From positions 1 to 64,000 of the forward strand of contig CAMYLT010000008.1 of assembly GCA_947259505.1 (NCBI GenBank): a DNA stretch of 64,000 bases. Reading direction: 5' to 3'. Position numbers and translations under genes: made by a program. Each line of letters begins with the position of its first letter. Positions within the stretch are counted from its first letter, which is position 1. The notes beneath the pieces were generated by a model. It was not told the origin of the DNA. It ran no database searches and saw nothing but the letters and a program-made list of their open reading frames with translations. Source of the DNA: an uncultured Porticoccus sp. GTDB lineage: Bacteria > Pseudomonadota > Gammaproteobacteria > Pseudomonadales > Porticoccaceae. Of this stretch, positions 1-64,000 are shown in pieces.

Positions 1-75
1 GCTAAGTTTGACTGCCTTGATTTTGAAATCTGTTGTGTACTGCCAGGTCTTTCTTGGCTGTGTGTATTTCGGCAT
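1..75 (-). CDS. IS3-family transposase OrfA, N-terminal fragment (window edge)
   Basis: Only the first 25 codons are visible, starting at the ATG at 75. They read MPKYTQPRKTWQYTTDFK and then IKAVKLS. This matches the usual start of IS3/IS911-type OrfA proteins, whose N-terminal helix-turn-helix binds the element's inverted repeats. A good AGGAGGTGG ribosome-binding site lies just upstream. In this family OrfA is normally joined to OrfB by -1 frameshifting to give the active transposase; that part is off the window. Confidence 0.75.
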   Translation of the reverse strand, partial: MPKYTQPRKTWQYTTDFKIKAVKLS

Positions 76-127
76 GTCGCCACCTCCTGAATTATCAGAA
101 GGTGTCCACTAAAACGGGGGATCTACA
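1..127 (-). mobile_element. IS3-family insertion sequence, 5' end only
   Basis: The left edge holds the start of an insertion sequence read on the minus strand. Its tip begins TGTAGATCCCCCGTTTTAG at 127, followed by a ribosome-binding site (AGGAGGT) and the start of an OrfA-like transposase. IS3-family ends commonly begin TG, and the encoded N-terminus fits OrfA. The rest lies outside the window, so the second end and any target duplication cannot be seen. The tip abuts a truncated integron attC sequence (128-153). Confidence 0.8.
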
Positions 128-153
128 TGTCCGAGTGCTTTGACTTGTTAACT
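128..153 (-). other. Truncated integron attC site interrupted by the IS
   Basis: Read on the minus strand, the 3' end of the 246-aa gene runs into AGTTAAC (153-147), then AAGTCAAAGCACTCGGACA, and then directly into the IS tip. AGTTAAC is the exact reverse complement of GTTAACT (911-905) at the 5' boundary of the same cassette, as expected for the R'' and R' boxes of one cassette. The rest of the attC hairpin is missing because the IS sits in it. Confidence 0.65.
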
Positions 154-888
154 TTTGATACTCATCTTAACGAGGTGCTTCATAAAGGACGATGTCATTT
201 CAAATATAAGCTCAACTTCCTCTTCGATAACCGCATCATTATGCTTTACAAAGGTATTTTGGTATTTTGAATAGTAGTCAACGAGCGTTCTAAACATGTT
301 AGTGAATTGTTTTGACCCGCCGTTCTTACTGATAAAAACTCCGATTTCTGAAATCTGATTTTCTAGTGACGCCCCATTACTGAAAATGACCTTGAGAAGT
401 AGTTCCATTGAAAGCCTGAGGTCATCTAACAAATTCCGCTCAAAAACCCCATTACTAAACTTCATTAAAGACGATTCGTAGAGTCTTAGACTATCGGGGA
501 AACCAGCTAGCCAATGCTTTGCTTCGTCAACGAGAGTCACATTCAGCGTTTCAGAGCTAACACTTCCAAACTCAGAACCATACCTAGCAATTAACTGAAT
601 CTTTAAATTGTTTATAGCGTCGGCAACAGGCTGGTGAAGCTTTGGGTGCACACAAAGTTCCTTGATAATTTTGTATTGATCTTTCGGCTCAAAGCAACGC
701 AAGTTCTCAAGCAAAGCAGTTCGTTTATTCAGGGCTTCAAACGGATATGAGGCATGAGGAATAGTCACATTCAAGTCAAATGCGTAGCTAACAAATGCTC
801 TGACAATATTGTTGCCCGACAACCCTTGAGCAGTATCACCTAGGATATCTGATGCATGGGTAAGAAACATGTCCGGTATACCCTGCAC
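148..888 (-). CDS. Cassette-encoded abortive-infection/HEPN-like protein (246 aa)
   Basis: This soluble protein has no signal peptide or membrane segment. It starts at GTG 888 with an ACAGGAG ribosome-binding site six bases upstream. The N-terminal ~110 residues (motifs ILGDTAQGLSG, NKRTALLENL, YKIIKELC) resemble, from memory, a region found in small abortive-infection (AbiJ-like) defence proteins. The C-terminal ~100 residues look all-helical with a late QNTFVKHN segment, like a HEPN domain whose catalytic Arg is replaced by Gln. The gene has no promoter of its own and lies in a low-GC integron cassette between two attC sequences. A phage-defence or toxin-like role is inference; the family assignment is moderate to weak. 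Confidence 0.6.
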   Translation of the reverse strand: MQGIPDMFLTHASDILGDTAQGLSGNNIVRAFVSYAFDLNVTIPHASYPFEALNKRTALLENLRCFEPKDQYKIIKELCVHPKLHQPVADAINNLKIQLIARYGSEFGSVSSETLNVTLVDEAKHWLAGFPDSLRLYESSLMKFSNGVFERNLLDDLRLSMELLLKVIFSNGASLENQISEIGVFISKNGGSKQFTNMFRTLVDYYSKYQNTFVKHNDAVIEEEVELIFEMTSSFMKHLVKMSIKS

Positions 889-904
889 TTAAAACTCCTG
901 TAAA

Positions 905-982
905 AGTTAACGATTAAGCTAAGGGGCAGGCTTTAGCCTGTCCCAGCGAATGAAATGAGCAACTTCAGCGACTTGTTATAAG
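905..982 (-). other. Integron attC recombination site
   Basis: Read on the minus strand this has the layout of an attC site. It runs R'' (CTTATAAC, 982-975), L'' containing GCTGAAG, a spacer, a hairpin GGGACAGGC-TAAA-GCCTGCCCC, L' CTTAGC, and R' GTTAACT (911-905). L'' pairs with L' (GCTAAG) except for one extra G, the unpaired base typical of attC folds. R'' is the reverse complement of GTTATAAG at the start of the adjoining cassette (1583-1576). The stop codon of the 202-aa gene lies inside the site, as is common in cassettes. Confidence 0.82.
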
Positions 983-1573
983 ACGTGAAATTACGCTGGA
1001 ATAGAGTATTACACCACGGACTAAAAGATCTGAAATTCCAAATTCATGCTGTGCATTTTCAAAATGCGTGATCATTTTTTCAATCTCCGCCTTGCTGTAG
1101 TCTTTTGCGCTCTTCAATTGCTTTAGCTTTTCAGCAGAAAGGTTGTTTATGTAGCATATTTTGATATCAAAGGTTTCTTCTGGCTTCGATGGTAACGCTA
1201 CATTTATTTCTTTCTCTGACAATGTGCTTTCAGCTACATGAACGTTATAGTTTCTAAGCATTTTCATTATGTGGAATAGCGGGTTAGGCTGTTTGTATAT
1301 AATGTAGGTTTCGCGTTTTAGTTGTTTGAAATGCTGTTCTATAAACTCATCTATTCCAGCAAACTCTGCTAACGCAGCTCTAGTGTAGCCAGACGAGTGA
1401 GCCTTATTGCTGAGCATGTACTTTGATGATTCCCCGCCTATTTTTGAAGCCATATAAATAGCCGAGCAAAACCGATCATATAGATCACTGAATTCTCTTA
1501 GTCCTTCATCTGGTGTTGGGATGATGAGATAACCAGATTCCATTTTTGGAAACAGCGAATAGTCTAGGTTCAT
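965..1573 (-). CDS. Cassette-encoded HEPN-like hypothetical protein (202 aa)
   Basis: This is a soluble, helix-rich protein starting at ATG 1573. The segment KMLRNYNVHVAES (about residues 104-116) holds R-N-x-x-x-H, which fits the R-X4-6-H catalytic signature of HEPN ribonucleases. The surrounding helices agree, but the whole protein is not one I recognise. The start codon lies two bases after the cassette boundary box GTTATAAG, so there is no room for a promoter or a Shine-Dalgarno site. Expression would depend on read-through from upstream. The stop is inside the attC site. Function (RNase toxin or defence effector) is inference from one motif. Confidence 0.6.
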   Translation of the reverse strand: MNLDYSLFPKMESGYLIIPTPDEGLREFSDLYDRFCSAIYMASKIGGESSKYMLSNKAHSSGYTRAALAEFAGIDEFIEQHFKQLKRETYIIYKQPNPLFHIMKMLRNYNVHVAESTLSEKEINVALPSKPEETFDIKICYINNLSAEKLKQLKSAKDYSKAEIEKMITHFENAQHEFGISDLLVRGVILYSSVISRLITSR

Positions 1574-1575
1574 GG

Positions 1576-1611
1576 CTTATAACAGTCTGTTAATGATGGC
1601 TCTACCATCAT
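1576..1611. other. Cassette boundary box and hairpin at the right end of the array
   Basis: CTTATAAC (1576-1583, plus strand) is the boundary of the first cassette; on the minus strand it reads G^TTATAAG just before the 202-aa start codon. Immediately beyond it is a perfect inverted repeat, ATGATGG-CTCTA-CCATCAT (1593-1611). Whether this flank is an attI remnant or the end of another attC cannot be decided: no R''/L'' pair is evident and no integrase gene follows. Confidence 0.5.
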
Positions 1612-1886
1612 AATAATTATTAGCGTGCATTCCTGATAATTGGCCACATCAAAACTCATGTTTTGTAACCTTATGAAAAATAGCAGGATATTTACAATAG
1701 TTTGTTCGGGTTTCTATTAAAGAGGCCAAGCCATCTTTAATTCCGAGGTGTTGGCTTGTAGGAGGTGGCAGGGGGCAGTGCGTGGAAGGCATGTTGAATT
1801 TCCTTTTCTAGTCCCGGTCATATTTAACGACCCGTTGCCAAGTGTTCCATATTCTTTGGCTTCTCAAATCTACAGCTGATCGCCAG
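1612..1886. other. Intergenic junction between accessory patch and chromosome
   Basis: About 275 bases with no credible gene on either strand. Base composition changes here from AT-rich to the GC-richer backbone around position 1740. No integron integrase gene and no transposon end are seen. Minus-strand reading into the cassettes could start here, but I find no convincing promoter. Confidence 0.5.
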
Positions 1887-2204
1887 CTATTCTTCCACCC
1901 ACACTTTGCGGATCGGTTCGCCGAAATCGTCATAGATGATCTTTTCCTTGGGCTTGGCGGTGCGCTGGCTGCCAGTTTTGGCTTTCTTCTGTCGGCGGGA
2001 GTCCAGTGCGGCCATGACTTCGGGGATGGGGGTGCGCTCGGCTTTGGGCTGGTTAAAAAAGACGGTGGGCAGGCCTTCCATGGGATTGTCGCGACCGCTG
2101 ACTCCGCGGGGAATCTGGTGAATTTCACCACCTTTTTCCAGGAACTGCTCCACCTGCTGTTGCAGCTCGCGGCGGATCTGATGTTTGGTGGGCGTTTTGT
2201 TCAC
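1887..2204 (-). CDS. Conserved hypothetical protein (105 aa), basic and hydrophilic
   Basis: This small charged protein without cysteines or membrane segments starts MNKTPTKHQIRRELQQQVEQ at ATG 2204. The N-terminal helix is followed by GEIHQIPRGVSGRDN, a Gly/Arg motif that I recall as conserved in small gammaproteobacterial proteins, then a basic linker (RRQKKAKTGSQRTAKPKEK) and an acidic tail ending VWVEE. The make-up suggests nucleic-acid or RNA-polymerase binding, but I cannot name the family. It lies 33 bases downstream of the PHP phosphoesterase gene on the same strand and is probably co-transcribed with it. Confidence 0.7.
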   Translation of the reverse strand: MNKTPTKHQIRRELQQQVEQFLEKGGEIHQIPRGVSGRDNPMEGLPTVFFNQPKAERTPIPEVMAALDSRRQKKAKTGSQRTAKPKEKIIYDDFGEPIRKVWVEE

Positions 2205-2237
2205 AAAAGTTGGTCTGCCATAGGGGAATTGTCCATT

Positions 2238-3059
2238 CTACCAGTGATTCCAGACCGGTTGGCAGCTATCGGGCAGCGTCGGGAAATGACCGAGTTCTGC
2301 CCAGGGTTGACCCGGCTGGTGAAAATCGGAGCCGCAGGAGGCCAGCAGGCCCTTTTGCTGGCAGATGTCGGCCAGATCACGGGTCAGTTGCGGTAACTGC
2401 TTACCGGAGATGACTTCCATGCCCTGGCCACCGACGGCGCTGAAGTCGTCCAGCAGGGCCAGCAGTTTGGAGCGGGTGAGGTTGTATTTGTCTGGATGGG
2501 CCAGTACGGCGGTGCCGCCGGCATCGCGAATCCATTGGATGACCTGCGGCAGCGTGGCCCAGAATTGTTTGACATCGCCGGGCTTGCCAGCGCCCAGGTA
2601 TTTCTTGAAGGCCTGGCGGATGTTGGCGACAGCGCCGATATTCACCAGATGTTGGGCAAAGTGGGGGCGGCCGATATTGTCATTGTCCGCCAGTGCTGCG
2701 GCCCCGGCCAGGGTGTCCGGCAAACCGGCATGACAAAGTTTTTCGGCAATTTGTTCTGCACGCTGTTGACGAACGCGGTGCTGGAAATGGGTGCCGGCGC
2801 GCATGGCGTCGCTGTCCGGTTTGATATTTAGTCCGACCACGTGCACACCGATTTTGCGCCAGGTGGTGGAAAACTCGATTGCTGGAATCAGCTGGACCGG
2901 TTGGCTGGCAGACAGATCCAGTTGGTCGAAGGCGGCGGTGGTGTCGTGGTCGGTAATGGCCAGGGTGTCCACGCCGGAGTCGGCGGCGAGCTGCAACAGT
3001 TGTGCTGGAGCGAGGCTGCCATCGGAGCAGGTAGTGTGGCAGTGTAGGTCGAAGATCAT
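2238..3059 (-). CDS. rnm: PHP-domain phosphoesterase, RNase AM (YciV/TrpH)
   Basis: 273 aa, with the PHP metal-binding signature at the N-terminus (DLHCHTTCSDG, residues 3-13; AITDHDTTAA, about 34-43). Later metal ligands appear in EFSTTW, AVLAHPDKY and CGSDFHQPGQ near the C-terminus. Proteins of this length are the YciV/TrpH group. E. coli YciV (RNase AM) is a 5'-3' exonuclease that trims 5' ends of rRNA and also hydrolyses 3',5'-nucleoside bisphosphates. It is divergent from the SprT-like gene with only 55 bases between the starts. Cytoplasmic and complete. Confidence 0.88.
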   Translation of the reverse strand: MIFDLHCHTTCSDGSLAPAQLLQLAADSGVDTLAITDHDTTAAFDQLDLSASQPVQLIPAIEFSTTWRKIGVHVVGLNIKPDSDAMRAGTHFQHRVRQQRAEQIAEKLCHAGLPDTLAGAAALADNDNIGRPHFAQHLVNIGAVANIRQAFKKYLGAGKPGDVKQFWATLPQVIQWIRDAGGTAVLAHPDKYNLTRSKLLALLDDFSAVGGQGMEVISGKQLPQLTRDLADICQQKGLLASCGSDFHQPGQPWAELGHFPTLPDSCQPVWNHW

Positions 3060-3102
3060 CTGGCGATTATAGCCCCTTGTGTAGGCTCTGGGGGTTTGCC
3101 GT

Positions 3103-3108
3103 TATAAT
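3103..3108 (+). promoter_or_regulatory. -10 element TATAAT close to the SprT-like start
   Basis: A perfect TATAAT ends seven bases before the ATG at 3115, which would put the transcription start at or next to the start codon. No Shine-Dalgarno sequence precedes the ATG, so a leaderless mRNA is likely. A convincing -35 box at 17 bases is not seen. Confidence 0.5.
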
Positions 3109-3114
3109 GCACGC

Positions 3115-3639
3115 ATGGATTATGTCGCACCGATCAGTATTCTCCAGCAGCAACAAGTGCTTTCCCATACCACCCATTTCATCGAGATGGGTGGTGAGCT
3201 GTTGGGTCGGCGCTTTGCTGACGTGCCGGTGGCCTTTGACCTGCGCGGCCGCACAGCAGGAATGTACCGGGTAAAGGGTAAGCAACGGTTGATTCGCTAT
3301 AACCCGTGGATTTTTTCCAAGTATTTTGATGACAGCCTCAAGGTCACAGTGCCTCACGAGGTTGCTCACTATCTGGTGGATTGCCTTCACGGTATTGCCC
3401 AGGTCAGACCTCACGGCCCTGAATGGCGCAAGATTATGGACGCTTTTGGTGTGGACAGTCGCGCCACAGCCAGTTTTGATCTCGAGGGCATTCCGCGGCG
3501 CCGACAAAAGCAGTTTCCCTATCGTTGTGGTTGCCAGACCCATCATCTGGGCACCCGTCGTCATCACCGGGTACAACGTGGTGAGGCCCGTTATCGCTGC
3601 CGTGATTGCGGTGTTGCCCTGGTCAATGCTGGCCAATGA
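3115..3639 (+). CDS. SprT-like zinc metalloprotease domain protein
   Basis: 174 aa with the metallopeptidase motif HEVAHY (about residues 82-87), a further His in HGPEWR, and a C-terminal zinc ribbon (CGC-TH...YRCRDCG, about 141-168). This is the SprT/SprT-like family, related to the protease domain of eukaryotic Spartan. The bacterial function is not well defined. The start is set by the TATAAT seven bases upstream; no ribosome-binding site is seen, so leaderless translation is probable. The stop overlaps the GIY-YIG start (ATGA), so the two are co-translated. Confidence 0.85.
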   Translation: MDYVAPISILQQQQVLSHTTHFIEMGGELLGRRFADVPVAFDLRGRTAGMYRVKGKQRLIRYNPWIFSKYFDDSLKVTVPHEVAHYLVDCLHGIAQVRPHGPEWRKIMDAFGVDSRATASFDLEGIPRRRQKQFPYRCGCQTHHLGTRRHHRVQRGEARYRCRDCGVALVNAGQ

Positions 3640-3905
3640 GCTGGTTCGTCTACATGATCGAGGCCAGTGATGGCTCCCTCTACACCGGCATTACCACCGA
3701 CGTGGAACGACGCTTTGCGGAACATTGCGATGGCAAGCAGGGTGCCCGCTACTTCAATGGCCGCCAGCCGAAACAGGTGGTGTATGTGGAAGGGGCGCAG
3801 GATCGCAGCAGTGCTTCAAAGCGAGAAGCGGCGATCAAGCAATTACGGCGGGAAAAAAAGCTGGAATTGATTGCTGGAGAGACGGCTGATGACGGCAACG
3901 GTTAA
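3636..3905 (+). CDS. GIY-YIG nuclease superfamily protein (UPF0213/YhbQ type)
   Basis: 89 aa from the ATG at 3636, which overlaps the previous stop by ATGA. The GIY-YIG hallmark is VYMIEA (about residues 5-10) followed by SLYTGIT; the conserved Arg is in VERRFAEH and a later Glu in SKREAAIKQL. The single-domain length matches the YhbQ/URI group of small nuclease-like proteins with undefined cellular role. A longer frame starting at 3606 exists, but those codons lie inside the SprT-like gene and lack a ribosome-binding site. It overlaps the following acetyltransferase gene by 17 bases, so the three form one operon. Confidence 0.85.
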   Translation: MSWFVYMIEASDGSLYTGITTDVERRFAEHCDGKQGARYFNGRQPKQVVYVEGAQDRSSASKREAAIKQLRREKKLELIAGETADDGNG

Positions 3906-4134
3906 TCACGATTCTGCACAGCAGCTCTTTTATATTGAGCTGGAGCACGGCGATGCGGTGTTGGAATACCAGTTATTGCCGAACCAAACGGTAAATTTCA
4001 GTCGCACCTATGTGCCCGGTGAGTATCGCGGCAAGGGGCTGGCGGAAAAACTGGTGCGGACGGGATTGGCCTGGGCGAACCAGCAGGGGCTCAAGATCAG
4101 AGCCAGTTGTTGGTATGTGCAGAAATTCCTCTGA
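3889..4134 (+). CDS. GNAT-fold N-acetyltransferase (YjdJ type), probably frameshifted at the 3' end
   Basis: 81 aa from ATG 3889, inside the end of the GIY-YIG gene. The acetyl-CoA-binding motif is YRGKGLAEKLV (about residues 46-56), followed by GLKIRASCWYVQKFL, as in the small YjdJ-type GNAT proteins. Those proteins usually continue with a D-R-N-type motif, but here a TGA follows FL directly. Removing one base at about 4132 would continue the frame as DRNKEKRYRGRHY and end at 4207. The gene therefore looks frameshifted by one extra base near its end, or naturally short. Substrate unknown. Confidence 0.72.
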   Translation: MTATVNHDSAQQLFYIELEHGDAVLEYQLLPNQTVNFSRTYVPGEYRGKGLAEKLVRTGLAWANQQGLKIRASCWYVQKFL

Positions 4135-4264
4135 CAGAAATAAAGAAAAACGTTATCGAGGCAGGCACTACAAGGCAAGAAAAGCCGAAAGGGCAGAGTT
4201 TAGTTAGGCTAAATGAGCACCTAGAGGCTTTTCTTAACGCAGTAGCGGCCACGCAGATAGTTTT

Positions 4265-4546
4265 TTACTCGTAGGTGCAGAGGTAGGCGGTGTCGACTGC
4301 CACTTTCAATTGAAAAGTTTCGTTGGCGGCCACTTCAAAGCTCTTGCCCGCGATAAAGGTCTGCCAGTCATTGCTGCCGGGCAGTTTTACGGTCAGAGCG
4401 CCACTGACCACGGTCATCACTTCTTTCTTGCTGGTGCCGAATTCGTATTCGCCTGGCGCCATCACGCCGACAGTGGCGGGCAGGGTTTCGGTCTGGAAGC
4501 CGATGGAAACCACCGTGCCGTCAAAGTATTCGTTCACTTTAAACAT
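4265..4546 (-). CDS. ppnP: Pyrimidine/purine nucleoside phosphorylase
   Basis: 93 aa, the usual full length of the PpnP/YaiE (formerly DUF1255) family, a single cupin barrel. Diagnostic stretches are [13 protein letters not shown] (5-17), [12 protein letters not shown] and the C-terminal AYLCTYE. PpnP cleaves several ribonucleosides with phosphate to the base and ribose-1-phosphate. It is cytoplasmic and stands alone between two plus-strand genes. The preceding 130 bases (4135-4264) hold only the out-of-frame tail of the GNAT gene and nothing else I can support. Confidence 0.9.
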
Positions 4547-4647
4547 GGAGATGCTCTCAACAGGTTGGAGAAAACTGGTTGGGTAAAAAATGCGCCGCTA
4601 TAGTACCCGCACTGCGCGGCCGATAGAATGCGCCCTTCGAGATTTTT

Positions 4648-5844
4648 GTGGACGTTGATGTGAAACCCTGGGATGTGATTGTCATTGGCGCGGGCGCGGC
4701 GGGCTTGATGTGTGCCGCAGTGGCCGGACAGCGCGGCCTGCGGGTGTTGGTGCTGGAGCGGGCCAATAAGCCGGGCAAGAAGATTCTTATGTCCGGGGGC
4801 GGGCGTTGCAACTTCACCAACCTCTACGTGGAGCCGGGCAACTTTCTGTCTGATAACCCGCACTTCTGCAAGTCGGCCCTGAGTCGCTACAGCCAGTGGG
4901 ATTTTATTGAACTGGTCAACAAGCACGGTGTTGCCTATCACGAGAAAACGCTCGGGCAGTTGTTTTGTGACAACAGCTCCCGGGACATTCTCGATATGTT
5001 GTTGGCAGAAGCCGAACAGGTCGGGGTGGTGTTGAAAGCCGGCTGTGATATCCGCGCGGTGGAATATGAGGGCAGCTTTCGGGTTGTGACAACCCATGGT
5101 GAGTTTCGCGCTGCCTCGCTGGTGGTAGCCTGCGGTGGCCTGTCGGTGCCGACCTTGGGTGGTTCCGACTTCGGTTATCGGCTGGCACAGCAGTTTGGGC
5201 ACAGTCTGATTCCGTTGCGCCCAGCACTGGTGCCCTTTACCTTTAGCGACGGTTTTAAACTGCTGTCGGAGAAACTCTCCGGTTTGTCAGTGCCTGTCAG
5301 AGTGAGCGCTGGGGGGCAGTCCTTTTTGGAAAACATGCTCTTTACCCACCGGGGGCTCAGCGGTCCCGCGGTGTTGCAGATTTCCAGTTACTGGCGCGAG
5401 GGCCACATGGTGCAGATCGACCTGTTGCCCGACATTGATGCCCGGCAGTGGTTGCTGGAGCTGAAAGCGGAACAGCCGAAGGCGCTGTTGCGCACGCTAT
5501 TGTCCCAACAGTTGCCCCGCAAACTGGTACTGGAGCTTGAAGCCATGTGGTGGCTGCAACAGGCGGAAAAACCCTTGGCCGAATGGTCGGATAAACAGTT
5601 GCTGGCAGTGGCCGAACAGATGCAGTGCTGGGAACTGAAACCCTCCGGCACCGAGGGCTACCGTACCGCTGAAGTAACGCTGGGTGGCGTGGATACCGGC
5701 GAGGTGTCCTCCAAGACTATGGAGAGCCAGCGCCAGCCTGGTTTGTATTTTGTAGGCGAGGTGCTGGATGTGACCGGTCACCTTGGGGGCTTTAATTTTC
5801 AATGGGCCTGGGCTTCCGGCGTAGCGGCTGGACAAAGTGTATAG
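4648..5844 (+). CDS. NAD(P)/FAD-dependent oxidoreductase, HI0933/YhiN family
   Basis: 398 aa starting at GTG 4648 (GTG 4660 is possible). The N-terminal FAD-binding motif is VIVIGAGAAGLMCA, with a GKKILMSGGGRCNFTN stretch typical of the YhiN/HI0933 flavoproteins. The C-terminal VGEVLDVTGHLGGFNFQWAW is the second FAD-contacting segment of this family. The biochemical reaction is unknown. No transmembrane segments, so a cytosolic flavoprotein. It is followed 14 bases later by a DUF2288 gene on the same strand, probably one transcript. Confidence 0.88.
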   Translation: MDVDVKPWDVIVIGAGAAGLMCAAVAGQRGLRVLVLERANKPGKKILMSGGGRCNFTNLYVEPGNFLSDNPHFCKSALSRYSQWDFIELVNKHGVAYHEKTLGQLFCDNSSRDILDMLLAEAEQVGVVLKAGCDIRAVEYEGSFRVVTTHGEFRAASLVVACGGLSVPTLGGSDFGYRLAQQFGHSLIPLRPALVPFTFSDGFKLLSEKLSGLSVPVRVSAGGQSFLENMLFTHRGLSGPAVLQISSYWREGHMVQIDLLPDIDARQWLLELKAEQPKALLRTLLSQQLPRKLVLELEAMWWLQQAEKPLAEWSDKQLLAVAEQMQCWELKPSGTEGYRTAEVTLGGVDTGEVSSKTMESQRQPGLYFVGEVLDVTGHLGGFNFQWAWASGVAAGQSV

Positions 5845-5857
5845 ATGAGTTGTTGAG

Positions 5858-6142
5858 ATGCTAAAAGAAGAATTGATACGGGAAACCGCCAAGATCGGTT
5901 GGCAGGAGCTGGAACGGTTTTTTGCCAATGGCACCACCATTTATGTGGCGCCGGAACTGGATATGATCGATGTGGCCTGGGAAATCTGTCAGGACAATAA
6001 GGTAAAGGTTCAGGAGTGGATGGCCGCCGGGCAGGTAGGGCAGGTCAGTGATGAGCAGGCCGCTACCTGGCTGGAAACCGACGCGCTGGTATGGTCGGTG
6101 GTGGTGAAGCCATGGGTGCTGGTGCAGCCGGTCAGCAACTAG
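5858..6142 (+). CDS. DUF2288 family protein
   Basis: 94 aa starting at ATG 5858, with no signal peptide. The sequence LIRETAKIGWQELERFFANG followed by VDVAWE-like and WLETDALVWSVVVKPWVLVQ matches the small DUF2288 family found in gammaproteobacteria and cyanobacteria. No function is known. It lies 14 bases after the YhiN-type flavoprotein gene and is convergent with yaeQ (12-base gap). Confidence 0.8.
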   Translation: MLKEELIRETAKIGWQELERFFANGTTIYVAPELDMIDVAWEICQDNKVKVQEWMAAGQVGQVSDEQAATWLETDALVWSVVVKPWVLVQPVSN

Positions 6143-6154
6143 TTCTGGGGCCAG

Positions 6155-6697
6155 TCAGCCTGGCAGCCAGCTTTCTGGCGTGATACTCAGGGTGGTGATT
6201 TCATCGCCAAACCAGGCAGCGTTATCCTGAATCGTCGCCTGCAGTGACATGGTGCGCTGGGCCATGGCGGCTAGTCCGGCGGTATCCTCCGGTGACAGAT
6301 AAATAACTCTGAGATTGTCAAAACGGTACAGGTCGCCCTGGATGTTCTGCCACCATATTGGCGCGTTGCGGGCGCCATAGGCGTAAACGATCACCTGCTC
6401 GGCCCGGTTGCAGGCCTTGCGGATGCGGCGCTCGTCGGGCAGCCCCACTTCAATCCACAGCTCGATTTCCCCCTGCAGGTTTTTTCGCCACAGATCCGGT
6501 TCGTCGTCGCTGGACAATCCCTTGGTGAAGTGCAGTTGTTCGTCGGCGTTGAGGGCAAAGGCCAGCAATCGAATCATCATCCGCTCGTCGGTTTCCGAGG
6601 GGTGGCGGGCGAGGGTGAGGGCATGGGACTGGTAATAGCCCCGATCCATATCCGAGACATTCAGCTCGGCTTTAAAAACGGTGGCTTTCAGTGCCAT
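6155..6697 (-). CDS. yaeQ: YaeQ family protein
   Basis: 180 aa, the family's standard length. Landmarks are the start MALKATVFKAELNVSDMDRG, HPSETDERMMIRLLAFAL, GEIELWIEVGLPDERRIRKA and a C-terminal TIQDNAAWFGD stretch. The YaeQ fold is a compact variant of the PD-(D/E)XK nuclease fold; E and D/E-rich positions are present, but a nuclease activity has not been proven. It was linked long ago to suppression of rfaH defects, a claim that is weakly supported. It follows the gene at 6773-7171 on the same strand after a 75-base gap. Confidence 0.87.
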   Translation of the reverse strand: MALKATVFKAELNVSDMDRGYYQSHALTLARHPSETDERMMIRLLAFALNADEQLHFTKGLSSDDEPDLWRKNLQGEIELWIEVGLPDERRIRKACNRAEQVIVYAYGARNAPIWWQNIQGDLYRFDNLRVIYLSPEDTAGLAAMAQRTMSLQATIQDNAAWFGDEITTLSITPESWLPG

Positions 6698-6772
6698 GAA
6701 GGAGTGTCTCGGGATGCGGCAGGATGATCGGGGCAGACAGGCCGCCCCGTGCTGTGGGTTGCGTCAGGTGGA

Positions 6773-7171
6773 TCAGGTAATAATGCCGGAACCGCCCATG
6801 CCGCCCATTCCACCCATACCTCCGGGGCCGCCACCCTGACCGGGGACGACAATTTTTGAGGCCTGTTCGCGGCGCAGTTCTTCCAGTTCCTTGGCGGTGC
6901 GCTCCACAGCGGCTTCCGCTTCGGCGCCAAATTTTTCGGCGGCTTCGCCAATGCTGTCGGCTTCCAGCGGGAAGTTGATCGGCAGTGCACCCATCGGGCT
7001 CATTACTTGGGTGGAACCCATGTAGAGCACCTGGCGCTCGGGATCGGGTTCGCCGGCTGGAGTCACCGGGGTCAGGCGGCGGATGCTGCCGATTTTCTGA
7101 TCGGTGAAAATTTCTTCCAGATACAGTTCGGCGGGGTTCATACTGGCGTCAAATTGCTTGGAATTACTCAT
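6773..7171 (-). CDS. Conserved hypothetical protein with Gly/Met-rich tail (132 aa)
   Basis: I do not recognise a named family. The N-terminal two thirds (about 1-70) look globular, with YLEEIFTDQKIGSIRRLTPV and DPERQVLYMGSTQ. A strongly charged helix follows (EAAEKFGAEAEAAVERTAKE, about 76-105) that could form a coiled coil. The last ~25 residues are low complexity: PGQGGGPGGMGGMGGMGGSG. Such GGM repeats resemble the flexible GroEL C-terminal tail. No signal peptide and no cysteine. It sits between yaeQ and a LysR gene on the same strand. I cannot assign a function. Confidence 0.72.
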   Translation of the reverse strand: MSNSKQFDASMNPAELYLEEIFTDQKIGSIRRLTPVTPAGEPDPERQVLYMGSTQVMSPMGALPINFPLEADSIGEAAEKFGAEAEAAVERTAKELEELRREQASKIVVPGQGGGPGGMGGMGGMGGSGIIT

Positions 7172-7231
7172 GTTTTTGCTTCGTCGTTACATAAAAGAAG
7201 CCGCACACCCTACCAGATTTTCCCCGGGACG

Positions 7232-8125
7232 TCAGGGGGCGGTAATCTGTGATTTCAGGGTGTCCACCAGGGCATTGGCCGCCGATGACAGCGGGTAGCG
7301 GCGGCGGGTGAGGATGCCCACCCGGCGGGTGACTTTCGGGTCGGTGAGCAGTCGGCTTTCGGCACCCAGAGCCTCCATCTGCTGGATGGCCAGGGAGGGC
7401 ACCACACTGATGCCCAAGCCGCCGGCGACCATGGAGCCGATGGAGGCCAATTGGTGGGCTTCGAATTCCACGGTGAGCATGATGCCGCAGTCGGCGGTGG
7501 TGTCGTCGATCATCTGGCGCATGGCTGAGGGGCGCTGCAATGCCACAAAGGGATAATCCTGCAATTGTGCCCAGCGAATCTCTTTTTGCTCCAGCAGAGG
7601 GTGGCCCGGGGGTGTGACCACAAAGAAACTGTCCTCAAACAGCGGTTCAAAGTGCAGGTCTTCGGATTCATCCAGGTCGAAGGTGACGCCCACCTCCACC
7701 CGACCCTTGCGCACCATCTCCACCACTTCCTCGGCCACCACGTCCTGGACGGTGATGTTGATGTCGGGGAAATGGGCGCGGAAGAAATGCAGTGCCTTGG
7801 GCAGCTTGCTGATGGAAAAGGACGCCATGGTAGCAATGGCCAGTTTGCCGCGGCGCATGGCGAACAGGTTGTGCAGGTCGGTCAGAGCGTTATCCCAGTC
7901 CGCCAGCAGGCGCTGGGCCACGGGCAGAAAGGCCTCTCCCTCCGGGGTCAGCGACAGAGTGCGAGTGGTGCGGGCCAGCAGCTTGCCGCCCACGACTTCT
8001 TCCATGTTTTTCAGGGCAATACTCAGGGCGGGCTGGGAAAGGTGCAGGCGCTCCCCGGCTTCGGCGAAGTTGTGGGTCTGCGCCACGGTGACGAAGGCCT
8101 TGAGTTGCTTGATGGTGATATCCAT
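7232..8125 (-). CDS. LysR-family transcriptional regulator
   Basis: 297 aa. The winged helix-turn-helix spans about residues 3-62 (IKQLKAFVTVAQTHNFAEAG, LHLSQPALSIALKNMEE), followed by the periplasmic-binding-protein-like effector domain to the end. It is divergent from scoAB with a 151-base AT-rich intergenic region carrying a TAATCA-GT-TGATTA dyad. This geometry is typical of LysR regulators that control the adjacent operon, so it probably regulates ketone-body or acetoacetate use. The effector is unknown. Complete, with normal length. Confidence 0.88.
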   Translation of the reverse strand: MDITIKQLKAFVTVAQTHNFAEAGERLHLSQPALSIALKNMEEVVGGKLLARTTRTLSLTPEGEAFLPVAQRLLADWDNALTDLHNLFAMRRGKLAIATMASFSISKLPKALHFFRAHFPDINITVQDVVAEEVVEMVRKGRVEVGVTFDLDESEDLHFEPLFEDSFFVVTPPGHPLLEQKEIRWAQLQDYPFVALQRPSAMRQMIDDTTADCGIMLTVEFEAHQLASIGSMVAGGLGISVVPSLAIQQMEALGAESRLLTDPKVTRRVGILTRRRYPLSSAANALVDTLKSQITAP

Positions 8126-8151
8126 AAGTTCATTCTATTTATAAGGGGGGC

Positions 8152-8165
8152 TAATCAGTTGATTA
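8152..8165. promoter_or_regulatory. Dyad in LysR-scoA intergenic region
   Basis: Perfect inverted repeat TAATCA-GT-TGATTA, 27 bases upstream of the LysR start and 112 bases upstream of scoA. It is a candidate binding site for the divergent LysR protein, whose operators usually contain an AT-rich dyad. Spacing is one base longer than the classic T-N11-A. Confidence 0.4.
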
Positions 8166-8276
8166 AAATTTTACGCTTGATAAATATATTCCGCTATAGG
8201 ATGCTTTAACGGTTTTGCGGCCTTGAAGTTGTGGCTGCCGGGGTAAGTTATAAAAAACGACTGAGGAGTTAAGTTC

Positions 8277-8978
8277 ATGGCGGGTTTCGATAAGGTGGTG
8301 AGCACCTACGAAGAAGCGATGGCGGGTCTCGAAGATGGCATGACCGTCATAGCAGGGGGTTTTGGTATCTGTGGTATCCCTGAAAATCTGATCAAACAGA
8401 TTAAGAAAATGGGTACTAAAGAACTCACTATTGTTTCCAACAACTGTGGTATTGATGGTTTTGGCTTGGGCATTCTGCTCGAAGATCGCCAAATCAAGAA
8501 AATGGTGTCTTCCTACGTGGGTGAGAACAAGCTGTTTGAAGAACAGTTGCTCTCCGGTCAATTGGAAGTGGAATTGACACCTCAGGGCACCCTGGCGGAA
8601 AAAATGCGCGCTGCTGGTGCGGGCATTCCCGCCTTCTATACCGCTACCGGTTACGGTACCGATATTGGCAAAGGTAAGGATGTGCGCGAGTTCAATGGTC
8701 GCAAGTACATTCTGGAAGAGTCCATTCAAGGCGACTTTTCAATTGTCAAAGCGTGGAAAGCAGACCGTTATGGCAATGCTATCTACCGCAATACCGCAAT
8801 GAACTTCAATCCAATGGCTGCCACCGCTGGCAAGATCTGCGTGATGGAAGTGGAAGAGATTGTCGAGCCGGGCGAACTGGATCCGATGTACGTACATACC
8901 CCGGGTATTTATGTAGATCGCCTGATTCAGGGCACTTTCGAAAAACGTATTGAAATACGTACCGTTCGCCAAGGCTAA
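8277..8978 (+). CDS. scoA: Succinyl-CoA:3-ketoacid CoA-transferase subunit A
   Basis: 233 aa. The family I CoA-transferase alpha signature is [15 protein letters not shown] (about 25-39), followed by [16 protein letters not shown]. This subunit binds CoA and, with subunit B, moves CoA from succinyl-CoA to acetoacetate. This activates acetoacetate for thiolysis to acetyl-CoA. A GAGGAG-like ribosome-binding site precedes ATG 8277. Subunit B follows after 14 bases. With 3-hydroxybutyrate dehydrogenase downstream this makes a ketone-body or polyhydroxybutyrate-monomer use operon. Confidence 0.92.
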
Positions 8979-8992
8979 GAGGAGAGATAATC

Positions 8993-9649
8993 ATGGCACT
9001 TTCTCGTGATCAAATGGCTATCCGTGTTGCCCGCGAGCTACAGGATGGTTTCTACGTAAACCTCGGTATTGGTATCCCCACTCTGGTGGCTAACCATGTG
9101 CCGGAAGGTATGGAAGTTATGTTGCAGTCCGAAAACGGTCTGCTGGGCATGGGTCCGTTCCCCACCGAAGACCAGGTCGACCCCGATCTGATTAACGCTG
9201 GCAAGCAAACCGTTACCACTGCTACTGGCGCTTCGATTTTCTCATCGGCAGAGTCCTTCGCCATGATCCGCGGTGGTCATGTGGATCTGACTGTACTGGG
9301 TGCGTTTGAAGTTGACGTACGCGGCAGCATCGCTTCCTGGATGATTCCCGGCAAGCTGATCAAGGGCATGGGCGGCGCGATGGATCTGGTGGCTGGCGCG
9401 GATAACATCATCGTGTTGATGACCCACGCTGACAAATACGGCAATTCCAAGCTGCTGCCGGAGTGTACCCTGCCGTTGACTGGCGCTGGCTGTATCAAGC
9501 ATGTGCTGACCGATCTGGCCTATGTGGAAATCCACGACGGCAAGTTCCACCTGGTGGAACGCGCACCGGGTGTTTCCGTGGAAGAAATCGTCTCTAAAAC
9601 CGCCGGTGAAATGGTTGTTCCCGACCATGTGCCGGAGATGCAGTTCTGA
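8993..9649 (+). CDS. scoB: Succinyl-CoA:3-ketoacid CoA-transferase subunit B
   Basis: 218 aa, starting at ATG 8993 after AGGAGAG. The catalytic glutamate lies in SENGLLGMGP (about residues 46-55), the signature of family I beta subunits. GGHVDLTVLGAFEVD and the late GIKHVLTDLAY-like stretch are also family landmarks. It forms the heteromeric enzyme with the preceding subunit. The Glu forms the enzyme-CoA thioester intermediate in this family. A strong terminator follows within 20 bases, separating it from the dehydrogenase gene. Confidence 0.92.
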   Translation: MALSRDQMAIRVARELQDGFYVNLGIGIPTLVANHVPEGMEVMLQSENGLLGMGPFPTEDQVDPDLINAGKQTVTTATGASIFSSAESFAMIRGGHVDLTVLGAFEVDVRGSIASWMIPGKLIKGMGGAMDLVAGADNIIVLMTHADKYGNSKLLPECTLPLTGAGCIKHVLTDLAYVEIHDGKFHLVERAPGVSVEEIVSKTAGEMVVPDHVPEMQF

Positions 9650-9666
9650 TCTTCGCAATTGCAGCT

Positions 9667-9696
9667 AAAAAAGGCTCCCTGATGGGGGCCTTTTTT
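9667..9696 (+). terminator. Rho-independent terminator after scoAB
   Basis: A-rich lead, GC-rich stem GGCTCCC-TGAT-GGGGGCC, then six T. It ends the scoAB transcript. Confidence 0.85.
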
Positions 9697-9852
9697 CTGC
9701 CTGTATGGTTTGAGTCAGCCACCATCGGGGCGGATTTTTGTAATGATCTCCGAATGAATTACACTGCTCATTCCCATAGTTCCAACGTTTAATCCACCGT
9801 CAGTCTGTAATCTACCCTGGGCTAACGGCCATCCAATTCGTGAGGTAACAAT

Positions 9853-10635
9853 ATGTTAAAAGGTAAAACAGCACTGGTGACCGGTTCCACCAGTGGTATT
9901 GGCTACGCCATGGCTGATCGTTTGGCCGAAGCCGGTGCCAATATTGTTCTGCATGGTCTGATGGATCCCTCTCAGGGGGCTGCCTTGGCCGAGGAGTTTG
10001 AGTCTCGCTATGGCATCAAATGTCTGTTCAGCGACGCGGATATTTCTACTGCCGAGGGTAACGAGGCGCTGGTTGCCGCCGCTCTGGAAAAGTTCGGCCA
10101 GGTGGACATCTTGATTAATAATGCAGGTATTCAGTACACCGCCTCGGTAGAAGATTTTCCGGTGGCAAAATGGGATGCCATTATTGCCATCAACCTCAGT
10201 TCCGCTTTCCACACCACCCGTCTGTTGGTGCCCGGTATGCAACAGCGCGGCTGGGGACGCATTATCAATATTGCTTCGGTTCACGGCCTGGTGGCATCCC
10301 TGCAGAAAGCGGCTTATGTCGCGGCTAAGCACGGTATTGTCGGTCTCACGAAGGTGGTGGCACTGGAGAATGCCGAGAAGGGTGTCACTGCAAATGCCAT
10401 TTGTCCGGGTTGGGTGGACACAGAATTGGTCGCGGCCCAATTCCGCGCCGTTGCCGAGCGGGATGGCGTGGACTTTGAAGAGGGAAAGCGTCGGGCGATT
10501 ATTGCCAAACAGCCAGTGCCCAAAGCCACCCAGCCTTCTGCGCTCGGTGATCTGGCGGTATTCCTCTGTTCTGAATCAGCGGCGACGATTACGGGTGCCA
10601 GCCTACCGATAGATGGTGGCTGGACGGCCCAGTAA
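9853..10635 (+). CDS. 3-hydroxybutyrate dehydrogenase (SDR family)
   Basis: 260 aa with a Rossmann motif TGSTSGIG (residues 11-18), NNAG (about 90-93), and catalytic Ser-Tyr-Lys in NIASVHG and YVAAKHG. The C-terminal SLPIDGGW is usual for classical SDRs. The sequence as a whole (GKTALVTGSTSGIG, GITANAICPGWV-like region) fits bacterial 3-hydroxybutyrate dehydrogenases (BdhA/HbdH), which oxidise (R)-3-hydroxybutyrate to acetoacetate with NAD. Its position after scoAB supports the assignment, since its product is their substrate. It has its own upstream region after the scoAB terminator and a GAGGTAA ribosome-binding site. Confidence 0.85.
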   Translation: MLKGKTALVTGSTSGIGYAMADRLAEAGANIVLHGLMDPSQGAALAEEFESRYGIKCLFSDADISTAEGNEALVAAALEKFGQVDILINNAGIQYTASVEDFPVAKWDAIIAINLSSAFHTTRLLVPGMQQRGWGRIINIASVHGLVASLQKAAYVAAKHGIVGLTKVVALENAEKGVTANAICPGWVDTELVAAQFRAVAERDGVDFEEGKRRAIIAKQPVPKATQPSALGDLAVFLCSESAATITGASLPIDGGWTAQ

Positions 10636-10659
10636 GTCATCCGTTGATACGCTCCCGTG

Positions 10660-10682
10660 AACTGTCTGTTTTACAGACAGTT
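10660..10682. repeat. Perfect hairpin between the dehydrogenase and rimO
   Basis: AACTGTCTG-TTTTA-CAGACAGTT, nine-base stem. It lies 24 bases after the dehydrogenase stop but is not followed by a T tract. It may be a weak terminator, an mRNA-stabilising hairpin, or an operator for rimO. Confidence 0.5.
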
Positions 10683-10768
10683 ACACCGGGGTTGCTGTAG
10701 AATCCGCAGCCTTTCTCCAGCCCGGCGGCTTTTACACAGGTGCCGGGCCAGCTAACAGGACAGGTAAC

Positions 10769-12082
10769 GTGTCAGGTAAAGTTGGTTTTATTTCTCTCGG
10801 CTGCCCCAAGGCGCTGGTGGACTCGGAACGCATTCTCACCCAGTTGCGGCTGGAGGGCTACGAAGTGTCCCCCAGTTACGAGGACGCCGATGTGGTGGTG
10901 GTGAACACCTGCGGTTTTCTCGACAGTGCCAAACAGGAATCTCTGGATGCCATTGGCGAAGCCATGGCGGAAAATGGTCGGGTGATTGTGACGGGCTGTA
11001 TGGGTGGTGACGAACAGGCCATCCGCGATGTGCATCCTGGGGTGCTGGCAGTGTCCGGTCCCCACCAGTACGAGGCGGTGGTGGGTGCGGTGCACGAGTA
11101 TGTACCCCCGAGTGCCGAGCACAACCCCTATGTGGATCTGGTTCCGCAACAGGGCATCAAGCTGACGCCGCGCCACTATTCTTATCTGAAAATTTCCGAA
11201 GGCTGCAACCACCGCTGCAGTTTCTGCATTATTCCCTCCATCCGCGGTGACCTGGTGAGTCGTCCCATCGGCAATGTCATGGATGAGGCGGAACGGCTGG
11301 TGAATGCTGGCACCAAGGAGTTGCTGGTGATCTCTCAGGACACCAGCGCCTACGGGGTAGATGTAAAATTTCGCACCGGCTTCTGGCAGGGTAAACCCGT
11401 CAAGACCCATATGCAGCAACTCTGCGAAGCGTTGGGAGAACTGGGGGTGTGGGTGCGGTTGCACTATGTCTATCCCTATCCTCACGTGGACAATGTGCTG
11501 CCGCTGATGGCGGAAGGCAAGATCCTGCCCTATCTGGATATTCCCTTCCAGCACGCTCACCCCGAGGTGCTAAAGGCCATGAAGCGCCCGGCCAATGAAG
11601 AGAAAGTACTGGAGCGGATTCGCCGCTGGCGAGAAATCTGCCCAGACTTGACTCTGCGCAGTACGTTTATTGTCGGCTTCCCCGGCGAGACCGAGGAGCA
11701 CTTCCAGTACCTGCTGGACTGGTTGCAGGAAGCTCAATTGGATCGAGTTGGCTGTTTCAAGTATGAAGCTGTTGAGGGCGCCCCGGCCAATGCGTTGCCC
11801 GGTGCGGTGCCGGAAGACGTAAAACAGCAACGCTGGGAGCGTTTTATGGAAACCCAGCAGGAAATCAGCGCCAAGCGTTTACAGCGCAAGGTGGGACGCA
11901 CTATCGATGTGTTGATTGATGAAATCGATGAAGAGGGCGCCATTGGTCGTTCCAGTGCCGATGCCCCGGAAATCGACGGTAATGTCTACTTGGATGGTGC
12001 GTTTGATTTGAAGCCTGGTGATCTGGTGAAGGCCACGGTTGTCGAGGCGGATGACTACGATCTGTGGGCCGAGCTGTTATAA
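10769..12082 (+). CDS. rimO: Ribosomal protein S12 methylthiotransferase
   Basis: 437 aa from GTG 10769. The N-terminal MTTase domain has three cluster-binding cysteines (SLGCPK, NTCGFL, TGCMGG). The radical-SAM domain has CNHRCSFC (about residues 149-156), and a C-terminal TRAM domain begins around 370. RimO adds a methylthio group to the conserved Asp of ribosomal protein S12 (Asp88 in E. coli) using two 4Fe-4S clusters. Length and motif order match RimO rather than MiaB. It is a single-gene transcript ended by a clear terminator at 12104-12134. Confidence 0.95.
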
Positions 12083-12103
12083 CCTCTGGGCGTACCGGGA
12101 AAT

Positions 12104-12134
12104 AAAAAAGGCCAGCATTAAGCTGGCCTTTTTG
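12104..12134. terminator. Bidirectional terminator between rimO and slyD
   Basis: AAAAAAGGCCAGC-ATTAA-GCTGGCCTTTTT: symmetric stem with A run and T run, able to stop rimO (plus) and slyD (minus), which converge here. Confidence 0.88.
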
Positions 12135-12153
12135 TTTGGCTTGGCAGTGCCGA

Positions 12154-12636
12154 TCAGTGCTCGTGTCCGCCCGCGCCGTGAACATGGCCATGGGCCAGTT
12201 CTTCTTCGGAGGCTTCGCGCACGGTCTCGATTTTTACGTCGAAGGTGAGTTCCTTGCCTGCCAGCGGGTGATTGCCATCAACTGTAACCGTGTCGTCCGT
12301 AGCGGCTGTGACCACAACGGACACTGGTCCGGAAGGGGTCTGGGCTTCAAAGCGCATGCCCGGTTTAACATCGTCAATGCCCTGGAAGGCCTGGCGAGGC
12401 ACTTCCTGTACTAGGTGGTCCTGGTATTCGCCATAGGCATCGGCGGCGGGCACGGTAACTTTCATCGTGTCACCTTCTTTCTTGCCTTCCATCGCCTGTT
12501 CCAGGCCCGGGATGATGTTTTTGTGGCCATGAATATAGGCCAACGGCGCAGTATCTGTAGATGAATCCAGCTGAACGCCGTCCCCATCAGTGAGTATGTA
12601 ATGAAAGAGCACGACGGCGTTTTCGGTAATGTTCAT
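12154..12636 (-). CDS. slyD: FKBP-type peptidyl-prolyl isomerase, SlyD type
   Basis: 160 aa. The FKBP domain is split by the SlyD insert-in-flap domain: YILTDGDGVQLDSS, then the flap insertion (about 70-130), and a return to HPLAGKELTFDVKIETV. The tail EEELAHGHVHGAGGHEH is His-rich, as in metal-binding SlyD proteins, though shorter than that of E. coli. The protein is a cytoplasmic folding helper with prolyl isomerase and chaperone activity. In E. coli SlyD also delivers nickel. Convergent with rimO, with the terminator between them. Confidence 0.9.
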   Translation of the reverse strand: MNITENAVVLFHYILTDGDGVQLDSSTDTAPLAYIHGHKNIIPGLEQAMEGKKEGDTMKVTVPAADAYGEYQDHLVQEVPRQAFQGIDDVKPGMRFEAQTPSGPVSVVVTAATDDTVTVDGNHPLAGKELTFDVKIETVREASEEELAHGHVHGAGGHEH

Positions 12637-12899
12637 GTGGATTCCTTCTAAGGGGAATGAATTTGAAATGAGGGGGGGATTATGGGTGATGGGGTCCCTT
12701 TTGCCAAGAAAGGGGGGCGTTTAGCCTGCAACCGACTTTTTTTGACCCATTTACCCATTTGTGGTCACCGGCTGCCGTTGCCTAAGGTAATACCGGCAGG
12801 GGAATTTTCCCGCTTCGGTGATAGGGGCCTTGGTATCTTGGGATGTAGCGGCTGAGTGGTTGCTAGCTGTGGTTGGAATATAAGAGCATTTTTTAGAAA

Positions 12900-12949
12900 C
12901 TACTACCTATAGTGTTTTGTCTGGCACGAAGCACTAGATGTTGTATACT
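12900..12949 (+). promoter_or_regulatory. Two NrdR boxes and -10 element upstream of nrdJ
   Basis: Two imperfect copies of the NrdR-box dyad lie 31 bases apart. They are CTACTACCTATAGTGT (12900-12915; right half TAGTGT perfect) and GCACTAGATGTTGTAT (12931-12946). A spacing of three helical turns is the usual arrangement for the NrdR repressor. TATACT (12944-12949) overlaps the second box and is a suitable -10 element. NrdR represses ribonucleotide reductase genes when dATP is high. Confidence 0.65.
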
Positions 12950-12996
12950 CAGTCCCGATCTACAGTCATTGCCGATTAAATAAAGGTCACTTAAGA

Positions 12997-15249
12997 ATGA
13001 CCGGTAATCGTCAAATACGGGGGGTGTGGACTGATTTCCCTCGTGCCGACTGCAACGCCATGCTCAAGTCACATATGCACAAGGACAACAATACCGCCAT
13101 GTCGATAGAAGCCCTCAAAACCGCAAACGAGCCTTCCCCCATCGAAATTAAGCTGCAACCGGCCTCAGAAGATATTTGGGACAAAAAGTACCGACTCAAG
13201 GACAAGAGTGGTAATCCGGTGGATGAGACCATCGATGGTACTTTCAGCCGTGTTGCCAAAGCGCTGGCCGATGTGGAAGAGCCGGGTAAACAGGCGCACT
13301 GGCATGAACGTTTTCTCTGGGCGCTGCGCAATGGGGCCATTCCCGCCGGACGCATTATTTCCAATGCCGGAGCGCTGGAGCACAAGCCAGCTACCTCGAC
13401 GATCAACTGTACTGTATCCGGTACCATTCAGGATTCCATGCAGGATATCCTTGAAAAGAACCTCGAAGCGGGGCTGACCCTCAAGGCTGGTTGCGGTATC
13501 GGCTACGAGTTTTCCACTTTGCGCCCACGCGGTGCTTACGTATCCGGTGCCGGTGCCTATACCTCTGGTCCTCTGTCCTTTATGGATATCTTTGACAAGA
13601 TGTGTTTCACCGTCTCTTCTGCAGGTGGTCGCCGGGGTGCCCAGATGGCCACCTTCGATGTAAGCCACCCCGACGTGGTGGACTTTATCCGCGCCAAGCG
13701 TGAGGACGGCCGCCTCCGTCAATTTAACCTGTCACTGCTGGTGACAGAAGGCTTTATGGAAGCGGTGAAAAGTGATGGCGATTGGTCGCTGTGTTTTCCC
13801 ATCTCCCGCAAGGAAGTGGAGCAAGGCACAATTGATCCTGCCGACGATACGCTGGTATGGCGCGAGTTTCCCACCACAGAGGGTTACGTGGCCAATGAGG
13901 AAGGGCTGGTGGCGTGCAGGATCTACCGTACTGTGAAAGCACGGCAGCTGTGGAACGTTATCATGAGTTCCACCTACGATTACGCCGAGCCCGGTTTTAT
14001 CCTGATCGACAAGGTTAATCAGCTCAATAACAACTGGTTCTGCGAGAATATCCGTGCCACCAATCCCTGTGGGGAGCAGCCTCTTCCGCCCTACGGCAGC
14101 TGTTTGCTGGGCTCCATCAATCTTACCAAGTTTGTCCTGAACCCCTTCACCGACAAGGCCCAGTTTGACTGGGATAATTTCGGCGAAGTGGTGTCAGTCT
14201 TTACTCGCATGCTGGACAACGTGGTCGAAATCAACGGCCTGCCCCTGGAAGGTCAGCGTAACGAAATTACCCGTAAACGCCGCCACGGCATGGGCTTTCT
14301 CGGGCTTGGTTCCACCATGACCATGCTGCGCGTACCTTATGGCAGCAAGGAATCTCTGGAGTTGACCGAGCGGGTGTCGCGAGAAATGGCCTTGGCAGGT
14401 TGGCGTACTGGTCTGGAACTGGCCAAAGAAAAAGGGCCGGCACCGATCATGGATGAAGAGTTTGAAGTGACCGAGGCGATGCTGCGCCTGCGCCCGGAAA
14501 TGGCGAAGGATGGCATCGTGGTGGGCGATAAACTGAAGGGCAAGGTGCTGCAAGCCCGTTACAGTCGCTACATGCAGAAAGTGGCGGAAGTGGCTCCGGA
14601 GCTGGTGGATGAGATAGCCACCCTTGGCTGCCGGTTTACCCACCATTCCTCCATTGCACCCACTGGAACTATCTCCCTGTCTCTGGCGAATAATGCTAGT
14701 AATGGTATTGAACCGAGTTTCGCGCATCACTATTCACGCAACGTGATTCGCGAGGGTAAAAAATCCAAGGAGAAAGTAGATGTGTTCTCCTATGAGCTGT
14801 TGGCCTACCGCGAACTGATCAATCCGGCAGCAATGCCATTCAGTGAAGAAGCGGGTGAAAAACTGCCGGAATATTTTGTCTCCAGCGATGATATTAAACC
14901 GAAGCAGCACGTGGACGTGCAGGCGGCGGCACAGAAGTGGGTGGACTCCTCCATTTCCAAAACCATTAATGTCCCTACCGATTGCGACTTTGAGGATTTC
15001 AAAGACATTTATATGTATGCCTACGATAACGGCCTCAAGGGTTGCACCACCTTCCGCTTTAACCCGGAGGCGTTCCAGGGCGTGCTGGTGAAGGAAAAAG
15101 ATCTGGAGAACACCACCTATCGGTTTACCCTGGAAGATGGCACCACCGTGGAGCTGAAGGGTAACGAAGAAGTGGAATACGATGGCGAGACGCATACCGC
15201 CGCTAACCTGTTTGATGCCTTGAAAGAAGGCTACTACGGCAAATTCTGA
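12997..15249 (+). CDS. nrdJ: Adenosylcobalamin-dependent ribonucleotide reductase, catalytic part (NrdJa type)
   Basis: 750 aa. Active-site signatures include NCTVSGTIQDS, GCGIGYEFSTLRP, NPCGEQPLPPYGSC and FAHHYSRN, typical of class II reductases. These use adenosylcobalamin to make the thiyl radical that reduces ribonucleotides to deoxyribonucleotides. The C-terminal part is encoded by the next gene, the split form known from Pseudomonas (NrdJa/NrdJb). The start is uncertain: ATG 12997 is the longest choice, but ATG 13099 (MSIEALKTANEP) also begins a plausible N-terminus. Regulation by NrdR is likely from the two upstream boxes. No cobalamin riboswitch was found. Confidence 0.9.
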   Translation: MTGNRQIRGVWTDFPRADCNAMLKSHMHKDNNTAMSIEALKTANEPSPIEIKLQPASEDIWDKKYRLKDKSGNPVDETIDGTFSRVAKALADVEEPGKQAHWHERFLWALRNGAIPAGRIISNAGALEHKPATSTINCTVSGTIQDSMQDILEKNLEAGLTLKAGCGIGYEFSTLRPRGAYVSGAGAYTSGPLSFMDIFDKMCFTVSSAGGRRGAQMATFDVSHPDVVDFIRAKREDGRLRQFNLSLLVTEGFMEAVKSDGDWSLCFPISRKEVEQGTIDPADDTLVWREFPTTEGYVANEEGLVACRIYRTVKARQLWNVIMSSTYDYAEPGFILIDKVNQLNNNWFCENIRATNPCGEQPLPPYGSCLLGSINLTKFVLNPFTDKAQFDWDNFGEVVSVFTRMLDNVVEINGLPLEGQRNEITRKRRHGMGFLGLGSTMTMLRVPYGSKESLELTERVSREMALAGWRTGLELAKEKGPAPIMDEEFEVTEAMLRLRPEMAKDGIVVGDKLKGKVLQARYSRYMQKVAEVAPELVDEIATLGCRFTHHSSIAPTGTISLSLANNASNGIEPSFAHHYSRNVIREGKKSKEKVDVFSYELLAYRELINPAAMPFSEEAGEKLPEYFVSSDDIKPKQHVDVQAAAQKWVDSSISKTINVPTDCDFEDFKDIYMYAYDNGLKGCTTFRFNPEAFQGVLVKEKDLENTTYRFTLEDGTTVELKGNEEVEYDGETHTAANLFDALKEGYYGKF

Positions 15250-15263
15250 TTGGAAGCACTGAC

Positions 15264-15971
15264 ATGACTGTAAAACTGGATAAGAAAATAGTTGGCTACA
15301 AAGTCGTGACCTCTTCCAACGATGAGGCCATACCTGAAGCGAAACCGGCTGCATCAGAGCTGGAGCGTTCCATCGAACAGATGCACGAAAATCTTAGTCG
15401 CCCGGAAGAGCTGCACGGGTCGACCTACAAGGTGAAGACGCCGCTGTCCGATCACGCGCTGTATATCACTATCAATGACATCGTGTTGAACCATGGCACG
15501 GACCATGAGCAGCGCCGCCCCTTCGAGATATTTATCAACTCGAAGAACATGGACCAGTTCCAGTGGGTGGTGGCGTTGACTCGGGTAATCTCCGCGGTAT
15601 TCCGCAAAGGGGGTGACTGCACCTTCCTCGCTGAAGAATTGAAAGCGGTGTTTGATCCTCAGGGTGGCTACTTCAAGCGTGGTGGTAAGTTCATGCCGTC
15701 ACTGGTGGCGGAAATTGGGGAAGCGATCGAGGACCACCTGACCAAGATTGGCATGATGCAAAGCCCTGAGTTGGGTGAGCATCAGAAGGCTATTCTGGCG
15801 GAGAAGCGTGCCGAGTATGAAGCCGCCAGTACATTCACTACCCCGACAGCAAAGCCAAGCAGCCCGTTTCCAGAAAGCGCACAGCTCTGCCACAAATGTA
15901 TGACCAAAGCGGTGATTCTGATGGACGGTTGTATGACCTGCCTGAATTGCGGCGATTCGAAGTGCGGATAA
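15264..15971 (+). CDS. Adenosylcobalamin-dependent ribonucleotide reductase, C-terminal part (NrdJb type)
   Basis: 235 aa, 14 bases after the NrdJa-type gene. The middle part (about 60-150; YITINDIVLNHGTDHEQRRPFEIFI, given here only as landmark region 15468-15543) is the TSCPD-type domain. The C-terminus has a cysteine cluster (LCHKCMTKA, CMTCLNCGDSKCG) that would shuttle electrons from thioredoxin or glutaredoxin to the active site. In Pseudomonas both subunits are needed for activity. A Pro/Ser-rich linker (about 195-210) separates the two parts. A terminator follows. Confidence 0.88.
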   Translation: MTVKLDKKIVGYKVVTSSNDEAIPEAKPAASELERSIEQMHENLSRPEELHGSTYKVKTPLSDHALYITINDIVLNHGTDHEQRRPFEIFINSKNMDQFQWVVALTRVISAVFRKGGDCTFLAEELKAVFDPQGGYFKRGGKFMPSLVAEIGEAIEDHLTKIGMMQSPELGEHQKAILAEKRAEYEAASTFTTPTAKPSSPFPESAQLCHKCMTKAVILMDGCMTCLNCGDSKCG

Positions 15972-16007
15972 CAAACCAGTCAAAAAACATCCGCATGAAT
16001 GGGGAGA

Positions 16008-16033
16008 TTAGCCGGGTTTACCCGGCTTTTTTT
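16008..16033 (+). terminator. Rho-independent terminator after nrdJ genes
   Basis: Stem AGCCGGGT-TTA-CCCGGCT followed by seven T. Confidence 0.85.
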
Positions 16034-16213
16034 CCTCTCCGGCGTGTGGAAGAAGTGGCCTGTGCGAGCTGGGCTGCCTGAGTCTAGGCTTCCCCCATCG
16101 GGCAACATGGACGATAGAGGGCGCGGTGTTCGCAGGTCACCAGAAAATTAGGAATGGGTCGCCGGGCGAGATAGCCCGAAGACTGATCATTTAACTGGAA
16201 AAGGAATGTGTGC

Positions 16214-16735
16214 ATGAGTAATCAATCGATTAGACAGAAATACAGTCTATACATGCTGGCGCTGGTGTTATCGGCACTGGTTGTTAGCGGCTGTGACAGT
16301 CGTAGTGAGGTCGCTGAAGAGCCGGTCCAAATAGAAGAGGCAAGTGGGGTGGAAAAAAGTGTCCGGGCTGAGGAGCCCGTTCCCACACCGCCAAAAGTAG
16401 TATGCCAAAATTGTGGCACGGTGGTTTCTATTACACCTATGGCACTTGAGGGTTCCGGCAGTGGCGTGGGTGCTGTGGCAGGAGCAGTGGTCGGCGGCTT
16501 GCTGGGTAACCAGGTGGGCGGCGGCAGTGGCAAGAAAGTCGCCACGGTGGTCGGTGCCGTGGGTGGCGCCTTTGCCGGCAATGAAATCGAAAAGCGCACC
16601 AAGCAGCAGGCTTACTATGACGTCCTGGTGGAACTGGATGCCGGTGGCACCCAGACGGTCAGTGTCGGTGATGCCCAGTACCTCGCACCGGGTACAAAGG
16701 TGCGGGTTTCCGGAAATAACCTCGAACTCTTATAA
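16214..16735 (+). CDS. Glycine-zipper 2TM lipoprotein
   Basis: 173 aa. ATG 16214 is preferred because AAAAGGAA lies about ten bases upstream; a GTG at 16208 is also in frame. The signal peptide ends in a lipobox (LVVSGC, Cys at about 27), so this is a lipoprotein of the cell envelope. A Cys pair (VCQNCG) precedes a Gly-rich double-helix hairpin: GAVAGAVVGGLLGNQVG and VATVVGAVGGAFAGNEIEKR (about 95-135). This is the glycine-zipper 2TM (Rick_17kDa/SlyB-like) pattern. A C-terminal beta segment follows. A role in outer-membrane integrity or stress is likely by family, but no specific function is known. Confidence 0.85.
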   Translation: MSNQSIRQKYSLYMLALVLSALVVSGCDSRSEVAEEPVQIEEASGVEKSVRAEEPVPTPPKVVCQNCGTVVSITPMALEGSGSGVGAVAGAVVGGLLGNQVGGGSGKKVATVVGAVGGAFAGNEIEKRTKQQAYYDVLVELDAGGTQTVSVGDAQYLAPGTKVRVSGNNLELL

Positions 16736-16800
16736 CGTCACGTTTATAGCCCCACTTTCATAGCCTCTCTGTGCCAAGTGGGGGGATGGCGCAATAGATC

Positions 16801-17304
16801 CTAGTGGCTGGCCAGCGCCTTGGCGATGGCGGCCACCATCTCTTCCGGAGAATGCTGTTCGCTGTGCAGGATGATCTCTGCGTAGCGGCTATACAGCGCG
16901 GTGCGTTCAGCAAACAGTTCCTCAAAACTCTGGTTCGGTCGCCGCGCAATGCCGCGGGTATCGTAGTCGCGAATGCGCTGGCGCAGGCTGTGCAGCGGGA
17001 CGTCCAGATAGACAATGATGCCGTGGTCGGCCAGGTGCGTCATGGCACTGTCGCTGTACACGGCGCTGCCGCCGGTGGCGATGACCAGGTTATGGCCGTC
17101 GATGTCGGTCAGCACGGCTTCTTCAATCTGGCGCAGGTGCAAGTAATCATTTTCATCCATGATCTGTTGCAGCGTTTTGCCCTCGCGCACCTGGATCAGC
17201 ACATCGCTGTCGACAAAGTTTTTGCCCAAGGCCTTGGCCAGCAGCACCCCGACGGTGCTTTTGCCCGCGCCGGGCATGCCGATCAGCACAATATTGTCTT
17301 TCAT
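16801..17304 (-). CDS. aroK: Shikimate kinase
   Basis: 167 aa with a P-loop GMPGAGKST (9-17), the shikimate-binding DSD (about 33-35), GGSAVY, and the lid region RDYDTRGIARRPNQSFEEL. It phosphorylates shikimate at O3 in the route to chorismate. It is a single-gene unit here rather than the usual aroK-aroB pair, which suggests this could be a second shikimate kinase (AroL-like or a diverged paralogue). The gene sits 40 bases upstream in the same direction as the end of the LysR gene, possibly within a LysR-aroK transcript. Confident on family, less on the paralogue. Confidence 0.85.
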   Translation of the reverse strand: MKDNIVLIGMPGAGKSTVGVLLAKALGKNFVDSDVLIQVREGKTLQQIMDENDYLHLRQIEEAVLTDIDGHNLVIATGGSAVYSDSAMTHLADHGIIVYLDVPLHSLRQRIRDYDTRGIARRPNQSFEELFAERTALYSRYAEIILHSEQHSPEEMVAAIAKALASH

Positions 17305-17344
17305 GGCAGTTTGTTCCGGTTACTTTGTCTTGTGATCTTTCCGG

Positions 17345-18193
17345 TTAGAGAGAGGCCTTGACGAAGTCCATCAGACGGGCGATGGCTTCGCCCGGCTCCG
17401 GGCTCTGGTCGATCAGGCTGATCCCGACTTTACCGAGTCTGGGCAGTTTCTCTGTGGGTTTCAAGACGCGCAGATTTTCCGGCACAGTGCTACGTGCCAA
17501 TACCGTTACGCCGAGTCCCTCCTGAATGGCGGCCTGAATGCCGGTGAGATCGGGGATGGTGTAGACAATGCGCCAGTCCCGCTGGCTCTCATTCAGGCAT
17601 TCGATACCGCGCTTGCGATAGATGCAGCCCTCCGGGGCGGCGATCAACGGCAGCGGCGACTGCAGGTGGGCATCGTGGTCGCTGCCGGTGACCCACACCA
17701 GTTCATCCTCTTTCACCAGGTTGTGGCCGGCCATGGCGGGATCGTCGTGCAGTGCCAGGATCAGGTCATAGCGGCGCCGCTCTACCTCGGACAAGAGTTG
17801 CTTGCTGAGGGCGCAGGTCACTTCCAGGGTGACGTTGGGGTAGGCCTGGGCAAAGCGGCCGACGATTTTCGGCAGCAGGGTGGTGGCGAATTCGCTGGGA
17901 ATGCCGAAGTGGATCTTGCCGCTCACCGAGGTTTTGGTGAATTGGGCCACCGCCTCGTCGTTGAGGGCCAGAATCTGCCGGGCGTAGCGAAACAGCAGTT
18001 GCCCGGCGCGACTCAGCTCCAGTTGCTGGCCGCTGCGAATCAACAGGGTCTGCCCCACCAGTTGTTCCAGCCGCTTGATCTGCAGACTGACCGCGGGCTG
18101 GGAACGCCCCAGCCAGTCTGCCGCTGGAGTGAAGCCACCCAGTTCAACGACGGTGACAAAAGCGCGCAACAGGTCGGTGGGCAGGTTTTTCAT
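17345..18193 (-). CDS. LysR-family regulator divergent from gcvT (LrhA/PecT-like)
   Basis: 282 aa. The winged helix-turn-helix is at about 4-63 (LLRAFVTVVELGGFTPAAD, LGRSQPAVSLQIKRLEQLVG), with a LysR effector domain after it. The N-terminal form resembles the LrhA/HexA/PecT group. It is divergent from gcvT-gcvP across an AT-rich 116-base gap with TTAACTATTAATTTTACC-like sequence, so it may regulate glycine cleavage, by analogy with GcvA, which is also LysR-type. Direct homology to GcvA is not claimed. The aroK-like gene follows on the same strand 40 bases later. Confidence 0.85.
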   Translation of the reverse strand: MKNLPTDLLRAFVTVVELGGFTPAADWLGRSQPAVSLQIKRLEQLVGQTLLIRSGQQLELSRAGQLLFRYARQILALNDEAVAQFTKTSVSGKIHFGIPSEFATTLLPKIVGRFAQAYPNVTLEVTCALSKQLLSEVERRRYDLILALHDDPAMAGHNLVKEDELVWVTGSDHDAHLQSPLPLIAAPEGCIYRKRGIECLNESQRDWRIVYTIPDLTGIQAAIQEGLGVTVLARSTVPENLRVLKPTEKLPRLGKVGISLIDQSPEPGEAIARLMDFVKASL

Positions 18194-18309
18194 GGTGCAA
18201 GTGCCATTAACAAATGAAATGGAATGATTTTAACTATTAATTTTACCAATTATAACCGGGCCGCTAACATGGCTCTTTTTGTTCCTGTTGCTACCCTTGG
18301 CGGACTCCT

Positions 18310-19437
18310 ATGACCACTGATCACAGCGCTGACCTGAAAGCTACTCCTCTTAAAGCCCTACACCTCGAACTGAGTGCCCGTATGGTGCCCTTTGCCGGTT
18401 ACGAGATGCCGGTGCAGTACCCCGATGGCATTATGGCCGAACACCTGCAAACCCGCGCTGCGGCGGGGCTGTTCGATGTTTCCCATATGGGCCAGGTGGT
18501 GGTCAGTGGTGCCGGCGTGGCAAAGGCGTTGGAAGCACTGGTGCCGGTTGAGCTGGAGAGCCTGCCGATCAACCGCCAGACCTATGCGCTGTTTACCAAT
18601 GGCGAGGGCGGCATCCTCGATGACCTGATGATTACCCGTTGGGCAGAAGATCAGTTCTTTCTGGTGGTCAATGCCGCCTGTAAGGAGCAGGACCTGGCCC
18701 ACCTGCAGGCCAATCTGTCCGGTTTCGATATTGAGTATCTTGATGGCCGCGGCCTGTTGGCCCTGCAGGGTCCCGCCGCCGCCGAGGTAATGGCGCAAAT
18801 TGCCCCCGCTGTCTGTGAGCTGATTTTCATGAACGGTTGCCACGTCACCATCGACGGCGCCGACTGCTTTATTACCCGCTCTGGCTACACCGGTGAGGAC
18901 GGCTTTGAAATTTCCGTGCCTGCCGAAGCCGCCGAGGCGCTGGCGCGCAAATTGTTGAGTTTTGATCAGGTGAAGGCCATCGGCCTCGGCGCGCGGGATT
19001 CCCTGCGCCTGGAAGCGGGCCTGTGCCTGTACGGCCACGACCTGGACATCACCACTACCCCGATTCAAGCGTCACTGCTGTGGAGTATCAGTAAATCCCG
19101 CCGCCCAGAGGGTGAGAAAGCCGGTGGTTTCCCCGGTGCGGAGGTGATCTTTCGGGAAATGGCCGAGGGCGCGCCACGCAAGCGGGTGGGGCTACAGATC
19201 GACGGCCGCGCGCCGGTGCGTGAAGGTGCCGAACTGGTCAACGAGGCCGGAGAGCAGGTGGGTGTGGTGACCAGTGGCGGTTTCGGGCCGACCCTGGAGG
19301 CACCACTGGCTATGGGTTATGTCGAGACTCAGTCCGCCACGGTCGGCACGGTGCTGAATGCCCTGGTGCGCGGCAAGCCGCGCCCGGTGACGGTGGCGAA
19401 GATGCCCTTTGTGGCGCAGCGTTATTTCAGGGGTTGA
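18310..19437 (+). CDS. gcvT: Glycine cleavage system T protein (aminomethyltransferase)
   Basis: 375 aa with the folate-binding landmarks of GcvT: MVPFAGYEMPVQYPDG (about 25-40), FDVSHMGQ and TRSGYTGEDGFEI, then GLGARDSLRLEAGLCLYGHD. It transfers the aminomethyl carbon from lipoylated GcvH to tetrahydrofolate, giving methylene-THF and ammonia. It is followed by gcvP after 83 bases with no gcvH between, although many gammaproteobacteria have gcvT-gcvH-gcvP. GcvH must be encoded elsewhere. No glycine riboswitch is visible upstream. Confidence 0.94.
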   Translation: MTTDHSADLKATPLKALHLELSARMVPFAGYEMPVQYPDGIMAEHLQTRAAAGLFDVSHMGQVVVSGAGVAKALEALVPVELESLPINRQTYALFTNGEGGILDDLMITRWAEDQFFLVVNAACKEQDLAHLQANLSGFDIEYLDGRGLLALQGPAAAEVMAQIAPAVCELIFMNGCHVTIDGADCFITRSGYTGEDGFEISVPAEAAEALARKLLSFDQVKAIGLGARDSLRLEAGLCLYGHDLDITTTPIQASLLWSISKSRRPEGEKAGGFPGAEVIFREMAEGAPRKRVGLQIDGRAPVREGAELVNEAGEQVGVVTSGGFGPTLEAPLAMGYVETQSATVGTVLNALVRGKPRPVTVAKMPFVAQRYFRG

Positions 19438-19520
19438 TGCGCGATAGGTGCGCCGACCCAGGTTATCCGAATTTTTATGACGACGAATTCAATCCCGTAT
19501 ATCGATAGAGACAAAATTCC

Positions 19521-22376
19521 ATGAAATCACTGGCTGAACTGACCCACAGCAACGAATTTATCCACCGCCATATCGGCCCCTCCGCCGAGGATCAGCAGGG
19601 CATGCTGAGCGCGCTGGGCTATCACAGCATGGGCGCCTTTATCGATGCGGTAGTGCCCGGCAGTATTCGCTCCGGCCAACCTTTGGCCCTGGCGGAACCC
19701 TGTACCGAGCAACAGGCGCTGGCGGAGCTGAAAGCCATCGCCGCAGAAAACCGGGTGATGAAGTCCTTTATCGGCCAGGGTTACTACAACTGTTTTACCC
19801 CCAACGTGATTCTGCGCAACGTGCTGGAGAACCCCGCCTGGTATACCGCCTATACCCCGTATCAGCCGGAAATTTCCCAAGGCCGCCTGGAGGCATTGCT
19901 GAATTTCCAGACCATGATCACCGACCTTACCGGCATGGACCTGGCCAGCGCCTCACTGCTGGATGAGGGCACTGCCGCGGCGGAAGCCATGACCCTGTGC
20001 ATGCGCATGGCCAAGTCGAAGGGGCGCGTGTTTTTTGTGGATGAGCAGTGTTTGCCGCAGACCTTGGCGGTGATCCAGACCCGTGCGGAGCCCCTCGATA
20101 TTGAGGTGGTGGTGGGCAACCCCGCGGAACTGGGCGAGCACGAGTGCTTTGGGGTACTGCTGCAATACCCCGGCGCAGACGGCGCTGTGCGGGATTTCTC
20201 CGGCTTGATTGAGGCCGCTCATCAGCAGAAGGCGCTGGTGGTGATGGCGGCGGATATTCTCAGTTTGCTGCTGCTGAAAAGCCCTGCGGAACTGGGTGCG
20301 GATGTGGCTATCGGCTCCACACAGCGCTTCGGTGTGCCGTTTGGTTTTGGTGGTCCCCATGCGGCCTATATGGCTACCCGCGACACGTTTAAACGCTCAT
20401 TGCCGGGACGGTTGGTGGGTGTCTCTGTCGATAGCCGTGGCAAGCCCGCCTACCGCCTGGCGCTGCAAACCCGCGAACAACACATTCGCCGCGAGAAAGC
20501 CACGAGCAACATTTGTACCGCTCAGGTGCTGCTGGCGGTAATGGCCAGTATGTATGCGGTGTATCACGGCCCGGAGGGGTTGAAGCGTATTGCCGAGCGG
20601 GTGCATAAGCTGACGGCCATTCTGGCAGTCGGTCTGAGCAAACTCGGCTTCAGCCCGGTCAACGACAGCTTCTTCGATACCCTGACCCTTGCCACCGGTG
20701 AGCAGACAGCGGCTATCCACGCAGCGGCCCGTGACCAGGGTATCAACCTGCGCGTCATCGATGCTGGACAGCTGGGTATTTCCCTGGACGAAACCACCAG
20801 TGCAGCTGATGTGGAGGCTCTTTGGCGGTTGTTTGATGCCAGCAGTACATTGACTGTCGTGGAGCAGGAATCTTTAGCAGTAAGTGGTCTGCCTGGGGAA
20901 TTGTTGCGTACAGGAGAGGTGTTGGCTCACCCGGTATTTAATCGCTATCACTCGGAAACAGAAATGCTGCGTTATCTGCGTAAATTGGCGGATAAGGATA
21001 TTGCCCTTGACCGTGCCATGATCCCTCTTGGATCTTGCACCATGAAACTGAATGCTACCGCTGAGATGTTGCCGGTCTCCTGGCCGGAATTTTCGGCGAT
21101 CCATCCCTTTGCGCCTACGGAGCAAACTCGCGGTTACCGCAAGATGATTGATGAGGTGGAGGCCATGCTCTGTGCTGCCACCGGTTACGATGCGGTCTCC
21201 CTGCAACCCAATGCGGGTTCCCAAGGGGAATACGCGGGGCTGCTGGCCATTCGCGCCTACCATGAAGCCCGCGGCGACAGCCACCGAACCATTTGCCTGA
21301 TTCCCAGTTCCGCACACGGTACCAACCCCGCCTCCGCGCAAATGTGCGGTATGCAGGTGGTGGTGGTGAGCTGTGACGATAATGGCAACGTGGATCTGGA
21401 TGACTTGCGGGCCAAGGCGGAACAGCACAGTACTGAGCTGGCGGCAATTATGGTGACCTATCCCTCCACCCATGGTGTGTTTGAAGAAGGCATTACCGAC
21501 ATCTGCGAGATCATCCACGGCCACGGCGGTCAGGTGTATATCGACGGTGCCAACCTCAATGCGATGGTCGGTCTGTGCCAGCCGGGCAAGTTTGGCGGTG
21601 ATGTGTCGCACCTGAACCTGCACAAGACCTTCTGTATTCCCCACGGCGGTGGTGGCCCCGGTGTTGGACCGGTGGCGGTGAAACAGCATCTGGCCGACTA
21701 CCTGCCGGGGCACCAAAACCTGGATGGGGATCGCCGGGTAGGTGCAGTGTCCTCTGCACCCTGGGGCAGTGCCAGCATCCTGCCAATTACCTGGATGTAT
21801 ATCAAAATGATGGGTGCCGAGGGACTGAAGCAGGCCACAGAAGGCGCAATTCTCAATGCCAACTACGTGGCTTATCGACTGCAGGATGCCTATCCGATTC
21901 TCTACACGGGTGCCAATGGTCGGGTGGCCCACGAATGTATCGTCGACCTCAGTGCTATCAAGGAAGCTTCAGGTATTACGGTGGACGATGTGGCCAAGCG
22001 CCTGATCGACTACGGCTTCCATGCCCCCACCATGTCTTTCCCGGTGCCGGGTACGCTGATGATTGAGCCCACCGAGAGTGAATCCCGAGAGGAACTGGAT
22101 CGCTTCTGCGATGCCATGCTGCAAATTCGAGAGGAAATCGCGGCGGTGGAGCGGGGCGACTATCCGCTGGATGACAACGTTTTGTGTTCTGCGCCTCATA
22201 CTGCGGATGAACTGGTTGCTGATAATTGGGGGCGTGCCTACTCTCGTGAGTTGGCGGCATATCCTTTGGTATCGCTCAGGGAAGGCAAATATTGGTCGCC
22301 AGTGGGCAGGATCGATAACGTCTATGGAGACCGCAATCTGGTATGTGCCTGTTTGCCCATGTCGGATTATCAATAA
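19521..22376 (+). CDS. gcvP: Glycine dehydrogenase (decarboxylating), P protein
   Basis: 951 aa, the length of the fused homodimeric P protein (N- and C-terminal halves both present). The PLP lysine is in the segment [16 protein letters not shown] (about 694-709), following [12 protein letters not shown]. It decarboxylates glycine and passes the aminomethyl group to lipoyl-GcvH. N-terminal [13 protein letters not shown] is the usual start. It is transcribed with gcvT and ends at a hairpin with a T tract (22406-22447). Complete. Confidence 0.95.
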
Positions 22377-22405
22377 ATACCAGCGTCTTGTTATATGTGG
22401 GGTCC

Positions 22406-22447
22406 GGTGCTGACAGTTCAGTGAACTGCTGGCACCGAATTTTTTTA
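22406..22447 (+). terminator. Rho-independent terminator after gcvP
   Basis: Imperfect long stem GGTGC-TGA-CAGTTC-AGT-GAACTG-CTG-GCACC followed by GAATTTTTTT. Confidence 0.78.
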
Positions 22448-22534
22448 TCTCGTGTTCGCCATGTCATTGGCTGGCGCTATTGTTAAAGTCTTTTGGCTGA
22501 TGCTGTTGTCCCCAACGGATAGAGGGCGATAACG

Positions 22535-22708
22535 ATGAATAAGAAACTGACGACCAATGCTGGTTGTCCGGTGGCTCACAATCAGAATGTCAAAACGGCT
22601 GGGCCGAGGAGGCCGCAGCTGTTAGAGAATGTGTGCTTCCTGAAGAAGGCGCTCTCCGCCCCGGGTACCCCTGGGGCTTTTACTTTGTTTGGGGATATTG
22701 TCCATTGA
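22535..22708 (+). pseudogene. Catalase N-terminal remnant
   Basis: A 57-codon frame from ATG 22535 reads [38 protein letters not shown], and then [14 protein letters not shown] before TGA. The first ~40 residues match the start of small-subunit monofunctional haem catalases (KatA type: [34 protein letters not shown]). The segment that should hold the catalytic His (RRMHAKGSGAYG) is deleted, and only a distorted trace of the following GTFTVTHDI strand remains. The rest of the gene is absent; the next 50 bases lead into the lipocalin gene. It is a decayed remnant, too short to be active. Confidence 0.8.
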
Positions 22709-22759
22709 TGGGTCATACTCCATGCTGTGTTTTTCTGTGTCATCACTGGAGTCGCACGG

Positions 22760-23314
22760 ATGAAACAAAGTTTGCGAATATTCAGTTTGCTGTGGGTGAT
22801 GGTCTGTTTGGGCGGTTGCCTGGGTATGCCGGAAGGTGTTGAGCCTGTCAGGCACTTTGACGGGGATGCGTATCTGGGAATCTGGTATGAGATTGCTCGT
22901 TTGGATCATTCCTTTGAACGGGGGTTGAGTCGAGTCAGTGCTGAATACAGCCGCCGGGACGACGGGGGAATTCGGGTAATCAACCGGGGTTATGACGAGA
23001 CCAGGGATGAATGGAAATCTGCCGAGGGCCGGGCCTATTTCGTACGAGGACCGGAAGAAGGGCATCTGAAGGTATCTTTTTTTGGGCCATTTTTTAGTTC
23101 ATACGTGGTGTTCGAACTGGACCAGGGGCACTATCAATATGCCTTTATTTCCGGTTACAACCATAATTATTTGTGGTTGTTGGCCAGGACCCCCGAGGTG
23201 GAGCCCGCCCTTATCGATAGGTTTCGGCAATCGGCAGAGCGTCTCGGCTTTGATACCCGTCAGTTAATTTTCCCCGTCCAGAAAACCGAGCCCTCAATGC
23301 CTCTGACACCTTAG
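22760..23314 (+). CDS. blc: Outer-membrane lipocalin (Blc family)
   Basis: 184 aa from ATG 22760. The signal peptide ends with a lipobox (VCLGGC, Cys at about 20). The lipocalin G-x-W motif is YLGIWYEIARLDHSFERGL (about 43-61), followed by VSAEYSRR and the later YAFISGYNHNYLWLLART. This is the bacterial lipocalin Blc, which binds lysophospholipids or fatty acids in the outer membrane and is often induced by envelope stress. It lies downstream of the catalase remnant and upstream of nhaA (77-base gap). A longer frame from 22727 is unlikely because it would put codons before the signal peptide. Confidence 0.88.
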   Translation: MKQSLRIFSLLWVMVCLGGCLGMPEGVEPVRHFDGDAYLGIWYEIARLDHSFERGLSRVSAEYSRRDDGGIRVINRGYDETRDEWKSAEGRAYFVRGPEEGHLKVSFFGPFFSSYVVFELDQGHYQYAFISGYNHNYLWLLARTPEVEPALIDRFRQSAERLGFDTRQLIFPVQKTEPSMPLTP

Positions 23315-23391
23315 TTTGAATCGCAGTAGGTTGGGAAATTTGCTAACGTGCTGTAGGCATCCAGACCTGAACTAACATTACAGAGTGGTAT

Positions 23392-24597
23392 ATGGGTAAT
23401 CATGTAAAAGAAGTTATGCCTGATCGGCAGGAATCAGTCCTCGCCCGATTTTTGAGGCTAGAGTCCTCAGCCGGTATCGTACTAATGCTGGCGGCTGTGG
23501 TCGCCATGATCTGCGCCAATTCCCCCTGGCAAAGCTACTACTCATTGTTGCTGGATACTCCGGTGTCGGTGCGAGTTGGTGACTTGAGTGTGGCGAAACC
23601 GCTGCTGCTCTGGGTTAACGACGGCTTGATGGCGATTTTTTTCTTTCTGGTAGGGCTGGAGCTGAAACGGGAGCTGATGGAAGGTGAGCTCTCTGATCTG
23701 CGCAATATCATTTTGCCCGGTGTGGGTGCCATCGGCGGCATGGCTGTGCCTGCGTTGGTCTATCTGTTTTTTAATCATACAAATGAAGTCGCTCAGCAGG
23801 GCTGGGCTATCCCCGCGGCTACGGATATAGCCTTTGCCCTAGGCGTCCTATCCTTGCTCGGTTCAAGGGTGCCGGTATCCATCAAGATTTTCCTGACCTC
23901 ACTGGCCATTTTTGACGATATAGGGGCCATTCTGATTATTGCCTTTTTCTACACGGCAAAGATTTCCACAGCTGCTTTGATAGTAGTGGCTTTATGCCTG
24001 CCGGTAATGGCGTTGTTAAACCGCTTTAATGTGGAATCCAAAAGCCTCTATATTGCGGTGGGCACCATCATGTGGGTGGCCATGCTCAAGTCCGGTGTGC
24101 ATGCCACTCTGGCGGGTGTCATCATGGCCATGTTTATCCCCCTCAAGACTAACAACCCTGACGTTTCGCCATTGAAAATCATGGAGCACGATTTACACGC
24201 GCTGGTGGCGTTTTTTGTGCTGCCGGTGTTCGCATTTGCCAATGCGGGTATCAGTCTGGCTGGGGTGGGGGCGGAGCAGGTGTTTCATCCTGTGCCGACC
24301 GGGATTGCTCTGGGCTTGTTTTTTGGCAAGCAGATAGGTGTCTTTGGCTGCTGCTGGTTGGCCGTTAAGGTAGGTATCACCCGCTTGCCACGGGGGATGT
24401 CATGGGGGTCTCTCTACGGTACAGCCGCGCTTTGTGGCATCGGTTTTACCATGAGTCTGTTTATCGGTTCTCTGGCCTTTGGGGCCTCGGATGCCAGCCT
24501 GCTATTCGATGAGCGATTGGGTATTATCATCGGTTCTCTGGCCTCGGGCGTGCTCGGCTATCTGATTCTCCGGCGCAGTCTGAAAACGTTTGAATAA
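23392..24597 (+). CDS. nhaA: Na+/H+ antiporter NhaA
   Basis: 401 aa, about 12 transmembrane helices. The ion-binding aspartates lie in TDIAFALGVLSLLG and ASLAIFDDIGAILII-like helices (SLAIFDDIGAI, about 170-180). NhaA-specific landmarks are NDGLMAIFFFLVGLELKRE and GFTMSLFIGSLAF. In the inner membrane it exchanges two protons for one sodium, giving sodium and alkaline tolerance; this suits a marine or saline habitat. It is convergent with rlmJ, with only seven bases between them and no terminator visible. Confidence 0.94.
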   Translation: MGNHVKEVMPDRQESVLARFLRLESSAGIVLMLAAVVAMICANSPWQSYYSLLLDTPVSVRVGDLSVAKPLLLWVNDGLMAIFFFLVGLELKRELMEGELSDLRNIILPGVGAIGGMAVPALVYLFFNHTNEVAQQGWAIPAATDIAFALGVLSLLGSRVPVSIKIFLTSLAIFDDIGAILIIAFFYTAKISTAALIVVALCLPVMALLNRFNVESKSLYIAVGTIMWVAMLKSGVHATLAGVIMAMFIPLKTNNPDVSPLKIMEHDLHALVAFFVLPVFAFANAGISLAGVGAEQVFHPVPTGIALGLFFGKQIGVFGCCWLAVKVGITRLPRGMSWGSLYGTAALCGIGFTMSLFIGSLAFGASDASLLFDERLGIIIGSLASGVLGYLILRRSLKTFE

Positions 24598-24604
24598 ACG
24601 CTTG

Positions 24605-25444
24605 TTACTCTCCAGCCAGTTGTTCGCAGCGGTAGAAGCCGTCCTGCTGATCCAGTTTGCTGAGTAGCTTTGGCAATAACTGCTGCATCCTTTCAAACTG
24701 GGTCCACGGTGGGTTGATGACGATCATTCCTGAGGCCGTCATACCGTGCTCGTTACTGTCTGCTTGAACGGCCAGTTCAAATAACTGGATACGCCGGATA
24801 CCGCTGCCGACCAGTTTCTGCGTGAGCCGGTCGATACGTGCCCGGTCTACGACCGGATACCAGAGAGCAAAGACGCCGCTGGGAAACTTGCGGTGTGCTT
24901 TGATGAGGTAATCCACCACCTGCTGGTAATCACTTTTGACTTCGTAGGAAGGGTCAATCAACACCAGCCCACGTTTGGTGGTGGGTGGTAAGTGTGACAG
25001 CAGTCCCTGGAAGCCGTCTTCCTGCTGACAGCGCACGCGGCTGTCCCGATCCATAAGTTTTTCAAGGGCAGCAAAATCAGTTGGGTGGGCTTCGTAGAGC
25101 CAGGCACGGTCCCGTTCACGCAGGTAGCGGCGAGCGAACCAGGGTGATCCCGGATAGTGACTGAGACGGGTGCCATTTCCATTGCATGCTTCCCCGACCA
25201 GTGAGAGGTAGCGGCCAAGCTCGGGGAAATCCTCATTACCCAATCGACTAATCCCACCTTCGTATTCGGACGTTTTGTTGGCCTGTGGCGAAGACAGCTT
25301 GTAGAGGCCGGCGCCGGCATGGCTGTCGATGTACTCGAAGGGTTTGTCTTTCTGGGTTAAGTAGTCGAGCAGATCAACCAGCACAATGTGTTTCAGCACA
25401 TCGGCAAAATTGCCTGCGTGAAAGCCGTGGCGATAGCTCAACAT
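24605..25444 (-). CDS. rlmJ: 23S rRNA (adenine(2030)-N6)-methyltransferase
   Basis: 279 aa, the length of RlmJ (YhiR). It begins MLSYRHGFHAGNFADVLKH, the strongly conserved start of the family. The catalytic D/N-P-P-Y/F-type motif appears as DPSYE (164-168), and NPPW is found near the C-terminus. It methylates A2030 of 23S rRNA using S-adenosylmethionine. The 191 bases upstream (25445-25635) hold no gene; they contain the start region and the end of the ybfF transcript. Confidence 0.93.
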   Translation of the reverse strand: MLSYRHGFHAGNFADVLKHIVLVDLLDYLTQKDKPFEYIDSHAGAGLYKLSSPQANKTSEYEGGISRLGNEDFPELGRYLSLVGEACNGNGTRLSHYPGSPWFARRYLRERDRAWLYEAHPTDFAALEKLMDRDSRVRCQQEDGFQGLLSHLPPTTKRGLVLIDPSYEVKSDYQQVVDYLIKAHRKFPSGVFALWYPVVDRARIDRLTQKLVGSGIRRIQLFELAVQADSNEHGMTASGMIVINPPWTQFERMQQLLPKLLSKLDQQDGFYRCEQLAGE

Positions 25445-25635
25445 AGCGTTATTTCCTGGAGAGTATTAGTGGCATTGTCTGCCGCATAAGGTCAGATGTC
25501 GGGTTCCCTGTTCCTGATCTATTTCAGGCCGGGCCAGTGCAGCAGATCAGGGGGCGAAGCTGGCTGACAGCATCCCACGATGCGGGGCAATCATAAGCCG
25601 GTTGTGGCGAAGTGTCTTGTAAAAAGGGGGATTGA

Positions 25636-26412
25636 TTAATGATCGTTGTCGTCCAGAAAATTGTGCACGATGCGGTTAAAGGTGTCCGGTTTTTCTGCAT
25701 GCAGCCAGTGGCCGGCGTTGGCAATGATCTTGAGTTCGGCGTTCGGGAACAACCGCATCACCTCTGCTCGGTGTTTGTCTTGTATGTACGCGGAATCAGC
25801 GCCCTTGATAAACAGTGTCGGGCCGCTGAACGGATTGCCGGTAGGGGCGAGAGTGAGGGTGTCGTAGTAGTTAGCGAGAATTCCTTCAAGGTACAGTCGC
25901 AGGTCAAAATGGCCGTCCTCCGCACGCAGTAGATTTTTCAGTAGAAAGGCTCTCACGCCAGCTTCTTCCACATGCTCAGCTAACAGTTGATCCGCCTGCT
26001 GTCGGGTAGTAGGCCGGGCTTTTTCGAGTGCACTTAATCCGGTCAGTACGCCGCCGTGGCGGTCGGGCTTGTAATCCACCGGGGCGATGTCTGCCACGAT
26101 CAATTTGGAAACCCGTTTGGGCTGGTTGAGGGCGATCTGCATGCCGACCTTGCCCCCCATTGAGTGGCCCAGCAGGTGTGCTTGGGGAATATTGAGGTCA
26201 TCGAGCAGTTCGACAATATCATCGGCCATGCCGGGGTAATCCATGGTCATGCTGTGGGGGGACTCACCATGGTTGCGCATATCGACGGCAATTACTTGGT
26301 AGCGGTCCATCAGTGCCCTTGCCACCAAGCCCAGATTACTGAGAGAGCCGAACATGCCGTGCATCAGTATCACCGGCTGGCCTGAACCCTGGATCTGGTA
26401 GTTTAATTTCAC
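25636..26412 (-). CDS. ybfF: Alpha/beta-fold hydrolase, YbfF esterase type
   Basis: 258 aa from GTG 26412. The oxyanion-hole HGMFGS (about 19-24) and the nucleophile elbow GHSMGG (about 92-97, Ser catalytic) are visible; the catalytic His is in NAGHWLHAEKP near 235. Length and the sequence DMRNHGESPHS fit the YbfF esterase/acyl-CoA thioesterase family. The natural substrate is unclear. A TATAAT (minus strand, 26448-26443) upstream is a plausible -10 element. The gap to the aminotransferase gene (26413-26597) holds nothing else. Confidence 0.86.
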   Translation of the reverse strand: MKLNYQIQGSGQPVILMHGMFGSLSNLGLVARALMDRYQVIAVDMRNHGESPHSMTMDYPGMADDIVELLDDLNIPQAHLLGHSMGGKVGMQIALNQPKRVSKLIVADIAPVDYKPDRHGGVLTGLSALEKARPTTRQQADQLLAEHVEEAGVRAFLLKNLLRAEDGHFDLRLYLEGILANYYDTLTLAPTGNPFSGPTLFIKGADSAYIQDKHRAEVMRLFPNAELKIIANAGHWLHAEKPDTFNRIVHNFLDDNDH

Positions 26413-26597
26413 TGCTTGAAACCCCTGTTATCGTGGTTGTGCATTATAGCCATCACTGGCTTGTTTGCCGATGTGAGGGTGCTGAATGTGGGGTGGGGCC
26501 GATCGCGCTGCGGCAACGCCGATCCAGTGGACGAAACTGTGTGCCCGTATGGCAATAGACTGAAGGCCTCTGCTTGCCGCGCATGAGATGGGGCAAC

Positions 26598-27947
26598 TCA
26601 TCTTAGTCGCTGTTCCCGCTGGCAGAAGTCCAGGGTCAGGTCCAGGGCGCGCCGGGTTTTGTCGATCATCTCATCAATCTGTTCCCGACTGATGATCAGC
26701 GGCGGACAGAAGGCCAGGCTGGAGCCGGCTACAGTGCGCAGGATCAGGCCATTGTCCTGGCAGAATTGCTGGGCCTTGGCACCGACGCTGCCGTCGGCGA
26801 AAGGCTTGCCGGTAGTTTTATCTGCCACCAGTTCCAGGGCGCCGATCAAACCACGACCGCGCACCTCGCCTACCAGCGGGTGATCGGCAAAAGTGGCCAG
26901 TTGTTGCTGCAGGTACTCGCCCTGCTGCGCCGCCCGCTCGAACAAGTTGTCGCGCTGGAATATTTCTATGACCTTGAGAGCCACTGCGCAGCCCAGCGGG
27001 TGGCCGCTGTAGGTGTAGCCGTGACCGAATACCCCACAGGCGGCGCTCTGTTCCACCATGGCCTCATACATATCGCCGCGAATGGCGGCAGCGGAGATGG
27101 GCACATAGGCGGAGGACAGCTGTTTCGCCAGGGTCATCATGTCAGGGCGGCCCATGCCCATGGTGGTGACGCCGAAGTCGTTGCCGGTGCGGCCGAAGCC
27201 GGTGATCACCTCGTCGGCCCATAGCAGGATGTCGTAGCGGTCCAGCACCTCGCGCAGTTTTTCGTAGTAGCCGGGTGGCGGCACGATCACACCGGAGGCG
27301 CCGGTGATCGGCTCGGCGATAAAGGCGGCAATACTGTCCGCCCCTTCCAGTTCAATCAGCTCAACCAGGTTGTCGATGATGCGCTCGACAAATTCCCCCT
27401 CGCTCTCGCCCTCCAGTTTGCTGCGGTAGTAGTGGGGGTGATCGGTGCGCAGGATGCCCAACGCCTCGATGGGCAGGTGAAAGTGTTGCTGGTTGACGGG
27501 TAATCCGGTCAGTGATGCGGCGGCCACGCTGACGCCGTGGTAGGAGCGTTCCCGGGCGATGATTTTGTACTTCTCGGGCTTGCCGATGGCATCGAAGTAG
27601 TAGCGCAGCAACTTGATTTGGGTGTCGTTGGCATCGGAACCTGAGGTGCCGAAAAACAGTGCGGCGTTGTCCATCGGTAACAGCGCGGACAATTTTTCCG
27701 CCAGGTCGATGCCGGGTTGGTGAGTCTTGCCGCCGAACATGTGGCTAAAAGTCAGCTTGCGCATCTGCGTGGTGGCGATTTCGATCACCTCCTCATGGCC
27801 ATAGCCGAGCGCCGTGCACCATAGCCCGGCCATGCCCTCCAGGTAGCGGTTGCCCCGATTATCGTAGACGTAGACGCCTTCACCGCGCTCAATGTTGAGC
27901 TGTTCTATGGCTTTGAAGTTAGTGGTGGGGTAAATGACGTGGCTCAT
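26598..27947 (-). CDS. Class III (omega) aminotransferase, GABA/polyamine type
   Basis: 449 aa when started at ATG 27947 (MSHVIYPTTN); six more in-frame codons lead back to 27965. The PLP lysine is in TLAKQLSSAYVPISA (about 280-294), with upstream DEVITGFGRTG (about 248-258). It is a fold-type I omega-amino acid:pyruvate or GABA/putrescine-type transaminase. Its substrate is inferred from the adjacent succinate-semialdehyde dehydrogenase, 36 bases upstream in the same direction; together they would convert GABA to succinate. Beta-alanine or polyamines remain possible. Confidence 0.85.
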   Translation of the reverse strand: MSHVIYPTTNFKAIEQLNIERGEGVYVYDNRGNRYLEGMAGLWCTALGYGHEEVIEIATTQMRKLTFSHMFGGKTHQPGIDLAEKLSALLPMDNAALFFGTSGSDANDTQIKLLRYYFDAIGKPEKYKIIARERSYHGVSVAAASLTGLPVNQQHFHLPIEALGILRTDHPHYYRSKLEGESEGEFVERIIDNLVELIELEGADSIAAFIAEPITGASGVIVPPPGYYEKLREVLDRYDILLWADEVITGFGRTGNDFGVTTMGMGRPDMMTLAKQLSSAYVPISAAAIRGDMYEAMVEQSAACGVFGHGYTYSGHPLGCAVALKVIEIFQRDNLFERAAQQGEYLQQQLATFADHPLVGEVRGRGLIGALELVADKTTGKPFADGSVGAKAQQFCQDNGLILRTVAGSSLAFCPPLIISREQIDEMIDKTRRALDLTLDFCQREQRLR

Positions 27948-27983
27948 CGTTCTGCTCCATTCCATTCCCCTGGCGGGCGGCGG

Positions 27984-29447
27984 CTAGGATTCGATGCCGC
28001 TGAGGCAGAGGTATTTGATCTCCAGGTAGTCGTCCATGCCGTACTTGGAACCCTCGCGGCCCTGGCCGGAGTGCTTGACGCCGCCAAAGGGTGCCATTTC
28101 ATTGGAGATGATACCCTCGTTGATGCCGATGATGCCGTATTCCAGTCCCTCGGCGACCCGCCAGATGCGGCTCAGGTCGCGAGAGTAGAAATAGGCCGCC
28201 AGGCCGAACTCGGTGTCGTTGGCCATTTGAATGGCCTGTTCTTCCGTATCGAATTTGAACAGCGGCGCCACCGGGCCGAAGATTTCCTCGGCGAACAGGC
28301 GCATGTTGCGATCCACGTCCAAGAGAATGGTGGGCTGCACGAAATTGCCGCCACGGGCATCCAGAGCGCCACCGGTGAGTGCCCGGGCACCCTTAGCCAC
28401 GGCATCGTTGATCAGGTCGCAAACCTTGTCGGCAGCTTTGTCATCAATTAATGGCCCCAAGGTGACCCCCTCTTCGTTGCCAGCACCCATCTTGAGGGCC
28501 TGGACCGCGGTGGTGAGCTTCTCTGCAAAGGAGTCGTAGATACCGGACTGCACCAGGATGCGGTTGGCGCAGACACAGGTCTGGCCGGCATTGCGGTACT
28601 TGGAGGCCATCGCTCCCTGCACCGCTGCGTCCAGGTCGGCGTCGTCAAATACAATAAAAGGTGCGTTGCCACCCAGCTCCATGGAGGTGCGTTTGACGGT
28701 GTTGGCGCAGGCGGCCATCAGCTGTTTGCCTACCGCTGTGGAACCGGTAAAGGTCAACTTGCGCACCAGCGAATTCGAGGTCAGCTCGTCACCAATTGCG
28801 CCGGTGTCACCGGCGGCGATATTGATCAGGCCGGGTGGGACCCCGGCTCGCTCCGCCAATTCTACCAAGGCCAGCGCCGACAGCGGGGTAGCGCTGGCGG
28901 GTTTGCACACCACCGCGCAGCCGGCGGCAATGGCCGGTGCGACTTTGCGCGCCAGCATGGCGTTGGGGAAATTCCAGGGGGTAATACAGGCCACTACGCC
29001 CACCGGTTGCTTCAGCACCATCAGACGCTTGTCATTGGAGGGAGCCGGGATCAGATCGCCGTAAATGCGTTTCGCTTCTTCGGCAAACCACTCCAGGAAG
29101 TTGGCGCCGTAGACAATTTCACTGCGCGCCTCTGCCAGGGGTTTGCCCTGCTCGGCGGTGAGGATCTGAGCCAGGTCTTCCTGGTGTTCCAGCACCAGGT
29201 TGTACCAGTTGCGCAGTAGCGCTGCGCGTTCCTTGGCGGTGGTTCTGGCCCACTCCCGCTGGGCGCGGTGCGCCGCTTCGATCATGCGGCGGGTTTCGTT
29301 GGCGCCGCAACGGGCCACCTGTACCAGCGGCTCGCCGCTGGCCGGGTCGGAGACTGTGAAGGTCTGGCCGTTGTCGGCGTCGACCCATTGGCCGTCGATA
29401 TAGGCCTGATGTCTCAGTAATGAGGGATCATTCAGTGTTATGGTCAT
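27984..29447 (-). CDS. gabD: Succinate-semialdehyde dehydrogenase (NAD(P)+)
   Basis: 487 aa, an aldehyde dehydrogenase with catalytic Cys in GNAGQTCVCANRILV (about 281-295) and Glu in MELGGNAPFIVFDD (about 256-269). The full-length match to GabD includes ITPWNFPNAMLARKVAPAIA and NEGIISNEMAPFGGVKHSG near the C-terminus. It oxidises succinate semialdehyde to succinate. It is the first gene of an operon with the aminotransferase. A perfect FNR-type box is centred about 100 bases upstream. Confidence 0.9.
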   Translation of the reverse strand: MTITLNDPSLLRHQAYIDGQWVDADNGQTFTVSDPASGEPLVQVARCGANETRRMIEAAHRAQREWARTTAKERAALLRNWYNLVLEHQEDLAQILTAEQGKPLAEARSEIVYGANFLEWFAEEAKRIYGDLIPAPSNDKRLMVLKQPVGVVACITPWNFPNAMLARKVAPAIAAGCAVVCKPASATPLSALALVELAERAGVPPGLINIAAGDTGAIGDELTSNSLVRKLTFTGSTAVGKQLMAACANTVKRTSMELGGNAPFIVFDDADLDAAVQGAMASKYRNAGQTCVCANRILVQSGIYDSFAEKLTTAVQALKMGAGNEEGVTLGPLIDDKAADKVCDLINDAVAKGARALTGGALDARGGNFVQPTILLDVDRNMRLFAEEIFGPVAPLFKFDTEEQAIQMANDTEFGLAAYFYSRDLSRIWRVAEGLEYGIIGINEGIISNEMAPFGGVKHSGQGREGSKYGMDDYLEIKYLCLSGIES

Positions 29448-29543
29448 GTTGTAAGCCTAGTAGATCAGCGGGGCCGTGGACAAGTGTCCTTGGGAGTACG
29501 TCGACGTATTGGTCGCTATCTGGAGGGTACTGTCAGTTCTGTT

Positions 29544-29557
29544 TTGATTTGAATCAA
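29544..29557. promoter_or_regulatory. FNR/ANR-type box upstream of gabD
   Basis: TTGAT-TTGA-ATCAA is a perfect match to the FNR/Anr consensus. It lies 97 bases upstream of the gabD start, and the next gene on the other side is convergent, so gabD is the likely target. A small hairpin AGCCCTT-TCTCG-AAGGGCT (29557-29575) directly abuts it. Confidence 0.5.
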
Positions 29558-29688
29558 GCCCTTTCTCGAAGGGCTGATATAACAGGATTTTGGTTGATCT
29601 GTTTTCTATGCAATATCGTACTACAGGCCTATTAATAACAGTGAAAGATGGTCGATAGTTATTAGGAAAAAGCGTTTGAGTTGGTTCT

Positions 29689-30042
29689 TTATGGTGGCGT
29701 GTCTTGGGGATGTTCTTCAGCAGAGGGATTCTGGCCGAGGTTCATGATTTGACAGATTATGTTGTTACGCTGTGTCTCTGTCAGATTACGCCACGCCTTG
29801 GCAAGGGACGGGGTGTCATCAAAAAAAAATATGGTCTGAGGGTTCTCCCCGCCCAGCCACAGCCATTCCGCCGATACACACAGTGCATTGGCAATGGCGA
29901 AAATCGCAGAAGTGGAGCGCGACTGTCCGCTCTCCAGCTTGGAAATCATCTGCTGGGTCAGCCTGGTTTTCTGTGCCAAATCCGCTTGGGACTGGCCACG
30001 TTGATGTCGGGCTGCCTTAATACGATGGGCCAAATCATTCAT
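29689..30042 (-). CDS. XRE-family helix-turn-helix repressor, phage CI-like
   Basis: 117 aa. The helix-turn-helix lies at about 5-60 (IKAARHQRGQSQADLAQKTR, LTQQMISKLESGQSRS), and the rest (about 60-117) is a short C-terminal part without a LexA-like peptidase. It is divergent from a small Cro/YdaS-like gene with a 101-base intergenic region holding two dyad operators. This geometry is that of a phage CI/Cro switch, but no other phage genes are near. Its target is probably that same intergenic region. Confidence 0.82.
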   Translation of the reverse strand: MNDLAHRIKAARHQRGQSQADLAQKTRLTQQMISKLESGQSRSTSAIFAIANALCVSAEWLWLGGENPQTIFFFDDTPSLAKAWRNLTETQRNNIICQIMNLGQNPSAEEHPQDTPP

Positions 30043-30053
30043 GGAGGCGAATA

Positions 30054-30093
30054 TTACAACGTATGTTGTAAGTGTGCAGACAACTATAGTTGT
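30054..30093. promoter_or_regulatory. Two operators with ACAAC-N4-GTTGT between the CI/Cro-like genes
   Basis: TTACAAC-GTAT-GTTGTAA (30054-30071) and ACAAC-TATA-GTTGT (30080-30093) share the core ACAAC-N4-GTTGT, with centres 24 bases apart. The first lies 12 bases from the repressor start and the second 50 bases upstream of the Cro-like start. They are the likely binding sites for the repressor pair. Confidence 0.72.
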
Positions 30094-30143
30094 AGTGTGA
30101 GCTGTGTCTCGTTATTATTTTTACAGAAGATCTAGGGAGTGGA

Positions 30144-30386
30144 GTGATGACGCCAGTAGAGGCCTTGCAGTGTGTCGTTGAATCTTTAGGGGGGCAGACG
30201 GCTTTGGCCGATGCGCTTTCGAAAAGAACAGGGAGGAGTATCAGGCAACAGCATGTCTGGAATTGGCTCAACCGCGACGGAGGTATACCTCCTGCCTATG
30301 CGCCGTTGGTTGAGGCTTTGTGTAAAGAGCAGGGGATGAGTATTAACTGCACCCTGTTATGCCCAGGGTTTTACCCTTCGTTCTAA
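30144..30386 (+). CDS. Cro/YdaS-family small DNA-binding protein
   Basis: 80 aa from ATG 30147 or TTG-like positions near 30144. It has the YdaS/Cro-type pattern: a helix containing LGGQTALADALSKRTG, then QQHVWNWLNRDGGIPPAYAP as recognition region (about 15-55). YdaS is the Cro-like partner in cryptic phage loci and is also annotated as an antitoxin. With the divergent CI-like gene it forms an orphan regulatory switch. No toxin gene follows: the next gene is a glutathione S-transferase. Confidence 0.75.
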   Translation: MMTPVEALQCVVESLGGQTALADALSKRTGRSIRQQHVWNWLNRDGGIPPAYAPLVEALCKEQGMSINCTLLCPGFYPSF

Positions 30387-30501
30387 CCGGTAAGGTCAAG
30401 TTGTGGCTATTTCATGCTGCAATTTGGATAGGCTGGAATCTGTAACCACACCCATGTGAAGTATCAGAAAACCGGTTATAGTTCCAATAAAAGGAACGCA
30501 G

Positions 30502-31137
30502 ATGAAGCTGTATACATTTCCTCCTGCCCCAAATCCCAGACGGCTGTCTATTTTTCTGGAAGAAAAAGGAATTGATCTGGATACGCAAGTCGTTGACTTG
30601 ATGGCCGGAGAACAGTTCTCGCAAGAATATCGGGCCATCAATCCATGTGGCACCGTACCCGCTTTATTTCTGGATAAGGGTGTTCTGCTTACCGAGGTGG
30701 TGGGTATTTACAGCTATTTGGAATCCACATTCCCGGAAACACCATTGTTGGGTGCGGATAATCTCTCCCGTGCAGAGATTCTCAGCTGGGACCACCGCTG
30801 TTTTGTAGAAGGTTTCCAGGCTGTAGCTGAAGTCTTGCGTAATGGTAATAAAGCATTTTCCGGCAGGGCATTGCCTGGGCCGGTTGCCTATGAACAGATT
30901 CCGGAGCTGGCAGTGCGTGGCCATCAGCGTATCCAGGCCTTTTACCAGGTTCTGGATAAACACCTGAGGGGGCGTCAATACATGGTTGGCGATAGCTTCA
31001 CCGTTGCTGATATCGCCGCGTGGGTATTCGTGGAATTTAGTGGTTGGGTTAAGGAGCGAGTCCCGGAAGCTTGCACGGCACTGACCAGCTGGTGTGAGCG
31101 GACCAAGGCCAGGCCCAGTGTTCAGCTAAAAAGCTAA
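30502..31137 (+). CDS. Glutathione S-transferase family protein
   Basis: 211 aa. The N-terminal thioredoxin-like domain starts KLYTFPPAPNPRRLSIFLEE (1-21) and contains the cis-Pro segment GTVPALFLDKG (about 51-61). The all-alpha C-terminal domain follows from about 85, with FYQVLDKHLRGRQYMVGDSFTVADIAAWVF-like region (about 150-180). It is a soluble GST of an unresolved class. The Cro-like gene upstream ends 115 bases earlier. It may be a detoxification enzyme for electrophiles. Confidence 0.86.
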   Translation: MKLYTFPPAPNPRRLSIFLEEKGIDLDTQVVDLMAGEQFSQEYRAINPCGTVPALFLDKGVLLTEVVGIYSYLESTFPETPLLGADNLSRAEILSWDHRCFVEGFQAVAEVLRNGNKAFSGRALPGPVAYEQIPELAVRGHQRIQAFYQVLDKHLRGRQYMVGDSFTVADIAAWVFVEFSGWVKERVPEACTALTSWCERTKARPSVQLKS

Positions 31138-31465
31138 TGGGGAGAGAATAATTTAAATGAGAGACTTCAGAGTGAAGTCAGATGGGGTTAAGGCTATTGG
31201 TCGGACTAAAAACATTCTCCGCGTAGAGTCTTCAACTTAATCAGTCATGTCAGTTGATTGATCTGCCGAATATGTCGCAGCTTTTCTCGCAAGTCAGCTC
31301 ACCGCCCTCCTGGTGGAGATACCGAATACCAAAGCACCTGGATGCCAGGTATAACAGCTTGTTGCTCACCAAACGGCCTGCCAAGCTAAAGGGCTACTTT
31401 CCTCTATAACCGTTAGCCTGTCGCGGGTTTGGTCGTTCGGTTATCTATCAATTTCAACCTCCATA
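31138..31465. other. Intergenic region between GST gene and PQQ-dehydrogenase remnant
   Basis: About 330 bases. Only short frames occur (27 codons from 31157, 45 codons from about 31270 on the plus strand); I recognise neither and see no ribosome-binding site. Probably further degraded sequence upstream of the pseudogene. Confidence 0.4.
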
Positions 31466-31705
31466 ATGAATTCGACCATGCTGATTCCCAAAGCCTTTGA
31501 GAGATTCTCGATGGTGGTGTGGAGCTTCAATGCCGGTTCCGGTTTCCGTTCCGGTCCGATTAGTTACTCCGTAGATGGCAAGCAGTACATTCTGGTGCCA
31601 AGTGGTCTCGGTGGTCTGGCCCTAGGCTTTGCAACCAGTGCATTTCCAAGTCTCGTGGGACTTCCAGGTGGAGCTGCACTGATTGCCTTCACACTTGAAG
31701 ACTAA
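31466..31705 (+). pseudogene. PQQ-dependent alcohol dehydrogenase, C-terminal remnant
   Basis: 79 codons. WSFNAGSGFRSGPISY, VDGKQYILVPSGLGG and FPGG-like LPGGAALIAFTL match the last beta-propeller blade of PQQ-dependent methanol/ethanol dehydrogenases (typically W-x-F-N-T-G-S-G, G-P-I-x-Y, V-x-G-x-Q-Y-V-A-V-x-x-G). The intact proteins are about 600-700 aa; the propeller before this blade and the signal peptide are absent. The first ~15 codons do not match and look like fused junk. A good terminator still follows, suggesting this was the end of a real gene. Confidence 0.75.
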
Positions 31706-31815
31706 TGAATCGCGTACGTTCAGTCTCATGAAAAAGGCATAAAAGCTAACCTGTGGACGATGAACGTATAAAGGCATTTGTACCGTTATTGATTTTCTAT
31801 TAACCCTCCCACGGT

Positions 31816-31848
31816 GGCGCCTACATTGATTGAAGGCGCCTTTTTTTT
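31816..31848 (+). terminator. Rho-independent terminator after the remnant
   Basis: GGCGCC-N13-GGCGCC followed by eight T. Confidence 0.75.
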
Positions 31849-32156
31849 GGTTAGGTTTAGAGGTTGATGATGAGCCTCGGTGTTCATCGTACGTTAGCGT
31901 TGATGGGTCTAATCAGCAGCTTAGACAGGCTGGGTAGGGTTTTGTGTTGGGTTCTTACTGGGGGCGCTGATGGGAATGCCACGCCCAAATATTCATGCAA
32001 TGTACAGGTATAAATAACAGGTTTTTCTAACATCGCAGAGGAGGGCGGTGAGAATGTTGGCGCTAGGCGTTGTACACTTACTTCATGAGCTATTTCTATA
32101 ATATCAACAGCTCTTCGAACGTCTCAGTAGATACTCTTTAGTGGCAGGGTGCAGCG
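31849..32156. other. Intergenic region before the SDR gene
   Basis: About 300 bases without a credible gene. A TATAAT (32097-32102) lies about 55 bases before the SDR start and may be its -10 element, though no good -35 box is seen at 16-18 bases. One 47-codon frame from 31871 is not recognised and has no ribosome-binding site. Confidence 0.4.
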
Positions 32157-33011
32157 ATGGTTAATAATCAGTCCATAGGAAATCTTGCGGGAAAAGTGGC
32201 CTTGGTCAGTGGCTCGGGTAGAGGGATTGGGCGTGAAGTTGCTTTAAAGCTGGCATCCGAGGGCGCCAGTATTGTGGTCAATGATTTAGATGCAGACCTG
32301 GCCAACCAGGTAGTTGAAGACATTCTGGCCACCAGTGCTGCGACTGGTGCCAATGCGGTTGCCTGCGTGGGCAGTGTTATCGAAGAGGGATTTGGGGAGC
32401 GTTTTGTCAAAACGGCGGTAGATCATTTTGACGGTTTGGACATCATCGTTAATAACGCCGGCTTCACTTGGGATAACGTCATCCAGAAAATGGACGATGA
32501 GCAATGGTATGCCATGATCGATGTGCATATGACGGCGCCTTACCGCATTCTTAAGGCAGCTCAGCCTTACATAAAGACGTATCACACCTTGGAAGTCGAA
32601 GGCGGGCAGGATGTGTATCGCAAGGTGATTAATATCTCGTCTATTGCCGGACTGGGTGGTAACGCGGGCCAACTTGCCTATTCAGCAGCCAAGGCAGGGG
32701 TGGTGGGCATGACCAAAACACTTTGCAAAGAGTGGGGGCGATACAACGTCAATGTCAACGCAGTGGCTTTTGGTTTCATTCAGACCAGACTCACCGCCGC
32801 TGTCAGTGATAACCCCACTATTAACGTGCAGGGCAAGGAAATTCGTGTTGGTGTCAGCGACCAAATCAGAGACATGATGACAACGCTGATTCCCTTGGGT
32901 CGACCAGGAACCCCCAAAGAGGCGGCAGATGCGGTGTATCTGTTTTGTACTCCAGAGTCCAACTATATTAGTGGGCAGACTGTAGTGGTGGGTGGTGGAC
33001 TGGAGCTATGA
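32157..33011 (+). CDS. SDR-family oxidoreductase (FabG-like)
   Basis: 284 aa. The Rossmann motif is SGSGRGIG (about 18-25), with NNAG (about 96-99), catalytic Ser in NISSIAGLGG and the Y-x-x-x-K pair in AYSAAKAG. The C-terminal part (SNYISGQTVVVGGGLEL) is typical of 3-oxoacyl-reductase-like SDRs. An extra stretch (QPYIKTYHTLEVEGGQDVYRK, as region around residue 141-161) separates it from core FabG. It may act on an acyl-CoA or hydroxyacyl substrate, in view of the neighbouring propionate genes. Convergent with the AraC-type gene. Confidence 0.82.
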   Translation: MVNNQSIGNLAGKVALVSGSGRGIGREVALKLASEGASIVVNDLDADLANQVVEDILATSAATGANAVACVGSVIEEGFGERFVKTAVDHFDGLDIIVNNAGFTWDNVIQKMDDEQWYAMIDVHMTAPYRILKAAQPYIKTYHTLEVEGGQDVYRKVINISSIAGLGGNAGQLAYSAAKAGVVGMTKTLCKEWGRYNVNVNAVAFGFIQTRLTAAVSDNPTINVQGKEIRVGVSDQIRDMMTTLIPLGRPGTPKEAADAVYLFCTPESNYISGQTVVVGGGLEL

Positions 33012-33021
33012 CTGCCCCAGA

Positions 33022-33972
33022 TTAATAGCCTGGGGATTGCCCCCGGTGGTATTTGCAGTAATTTCTCGGCGACAACCCGGTCCACTGCTTGAAAGCTCGG
33101 GTAAATGACCGGGGTTCTTCAAAGCCGACTATTTCAGAAACCTCATCGACGGAAAGGTTCTCATTGACTAACTTATCAATGGCAATCTCGCGACGAATAT
33201 TGTCCTTGATCTTCTGATAGCTGGTGCCTTCCTGCTGTAGGTGCCGGTATAGGGTGAGGGGGCTGATACTCATTTGTTCTGCCAGCTCTTCAGCCTTGGG
33301 AAAGTTCAAACGCTGGGAGCTCACTCGCAAGAACGTCCTCTCAATTTGTGCCTCCAGACTATTGTCCTCCCCGGGAATGGTCATGATGTCAGAGGGGCTG
33401 TTGGCTAAGAAAGCTTCCAACTCTCGATTGGTTCGCACCAGCGGTTTATCCAGGTACTGGCTGTCAAAAAATAGACTATTAGCCTGCTGGCTGAATAATA
33501 AGTTCCCTGGAAACATGATGCGCAGCTCTTTGCGGTGTTCTGGCGCAGGATGCACAAAGTGCGTTTCCCTCAGGCGAATGGCCTCGCCGATATACCAGCT
33601 TGGGAAGCGGTGCCAGGTCACCATCAGGAACTCTGTCATAAAGTGACCGACATCTAACTCGGGTTTTTGAAGGGTAAAACTTAAGCATGCACTATTGTCC
33701 AGATAGACCAGCTCCATCCGCACCGCATCGGTAATAAGGTTGTAGAACCCAACTACTTTTTCAAGCAGTTCTCCCAGGGTTTTACTGTGCTTTACCAGAT
33801 CACAGACAGTGGCAAAGACACCGTATTTACAGGGTTGCGAGGTAAAGCCCATGAATTCATCGTTAAGCTCCTGCTGAACCAGCCGGAACAGTCGCGCTAC
33901 TTGGTCAGTGTGCACGCGGTCGTTAGAGTCCTCCACAATAGCCGGGTTGATACCCGCCCTGGCCAACAGCAC
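33022..33972 (-). CDS. AraC-family regulator, OruR-like
   Basis: 316 aa as drawn from GTG 33972. The N-terminal ligand domain (Arabinose_bd type) spans about 15-200, and the AraC helix-turn-helix domain lies at the end: AEELAEQMSISPLTLYRHLQ and VDEVSEIVGFEEPRSFTRAF (about 228-300). Coding-like sequence continues upstream in the same frame (HHVATCLHGIRQRQQDHH) without a clear start before a TAG, so the real N-terminus may be 20-25 residues longer. It is divergent from the propionyl-CoA genes and probably controls them. Confidence 0.82.
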   Translation of the reverse strand: MLLARAGINPAIVEDSNDRVHTDQVARLFRLVQQELNDEFMGFTSQPCKYGVFATVCDLVKHSKTLGELLEKVVGFYNLITDAVRMELVYLDNSACLSFTLQKPELDVGHFMTEFLMVTWHRFPSWYIGEAIRLRETHFVHPAPEHRKELRIMFPGNLLFSQQANSLFFDSQYLDKPLVRTNRELEAFLANSPSDIMTIPGEDNSLEAQIERTFLRVSSQRLNFPKAEELAEQMSISPLTLYRHLQQEGTSYQKIKDNIRREIAIDKLVNENLSVDEVSEIVGFEEPRSFTRAFKQWTGLSPRNYCKYHRGQSPGY

Positions 33973-34289
33973 GTGGTGGTCTTGCTGCCGTTGCCGAATG
34001 CCGTGCAGGCATGTGGCAACATGGTGATGTGAAATGGTGGCGATGGGTGCAGCCTGCTATGAATTGTGAGTTTGATGTAGATAGTAGCAGATATTTGCCG
34101 CTATAAAGGAAATTGTTGAAGTAATCGGTGAGTTGTTGGGAATATTTTTGCCCTTGTTTCGGTTTGGCTGCTCCGTCATAGTGCATTCCACTTTCAAAAC
34201 AGCTCCATAAAGAGAGTATTTTGATGACAGCCCGGAGCCGCGATTGGTGTCCGGTAGGAAAATCAGCTATACCCAACTATATCGATAAA

Positions 34290-34310
34290 ACAGCCAACCT
34301 AACTGGCTGT
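34290..34310. repeat. Perfect inverted repeat upstream of methylmalonyl-CoA mutase
   Basis: ACAGCCA-ACCTAAC-TGGCTGT, 32 bases before the mutase start. No T run follows, so it is not a usual terminator. It may be an operator or a leader hairpin. Confidence 0.45.
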
Positions 34311-34341
34311 ACTGGGATGAGTTTACTTGAGGCAGCTTTCC

Positions 34342-36483
34342 ATGACCGATATCTCGAAACCTTCTTACAGTGACTGGGCCAACCTGGTCATAAAAGAAAC
34401 TAAAGGCAAAACCCCTGAAGATTTGGTCTGGCAGACCCCGGAAGGCATCCCGGTCAAACCAATTTATACGGCTGAAGATGTTGCCGGTCTGGATTATCAA
34501 GATAACCTGCCTGGCTTCGCCCCGTTCAAACGCGGTCCCAAGGCGACCATGTATGCCGGACGTCCCTGGACTGTCCGGCAGTATGCTGGATTCTCCACAG
34601 CAGAAGAATCCAACGCGTTTTACCGTCGCAACCTGGCTGCTGGACAGCAAGGTTTGTCTGTTGCTTTTGATCTGGCCACCCATCGCGGTTATGACTCTGA
34701 CCACGAGCGGGTAGAGGGCGATGTGGGCAAGGCTGGTGTGGCGATCGATTCCGTAGAGGATATGAAAATCCTTTTTGATGGCATCCCGCTGGATAAAGTT
34801 TCTGTATCCATGACCATGAACGGTGCGGTATTGCCGGTGATGGCGAACTATATTGTCGCCGCTGAAGAACAGGGCGTGACCCCGGACAAACTGGCGGGCA
34901 CCCTCCAGAACGATATTCTGAAAGAATTCATGGTGCGTAATACCTACATTTACCCACCAGAGCCATCTATGCGCATCGTAGCGGATATCATCGGCTACAC
35001 TGCTTCGCATATGCCTAAGTTCAACTCCATTTCCATCTCCGGCTATCACATGCAGGAGGCCGGTGCCACTAATGTGCAGGAGCTGGCCTACACCATTGCT
35101 GATGGTATCGAGTATGTGCGCACCGCCATTGCCAGCGGCCTGGATGTAGACAAGTTTGCGCCACGGCTGTCGTTCTTCTTTGCTATTGGTATGAACTTCT
35201 TTATGGAGATCGCCAAATTGCGCGCAGCCCGTATTCTCTGGGCGACCCTGATGGAGGAAAAATTCGCTCCCAAGGATGAGCGCTCACTGATGTTGCGCAC
35301 CCATTGCCAGACATCCGGCGTTAGCCTGACCAGCAAAGACCCCTACAACAACGTGATGCGTACCACCATTGAAGCCATGTCGGCAGTGCTGGGCGGTACC
35401 CAGTCCCTGCACACGAATGCCCTTGATGAAGCCCTTGCATTGCCCACTGATTTCTCTGCCCGTATCGCCCGCAACACCCAGCTGGTGATCCAGGAAGAAA
35501 CGGGAATTACCAAAGTGGTGGATCCGCTAGCCGGTTCCTACTACGTCGAGAGCCTTACCGACCAACTGGTGAAAGAAGCCCGTGTGCTGATTGATGAGGC
35601 TGAAGAGATGGGCGGCATGACCAAGGCTGTTGAGACTGGTATGCCGAAGCTGCGTATCGAACAGGCGGCTGCATTACGCCAGGCCCGTATCGACCGTGGT
35701 GAAGAAGTTATTGTCGGCGTTAACAAATACCAGCTGGAGAAAGAGCCGCCGGTGGATATCCTGGATATCGACAACAGCGCGGTACGTGTATCCCAGGTGG
35801 CTCGTCTGCACAAAATACGCACCAACCGCGACAACGATATCTGTCAGAAAGCCTTGGATGCACTGACCGCTGCGGCGGAATCTGGCCAGGGTAATCTACT
35901 GGAATTGGCGGTGGATGCTGCCCGCGCTCGCGCTACCGTAGGTGAAATCTCCGATGCTTTGGAGACAATCTGGGGCCGTCACCAGGCGGAGACCCGGACG
36001 ATCAGTGGCGTCTACGGTTCGGCTTATGAAGGTGATGAAGATTTTGCCGCCATTCAAGCCAGCGTTGCCGAGTTTGCGGCCCAGGCAGGCCGTCGTCCGC
36101 GCATGCTGGTGGCCAAAATGGGTCAGGATGGACACGACCGCGGCGCTAAGGTAATTGCTACCGCATTTGCTGACATCGGTTTTGATGTGGACATCAGTCC
36201 CATGTTCCAGACTCCTGAAGAAGCTGCCCGCATGGCGGTGGAGAATGATGTACATGTGGTGGGGGTTTCCTCCCAGGCAGCGGGACACAAGACCCTGGTG
36301 CCGCAACTGATTGCTGCACTGAAAAAGGAAGGGGCAGATGATATCAAGGTGGTGTGTGGCGGGGTGATTCCTCCACAGGACTACCAGGCACTGTACGACG
36401 CTGGTGTAGCGGCGGTGTATGGCCCCGGCACCAATATTCCCAAAGCAGCTGCCGAAGTGCTGGCGCTGCTAAGCCAGCAGTAA
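34342..36483 (+). CDS. scpA: Methylmalonyl-CoA mutase (adenosylcobalamin-dependent)
   Basis: 713 aa from ATG 34342; the frame opens at 34327. It has the full single-chain mutase: a TIM barrel (about 1-560; [45 protein letters not shown]) and the C-terminal B12 domain with the base-off ligand motif DGHDRGAK (about 595). It converts (R)-methylmalonyl-CoA to succinyl-CoA. The length and single chain match the ScpA/Sbm form rather than the two-subunit MutA/MutB form. It heads a propionyl-CoA operon with pccB, pccA, meaB and the epimerase. Together they form propionyl-CoA carboxylase, epimerase and mutase: the methylmalonyl pathway. Confidence 0.94.
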
Positions 36484-36600
36484 CCTTCTTCGTTGGGTGG
36501 GTCTGCGGTAGCGCCCACCCAGCATGAAAAGATTAATGATAACAAACTTATTACGTTTTGCTGGCACCATGGCGCCGGCTGTCACAGACAGGAGAACACC

Positions 36601-38133
36601 ATGCACGAAATTATCGCGCAACTGGAAGAAAAGCGTGAAAAAGCCCGCCTTGGTGGCGGACAAAAACGTATCGATGCCCAGCATGCCAAAGGCAAATTGT
36701 CTGCCCGTGAGCGCATTGACTTGTTGCTCGATCCCGGTTCTTTTGAGGAATGGGATATGTTCGTCGAGCACCGTTGCACCGATTTCGGCATGGAGCAGGA
36801 ACACATCCCCGGTGATGGTGTGGTGATTGGTTACGGTACCGTCAACGGTCGTCTGGTGTTCGTGTTCAGCCAGGATTTCACCGTGTTCGGTGGCTCATTG
36901 TCTGAAACCCATGCAGAAAAAATCTGTAAGTTGATGGACCAGGCCATGAAAGTGGGCGCACCCGTCATTGGCCTCAATGACTCCGGCGGTGCTCGTATTC
37001 AGGAGGGCGTGGCCTCTCTGGGTGGTTACGCCGATGTGTTCCAGCGCAATGTGATGGCGTCCGGTGTGATACCGCAGATTTCCATGATCATGGGTCCCTG
37101 TGCCGGTGGTGCGGTCTACTCTCCGGCGATCACCGACTTTATCTTTATGGTGAAGGACAGTTCCTACATGTTTGTCACCGGCCCTGAAGTGGTAAAAACG
37201 GTTACCCATGAAACCGTGACTGCCGAGCAACTGGGTGGTGCGGTAACTCACTCCAGCAAGTCCGGGGTGGCGGATCTGGCTTTTGAAAATGATGTGGAAG
37301 CGTTGGTCAAACTGCGTCGCTTCATCAGTTTCCTTCCTGCCAACAACCAGGAAAAACCTCCGGTATGGCCCACCGAGGACCCCGCCGATCGCGATGAAAT
37401 GTCGCTGGATACCTTGATCCCTGATGATCCGAACAAGCCCTACGATATGAAGGAGCTGATCATCAAGGTGGCGGACGAGGGCGACTTCTTTGAGTTGCAA
37501 CCGGATTATGCCGGTAACCTGGTGATCGGTTTTATCCGTATCGAAGGTTCCACTGTCGGTGTGGTGGCCAACCAGCCGATGGTGATGGCCGGCTGTCTCG
37601 ATATTGATGCCTCGAAAAAAGGTGCGCGCTTCATCCGTTTCTGCGATGCCTTCAATATCCCGGTGCTGACCTTTGTGGACGTGCCTGGCTTTATGCCTGG
37701 TACCAGTCAGGAATACGGCGGCATCATTAAGCACGGTGCCAAACTGCTGTACGCCTATGCCGAATGTACGGTGCCGAAAGTGACCGTGATTACTCGCAAA
37801 GCCTACGGCGGTGCCTACGATGTGATGTCCTCCAAGCACCTGCGGGGCGACGTCAACTTTGCCTGGCCGACTGCCGAGATCGCCGTAATGGGTCCGAAGG
37901 GCGCGGTGGAAATTATCTTCCGTAAGGACATCGGTGACGCCGAAAAAATTACCGCTCGCGAGCAGGAATACCGCGAGAAGTTTGCTAACCCCTTTATTGC
38001 GGGCAAACGCGGTTTTATCGACGACGTGATCATGCCGCACCACACCCGCAAACGGGTGGCTCGGTCCCTGTCAATGTTGCGTGAGAAGCACATCGAAAAC
38101 CCCTGGCGCAAGCACGGCAATATTCCGCTGTAA
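36601..38133 (+). CDS. pccB: Propionyl-CoA carboxylase beta subunit
   Basis: 510 aa from ATG 36601 after ACAGGAG; a frame from 36493 is longer but implausible. Carboxyltransferase landmarks are [44 protein letters not shown] and [15 protein letters not shown]. It transfers carboxyl from carboxybiotin to propionyl-CoA, giving (S)-methylmalonyl-CoA. Its partner alpha subunit follows 62 bases later. The carboxyltransferase motif and length fit PccB; acetyl-CoA specificity cannot be excluded, but the operon context favours propionyl-CoA. Confidence 0.93.
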
Positions 38134-38195
38134 GCAAAAGCCGTTGAATTGATTGCACCCACTGGACAACAGAATTTCACGAAGAAGATCAGACT

Positions 38196-40184
38196 ATGTT
38201 TAAAAAGATTCTTGTAGCAAACCGGGGCGAGATCGCCTGCCGTGTATTCCGTACCGCCAAGGCCATGGGTATTGGTACGGTGGCCGTCTATTCCGATGCC
38301 GATCGCGATGCTCTGCACGTGACTATGGCCGATGAAGCCGTTCATATAGGCCCGTCTGCGTCAGCAGAGAGCTATCTGGTGATTGATAAGATCATCGCAG
38401 CCTGCAAACAGACTGGTGCCGATGCTGTGCACCCGGGCTACGGTTTTCTGTCCGAAAACAAGGCGTTCTGCCAGGCACTGGATGCAGAGGGCATTGCTTT
38501 TATCGGGCCCGGTGTTAAAGCCATCGAATCCATGGGTGACAAAATCACCTCCAAGTTGATTGCTGAAAAGGCCGGCGTTAACACTATTCCCGGTTATACC
38601 GACGTGGTACGTGACGCCGAACAGGCGGTGGAGATTTCCAATGGCATCGGTTATCCGGTGATGCTGAAAGCCTCCGCAGGTGGTGGCGGTAAAGGCATGC
38701 GGGTGGCCTGGAACGAGGAGGAGTGCCGCGATGGTTTTGAGCGCGCCACCAATGAGGCCCGTTCCAGTTTTGGTGACGACCGTGTGTTCATCGAGAAATT
38801 TATTCAGGAACCCCGGCACATTGAAATTCAGGTGATGGCCGACAGCCACGGCAATACTATCTACCTGGGCGAGCGTGAGTGTTCTATCCAGCGTCGCCAT
38901 CAGAAAGTGATTGAGGAGGCGCCTTCACCATTTCTGACGCCGGAAGTGCGCAAGGCCATGGGCGAGCAGGCTGTGGCACTGGCGCAAGCGGTGGATTACA
39001 AGTCCGCGGGTACAGTGGAATTCATCGCCGATGCGAACATGAATTTCTACTTCCTGGAAATGAATACCCGACTGCAGGTGGAGCACCCGGTGACTGAGCT
39101 GGTTACCGGTCAGGATCTGGTGGAACTGATGATTCGTGTCGCCGCCGGTGAAAAACTGCCCTTGACCCAGGACGACGTCAAGCTGACGGGTTGGGCGATG
39201 GAAACCCGCGTCTACGCGGAAGACCCGTTCCGCAATTTCATGCCCTCCATTGGCCGTCTGGTGCGCTACAGCCCGCCGACAGGCGAAGGGGTTCGTGTCG
39301 ACACCGGCGTCTATGAAGGTGGCGAAGTCTCCATGTTCTATGACCCGATGATTGCCAAGCTGATCACCTATGGTAAGGATCGCGAAGAGGCTACCTCACG
39401 TATGGTTGATGCCTTGGATGCCTATTACATCCGCGGTGTGAGCCACAATATCAGTTTCCTTAATGCGTTGATGATGCATCCCCGCTTTGCCGCTGGCCAA
39501 CTGACCACCAATTTTATCGCCGAGGAGTACCCGGACGGCTTCAGCCCCGATCTGGTGCCTCAGGATGATCCTGCACTGTGTGTGGTCGCTGCTGCGGTGA
39601 TCAACAAGAAATTCCGCGATCGTTGTGCGTTGATTTCAGGCCAGCTGCCCAGTTATGAATACAGCCCCTCCAATGATTGGATCGTGATGACCAATAATGG
39701 CGAGTCCAATTACAGCGTGTCGGTGAATACATCGGTAGAGCCTGTGGTGGCAGTGCTGGAGGGCAAGGAATATACCGTTGCAACAGACTGGAAACTGGGT
39801 GAACCGCTGTTCAAGGCCGCCATTAACGGCAAGCAGGTTTGTATACAGGTAGACCGTGATGGCTGGATGATCAAAATGTTCCACCGCGGTGCCGAGAAAG
39901 AGGTCGTTGTCGCTACGCCTCAGACGGCAGAACTGAGTCGGCATATGCTCATTAAAGAGCCGCCGGATCTGTCCAGATTCCTGTTATCGCCTATGCCAGG
40001 TCTGCTGGTGAAGTTGAAAGTGAAAGAAGGCGACACCGTGAAGGCCGGCGAAGAGCTGGCTGTGATCGAAGCGATGAAGATGGAAAACAGCTTGCGGGCC
40101 TTGGCTGACGGTGTGGTCAAGGTGGTGTCCGCTGAGGTGGGTGATAGCCTCAGGGTTGACCAGCCTATCGTTGAATTTGAGTAA
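38196..40184 (+). CDS. pccA: Propionyl-CoA carboxylase alpha subunit (biotin carboxylase/carrier)
   Basis: 662 aa. Order: biotin carboxylase N-domain (FKKILVANRGEIACRVFRT), ATP-grasp (KASAGGGGKGMR, about 160-171; FLEMNTRLQVEHPVTE), C-domain, a BT (bridging) part and the biotinyl domain with the lysine in EAMKMENS near residue 631. It charges the biotin carrier with bicarbonate and ATP. Forms the holoenzyme with PccB. Complete; biotinylation requires BirA, which is not in the window. Confidence 0.93.
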   Translation: MFKKILVANRGEIACRVFRTAKAMGIGTVAVYSDADRDALHVTMADEAVHIGPSASAESYLVIDKIIAACKQTGADAVHPGYGFLSENKAFCQALDAEGIAFIGPGVKAIESMGDKITSKLIAEKAGVNTIPGYTDVVRDAEQAVEISNGIGYPVMLKASAGGGGKGMRVAWNEEECRDGFERATNEARSSFGDDRVFIEKFIQEPRHIEIQVMADSHGNTIYLGERECSIQRRHQKVIEEAPSPFLTPEVRKAMGEQAVALAQAVDYKSAGTVEFIADANMNFYFLEMNTRLQVEHPVTELVTGQDLVELMIRVAAGEKLPLTQDDVKLTGWAMETRVYAEDPFRNFMPSIGRLVRYSPPTGEGVRVDTGVYEGGEVSMFYDPMIAKLITYGKDREEATSRMVDALDAYYIRGVSHNISFLNALMMHPRFAAGQLTTNFIAEEYPDGFSPDLVPQDDPALCVVAAAVINKKFRDRCALISGQLPSYEYSPSNDWIVMTNNGESNYSVSVNTSVEPVVAVLEGKEYTVATDWKLGEPLFKAAINGKQVCIQVDRDGWMIKMFHRGAEKEVVVATPQTAELSRHMLIKEPPDLSRFLLSPMPGLLVKLKVKEGDTVKAGEELAVIEAMKMENSLRALADGVVKVVSAEVGDSLRVDQPIVEFE

Positions 40185-40274
40185 TAGTTTTACCGGAATG
40201 ATGCGCAGGTTGGCAGCGGTCTTTTGCCGGTTACAATGGCTCCTGAATTGAGCGTTAAAACCGGAGAATGACCT

Positions 40275-41252
40275 TTGGATATGACCCCGGAAGAACTTGC
40301 CGAACGTATCCGGCGCGGTGATCGTCGTGCCTTGGCGAAGGGGATTACCTTGGTGGAATCCACCAGGGCGGATCACCGGGAATTGACGGCGCGACTGCTT
40401 GAGTTGCTCATGCCCTATACCGGGAATTCTATCCGGGTAGGTATCTCCGGCGTGCCGGGGGTGGGTAAATCCACTTTTATTGAATCGTTCGGTAACCATG
40501 TCATTAATCAGGGGCACAGGGTTGCTGTGCTGGCCGTGGACCCCACTTCAGCCTTGAGTGGTGGTTCTATTCTCGGCGACAAGACTCGTATGGAAACCCT
40601 GTCCCGCAATCCGGGTGCCTTTATTCGCCCCTCTCCGGCAGGACAGACTCTGGGTGGCGTTACCCGGCGCACCCGAGAGACGCTGCTGCTCTGTGAGTCC
40701 GCTGGCTTTGATGTGATTATTGTCGAGACGGTGGGAGTCGGGCAGTCCGAAACCGCTGTGGCCCAGATGACAGACATGTTCCTGCTACTGTTGCTGCCCG
40801 GTGGTGGTGATGAATTACAGGGCATCAAGCGTGGCATTATGGAATTGGCCGACCTGATTCTGGTGAACAAGGCCGATGGCGACCAACAAGCTGCAGCCAA
40901 CCGTACTGTGGCGGATTATCAAATGGCGGTGCATTTCCTGCATCCGCGCAGCCGCCACTGGCAGGTGCGGGTACAACCGCTGTCAGCTTTAAAGCGCCAG
41001 GGCGTTAATGAGGTGTGGCAGACGGTGGAAGAGTATCGTCAGGCACTGACCGAAGCAGGTGAAATCAATGCTCGCCGTGCTGCCCAGGCTCGCGCCTGGA
41101 TGTGGAGCGAAACCGCCGATACGCTATTGATGGAATTGAAAGAAAGTGACTCGGTACAGGCTCTGGTTTCTTCTCTGGAGCAAGCCGTGACGGAGGGAAA
41201 GATTCCTCCCACCGTGGCGGCCAAAAAATTGATCGATGCTTTTCGCCACTGA
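40275..41252 (+). CDS. meaB: Methylmalonyl-CoA mutase-associated GTPase MeaB (ArgK)
   Basis: 325 aa from TTG 40275; ATG 40281 is a close alternative (GGAG is 8 bases from TTG, 14 from ATG). P-loop G3E GTPase: GVPGVGKSTF (about 58-67), VDPTSALSGGSILGDKTRM, IVETVGVGQSE and NKAD (about 198-201). MeaB protects the mutase and helps load and exchange adenosylcobalamin. It follows pccA by 90 bases and precedes the epimerase gene by 51 bases. Confidence 0.93.
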   Translation: MDMTPEELAERIRRGDRRALAKGITLVESTRADHRELTARLLELLMPYTGNSIRVGISGVPGVGKSTFIESFGNHVINQGHRVAVLAVDPTSALSGGSILGDKTRMETLSRNPGAFIRPSPAGQTLGGVTRRTRETLLLCESAGFDVIIVETVGVGQSETAVAQMTDMFLLLLLPGGGDELQGIKRGIMELADLILVNKADGDQQAAANRTVADYQMAVHFLHPRSRHWQVRVQPLSALKRQGVNEVWQTVEEYRQALTEAGEINARRAAQARAWMWSETADTLLMELKESDSVQALVSSLEQAVTEGKIPPTVAAKKLIDAFRH

Positions 41253-41303
41253 TGGGCAGAAAGGCCTCTTTCCAGAAAAAAGCTGAATTTAATAGGTAAG
41301 CAC

Positions 41304-41708
41304 ATGATAGGAAAACTCAACCACGTTGCCATTGTTGTCCCCGATCTGGATAAAGCAGTCGCCACTTACCGGGACGCTCTGGGTGCCAGTGTTTCAGCAC
41401 CCACAGATTTGCCTGAGCACGGTGTGCGGGTAGTCTTTGTGGAGCTGCCCAACACTAAAATAGAGCTGCTGCTGCCTATCGGTGAAAACTCACCGGTGGC
41501 CAAGTTTCTGGAAAAGAATGCCGACGGCGGCATGCATCACATCTGTTATGAGGTCGAGGATATTCTTCTTGCCCGCGATCAATTGCTGGCGTCGGGAGCC
41601 AGGGTGCTGGGTAACGGCGAACCGAAGATCGGCGCCCACGGCAAACCGGTACTGTTTCTGCATCCCAAGGATTTTTGTGGCACGTTGGTTGAAATCGAAC
41701 AGATTTGA
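41304..41708 (+). CDS. mce: Methylmalonyl-CoA epimerase
   Basis: 134 aa, VOC/glyoxalase fold. Metal ligands are suggested in LNHVAIVVPDLDKA (His 6), MHHICYEVEDI (His about 75) and GTLVEIEQ (Glu near the C-terminus). It interconverts (S)- and (R)-methylmalonyl-CoA, linking PccAB to the mutase. Last gene of the operon; a terminator follows 20 bases later. Confidence 0.93.
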   Translation: MIGKLNHVAIVVPDLDKAVATYRDALGASVSAPTDLPEHGVRVVFVELPNTKIELLLPIGENSPVAKFLEKNADGGMHHICYEVEDILLARDQLLASGARVLGNGEPKIGAHGKPVLFLHPKDFCGTLVEIEQI

Positions 41709-41727
41709 TCGATATTGCTTTGAAGCC

Positions 41728-41755
41728 AAAAACCCCGCTAAGCGGGGTTTTTTTA
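41728..41755 (+). terminator. Terminator after the propionyl-CoA operon
   Basis: AAAAACCCCGC-TAA-GCGGGGTTTTTTT. Confidence 0.88.
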
Positions 41756-41966
41756 TGTCTGAAAATATCCTCCTGACCCCAGCATGATCTCTCAGAAAGT
41801 TGACTCTAATCGCAACATTATCATCAGCGTATTTGACTTATAACGCCACAGAGTATGAATTCAGAGTGTCTGCGCTTCCCGGTTAAAGAATTAGTAACGT
41901 GGATTTATAACACCTTACCCGAACTAAGAATATTGCCGGGATCAAGTAGCCCTTTTAGTTGCCGCA

Positions 41967-43280
41967 TCAGCTGTATTTCCACCTCGTTACGACAAAGATG
42001 CAGGTAGGTTTTTTTTCCAGACCTATGCCGTGCTCACCGGAAATGGAGCCCTGTCGCCTTTCTAACGGCCGGTAAACGGCCAATTCCAAAGCATGGCGAC
42101 GCTCCTCTGAGTCGCTGCCCAGTTCAACCGCCACATGCAGGTTGCCGTCTCCCAGGTGTCCCAGTGTGGCAACAAACAGGCTGGGGTCGACGGCATTGAT
42201 ATTCTTCTCCATGTCGGCGAGGTAGCCTTCCATTTCACTGATGGGCAAGCTGATGTCGAACAGGATCATCGGATGGTAGGGCTGCAAGGCGGGGATGTTA
42301 TCCCGGATGGCCCAGATGGCCTGCTGTTGCTGACCGGATTCAGCCAGTACCGCATCACAAATTAAGCCCTGTGCCAGCGCATCGTCCAGCGCGCCTAGCA
42401 AGCGCTCCCGGTCATCCTCCGGGTCTACGCCGCTGCTTTCCAGCAACACGTAAAAGGGGTATATATCGGGCAGGGGAGGCGAACTGCGAAGTTCACCGTC
42501 GCAGGCAATACGGTAATAGCTCTGCCACAGGGTTTCAAAAGCGCTCAGCTTGCCACCGAGGACGGATTCCATCTGGTTCAGCAGCCTGGGCATATGCTGA
42601 AACTGCTCCGTGGCGACCAGTGCCGTAGTGGACACGGGCAAGCGGGGGCGCAGCCGCAACACCGCTCGGGTAATAATGCCGAGGGTGCCCTCGCTGCCGA
42701 TGAACAGTTGCTTCAGATCGTATCCGGCATTGTTTTTCAGCATCTGGTTCATGCTGCTGAGGATACGGCCGTCGGCCAGCACCACCTCCAGACCCAATAC
42801 CTGTTCCCGGGCCATGCCGTAGCGAATCACCTGGTTGCCTCCGGCATTGGTGGCGATATTGCCGCCAATGGTGGCACTGCCGCGAGCGCCGAGATCCAGG
42901 GCAAAAAACAGCCCCTCAGCTTCTGCCCGCTGCTGAATCACTTCGAGGGGGGCTCCAGCCTGGACAGTCATGGTGCGGTTGGTCACATCGACGGATTCAA
43001 TGGCGGTCATCCGCTCCAGGGAAATGACCAGTTCATCAGGCGTTGTCTCACAGCCGCGCGTCATATTGGTACAGCCGCCCTGGGTGACCATTTTCTGACC
43101 CGCAGCGGCGCAACGTTTCATGACTTCACTGAGTTCAAGGGTGTTGGCCGGGCGCAGAATAGCCGGAGAGTGGCAGCCTGTGTGGCCCCAGCCGTCTGTT
43201 GGGCGGAGATTGATACCTTCTTCGACAATTCCGGCGGGACCGAGCAGTTGGCGCAGTTTATCCAGTAACGCTGTCATCAC
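41967..43280 (-). CDS. FAD-binding oxidase/dehydrogenase (GlcD-like), frameshifted near the 3' end
   Basis: 437 aa as it reads. FAD-binding landmarks: VTQGGCTNMTRGCE, GARGSATIGGNIATNAGGNQVIRYG (region 42821-42900) and the C-terminal GEHGIGLEKK. This is the glycolate/D-lactate/2-hydroxyglutarate dehydrogenase family. After EKK the frame reads PTCIFVVTRWKYS and stops, but the next frame gives TYLHLCRNEVEIQLMRQLKG and LLDPGNILSSGKVL, the normal C-terminus of the family, ending at 41905. The shift is at a run of eight A (minus strand; T 42009-42016), where nine would restore frame. It is either a real one-base loss, slippage, or a sequencing error. The start overlaps the enoyl-CoA hydratase stop by four bases. 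Confidence 0.85.
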   Translation of the reverse strand: MMTALLDKLRQLLGPAGIVEEGINLRPTDGWGHTGCHSPAILRPANTLELSEVMKRCAAAGQKMVTQGGCTNMTRGCETTPDELVISLERMTAIESVDVTNRTMTVQAGAPLEVIQQRAEAEGLFFALDLGARGSATIGGNIATNAGGNQVIRYGMAREQVLGLEVVLADGRILSSMNQMLKNNAGYDLKQLFIGSEGTLGIITRAVLRLRPRLPVSTTALVATEQFQHMPRLLNQMESVLGGKLSAFETLWQSYYRIACDGELRSSPPLPDIYPFYVLLESSGVDPEDDRERLLGALDDALAQGLICDAVLAESGQQQQAIWAIRDNIPALQPYHPMILFDISLPISEMEGYLADMEKNINAVDPSLFVATLGHLGDGNLHVAVELGSDSEERRHALELAVYRPLERRQGSISGEHGIGLEKKPTCIFVVTRWKYS

Positions 43281-44059
43281 GACTTGCCGCTTTTGTTCAG
43301 GATGGCTTCCATGGCAGCAACCGCATCATCGGAATCCAACAGGGTGGTGAAGATGTTTGCCTCGCGGATAATCCGGTCTTGGATCGACTCGGGTACGGTG
43401 CGCAGCAGTGTCCGGGTCTGGCGTAGTGCTTCCACTGGTTTGTCAGCCAGTTTTTGGGCGATGTCCCGGGCGTGATCCAGCAACTGGTCACTGTCGAAAA
43501 CAGCATTGACCAGTCCGGCTCTAACGGCCGTATTGGCATCGAAAGGCTCGCCGAGCAACAGCAGCTCGGCTGCCAAATGATAACCGGCGGTTTGTGGCAG
43601 TAGCAGCGTGGCGGCAAATTCAGGGACCAGCCCGAGGTTGATGAACGGCAGCATAAAGGTGGCGCGTTCGCTGCAGTAGACCAGATCGCAGTGCAGCAAC
43701 AGGGTGGTGCCGATGCCCACCGCATAGCCATCCACCGCGGCAATTATGGGCTTGTTAAATTCAGTGATCGCGAGCAGGAAACTGCCTGCCGGCGATGTCA
43801 GAAAATCACCGGGTTGTCCCAGAAAATCTTTCAGATCATTGCCAGCACTAAAGTCGTCGCCACCATGGATCAGCACGACATGAATGGCGTCATCTGCCGC
43901 CGCAGCACGGAAGGCTTCGGCCAGCTCGGTATACAGGGCTTTGGTCAAGGCGTTCTTTTTTTCGGGGCGGTTCAGTTGAAGAGTCAGCACCCCGTTGTCT
44001 TGGGAGGTAAGCAGCTGGGTTGTCTGGCTTGGCTGGATTGTCATAGCGGGTGTGGACAC
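43277..44059 (-). CDS. Enoyl-CoA hydratase/isomerase family protein
   Basis: 260 aa from GTG 44059 (ATG 44044 is an alternative five codons in). Crotonase landmarks are ALTKALYTELAEAF, SAGNDLKDF with the oxyanion-hole part (about 72-80), and PIIAAVDGYAVGIGTTLLLHCDLVY (43678-43752). Catalytic acids of true hydratases are not clearly in place (E-x-x-G-x-V/L-type segment reads LVPEFAATLLLP), so an isomerase-like role in unsaturated or branched acyl-CoA turnover is possible. It overlaps the FAD oxidase start by four bases and follows the DHH gene by 64 bases. Confidence 0.85.
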   Translation of the reverse strand: MSTPAMTIQPSQTTQLLTSQDNGVLTLQLNRPEKKNALTKALYTELAEAFRAAAADDAIHVVLIHGGDDFSAGNDLKDFLGQPGDFLTSPAGSFLLAITEFNKPIIAAVDGYAVGIGTTLLLHCDLVYCSERATFMLPFINLGLVPEFAATLLLPQTAGYHLAAELLLLGEPFDANTAVRAGLVNAVFDSDQLLDHARDIAQKLADKPVEALRQTRTLLRTVPESIQDRIIREANIFTTLLDSDDAVAAMEAILNKSGKS

Positions 44060-44123
44060 AGTCAGTTATATGTCCTAACGGTAGCCAGCCCAGCATCGGC
44101 TGGCAACCGTTCTTTTTCAGCGA

Positions 44124-45089
44124 TTAGTTGATGCCATAACTCGCTTCAAAAGCATCGATAAAAGTATTCAGCTGATCAGCAGGGAGATCATTGATGCCCG
44201 CTGCGGCTTCGCGGCCACCACCGGTGGGGAAGCTGCGGCACAGCTCTGCAGCACCCCTTCGGTTATTGAGTGGCGCACGTACGCTGACCAAATAGTTACC
44301 ATTAGTCTTTTCTGTCAGTACTGCATGGGCGCGATCCGGATACTGATTGGTGAGATCGTTACTGAAGACACCACTGACTCTTCGTGCCCAGGCTAGGTCG
44401 GGAAGAATATACACCGCTGTCCGGTCGGACTCTTTTTCAGGGGGTAAATTGGCCGCCGCCGCCATATCTGTGTGATAGCCGGTTTCCAGCTTTTCAAAGT
44501 GCTCACGGCCATCGCTAATAAAGTTAAGTGGATTGGCGTAGGCGCTGACCAGTCGGTATAGCTGATCCGGGTGGAAGTGAAGATCTTCCAGCGTCGGACC
44601 ATAACCATTGTAGTTAATGTAGATGCCGAGATTTTTCAGTTGCTCCAGCTGTGCTTCATCCAGCTCCAGGGTACTGGCCAGAGCCAGGGCACTTTTATCC
44701 AGGTTGTCACCGAATGCCCCGACTACGGCCCACGGAGCAAATGCTCCTTTCAGATGGCTGTTTACCAGCAGGCTGGTACAGATTTCCGGCGCTTCGTTGA
44801 TGAGTGATGTAAACCCAATAGCCTCGGGGATTTCTCCGGGAAAGTGGTGATCAACATAGAATATTTCAGCACCACAGGCCAACAGCCTGACAAGGTCCTC
44901 GCGGTTCTTGTCCAGAGAAACATCTAGTACCGTGATCCGATCACCCCTGCGCGCTTCGACCTTTTTGAGCAGGTCAATATCACGTTTGACACCGGTTATC
45001 AGGACACTTTCTCGGGGCTCAGCCAAGCGCAGTTGGGTTAATGCGCAGATGCCGTCGGCGTCGCCATTGAATACATCGAAATCCGTCAT
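44124..45089 (-). CDS. DHH-family phosphoesterase next to sulfate-activation genes
   Basis: 321 aa. DHH signature: FDVFNGDADGICALTQL (about 4-20), VLDVSLDKN and the YVDHHFPGE motif (about 77-85). The C-terminal substrate-binding part (DHHA1-like) ends with GGGREAAAGI (about 294-303). DHH phosphoesterases include NrnA-type enzymes that hydrolyse nanoRNA and 3',5'-pAp. It is co-transcribed with cysC and sat, which make APS and PAPS; PAPS reduction releases pAp, so a pAp phosphatase role (in place of CysQ) is a reasonable inference. Not shown by sequence alone. Confidence 0.82.
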   Translation of the reverse strand: MTDFDVFNGDADGICALTQLRLAEPRESVLITGVKRDIDLLKKVEARRGDRITVLDVSLDKNREDLVRLLACGAEIFYVDHHFPGEIPEAIGFTSLINEAPEICTSLLVNSHLKGAFAPWAVVGAFGDNLDKSALALASTLELDEAQLEQLKNLGIYINYNGYGPTLEDLHFHPDQLYRLVSAYANPLNFISDGREHFEKLETGYHTDMAAAANLPPEKESDRTAVYILPDLAWARRVSGVFSNDLTNQYPDRAHAVLTEKTNGNYLVSVRAPLNNRRGAAELCRSFPTGGGREAAAGINDLPADQLNTFIDAFEASYGIN

Positions 45090-45148
45090 AGATGAATCAC
45101 TGTTGTAGGGGGCGGTAGCCCGCCCCGGTGATGATAATTGAAACGATA

Positions 45149-46339
45149 TCAGCCGTTTTCCGACCGGTAGTAATCCATCAGAATTTGCGCAACTTCCGGG
45201 CGTGAGAATTCGGGTGGTGGGGCAATACCGTCACCCAGCATCTGCCGTACTTTGGTGCCGGATAGCAGGATAAAGTCATCTTTCGAATGGTCTTCCGCTT
45301 CATTCATCATCACTACCCGTTCCAGTTTCTTGGAGAAGGCAGTGTGATCAGCGCGGAAAATTTCAATGTCCAGGGCGCCAGAGGGCACTTTCTCATCGAA
45401 AATAGTCTGGGCGTCAAAAGCACCGTAGTAGTCGCCGACACCGGCGTGGTCGCGGCCGACGATCAGGTGCGTGGCGCCCATATTCTGGCGGAATACAGCG
45501 TGCAATACCGCTTCACGGGGTCCGGCGTAGAGCATGTCAAAGCCGTAGCCGGTGACCATTACGGTGTTTTTTGGGAAGTAGTGCTCCACCATGGTGCGAA
45601 TACAGGCATCGCGCACTGGAGCGGGGATGTCGCCCTGTTTCAATTTGCCGAGCAGCATGTGGACCACGACGCCATCTGCTTCAAGGCGTTCCATGGCCAT
45701 GCGGCACAGCTCTTCGTGGGCGCGGTGCATGGGGTTGCGGGTCTGGAAGGCAACCACTTTTTCCCAGCCGCGCTCGCTGATTTCATTACGAATTTCCACG
45801 GCAGTGCGGAAGGTGTCGGGGAAGTCACTCTGGAAATAACTGAAGCTCAGCACCTGGATATTACCGGAGATGAGGTTGTTGCCGAGGCTGGTAAAGGTGG
45901 ATACCCCAGGGTGCTCCGGGTCCAGCGTGCCGAAGATCTGCCCAGCCATGGTTTGGATCTGTTCATCGCTCACGGTTTCGATCTGCGCTACATCCATAAT
46001 CGCCATCACCGGATTGCCTTCGGTATTGGGGTCGCGCAGAGCAATGCGGTTGGCGCCTTTGATTGCGCTGATATCATCCGCAAGGTTGATAATAGGCACC
46101 GGCCAGAAGAGTCCCGCTGTAGTATGCAGTTTTTCAGAGACGCTTAGGGCATCAGCCAGGTTCATGTAACCTGGCAGAGGGTTGAAATAGCCCGCACCCA
46201 GCATCACCGCATTGGCGGCAGCGGCAGAATTGAGTAGCAGCGAAGGGAGGCTTTCAGCTTCTTTGAGCAGTTGGTGATGTTTCTCTGTCTCGTAAACAAA
46301 AAGCGGATTCAATGTGTCTGAGCCGTGGGGCTTGATCAC
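45149..46339 (-). CDS. sat: Sulfate adenylyltransferase (ATP sulfurylase), Sat/Met3 type
   Basis: 396 aa from GTG 46339 with CAGGAGATATCACC upstream. Signatures: FQTRNPMHRAHEELCR (ATP-binding HxxH, about 195-210) and GRDHAGVGDYYG (about 280-291). This is the homo-oligomeric Sat, not the CysDN heterodimer. It adenylates sulfate to APS, and the upstream cysC gene supplies APS kinase. The order cysC-sat-DHH on one strand makes a compact sulfate-activation operon. The product may feed reduction to sulfide or sulfonation. Confidence 0.93.
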   Translation of the reverse strand: MIKPHGSDTLNPLFVYETEKHHQLLKEAESLPSLLLNSAAAANAVMLGAGYFNPLPGYMNLADALSVSEKLHTTAGLFWPVPIINLADDISAIKGANRIALRDPNTEGNPVMAIMDVAQIETVSDEQIQTMAGQIFGTLDPEHPGVSTFTSLGNNLISGNIQVLSFSYFQSDFPDTFRTAVEIRNEISERGWEKVVAFQTRNPMHRAHEELCRMAMERLEADGVVVHMLLGKLKQGDIPAPVRDACIRTMVEHYFPKNTVMVTGYGFDMLYAGPREAVLHAVFRQNMGATHLIVGRDHAGVGDYYGAFDAQTIFDEKVPSGALDIEIFRADHTAFSKKLERVVMMNEAEDHSKDDFILLSGTKVRQMLGDGIAPPPEFSRPEVAQILMDYYRSENG

Positions 46340-46398
46340 GGTGATATCTCCTGTGATTAACGGGGCTTTACTGTGAGCGGGATAGCGGTGGAGTCCTG

Positions 46399-47019
46399 TT
46401 AGATTCCAGCTAGGAAACCATGGCTTTTCAGGTAGTCGATGATGGTGTCGACTTCCTCTTCTAGGGTCATCTGGTCTGTCCGCAGATGGATTTCGGGATT
46501 TTCCGGGGCTTCATAGGGGTCGTCAATACCTGTGAAGTTTTTAATCTCCCCGGCGCGGGCTTTTTTGTAAAGACCTTTCGGGTCGCGTTTCTCCGCTTCT
46601 TCAAGCGGGCAGTCCACATAGACCTCAATGAAATCAAAACCGGATTCCTGGTGGAGCTGGCGAACGGTATCGCGATCTTCCCGGTAGGGGCTGATGAAAC
46701 TGGACAGGGATATGGTGCCGGAATCCACGAACAGTTTGGCGATTTCTCCGATGCGGCGGATGTTTTCAGTGCGGTCTGCAGCACTGAATCCCAGGTTTTT
46801 ATTGATGCCGAGGCGAATATTGTCGCCATCGAGTCGGTAGGCGAGTTTGCCATGTTCATACAGGGCGCTTTCCAGTGCCACAGAAACGGTGCTTTTGCCG
46901 CTGCCGGAAAGCCCGGTGAACCACAGGGTCGCCCCTTTCTGGCCCATCAGTCTGTTGCGATCTTCACGGGTAACTTCGCCGTGGTGCCAGTGGACATTAG
47001 TGGCAATTTGTTGGGTCAT
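46399..47019 (-). CDS. cysC: Adenylylsulfate kinase
   Basis: 206 aa from ATG 47019 ([14 protein letters not shown]); the frame runs back to 47094, but the conserved APS-kinase start is at 47019. The P-loop is [13 protein letters not shown] (about 31-43), with [26 protein letters not shown] next (46774-46850). It phosphorylates APS to PAPS. It lies 24 bases after the TetR gene and 59 bases before sat on the same strand, so the four genes probably form one operon. Confidence 0.92.
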
Positions 47020-47042
47020 ATCACAGTCCTTTTTAAGATTCG

Positions 47043-47657
47043 CTATGAGTTGTTTCGGTGGGGTGTGCAGCCGTACAGAAATTGTTGCAGGCATTTTGTT
47101 GAGATGTCTTCAAGTTGAAGCTTGTGATCTCTCAAGAGCATGACGCCCCAGTAATTGCAGAGACCGATTAGTGATCGTGCACTGAAATGGCAATCGAGAT
47201 CAGGGTGTAAGTCACCGTTTATGACGGCCTCATGAAAAAGATTTTCCAGCAGTTGCCGGTAGCGGGAGCCCAGTGCCTTGAGCTGATTGCGTCGCTGTTC
47301 TGGCAAGTAGAGGCGTTGTTCGTTATGAACTTTCATCGCCTCGTTATGCTCACGGTAACTCCCCAGATGAGCGCGAATGGTATTGGCCAGCTTCACCTCA
47401 AGGGACAGTGTTTGACCAATAATGTTTTCCATCTGTGCCACATAGCCGCGCAGAGCCATCAGACAGACTTCCTCTAATGCAGCCTCCTTGGAATCAATGT
47501 AGTAATAGAGGCTGCCTTGCTGAATGCCCAGCTGGGAGGCGATATCCTGTGTGCTCGCGCCGTGAAAGCCTTTATCCGCAAAGACAGTCGCAGCAGCTTC
47601 AATCGCTCGCTGGCGTTGTTGCTGGTAACGTGCGGAGGTTTTTTGGAGTGAGGCCAT
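47043..47657 (-). CDS. TetR/AcrR-family regulator upstream of cysC
   Basis: 204 aa. The N-terminal helix-turn-helix is [20 protein letters not shown] with [21 protein letters not shown] (about 18-58); the C-terminal ligand domain follows. It is the first gene of the minus-strand sulfate-activation run. A 35-base near-perfect palindrome lies 12 bases upstream, so it is probably autoregulated and may control cysC-sat-DHH. In sequence it looks like a general TetR of the fatty-acid type; the effector is unknown. Confidence 0.85.
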
Positions 47658-47668
47658 GTTTGGTAAAA

Positions 47669-47703
47669 TTCTATAGGCTTATAGAATCTATAAGTCTATA
47701 GAA
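47669..47703. promoter_or_regulatory. 35-bp palindromic operator upstream of the TetR gene
   Basis: TTCTATAG(G)CTTATAGA, one central A, then TCTATAAG(T)CTATAGAA: a 35-base dyad with a single mismatched pair (G versus T), made of four TATAG half-sites. It lies 12-46 bases upstream of the TetR start, where the promoter should be. A probable autoregulatory operator able to bind two dimers. Confidence 0.72.
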
Positions 47704-47762
47704 AAAATAAGCGATGTAAAGATTCGACGCCTGCAGGTAGTGGAAAAAGTAGTAGAAAAAAT

Positions 47763-48644
47763 TTATTGCTTGATCGGGATCACATCAACGGCCTGTTTAC
47801 TGGTGTGTTCGCCGTGTGTACGCATCACGCCTTTGATGGGTGCCACATCTGAATAGTCACGCCCTCTGGCAATGACCACGTGGTCTGTTCCCGTCAGCAT
47901 GTCATTGGTGGGATCAAACTCAATCCAGCCCATATTGCTTCCACACCAGGCTCTCACCCAGGCATGCATGGCATCAGCACCTTCCAGGCGTGTTTTGCCG
48001 GGCGGCGGAATAGTCCGTAGAAAGCCACTGACATAGCCGGCGGGGATACCGATACCCCGTAGGCATGCAATCATGATGTGGGAAAAGTCCTGGCAGACAC
48101 CATGACGGCACTTAAAGGCCTCCAGCATCGGTGTTTCTACAGTAGTCGCTTCCGGGTCGTAGCGCATGTCGCGGTAAAGTGCGCTACCAATAGCTTTGAT
48201 AGCATCCAGTACGCTCGTGTCATCCTTAATAATATTGCGTGCATACTCAGTGGTTGATTTATCAATGGGCACACGCAGAGATGGCCCCACGAAATGGTGG
48301 GGCGCCCAGGAACCTACACCCTGGTAACCAGCAATTTCAGAGGCAAGGTTTGAGAGTCTAGGGGACATATCCAGGAAGGAGATAATGTCCATGCGCTCGA
48401 TCCGTGCTTGTACGGAGAACGTGATCTCCCGGTGCAGGTTCAGGAAGGCCAGCTCAACATTTTTGTTGCCAAAAAAATCGACGCGATTGATCCATTCATC
48501 CGGCTTCGGTCGAATTGTCAGGGTGCCCGCCACCAGTCGTTGCTCACCGGGGAGGTCAGCAGGTACCAGGCGAACAATGTGACGGCTTACATCGGCGTCA
48601 TTGTCATATTTGTAAGTGATTTTCAGTTTGATGTCGTAGAGCAT
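47763..48644 (-). CDS. Small transglutaminase-family protein in the ATP-grasp/alpha-E cluster
   Basis: 293 aa from ATG 48644; the frame runs back to 48704 inside the upstream gene. The N-terminal bacterial-transglutaminase beta-domain (about 1-90) is followed by the catalytic core: Cys in GVCQDFSH (about 170), His in MHAWVRAW, and Asp in FDPTND, so the triad is present. This family acts as thiol proteases or amidohydrolases rather than cross-linkers. It is the last of three co-directional genes; its start lies 11 bases after the stop of the ATP-grasp/alpha-E gene. A cytoplasmic role is inferred because no signal peptide is seen. Confidence 0.85.
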   Translation of the reverse strand: MLYDIKLKITYKYDNDADVSRHIVRLVPADLPGEQRLVAGTLTIRPKPDEWINRVDFFGNKNVELAFLNLHREITFSVQARIERMDIISFLDMSPRLSNLASEIAGYQGVGSWAPHHFVGPSLRVPIDKSTTEYARNIIKDDTSVLDAIKAIGSALYRDMRYDPEATTVETPMLEAFKCRHGVCQDFSHIMIACLRGIGIPAGYVSGFLRTIPPPGKTRLEGADAMHAWVRAWCGSNMGWIEFDPTNDMLTGTDHVVIARGRDYSDVAPIKGVMRTHGEHTSKQAVDVIPIKQ

Positions 48645-48654
48645 TCCGGTTGCC

Positions 48655-51060
48655 TTAACGAAGATAGGCGGCGCTGAGGTGATCGGAGAGACTGGCAAGC
48701 TCACCGCTCAAACTGTTCAGTGCTGTAATGTCCAGAGACGAGGGGGTGTGCAGCTCGAGACTGGTATGGGCTTGTAATATTGTCCGCTGGAGGGGCGTCA
48801 GCTGGCGATTCTGATCCGCTCCAGGCAGAAAGTTGATATGCCCGGAGATATCATTCAATTGATAAAAAATGGCCCGTGGATTGAGCGGGTCCAGCGCCAG
48901 TAGGTCTACCACGGTATCGCGATTAGTGGCTACTGCGTAGCGACGTCGGTGAGTCATGGAGCTATCTGCCACTTCAATTGCCATATCCAGGGAGCCATCG
49001 GGAGCCGTTGCATCAGTAAAGGCAGACAGGAGGTTCGTCAGCGACATCGCTCGCTCCAGTGAACGGCCAATGCTGAGGAAGCGCCAGCTGGTGAAGCGAT
49101 ACATATTTTCGTGGACCAAACCGGAAAAGCCGGAGAGTTTGCGCAGTAATACGCTCATGGCTCGGGCCATGTCATCCCCCGGTGTGGCGGTCTTGCTCAT
49201 ACCTCTGACAGTCTTTGACAGATCATCCAGAGCCAGCCAGCCGTCGACAGAGAAGCGGTCGCGCACATGACCGGCGGCGTTCGAGGCAGATGCCAGCGTA
49301 TTGATTACGCTGTTGGGGAGGCCTTCAGCGACCTCTGTGTCCATGGACTCCAGGAATTCACCAAGGTATTCCAGCAAAGGTGTCAGTTCGGAGCCGGATT
49401 CTGCAAGGCGAATATGGTAGGCACGCAGTAACCGGATAGTGTGTTCGGCGCGCTCCACATAACGCCCTAGCCAGAACAGGTTATCCGCAGAGCGACTGGG
49501 CAAAACGCCGGGCTGCTGACGGGTAAAGGGTCCTTTTGCAGCGCCCAGCATGGTCTCAGTCGGGACAGGATTCTTGCTAACGACCCACACGTCCGCAACA
49601 GATCCTCCCCGTTGTAATGCCAGGGCAGCAGAATCGCTTGAAGGCCCGATCCGTGCAAACCCGCCGGGCATAACCTGCCAGCCGTCGGCAGTGCGAGCCA
49701 GGAAAACCCTCAGGTTCATCGGTCGCGGTACCAGTTTGTCTCCATCAAAGGCGGGGGTCGTAGACAGGGTGACGGCCTCTTGTCCAACCAGGTGATCAGC
49801 GCCATGGTCGATCCAGGATTCGATGGTCTGCTTGATGTCGCGATTAAATGTTCCTGCTACTGCCGACACGTCGTCCAGATCAAACAATGGGCGAGTAGCA
49901 AAAGCGTTGCCAATGGTCATGCGCTGGGCATTTTCCTTCACATACTGCCGTTCTTTCGGCTGGCCGCACCACCATGTGGCAATATTGGGGATTGCCAATG
50001 GTTGACCTGTGAGCGCCTTGCAGATACGTGGCAAAAATGCCATTAGGGCGCGGGTTTCCAGAATCCCTGTGCCGAGAGCATTGACCATCGTGACATTGCC
50101 AGAGCGCACCGCGCCGAGTAGCCCCGCTGTGCCGAGGCGTGAACTTTCATCCAGCTCCAGTGGATCAGCCCAGATGGCGTCGAGTCGCCTCCACAGCACA
50201 CTTACCGGACGGAGCCCCGCCACCGTACGCACCATCAGCTGGCCGTTGCGCACCGCCAGGTCTTCGCCTTCCAGCAACATAAAGCCCAAGTAGCGGGCAA
50301 TATAGGCGTGCTCGAAATAGGTGTCATTCATCGGTCCTGGTGTCAGGATGCCGACCCGGCTGTCATCGTTTTCCCTCAGTGCCAGCAAAGCATCGCGGAA
50401 CGTGCGAAAGAAGCCCGCTAATCTGAACACGTTAGAGCGTGCGTAGTGATCTGCGTACACTCTGGTGGTGGCGATGCGGTTTTCCAGCGCGAAACCGGCA
50501 CCGGATGGCGCCTGGGTGCGATCGCCAATTACCCACCATTCGCCGTTGGGTCCTCGACCGATATCAAAGGCGACGAAGTGAAGGAAATGATCGGAATGTG
50601 GTTTGACGCCCACTAGCGGCCGAAGCCACTCGGGATTGTTGGCTACGAGCGACGCGGGCAAATGCCCTTTCGCCACCAGTTGGTTGTCCCCATAGATGTC
50701 AGCAACTACCTGTTCCAGCAGTTCGGCACGCTGACTCAATCCAGCGCTGATCTTGTTCCATTCTTCTTCGTCGATCAGTACGGGCATATGGCTGAGGGGC
50801 CAATCGCGTTCGGCTGCATCCTGCGTCCCGTACTGCCGATAGAATACTCCAGCATCCCGCAGATACTGGTCACCCCGAGCTTTGCGCAGGGTGATTTCTT
50901 CATGACTCATTTTGGACAAGGCGGCGATGAGACTGGACCAGACAGGGCGAATATTGCCCTCTGGTCCGATCAGCTCATCGGGGACGTCTTTCATCGTCTT
51001 GTAGTCCTCCAAGAGGAGGGCTACAGGATCATCAACGGCTTTTTTGCCTTGCTGTGACAT
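48655..51060 (-). CDS. Circularly permuted ATP-grasp protein fused to alpha-E domain
   Basis: 801 aa, two domains. About residues 1-480: circularly permuted type-2 ATP-grasp (DAGVFYRQYG, VADIYGDNQLV, FDIGRGPNGEWWVIGDRTQ and VRTVAGLRPVSVLWRR are landmarks). About 495-801: alpha-E domain (LFWLGRYVERAEHTIRLLRA onwards), an all-helical domain of unknown role. In many genomes the two parts are separate genes. The ATP-grasp is predicted to form an amide or peptide bond with an unknown substrate. The first gene of the group ends two bases before this start, so all three are tightly coupled. Confidence 0.88.
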   Translation of the reverse strand: MSQQGKKAVDDPVALLLEDYKTMKDVPDELIGPEGNIRPVWSSLIAALSKMSHEEITLRKARGDQYLRDAGVFYRQYGTQDAAERDWPLSHMPVLIDEEEWNKISAGLSQRAELLEQVVADIYGDNQLVAKGHLPASLVANNPEWLRPLVGVKPHSDHFLHFVAFDIGRGPNGEWWVIGDRTQAPSGAGFALENRIATTRVYADHYARSNVFRLAGFFRTFRDALLALRENDDSRVGILTPGPMNDTYFEHAYIARYLGFMLLEGEDLAVRNGQLMVRTVAGLRPVSVLWRRLDAIWADPLELDESSRLGTAGLLGAVRSGNVTMVNALGTGILETRALMAFLPRICKALTGQPLAIPNIATWWCGQPKERQYVKENAQRMTIGNAFATRPLFDLDDVSAVAGTFNRDIKQTIESWIDHGADHLVGQEAVTLSTTPAFDGDKLVPRPMNLRVFLARTADGWQVMPGGFARIGPSSDSAALALQRGGSVADVWVVSKNPVPTETMLGAAKGPFTRQQPGVLPSRSADNLFWLGRYVERAEHTIRLLRAYHIRLAESGSELTPLLEYLGEFLESMDTEVAEGLPNSVINTLASASNAAGHVRDRFSVDGWLALDDLSKTVRGMSKTATPGDDMARAMSVLLRKLSGFSGLVHENMYRFTSWRFLSIGRSLERAMSLTNLLSAFTDATAPDGSLDMAIEVADSSMTHRRRYAVATNRDTVVDLLALDPLNPRAIFYQLNDISGHINFLPGADQNRQLTPLQRTILQAHTSLELHTPSSLDITALNSLSGELASLSDHLSAAYLR

Positions 51061-51062
51061 GC

Positions 51063-54000
51063 TTAAAGTCCGGGTGGCCGTCTCAAATCCAGCGTCATCG
51101 GAAATTCACGGTGAGGCACTTCCGGCTGGGGCATATAAAGGCCGGGAGTATGGCCACTTGCCTCAAATCGTGCAAGGCGGCGGGCTTCTGCCTCATTACT
51201 GTTCACCGGAAAGGTCTCGTAGTTGCGCCCACCGGGATGGGCCACGTGGTAGACGCAGCCACCCAATGCCCGACCACTCCATGTGTCGAAAATATCGAAG
51301 GTTAGCGGTGCATTGACTGGCAGTACGGGATGCAGGGCCAAGGCAGGTTGCCAGGCTTTGTAACGCACAGCCCCGACGGACACACCAGACGTGCCGGTTT
51401 TGGTCAGTGGTATCTGTCGCTGGTTACAGGCGACCACATAACGGCCTGGATCAGCCGTGGTCAGCTGTACCTGCAGGCGCTCCACGGAGCTGTCTGTATA
51501 ACGTACCGTGCCACCGATGGCGCCGGTCTCGCCAAGTACATGCCAGGGTTCCAGAGCCTGTCGCAGTTCCAGATGAACACCTTCGTACTCCACCTCGCCA
51601 CAGAAGGGGAAGCGGAATTCTTTCTGGGCTTCGTACCACTCAGAGCGGAAATTGAAGCCGTGATGCTCCAAATCGCGCAGTACTTCCAGGAAATCCTCCC
51701 AGACGAAATACGGTTGCATGAAGCGGTCGTGTAGCGCAGTGCCCCAGCGCGTCAGTTCACCGCCGATTGGCGCATTCCAGAAGCGGGCGATCAGGGCGCG
51801 AATCAACACTTGCTGGGCAAGACTCATGCGCGGGTCAGGCGGCATTTCAAAGCCGCGAAACTCCACCAGTCCCAGGCGGCCCATAGGGCCGTCCGGCGAA
51901 TACAGCTTGTCGATACAGATCTCTGCGCGGTGGGTGTTGCCGGTGACATCAATCATGATGTTGCGCAACAGTCGATCCACCAGCCACGGTTGAGGGGCAG
52001 AGCCTTCACCTGGATTGGGTATTTGCGACAGCGCGATTTCCAGTTCGTAGAGACTGTCGTGGCGCGCTTCATCAATGCGAGGTGCCTGACTGGTCGGGCC
52101 AATAAACAACCCGGAAAACAGGTAGGAGAGGCTTGGGTGGCGTTGCCAATAGAGGATCAGGCTTTTCAGCAAGTCTGGTCGGCGCAGGAATGGGCTGTCC
52201 ATTGGTGTGGCCCCACCCACGACGACATGGTTGCCGCCGCCGGTACCTGTGTGGCGCCCGTCAATCATAAACTTCTCGGCACCGAGTCGGGTCTGTCGGG
52301 CCTCTTCGTAAATTGCCTCGGTGGTGGCTACGCAGTCTTCCCAGCTGGCGGCCGGGTGAATGTTGACCTCGATCACACCGGGGTCGGGGGTCACGCGAAT
52401 CACGTTCATCCGTGGATCTGTTGGTGGGGCGTAACCCTCGATATGTACCGGCAGGTTCAGTTTCTTGGCGGTATTCTCGGCGGCGGTTACCAGTTCCAGA
52501 TAATCCTCAATACGTTCCACTGGCGGCATGAAGACACAGAGTCGCCCATCCCGGGGTTCCACTGACATGGCGGTGCGCACAAAGCCACCTTCCAGTTCAT
52601 TCATGGCATGTTGCTCGACGCGTTCCTGGTGGCTCTCTGTCGGGGCGAACGACGCCATTGGTTGAGACTTTATGCCATGCTCGGCAGCAACAGCATCTTC
52701 AGTGCTGAAATCCGGCAGAGGCCCCTTGGGTTCATTGGGGTCGGCGACGTTGGTATAGGGATATTCAGACGGTGTCAGGTGTGGCAGCGTTTCCAATGGC
52801 AAGCGGAAACCCACCGGGCTGTCGCCGGGCACCAGATAGAGGTGATCGCGTCTGGTTTTCCAGCGCTCAGAGCGCCAGCGAGGACCGTTGCTGCGGGCCC
52901 GGGATTGCCAGCTCTGGATAGGCAGTACATATCCAGACGGCTCGGTCAGGCCTCGTTCAAACACCCGAGCAATGCGGTGACGCTCTTCGGGATCTTTCAG
53001 TTTGGAATTGCTAGCGGTCACATTCTCGGGCAAGTTGCCTTCCTTGATGATCCACTCAGCAGGATCCTCGTAGGCGGGCAGGACATACTCTTGTTTTAAC
53101 CCCAGTTCACTCGCAATGCCTTTAAGCATGTTTTCCGCATTAGCGGGGGTAGCGTCTTTGGCCGGCCCCGTCTCTTTGGCAATTAAGTTTGCATCACGCC
53201 ATATCGGCTTGTTGTCATTGCGCCAATACAGTGAAAAGGTCCAACGCGGCAGCGACTCACCGGGATACCACTTGCCTTGGCCATAGTGAAGGAAACCGCC
53301 GGGAGCAAAGCGGTCCCGGAAGCGGCGGATTAACTGGTCAGCTCGCATGCGCTTGGTGGGACCAATGGCCTCGGTATTCCATTCATCAGATTCAAAATCG
53401 TCAATCGAAACAAAGGTGGGTTCTCCACCCATGGTCAGCCGAACATCCCCCGCTGCCAGAGCTGTATCTACCTTGTGCCCCAGTTTGTCCAATGCCTCCC
53501 AGGATTCTTCGGAGAAGGGTTTGGTAATGCGGGGGTGTTCCGCAACCCGCTTCACCGTCATGTCGAACTCAAATTCGACTTCGGCAAATCCGACCATGCC
53601 GGCAATTGGTGCAGCATTGCGGTAATGCGGGGTAGCTGCGAGCGGGACGTGGCTTTCTCCGGCCAACAGTCCAGATGTAGGGTCGAGGCCAATCCAGCCG
53701 GCACCGGGCAAGAACACCTCCGCCCAGGCGTGTAAGTCTGTAAAGTCGTGATCAGTACCAGCAGGTCCATCAAGAGAGACAAGATCGGGTTTTAGCTGGA
53801 TGAGGTAACCGGACACAAAACGTGCCGCAAAACCGAGGCGCCGCAAAATCTGCACGAGCAGCCAGCTCGTATCGCGACAAGAGCCGGTTCCTGCCTCAAA
53901 GGTTTCCTCTGGTGTTTGGACGCCGGGCTCCATGCGAATGACATAACCAATCTCTTTGGCCAGCCGTGCATTGAGATCGACGACGAAGTCCACGGTATGT

Positions 54001-54416
54001 TTGGGTGAACGGTCAATGGTGTTCATGAAGGCTTTCAGGTGTGGTCCGGCCCTTTCGGGTACCCGATAGATCACCAAATCGGGGCGGATATCGGCGTTGT
54101 ATTCAAAGGGCCATTGTTGGGCGCTTTCTTCGACAAAAAAGTCGAAGGGGTTGTAGACCGCCATGTCGGCCACCAGGTCTACTTCTATCTTTAACTCTGT
54201 GACAGGCTCGGGAAAAACATAACGTGCTTGCCAGTTGCCATAGGGGTCTTGCTGATAGTTCACAAAATGATTGGACGGGCTGATTTTCAGTGAGTGTGAA
54301 ATAACACGGGTGCGGCTGTGGGGAGCAGGTCGCAAGCGGATAATCTGGGGCCCAACAGTAACCGGTCGGTCGTAGATGTAGTGCGTCAAATGATGAACAG
54401 CAGCCTTAATCGACAT
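51063..54416 (-). CDS. Large transglutaminase/DUF2126 protein
   Basis: 1117 aa from ATG 54416 ([19 protein letters not shown]). N-terminal beta-domain (about 1-90), transglutaminase core with Cys in [12 protein letters not shown] (about 173), His in [14 protein letters not shown] and Asp in LDPTSG, and then a long DUF2126 region from about 330 to the end. It opens the three-gene minus-strand cluster with the ATP-grasp/alpha-E fusion and the small transglutaminase. Comparative-genomics work on ATP-grasp amidoligases predicted that such clusters make or process peptide tags; no function has been demonstrated that I know of. Confidence 0.88.
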
Positions 54417-55184
54417 AATGCGTTTCCGCCACACTTAGTTAACAGATGAATTTAGAAGGTAAATATATATAGGCTCAAGCCTTACACATTCCACCGCTAT
54501 GCACAATTGCATCCCTGGCTACTGGGCATACCCCCAGATACAGCAATTTCCCGGCCGTTGCTCATTGCGATAACGGTACAACGACGGGTGTATGCGTTGA
54601 CCTTCGTAACCAGGTCATTAATGTAGTCACTCTGATTAGAAAGCAATATAAATGCCAATAATCCACAGATGCACTGATTCTTTACATGTTGGCGTCACCA
54701 TATCGACGCTATGGGCCAATCTTGATGGTTGGTCTTTATAGGGGAGGGCGGAACTATTTTTTTGTACTTGCCCCGTGCTGTGCTCTGGTGAGTTACCTGG
54801 AGAGATGTGAAGGCTCTTGGCTTTAGCGCTCGTGTGGTGGCAGCTTGTGCTTATTCTTTTACAAGGCAGCAGTATCTGCTGAGTGGGGGGATGCGGTGAA
54901 AATGCGTAACGACAAAGCCTGTTTCCCTGGAGAATGCTTGTCCCCTTCAGGATTAGGCAGGCTAGTGAATTGTCTTTGGTTGATGCCAGATTTTGGTGCT
55001 GTGCGATGTCCTTATCGGGCTTTTTCCTGAAATCACATCAAGTGACTATCCAGGAACTTAAGGTGTACCCGCCATTCTCGCTTTTCGAGTGATAAATTTT
55101 AAATTATTAACATCAAGTGAACTATTGCTCTGTGGCGGTGACTAATTTTATAACGCAGCAACATGCTTCTCCCCAAAGCAGCGT
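54417..55184. other. Long intergenic region upstream of the DUF2126 gene
   Basis: About 770 bases. No convincing gene. A minus-strand frame ending at 54497 (..DLVTKVNAYTRRCTVIAMSN, GREIAVSGGMPSSQGCNCA) has coding-like codons but no start with a ribosome-binding site and no family I know. A plus-strand 61-codon frame at 54845-55030 looks random. The promoter of the minus-strand trio should lie near 54430-54500, where the sequence is AT-rich (AATATATATAGG). Confidence 0.4.
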
Positions 55185-55221
55185 AAAAACCCCGGATCAC
55201 TCACCATGTCCGGGGTTTTTT
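55185..55221. terminator. Symmetric rho-independent terminator
   Basis: AAAAACCCCGGA-N12-TCCGGGGTTTTTT, usable in either direction. No gene ends directly before it on the plus strand, which suggests a lost gene. Confidence 0.7.
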
Positions 55222-55375
55222 GTGTCTGTTTGACTGGGAAGGGTCTGGTGGTCAATCTGTTATATACCAATGACTTAGTATTATTTGTGGGCAGTGCAGG
55301 CTGCGTGAGCGGCACATGATTTCCTGGTGGACGTTGACAGGTTTCTTCTTGGTTCGGGCTTTAAGGGAGCCTAAA

Positions 55376-55404
55376 CAAAAAGCCCGGCACGGGGCCGGGT
55401 CTTT
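55376..55404 (-). terminator. Terminator downstream of tRNA-Arg
   Basis: Read on the minus strand: ACCCGGC-CCCGT-GCCGGGC followed by five T, 9 bases after the tRNA 3' end. Confidence 0.8.
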
Positions 55405-55412
55405 CATTTGGA

Positions 55413-55489
<77 letters not shown>

Positions 55490-55492
55490 TTT

Positions 55493-55521
55493 AAAATGCG
55501 CCTTGTGGCGGCCAACTTCAA
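55493..55521 (-). promoter_or_regulatory. Promoter of tRNA-Arg
   Basis: Minus strand: -35 TTGAAG (55521-55516), 17-base spacer, -10 CATTTT (55498-55493), then the tRNA 5' end three bases later. Confidence 0.5.
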
Positions 55522-55794
55522 TTTCCTGTGTCCGAGTCGTATCCGGTAAGCTGGGTGGTATCGGGATGTTTATCCCACCTCATGCAGCGATAACCAGAGG
55601 ATATGGCTTGAAGGCTATACTAGAATCGTATGTTCAGGGTTGTTGAGGTTGCTTGAGAGGCGGCAATGATATAGCGTCCTCCGCCATTAGTCTATTTCCG
55701 AGCAACGTAACATTCTGCCTCACTAAAAATAAGCTGAGGGGGCGTGAATATTATAATTTCGTGGTTTAACCATCCTTTTCCCTTAAGGAGTTTT

Positions 55795-56478
55795 GTGTCA
55801 GTGAAATCAGGGTTAGTTGTTCTTTCCTTGGGGTTCGTCATGCTTGTCGGTTGCGCCCAGGTTCAGCCGCAGACGTCGCCGTCTGTGCAGCCATCGGTTC
55901 AGCCTGAAGAAGTTGTCATTGAGCCGCAACCATCAGCGCCACCTGAGCAGGTGTGCCCTCTGCCTCCTCCCTGCACCTTGGCCGAGCCGGTGGAATGTCC
56001 TCCTCCCAAAATTATTGAGAGGGTGATTGTGAAGACTCCTCCGTTGCCGAAAACGGGAGGGGAGCTGAATCTACCGATCATCGGCGAGGTGGAAGATGTG
56101 TTAGTTGACCCGCCGGGGGTGAAATTGGAAGCGCGAATAGATACCGGTGCGGCTTCCTCTTCCATACATGCCGAAAGCATCCAGTTGGTGGAAAGGGATG
56201 GTAAGAGGTATGTCCGTTTTTCCGTTCTTAATCCTCAGACCAATGAGATGCTGGATATTGAAAGCAAGTTGCATCGCATCGTAAGGATTAAGCAACAGAC
56301 AGGAGAGTTCGAGCGCCGTTATGTGGTGAAGTTGTGGTTGAGTATGGGTGAGATTAAAGAACATGTGGATGTCACTCTGACAGATCGCTCTGATTTTGAG
56401 TTTCCCTTATTGGTTGGTCGGAATCTGTTAACCGATACGGCTATTGTTGATGTCAGTCGCAAGCACACGCTGAAGTAA
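55795..56478 (+). CDS. Retropepsin-like (RimB/ATP-dependent zinc protease family) lipoprotein
   Basis: 227 aa from GTG 55795 after TTAAGGAG (GTG 55801 and upstream 55744 are alternatives). Signal peptide with lipobox MLVGC, then a long Pro-rich linker (PQTSPSVQPSVQP onward, about 22-75). The globular part has the retropepsin-like motif RIDTGAASSSIHAE (about 114-127) and the second motif LLVGRNLLTD near the end. This family is misnamed as ATP-dependent zinc protease; it has an aspartic-protease-like D-T-G. It is the first gene of a three-gene operon with the inactive-transglutaminase membrane protein and the RimK-like ligase. The lipid anchor implies an envelope location. Confidence 0.85.
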   Translation: MSVKSGLVVLSLGFVMLVGCAQVQPQTSPSVQPSVQPEEVVIEPQPSAPPEQVCPLPPPCTLAEPVECPPPKIIERVIVKTPPLPKTGGELNLPIIGEVEDVLVDPPGVKLEARIDTGAASSSIHAESIQLVERDGKRYVRFSVLNPQTNEMLDIESKLHRIVRIKQQTGEFERRYVVKLWLSMGEIKEHVDVTLTDRSDFEFPLLVGRNLLTDTAIVDVSRKHTLK

Positions 56479-56484
56479 CCTTTT

Positions 56485-58011
56485 ATGTCTTCAAGAATAC
56501 AAATTTTCGTAGTTGCCGGAATTCTGATTGCCATAGGACTTGGCTTAACACTATACAAACGTTTTGAGCTTGGCTTCCCGCTGTTGCCAGGTGAGAGGCA
56601 GGATGTATGGACACTAGAGTCGAAGGTTACGGTCAAGCCCACAGGTGGTCCCATAGACATCTCCATGGCGTTGCCGGAGCCGAGAGCGGGTTGGGTGTTG
56701 CTGGATGAGAATTTTGCCTCATCCGGTTTCGGCTTCTCTATCGCGGAGGGGGCGGATGGCAGCCGTCAGGCGAGGTGGACGCGGCAGACCCTGGACCGGC
56801 CAGCCACCCTCTATTACAAATTGCAGACTTATCGCTCTGATGAATTTGGTCTGGGCGCCAGTCCAGTGCCGGATATCAAACTGCCGGAGCTGACGGATGA
56901 CCGCCGCGCCGCGATGAACAGGGTCGTAGCGAACTTGCGTGAGCGCTCTTCCGGTCCTATCAGTTTTACTGCGCTGCTATTAGAGCAGTTGGTAGATGAG
57001 AAAATGGATCAGGATACCGCCTTCCTGTTTGCTGGCCATGAGTCTGGGCATCTTGGTGTGATCATGGATGTACTGGCCTACGCAGGCATCCCGGCTCAAC
57101 GCGTGAAAGGGGTCTTTCTCGAAGAGGGGCGTCGGCGCCAACAGATTTCAACACTGGTTGAAGTGTTTGATGATGGACGTTGGCACCTGTTTAACCCGCT
57201 CAATGCCCAAATGGGCCTGCCCGACAATTTCTTTGTCTGGGAGCGGGGGGAACGCTTTATTCTCGACGTGATTGGCGGAAACAGTTCGCAGTTGGAATTT
57301 GCCCTGGTCAAAAACACATTGCCGGTGAAAACTTTACTGTCTATGGAGCAGGAGGTCGGCGGCAAGCTAATGCTGGATTTCTCCATCTATTCCTTGCCGG
57401 TTGAGCAGCAGGGTATGTTCAAGGGTTTGTTGCTGATTCCTGTGGGTGCTTTGGTGGTGGTGTTGTTGCGGGTGCTGGTGGGTATTCGTACCTCCGGTAC
57501 GTTCATGCCGATCCTGATTGCCCTGGGGTTCATTCAGACAACCCTGCTGGCAGGTTTGATCATTTTTCTGATGGTGGTGGGCGCCGGATTATGGATACGC
57601 TCCTATCTTTCCCATCTCAACCTACTGCTGGTAGCACGAATAACCGCGGTGGTGATCATGGTCATTCTGTTGATGGCCGCACTGAGTATTGTCAGTTACA
57701 AACTGGGCTTTAATCAGGCGCTTACGGTGACCTATCTTCCGACAATCATTCTTTCCTGGACCATTGAAAGGATGTCCATTCTGTGGGAGGAAGACGGCCC
57801 CCATGAAGTGCTGATTCAGGGGGGCGGCAGTTTGTTGGCCGCCATTCTGGCCTATCTGCTGATGACAGTGGAATTGATTGAGCACCTGACTTTTAACTTC
57901 CCGGAATTGATGATCAGTCTGCTTGGGGTGGTGTTGCTGCTGGGCAAATATACGGGTTACCGTTTGTCCGAGTTGTACCGTTTTCGCTACCTGAGAAAGG
58001 ATTGGCAGTGA
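56485..58011 (+). CDS. Inactive transglutaminase fused to a multi-TM domain
   Basis: 508 aa. One N-terminal transmembrane helix (about 7-25), then a soluble region (about 30-310) with a transglutaminase-like fold in which the usual catalytic Cys is replaced (AGHESGHLGVIMDVLAY where G-x-C would be expected). Then about seven hydrophobic segments (about 315-500). This matches the '7TM inactive transglutaminase' (UUP1-like) family. The soluble domain would face the periplasm, near the lipoprotein encoded upstream. The starts are six bases after the previous stop, and the end overlaps the ligase gene. Confidence 0.87.
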   Translation: MSSRIQIFVVAGILIAIGLGLTLYKRFELGFPLLPGERQDVWTLESKVTVKPTGGPIDISMALPEPRAGWVLLDENFASSGFGFSIAEGADGSRQARWTRQTLDRPATLYYKLQTYRSDEFGLGASPVPDIKLPELTDDRRAAMNRVVANLRERSSGPISFTALLLEQLVDEKMDQDTAFLFAGHESGHLGVIMDVLAYAGIPAQRVKGVFLEEGRRRQQISTLVEVFDDGRWHLFNPLNAQMGLPDNFFVWERGERFILDVIGGNSSQLEFALVKNTLPVKTLLSMEQEVGGKLMLDFSIYSLPVEQQGMFKGLLLIPVGALVVVLLRVLVGIRTSGTFMPILIALGFIQTTLLAGLIIFLMVVGAGLWIRSYLSHLNLLLVARITAVVIMVILLMAALSIVSYKLGFNQALTVTYLPTIILSWTIERMSILWEEDGPHEVLIQGGGSLLAAILAYLLMTVELIEHLTFNFPELMISLLGVVLLLGKYTGYRLSELYRFRYLRKDWQ

Positions 58012-58967
58012 AATTCATCTCTCCCAGGGAATTGCGTGAGTTGGGCGTGCTGGGCATGAACAGCCGCAACGTGAATTATATTGCTCGGCGAAATCCCCGC
58101 CGATTGTTTCCATTGGTGGATGACAAACTTAAAACCAAGCGCCTGGCACAAGAGCATGGCATGAACGTGCCCGAGCTCTATGGGGTCATCGAAATCCAGC
58201 ACGAGATCCAGGATCTGGAACAGCTTCTTGAAGGCCGGGAGCGTTTTGTTATCAAACCTGCTCAGGGAAGCGGTGGCAAGGGCATTCTGGTGGTCTCCGA
58301 GCGCAACGGTCACGAGTTCACCAAGTCCTCTGGCGCTGTGCTGAACTTGCGCGATGTGAAGCGCCACACCTCCAATATCCTCAGTGGGCTCTACAGCTTG
58401 GGCGGCCGACCGGATGTGGCGATGATCGAGGATATGATCGTCTTCGATCCCATTCTCAGCCATTACAGCTACGAGGGTGTTCCGGATATCCGGGTGATTG
58501 TCTACCGGGGTTTCCCGGTGATGGCAATGATTCGCTGTGCCACCCACGCCTCCGACGGCAAGGCCAACCTGCACCAGGGCGCGATTGGGGTGGGGTTGGA
58601 TATTGAAACCGGCCACAGCGTTTGTGCCGTACAGAATAATGCCAAGGTCACCAGACACCCGGATACCGGTTACGGTTTTGAGGATCTGAAGTTACCCCAT
58701 TGGGAGCAACTGTTATTGCTGGCCTGCGGCTGCTACGAGATGACCGGACTCGGCTATTTTGGTGCTGATATTGTGCTCGATAAACACCGTGGCCCGATGA
58801 TTCTGGAACTGAATGCCCGTCCCGGGTTGGCGATCCAGATTGCCAATCAGTCAGGTCTGGCGAAACGCCTGAAGGCGATTGACCGGCTGAAAAGCATCAT
58901 CCTGCCCGTGGAGGAACGGGTGAGCTTGGCGCAGCAATTGTTCGGGCGGCAGCCATCGATGTTCTAA
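58008..58967 (+). CDS. RimK-like alpha-L-glutamate ligase family protein
   Basis: 319 aa from GTG 58008, which overlaps the previous stop (GTGA) and follows GAGAAAGG. ATP-grasp landmarks: FVIKPAQGSGGKGILVV (about 82-98), MIEDMIVFDP, and the metal-binding MILELNARPGLAIQ (about 264-277). It is the sugar/glutamate-ligase-like relative of RimK that joins an amino acid to a carboxylate by an acyl-phosphate route. The acceptor here is unknown. Its tight coupling to a retropepsin and a membrane protein suggests ligation inside and cleavage or sensing outside the inner membrane. Confidence 0.88.
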   Translation: MKFISPRELRELGVLGMNSRNVNYIARRNPRRLFPLVDDKLKTKRLAQEHGMNVPELYGVIEIQHEIQDLEQLLEGRERFVIKPAQGSGGKGILVVSERNGHEFTKSSGAVLNLRDVKRHTSNILSGLYSLGGRPDVAMIEDMIVFDPILSHYSYEGVPDIRVIVYRGFPVMAMIRCATHASDGKANLHQGAIGVGLDIETGHSVCAVQNNAKVTRHPDTGYGFEDLKLPHWEQLLLLACGCYEMTGLGYFGADIVLDKHRGPMILELNARPGLAIQIANQSGLAKRLKAIDRLKSIILPVEERVSLAQQLFGRQPSMF

Positions 58968-58994
58968 CATCTTGAAACTTTCCCACAAACAGCG

Positions 58995-59023
58995 TTCACG
59001 GTGGCAGTTTATGCCGCTATAAT
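58995..59023 (+). promoter_or_regulatory. Promoter of the cytochrome c gene
   Basis: -35 TTCACG (58995-59000), 17-base spacer, -10 TATAAT (59018-59023), about 45 bases before the start codon. Confidence 0.7.
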
Positions 59024-59068
59024 GCGCCACTGTCTTTGGCCGCTAATACGAATTAAATGGAGGCGAGA

Positions 59069-59509
59069 ATGAGCCAATTGAAGAAAACAGGTCTGGCTGC
59101 CGTTGCATTGCTGCTGGCATTGGGTATCGCTGGTTGCGGCTCAGAGAGCAAAGAAGTGAAGCTCACTGCAGCTCAGGAGAAGGCAATGTCCGAGCGTCTC
59201 GCCCCCGCTGGTGAAGTGGTACTCGAGAAAGATGTTCCCTCTGCTCCTGTCGCCGCAGCTTCTGGTCCCCGTTCCGGAGACGAAATCTACAACAGCAAGT
59301 GTACCGCTTGTCACTCCACTGGAGCAGCTGGCGCCCCCAAAGTGGGTGTTGCTGCTGACTGGGAAAGCCGTTTAGCCCAAGGTATGGATACACTCTATGC
59401 CAACGCGCTCAACGGTGTTCGTGGTATGCCCGCCAAAGGTCTGTGTATGGACTGTTCTGCGGATGAGATTCACGCCGCTGTCGATTACATGGTCGAAAAT
59501 AGTAAGTAA
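59069..59509 (+). CDS. Cytochrome c5-like lipoprotein
   Basis: 146 aa from ATG 59069 with GGAGG six bases upstream; the ATG at 59057 is upstream of the ribosome-binding site. The signal peptide ends in a lipobox (LGIAGC, Cys about 24), giving a membrane-anchored periplasmic protein. One haem-binding motif CTACH (about 77-81) and a distal Met in GVRGMPAKG (about 117). The extra Cys pair (CMDC) near the C-terminus is as in cytochrome c5. A terminator follows. Probably an electron carrier of the respiratory chain; partners are not in the window. Confidence 0.88.
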   Translation: MSQLKKTGLAAVALLLALGIAGCGSESKEVKLTAAQEKAMSERLAPAGEVVLEKDVPSAPVAAASGPRSGDEIYNSKCTACHSTGAAGAPKVGVAADWESRLAQGMDTLYANALNGVRGMPAKGLCMDCSADEIHAAVDYMVENSK

Positions 59510-59531
59510 GTTTGCCGCAGCACCATGAAAG

Positions 59532-59557
59532 AACCGCGCCCTGTGCGCGGTTTTTTT
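59532..59557 (+). terminator. Terminator after the cytochrome gene
   Basis: AACCGCGC-CCT-GTGCGCGGTTTTTTT. Confidence 0.85.
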
Positions 59558-59601
59558 ATGGGTGCTGGTCAGCGCAGTAGATACTGGTATTCTGTTTTTT
59601 A

Positions 59602-60198
59602 TTGAGTCAGCTGGTACAAAAACACGTGACAGTTTCGGAATCAGATTGTTATGGCTTAGTCCTCTCAGGTGGTCTTTCCAGCCGCATGGGGGTGGATAAG
59701 GCTCAGCTGCGGCGTAATCAGCAGACCATGCTGGCTTTCGCCCAGATGTTGTTGTCGGCACAGGGATTGGAGGTGTTGGTCAGTGGCGGTGCAAACGGTA
59801 TTCCCGATCTGGTGCCTCAGGCAGGCCCGCTGGGCGGTATTTACTCGGTATTGAAAACACGACAACCACGGGCTTTACTGGTGATGCCGGTAGACATGCC
59901 AATGTTGACACCGGAGCTGCTCGGCGTACTGCTTGAGCAGGGTGAAAAACTTGGTGTCCCTGTCTGCTACGAGGATTGTTACCTGCCGCTCTATCTGCCC
60001 GTCACTGAGCCACTGCTGGACTATCTTGAGGCGGTCTTTGCGGAAGCTTCCTGCAAACCCCGCTCGCTGAAAAAACTGCTGGAAGCGATGAATGCCGTGC
60101 AGGTGCCGGTTACCGATAAAGAGGCATTAATGAATACCAATACCCCCGAGGAATGGCAGCAGGCTCGCGCCCGGTTTGGTGGTGGCCATGATCAATAG
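59602..60198 (+). CDS. mobA: Molybdenum cofactor guanylyltransferase
   Basis: 198 aa from TTG 59602; GTG 59626 (MTVSESDCYG) is an equally possible start, with no clear ribosome-binding site for either. The nucleotide-binding motif is LVLSGGLSSRMGVDKAQL (about 19-36), with the later VMPVDMPMLTPELL. MobA links GMP to molybdopterin to make the MGD cofactor. It overlaps moeB by eleven bases and precedes moaA, so this is a molybdenum-cofactor operon. Confidence 0.88.
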   Translation: MSQLVQKHVTVSESDCYGLVLSGGLSSRMGVDKAQLRRNQQTMLAFAQMLLSAQGLEVLVSGGANGIPDLVPQAGPLGGIYSVLKTRQPRALLVMPVDMPMLTPELLGVLLEQGEKLGVPVCYEDCYLPLYLPVTEPLLDYLEAVFAEASCKPRSLKKLLEAMNAVQVPVTDKEALMNTNTPEEWQQARARFGGGHDQ

Positions 60199-60949
60199 TC
60201 ATGACCGTCAGCGTTATAGTCGCCACTTGCTCCTTGGTGATATAGGGGAAGCGGGGCAACAGCAATTGTTACGCGCCAAGGTATTGATCGTTGGTCTGGG
60301 TGGATTGGGTTCGCCAGTTGCGTTGTACTTGGCGGCGGCCGGGGTGGGAAAGCTGATCATTGCCGATGGCGACCATCTGGAAGTCAGTAACCTGCAAAGA
60401 CAGATACTCTATGACACGCCCAGTGCGGGCGAATGCAAGGCATTGCTGGCCGAGCAACGATTGATGGCTCTGAATCCCGATATCGATCTGGAAGTGATCG
60501 ATGAGGCCCTGGAAGAAAGCGACTTCTCCAGTTACATCCCGGAAGTAGATCTGGTGCTGGATTGTTCGGACAACCTGTCCACTCGCAAGGCCATTAACCG
60601 GGTTTGTGCTGCGGAAGGCGTGCCGCTGATCTCGGCCGCGGCAATTCGTTGGGAGGGGCATCTGATGCTGTTCGATTTTCGCCGCCCGGAAACCCCCTGC
60701 TATGAATGCCTCTATCCACCTTCAGCTGCAGAACCGGTACTCAATTGCAGCACCAGTGGTGTAGTGGGTCCTTTGTTGGGAGTGCTGGGTTCCCTGCAAG
60801 CGCTGGAAGCATTGAAACTGTTACTGGGCCTCGAATCCGACATTAATGGAAAATTACTGGTATTCGATGGCCGCCATCACCAATGGCAGCGCTTTGCCAT
60901 CGCGAAACATAATCAGTGCCCGGTTTGCAGCGGCAAATCCCAAGGTTGA
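60188..60949 (+). CDS. moeB: MoeB/ThiF-family adenylyltransferase
   Basis: 253 aa from ATG 60188 (the frame starts at 60176). Rossmann motif VLIVGLGGLGSPVALYLA (about 35-52), IADGDHLEVSNLQRQILY, and two zinc-binding Cys pairs: CYECLYP (about 172) and CPVCSG (near the end). It adenylates the C-terminal Gly of MoaD in molybdopterin synthesis; ThiF-like activity on ThiS is possible. Its place between mobA and moaA favours MoeB. Confidence 0.87.
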   Translation: MINSHDRQRYSRHLLLGDIGEAGQQQLLRAKVLIVGLGGLGSPVALYLAAAGVGKLIIADGDHLEVSNLQRQILYDTPSAGECKALLAEQRLMALNPDIDLEVIDEALEESDFSSYIPEVDLVLDCSDNLSTRKAINRVCAAEGVPLISAAAIRWEGHLMLFDFRRPETPCYECLYPPSAAEPVLNCSTSGVVGPLLGVLGSLQALEALKLLLGLESDINGKLLVFDGRHHQWQRFAIAKHNQCPVCSGKSQG

Positions 60950-61021
60950 GTCCACGCCGGGCTTGACCTGATGCGTTGTTCGGGTACGCTCCGAACACCT
61001 CTTGTTTAGTTTAAGCGCACT

Positions 61022-62026
61022 ATGTCTAACCGCGAATCAACAGCTTTGACTGACCGCTTTGGGCGGGTCATCAACTATCTGCGCCTGTCGGTGACAGATC
61101 GCTGTGATTTCCGGTGTATCTACTGCATGGCGGAGGAAATGACCTTTGTCCCGCGCCAGCAGTTGCTGACGCTGGAGGAAATGGCCTTTCTCGGTCGTGC
61201 CTTTGTCGAGCTGGGGGTAAGTCGTATCCGCCTGACCGGAGGCGAACCACTGGTGCGACGTAATCTGATGTCCCTGGTGCGTGACTTGGGCAACCTGGAC
61301 GGGTTAGATGAGTTACTGCTGACCACTAATGGATCGCGACTTGATGAGGTCGCCGACGAATTGGTCGCCGCCGGTGTCAATCGCATCAATATCAGTCTTG
61401 ACTCTGTGCAACCCCGGCGCTTTGCGGAGATCACCCGCACCGGCGAGTTGCATCGGGTATTGAAGGGCATCGCAGCCGCCCAGAGGGCCGGTATCGAACG
61501 GGTCAAGATCAACAGCGTGATCATGCGTGGCCACAATGATGACGAAATTATGCCGCTGCTGGAGTTTGCCCTGGAGCGCGGCCTGGATATCAGCTTTATC
61601 GAAGAGATGCCGCTGGGGGAGACGGGCCGGGATGAGCGCAAGGGTGAGTTGGTCAGCAGTGAGGAGGTCCGCCAGCGCATAGGCGAGTATTACCCGCTGA
61701 CCTCCAGCAATGATAGTTCGCCGGGCCCCTCCCGCTACTACCGCATCGCCGGCAGCGACAGCCGCATCGGCTTTATTTCCCCTAACAGCCACAATTTCTG
61801 TGAGAGCTGTAACCGCGTGCGGGTGACCTGCGAGGGGCGGTTGCTATTGTGTCTGGGTAATGAGCATTCCGTTGATCTGCGGGAAGTAATCCGTACCAGC
61901 CCCGGTGATATGGGTGTTCTCAAAGCTGCGATTACCCGTGCCATGGATATTAAGCCGGAGCGCCATCATTTCTACGAGACTGACCAGCCTCAGGTGGTGC
62001 GATTTATGAATGCCACTGGTGGATGA
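61022..62026 (+). CDS. moaA: GTP 3',8-cyclase
   Basis: 334 aa. The radical-SAM cluster is CDFRCIYC (about residues 24-31), and the C-terminal cluster has CESCNRVRVTCEGRLLLC (about 267-284). The protein ends with the functional GG (NATGG). It converts GTP to 3',8-cyclo-GTP, the first step of molybdopterin synthesis. It lies 72 bases after moeB. No Moco riboswitch is seen upstream. Confidence 0.95.
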   Translation: MSNRESTALTDRFGRVINYLRLSVTDRCDFRCIYCMAEEMTFVPRQQLLTLEEMAFLGRAFVELGVSRIRLTGGEPLVRRNLMSLVRDLGNLDGLDELLLTTNGSRLDEVADELVAAGVNRINISLDSVQPRRFAEITRTGELHRVLKGIAAAQRAGIERVKINSVIMRGHNDDEIMPLLEFALERGLDISFIEEMPLGETGRDERKGELVSSEEVRQRIGEYYPLTSSNDSSPGPSRYYRIAGSDSRIGFISPNSHNFCESCNRVRVTCEGRLLLCLGNEHSVDLREVIRTSPGDMGVLKAAITRAMDIKPERHHFYETDQPQVVRFMNATGG

Positions 62027-62060
62027 TGGTCATTTATGAGATTTGCCTCATTCTAGTAGA

Positions 62061-62088
62061 TTGACATATGGACCAATCGGTTCATAAT
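62061..62088 (+). promoter_or_regulatory. Promoter with embedded operator for the TetR gene (leaderless)
   Basis: -35 TTGACA (62061-62066), 16-base spacer, -10 CATAAT (62083-62088), placing transcription start at about 62095, the A of the preferred ATG. The operator GGACCAATCGGTTC (62070-62083) lies between the two boxes, so a bound repressor would block RNA polymerase directly. Confidence 0.72.
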
Positions 62089-62094
62089 TGGATC

Positions 62095-62682
62095 ATGAGC
62101 CAAGGTAGACCAAGAGAATTTGATGTTGATCGTGCACTGGAATCCGCCACCCGGCAATTCTGGGCGGTTGGCTATGAGGCGACATCTCTGACCGATCTGC
62201 TCAAGGTCATGAAACTGTCGAAGAGCAGTCTCTACCAGGCCTTCGGCAATAAGGAGGCACTGTTCATTCGCTGTCTGGACTATTTCCAGAACACTATGGC
62301 CAATGACCTGCTGAGCAAGCTGCACAACACCGAGTCCCCCCGGCAGTTTCTCGCCGATTACCTGGAAGGTGTGATTGATGAAGCGACCAGGAAATCCGGG
62401 CGCAAGGGCTGTCTGCTAGTGAATACCGCCAACGAGCTTGCCCAGCGCAATGCCTTGGTCAGCGCAGCAGTGGCAAAGGGTTCTCAGCATATGATGAAAG
62501 TCTTTACCACAGCACTTGAATTGGCGCAGCAGCGGGGCGAGATCCGTACCGTTGTGCCCGCCGAAGACCTGGCCAGGTATTACTTCTCATCGGTGAGTGG
62601 TCTGCGAACCATGGTCAAGGCTGGAGCCAGCAGGGCTGAGCTGGAACCCATTGCAAAACTCATTATGGAAACATTGAGCTAA
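62095..62682 (+). CDS. TetR/AcrR-family regulator upstream of the AhpD-like gene
   Basis: 195 aa from ATG 62095 (MSQGRPREFDVDRALE). A frame from 62068 adds nine codons, but those overlap the promoter spacer and cannot be transcribed from it. The helix-turn-helix is about 8-55 (ATRQFWAVGYEATSLTDLLK, then MKLSKSSLYQAFGNKEALFI as recognition region). The same operator sequence occurs at its own promoter and twice before the next gene, so it probably represses both. The ligand is unknown; the C-terminal part is of the TetR_C type seen near alkylhydroperoxidase-like genes. Confidence 0.85.
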   Translation: MSQGRPREFDVDRALESATRQFWAVGYEATSLTDLLKVMKLSKSSLYQAFGNKEALFIRCLDYFQNTMANDLLSKLHNTESPRQFLADYLEGVIDEATRKSGRKGCLLVNTANELAQRNALVSAAVAKGSQHMMKVFTTALELAQQRGEIRTVVPAEDLARYYFSSVSGLRTMVKAGASRAELEPIAKLIMETLS

Positions 62683-62699
62683 TTTTTTTGGCCAATTAT

Positions 62700-62743
62700 G
62701 GACTAATCGGTCCTTATTGGCTTGTTTATGCACCGAAAGGTCC
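62700..62743. promoter_or_regulatory. Two TetR operators upstream of the AhpD-like gene
   Basis: GGACTAATCGGTCC (62700-62713) and, inverted, GGACCTTTCGGTGC (62743-62730) share GGAC-Y-W-W-TCGGT with the copy in the TetR promoter. Centres are 30 bases apart, three helical turns. Confidence 0.7.
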
Positions 62744-62758
62744 AAATAGGAGAAACCC

Positions 62759-63328
62759 ATGAAATCAGAATACCAACTCACCCTGGCCCCCGTAGAACTG
62801 GCGACGGCTCCAGAATCAGTTAAGTCGATACTCCAGGAACAGAAAAATAATTTTGGCTTTCTGCCCAACATGTATACCCATATGGCCAACGCACCGTCGT
62901 TGCTGAAGATGTACTTGTCCGGGTACCGTTTGTTCCGGGAAGAGGCGACTTTCTCGCCGGTGGAACAGGAGGTGATTTTTATTACCATCAGCCGTGAAAA
63001 CGGGTGCGATTACTGTGTCGGCGCCCACAGCATGATTGCCGATAAGATGTCGGGAGTGCCGGCTCATGTCACCGAGGCCGTCCGCGCCGGGTCTTCTATC
63101 GACGACCCGCGCCTGCAGGCTCTGCACGATTTCACCATGGCGATGCTGGACAGGCGCGGCGCACCCAGTCGTGTAGAGGTAGAGGCATTTTTGCGCGCCG
63201 GCTTCAGCGAGCAACAAATACTGGAGGTGATTGTCGCCATCGCTGTGAAAACCCTCAGCAACTACAACAATCACCTGGCGCATACAGCGCTGGATGAGGT
63301 CTTTGCAGACTATCGTTGGGAGGGATGA
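62759..63328 (+). CDS. Carboxymuconolactone decarboxylase/AhpD-like protein
   Basis: 189 aa. The AhpD/CMD signature is ENGCDYCVGAH (about 80-90), with two cysteines and a His (C-x2-C-x3-H) as in peroxidase-related alkylhydroperoxidase D-like enzymes. The likely role is reduction of peroxides or handling of reactive acyl species with a thiol donor, by family. It is the probable target of the upstream TetR protein through two operators. Start ATG 62759 follows TAGGAG. The short space after it (63329-63480) holds nothing recognised. Confidence 0.87.
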   Translation: MKSEYQLTLAPVELATAPESVKSILQEQKNNFGFLPNMYTHMANAPSLLKMYLSGYRLFREEATFSPVEQEVIFITISRENGCDYCVGAHSMIADKMSGVPAHVTEAVRAGSSIDDPRLQALHDFTMAMLDRRGAPSRVEVEAFLRAGFSEQQILEVIVAIAVKTLSNYNNHLAHTALDEVFADYRWEG

Positions 63329-63482
63329 TCCGGTAACTGACAGAAGAGGTAGCTTTCCTCTGCAACTTCCGGGATGTAATGGGTCATTATCCGCAATCAG
63401 CGGGTACTTTGAACCAGTGTGTTCGCGACTATGGTGCTAGGAAGTGGGCCGGTGTTTCAGTGGGAAAACCTGCCGTCAGTAA

Positions 63483-63535
63483 AAAATAACCCGGGGCCGT
63501 TGGTGACATTTCGACCCCGGATTATGCTTTAGCGC
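63483..63535 (-). terminator. Terminator of the outer-membrane protein gene
   Basis: Minus strand: AATCCGGGG-N18-CCCCGGGTT followed by ATTTTTTAC. Confidence 0.6.
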
Positions 63536-63561
63536 GACATGCTAATCAGTTGGATATCCGA

Positions 63562-64000
63562 TCAGAATGTGTAGTTGACGGTGAACCAGACTTTCTCGGT
63601 ATCCACTGCAAACTCGTCTGCATCGTACATGGCGTATTTCAGCTCAACTGACAGATTTTTGTTGATGGGGTAGGTGGCGACGGCGTCGAATTCCTCACCG
63701 TAGTCGGCACTGCCCTCATCGGCAGAGAAGTCGTGGTAGAAAGCGGCCAGGGACACACCTGCTACTTTACCGGCCACTTTGACGTACAGATCCTCAATAC
63801 CGTCATTGGGGGTTACCAGAAACATGTCAGCCCAGCCCTGGAATTTGTGCAGGGTAGCCAGCGGGGTGCTGAAAGCTTTCTTGCCGTCATCACTGCCCAG
63901 CAGCTCGTAACCTATACCCAGACCAACACCTTTGACCTTGGTGCCGAGTTCTGCCATGTAGTACTCGGCGTCGTAGTCGGTGGCATTGTCACCGTAATCA
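63562..64000 (-). CDS. Outer-membrane beta-barrel protein (porin-like), C-terminal part
   Basis: The gene runs off the right edge; about 145 codons are visible, and the frame continues upstream of the ATG at 63957 as far as the edge. The sequence alternates polar and hydrophobic residues as in barrel strands (LGIGYELLG, DLYVKVAGKVAGVSLAAFYHDF, SVELKYAMYDAD) and ends in aromatic F (WFTVNYTF), the signature recognised by the Bam complex. It resembles alginate-export or other porin-like barrels; substrate unknown. Confidence 0.82.
   Translation of the reverse strand, partial: DYGDNATDYDAEYYMAELGTKVKGVGLGIGYELLGSDDGKKAFSTPLATLHKFQGWADMFLVTPNDGIEDLYVKVAGKVAGVSLAAFYHDFSADEGSADYGEEFDAVATYPINKNLSVELKYAMYDADEFAVDTEKVWFTVNYTF

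Follow-up and report, generated by a model that had tools for sequence, protein, structure and literature searches.

Relatives of the rloABC operon of an uncultured Porticoccus suggest a small acidic polymer made at the inner membrane and trimmed outside

The window analysed here (the whole stretch of 64,000 nucleotides from an uncultured Porticoccus sp.) carries an operon for a retropepsin, an ATP-grasp ligase and a membrane protein whose transglutaminase (TG) domain is dead. Comparison with its relatives suggests, as far as sequences can tell, that the product of this system is a small acidic polymer, synthesised at the inner membrane and trimmed on the outside. The operon is already known, being the rloABC operon named in Pseudomonas aeruginosa in 2025 (PMC12239564); new is the comparison of clades, partners and fusions. 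Our search of the open-licence PubMed Central literature found no prior report of the clade with an intact catalytic triad, of its TPR and barrel partners, or of the 7TM-ligase fusions. A 2009 amidoligase survey reportedly described such gene neighbourhoods and may cover part of the present observations.

The order of retropepsin, dead TG/7TM protein and ATP-grasp ligase is present at the window locus, and the same trio is found in relatives. The features of the operon are as follows.

55795..56478, + strand: rloA, retropepsin-like aspartic protease lipoprotein with a Pro-rich linker, 227 aa, GTG start, PF05618
55843..55854, + strand: lipobox LVGC with Cys20 and Ala as the +2 residue, by eye
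56140..56148, + strand: DTG active site, Asp116 corresponding to D48 of P. aeruginosa RloA, by alignment
56317..56319, + strand: Arg175, corresponding to RloA R114, polyglutamate contact (role from PMC12239564)
56386..56388, + strand: Arg198, corresponding to RloA R137, polyglutamate contact (role from the same source)
56485..58011, + strand: rloB, N-terminal TM helix, dead transglutaminase and 7TM domain, 508 aa
56554..57030, + strand: Transglut_i_TM domain, PF14400, RloB residues 24-182
57148..57150, + strand: lost catalytic His position, here Ser222 of RloB, by alignment
57193..57195, + strand: catalytic Asp position, here Asn237 of RloB, by alignment
57259..57993, + strand: 7TM_transglut domain, PF14402, by Pfam
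58008..58967, + strand: rloC, RimK-related ATP-grasp ligase without the RimK N-terminal domain, 319 aa, GTG start
58008..58011, + strand: rloB/rloC overlap of 4 nt, GTGA
58806..58814, + strand: ELN motif, Glu267 and Asn269, conserved ATP-grasp residues

The sequence AAGGAG lies just 5' of the rloA GTG start, and the gene stops at 56478. The original prediction, made from the letters of this stretch, had the genes overlapping, which holds for rloB and rloC (4 nt), while rloA and rloB lie 6 nt apart. Its three protein assignments were all confirmed: the lipoprotein retropepsin (RloA) matches Pfam Zn_protease PF05618 with E 1.7e-34 and has the lipobox LVGC and DTG, the 7TM membrane protein with a dead transglutaminase (RloB) matches PF14400 with E 3.6e-42 and PF14402 with E 7.1e-104 and has lost the catalytic Cys and His, and the RimK-like ATP-grasp ligase (RloC) matches PF14397 with E 1.8e-99 and reaches 455.7 bits for TIGR02291 against a cut-off of 314.2. 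Domain scores of this size exclude chance for each protein. Four NCBIfam models scored under their cut-offs, namely RloA3 (86.6 of 210 bits), RloA2 (78.8 of 250), RloA1 (78.9 of 280) and RloB (326.9 of 900); since RloA2, RloA1 and RloB are 'exception' models, these scores argue against membership in those narrow groups and not in the wider family.

The window RloA keeps the catalytic Asp and both arginines (Asp116, Arg175 and Arg198) when compared with PDB entry 9g58, which agrees with the RloA numbering at D48 and R137. A signal sequence and the lipobox, both read by eye, stand in one protein with the DTG and both polyglutamate-contact arginines, and by the Lol rule Ala at +2 predicts outer-membrane sorting of the window RloA. 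Among 79 retropepsin frames (some loci occur more than once, the window twice, and one frame, L101, is of RimB type), the Asp is kept in all 79 and the two arginines in 76 and 77. A loose lipobox motif occurs in 38 of the 79, many of which have uncertain or cut N-termini; judged by this motif, the lipid anchor is no constant of the RloA family.

The TG domain of RloB, which is periplasmic according to PMC12239564, shows in the alignment a gap where the catalytic Cys would be, with Ser in place of the His and Asn in place of the Asp; the Cys-His-Asp triad of an active transglutaminase or cysteine protease is missing. Because the RloB structure model has a low mean pLDDT (56.6, mostly below 50 in the membrane part), only its TG part was used, for which the best match is 3isr (E 5.2e-9); the 7TM model is too poor to show a pore. 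The count in '7TM' is that of Pfam, and a simple hydropathy scan at the chosen cut-off gave five segments there. The C-terminus of RloB is rich in Arg and Lys, as expected of a cytoplasmic end. RloC shares K83, D160, R162, R176, N187, H189, D254, E267 and N269 with both RimK proteins of the window genome, and its catalytic residues appear intact; Glu267 and Asn269 of the ELN motif are presumably the Mg-binding residues of the ATP-grasp fold. The nearest solved folds to the RloC model (mean pLDDT 60.2) are RimK, with a best E of 5.5e-6 and a TM-score of 0.35, and the PDB title of RimK reads poly-alpha-L-glutamate synthetase. RloC lacks the RimK N-terminal domain and carries an insert of its own.

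According to PMC12239564, P. aeruginosa has three redundant secreted retropepsins that are required at low osmolarity. RloA cuts runs of 8 or 10 glutamates and not of 6 or fewer, and loss of two of its arginines impairs both polyglutamate cleavage and rescue. In the triple rloA mutant, deleting rloB or rloC restores low-osmolarity growth fully and corrects the other defects in part. Mutants in rloB or rloC are less severely affected than the triple mutant. The rlo genes influence biofilm, beta-lactam tolerance and low-osmolarity survival, so that the osmotic link in Pseudomonas stated in the original prediction was right. The epistasis makes it plausible that whatever RloA removes is made or delivered by RloB and RloC. 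The window operon has in common with that of P. aeruginosa the gene order, a secreted retropepsin with contact arginines, the dead TG-7TM fusion and a cytoplasmic ATP-grasp ligase; it differs in the lipobox and long Pro-rich linker of its RloA, and the window genome (94.28% complete) has one signal-bearing RloA where P. aeruginosa has three.

The RimB-RimK system likewise pairs a retropepsin with an ATP-grasp enzyme, with active-site residues in common. RimB stimulates poly-alpha-glutamate synthesis by RimK, and the two tag and untag RpsF (ribosomal protein S6), according to PMC11957791. Unlike rloABC, this pair has no membrane partner and no signal sequence, and RimK has an additional N-terminal domain. 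The window operon does not belong to the RimB-RimK type, as its protease has a signal sequence and RloC has no pre-ATP-grasp N-terminal domain.

The relatives of RloB fall into four types, each forming one side of a branch in the RloB tree (SH-aLRT 96, 99, 100 and 100), a quick search on 68 rows (43 of 72 type I rows used) in which the branching order of types I, II and III is weakly supported (67). The locus counts leave out the window copies L002 and L005, and L040, L101 and L102, in which no TG domain aligned. Type I, the canonical one, comprises 76 distinct loci, near-copies remaining among them: the full TG triad is present in 0 of 76, a retropepsin lies in the stretch in 74 and rloC in 73. 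The retropepsin is missing at L008 (contig edge) and L112 (none within 12.5 kb); rloC is missing at L031, L074 and L115, all of which end at or near a contig edge, and many type I stretches end about 1.5 kb past the 7TM domain. Type II has the Cys-His-Asp triad in 15 of 15 loci, a retropepsin in 0 of 15 and rloC in 14 of 15, the remaining locus (L079) ending at a contig edge. Type III (8 loci) has the triad in none and a match to the retropepsin model in the stretch in seven, among them the RimB beside RimK of L073 and a gene about 5 kb away at L071; rloC was found in 0 of 8 within the stretches examined. Type IV (L101 and L102) has the 7TM domain without a recognised TG domain, with rloC adjoining.

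Partners in relatives were a point on which the original prediction could fail. The canonical clade keeps the retropepsin and the ligase at the frequencies given above, but the other clades differ. That the three genes are adjacent by chance, or serve unrelated roles, is extremely improbable in view of the 74 and 73 of 76 canonical loci with retropepsin and ligase, the fusions in relatives described below and the epistasis reported in PMC12239564.

Among the 15 type II genomes, several of which are incomplete (79-100%), eight have no PF05618 match at E <=0.001. Four others (G214, G429, G293 and G554) have only RimB-like PF05618 proteins without a signal sequence by eye, the gene adjoining a RimK-like gene in G293 and G554, and three (G412, G146 and G091) have secreted PF05618 proteins adjoining an rloB of their own of type III or type I. 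Type II is sporadic: in one family 5 of 74 genomes have PF14402, all five of type II. With a single branch per type, few independent events stand behind the link between triad and retropepsin, which is a correlation at the level of clades.

A different use of the dead domain has to be weighed here, in which it would detect stress of the envelope, or free glutamate peptides, and regulate RloC from outside. In favour of this, the dead enzyme domain faces the periplasm, and gene overlap (in relatives, fusion) ties it to an enzyme of the cytoplasm. However, the triad is intact in the same place in 15 of 15 loci of one clade, and the haloarchaeal and type IV forms have the 7TM domain and the ligase without a recognised TG domain, so that sensing by the TG domain would not be the core function; we consider this reading unlikely. 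Of the ligation, sensing and cleavage proposed in the original prediction, ligation and cleavage are supported by the conserved sites of RloC and RloA; no support was found for sensing.

In 14 of 15 type II loci, the gene directly 3' of rloC encodes a TPR protein (identified by Pfam in four and by sequence clustering in the others), in most cases with one membrane segment, read by eye, at its N-terminus; a secreted-looking protein of about 400 aa is present in 11 of 15. In Pfam, this second family matches MtrB_PioB in one member (E 3.7e-9), OMP_b-brl in two (best E 5.9e-5) and SlipAM in two (best E 0.0091). No significant match came from a profile search of the PDB (best E 1.8). With at most two of the 11 members matched by each barrel family and no significant PDB match, the outer-membrane 'barrel' is a prediction. 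The TPR protein and the predicted barrel would be arranged as in polymer export, and the odd type II branch looks as if it kept the active enzyme domain and gained an apparent exit channel. Synthase-dependent exopolysaccharide export systems are represented by Pga, Alg and Pel. Type II resembles these in combining, within a single cluster, a candidate inner-membrane synthase with a TPR protein and a predicted outer-membrane barrel; the differences are that the type II synthase would be a peptide ligase and that the barrel family has no significant PDB match.

In relatives, the membrane domain and the ligase also occur in one chain. The bacterial loci L039 and L067 encode a TG domain with intact triad, the 7TM domain and RloC in a single protein, and a haloarchaeal plasmid ORF of 584 aa combines the 7TM domain (E 2.8e-24) with an RloC-like ligase (E 1.6e-59) without a TG domain. 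This 584-aa ORF is missing from the gene table of the plasmid. At L040, a related 7TM domain is fused to a Ddl-like ATP-grasp domain. In the RloC tree rooted on RimK, L067 and L039 branch first, followed by the other type II proteins and then by the archaeal protein with type IV, while type I (19 rows used) is a single clade (100/99); the fused state requires at least two changes. In contrast, L039 and L067 are sisters (99) in the RloB tree. The RloC branching order is tentative because the RimK outgroup is distant and the bootstrap unsettled. If it is right, the dead TG domain and the retropepsin of the window are the derived state, and we tentatively suggest that an active domain was lost and a protease of another family replaced it. 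At L072, L073, L075, L101 and L115, the stretch with the RloB-like gene also contains a RimK-like gene, a hint of glutamate as substrate and, in type III, of RimK as partner.

Since the 7TM domain and the ligase are common to types I, II and IV and the archaeal form, we take them as the core. We propose that RloB and RloC form a membrane-coupled peptide-polymer synthase that passes an acidic polymer across the inner membrane, with RloA trimming it, a reading that we hold to be evenly balanced. RloC in the cytoplasm would consume ATP in building a short acidic chain of amino acids, glutamate being the likeliest; it would be docked on RloB, whose 7TM domain may carry or present the chain to the periplasm, and the TG domain would be a retired enzyme retained for binding or guiding. 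Lipid-anchored RloA in the envelope would cut the chain and limit its length or amount, and without RloA the product would accumulate and harm the cells at low osmolarity. TG and retropepsin may be alternative processing parts around the 7TM-ligase core. In this scheme we infer the glutamate monomer, the free polymer rather than a tagged protein, the passage through RloB, the role of the dead domain and the TG reaction.

Several observations weigh against the synthase reading. RimK produces polyglutamate without a membrane partner, and the substrate of RloC may differ, as it has no RimK N-terminal domain; Pfam places RloC closest to the 'sugar-transfer associated' ATP-grasp proteins. Type III has no rloC in the stretches examined, and the lipid anchor is inconstant. 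That rloB and rloC mutants are less affected than the triple rloA mutant (PMC12239564) would be odd for a major osmolyte pathway.

It is also possible, if rather doubtful, that RloC glutamylates a specific protein, lipid or wall precursor, that RloB brings the target or flips the product, and that RloA then takes the tag off in the periplasm, in the manner of RimB on S6. RimK and RimB act in this way on RpsF (PMC11957791), and in PMC12239564 the authors list polyglutamylated proteins as one option and report mutant defects in cell shape and beta-lactam tolerance that point to the wall. However, when they looked among the encoded Glu-rich envelope proteins they found no cleaved one, and the TPR protein and predicted barrel of type II fit the export of a free product better, as the synthase reading has it.

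An amide ligase with a small membrane partner makes and exports an acidic polypeptide in the poly-gamma-glutamate synthase PgsBCA/CapBCA, whose ligase fold differs from that of RloC. The likeness is by analogy only; kinship of the membrane subunits, that is, of the RloB 7TM domain with PgsC/CapC (PF14102), an idea that began from a PgsC sequence pattern, is unsupported. In hhalign, the best probability was 4.0% in 12 comparisons and 0.6% with 17 CapC-like sequences, and no CapC match was found in Pfam at E up to 10 in 10 proteins. With the CapC model in a no-filter HMM search, 111 RloB frames had a median of -4.1 bits, below 72 other membrane ORFs (-1.1). In the reverse test, 16 CapC frames scored above the same 72 membrane ORFs (Mann-Whitney p 5.6e-6), but the matches were short, the copies were not independent and the top match was an apparent symporter. 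Two sub-threshold CapC matches fell on RloB-like domains in 30 genomes (E 0.115 and 2.09), one of them covering 113 of 119 profile positions.

The window genome has three PF05618 genes, the window RloA and two that adjoin a RimK-like gene, and hence two RimB-RimK-type pairs in addition to the rlo operon; by eye, only the window RloA has a signal sequence. A single rloA deletion should therefore already show the phenotype, unless the part of the genome that was not recovered holds another copy. The eight named loci with RloB relatives include four Porticoccus MAGs (87, 79, 78 and 78% identity) and one Cellvibrionales MAG (82% in the best segment), which places the genome in or close to Porticoccus. 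At E <=0.001, PF14402 is found in 67 of 115 genomes sampled from the order, 79 of 369 from the class and 65 of 398 from the phylum, the three samples overlapping. Weak PF14402 matches at L077 and L078, by eye symporter-like and RND-like respectively, were rejected as false, and one scan of viral contigs found no RloB relatives.

The relatives offer a direct test of the product of RloB and RloC, which PMC12239564 leaves open. Should the 7TM protein and the ligase act as one synthase, an envelope polymer is the expected product, and its secretion is expected in the clade that has both the intact triad and a predicted barrel. Regarding the family as a whole, we would tentatively suggest that the rlo systems are widespread membrane-coupled ATP-grasp polypeptide synthases that export a non-ribosomal acidic peptide, one branch having active transglutaminase-type processing or attachment together with TPR/barrel export, while in the branch of the window the enzyme is dead and a retropepsin would trim the product.

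Just upstream of the rlo operon, the window carries a second peptide-ligase type cluster, which is separated from the operon by a tRNA gene:

Window 47763-54434, minus strand: second peptide-ligase type cluster
Window 55413-55489, minus strand: tRNA-Arg (CCG)

The cluster encodes a transglutaminase/DUF2126 protein and two others, one of 801 aa and one of 313 aa; the latter was judged by eye to be transglutaminase-like. In two of the stretches examined (L105 and L106), proteins distantly related to the 801-aa protein and to the transglutaminase part are also encoded near rlo. Elsewhere, the window genome contains two distinct RimB-RimK-like pairs of a retropepsin and an ATP-grasp ligase, and the RimK of the second pair (416 aa) has a C-terminal extension:

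L037, 4968-6295: RimB-RimK-like pair 1
L038, 7722-8174 and the adjoining RimK-like gene: RimB-RimK-like pair 2

Within the same genus, the profile scan (E up to 0.001) found no match to PF14402, the 7TM_transglut domain of RloB, in G041, a 1.3-Mb genome rated 100% complete.

In the following two loci, a 7TM-type membrane domain and an ATP-grasp ligase are joined in one chain:

L040, 6622-8448: 609-aa fusion of a 7TM_transglut-like domain and a Ddl-like ATP-grasp ligase
L164, 5188-6942 (Halobacterium sp. DL1 plasmid): 584-aa fusion ORF of a 7TM domain and an RloC-like ligase

The L040 gene is flanked by genes for proteins that were judged by eye to be HlyD-like and aspartyl-hydroxylase-like. 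The L164 ORF is missing from the supplied gene table.

In the genome G034 (L163), rloABC lies about 10 kb from a gene pair encoding CapC and, by eye, a PgsB-like protein. Loci L143-L147 encode proteins with two CapC-like domains in tandem, and the open frames that hold them are 502 to 1089 codons long.

Plasmid NZ_LR134414.1 appeared in the search listing with rloB-like and rloC-like genes, and the annotation listed under its ligase match reads C1 family peptidase. This peptidase might be another replacement protease.
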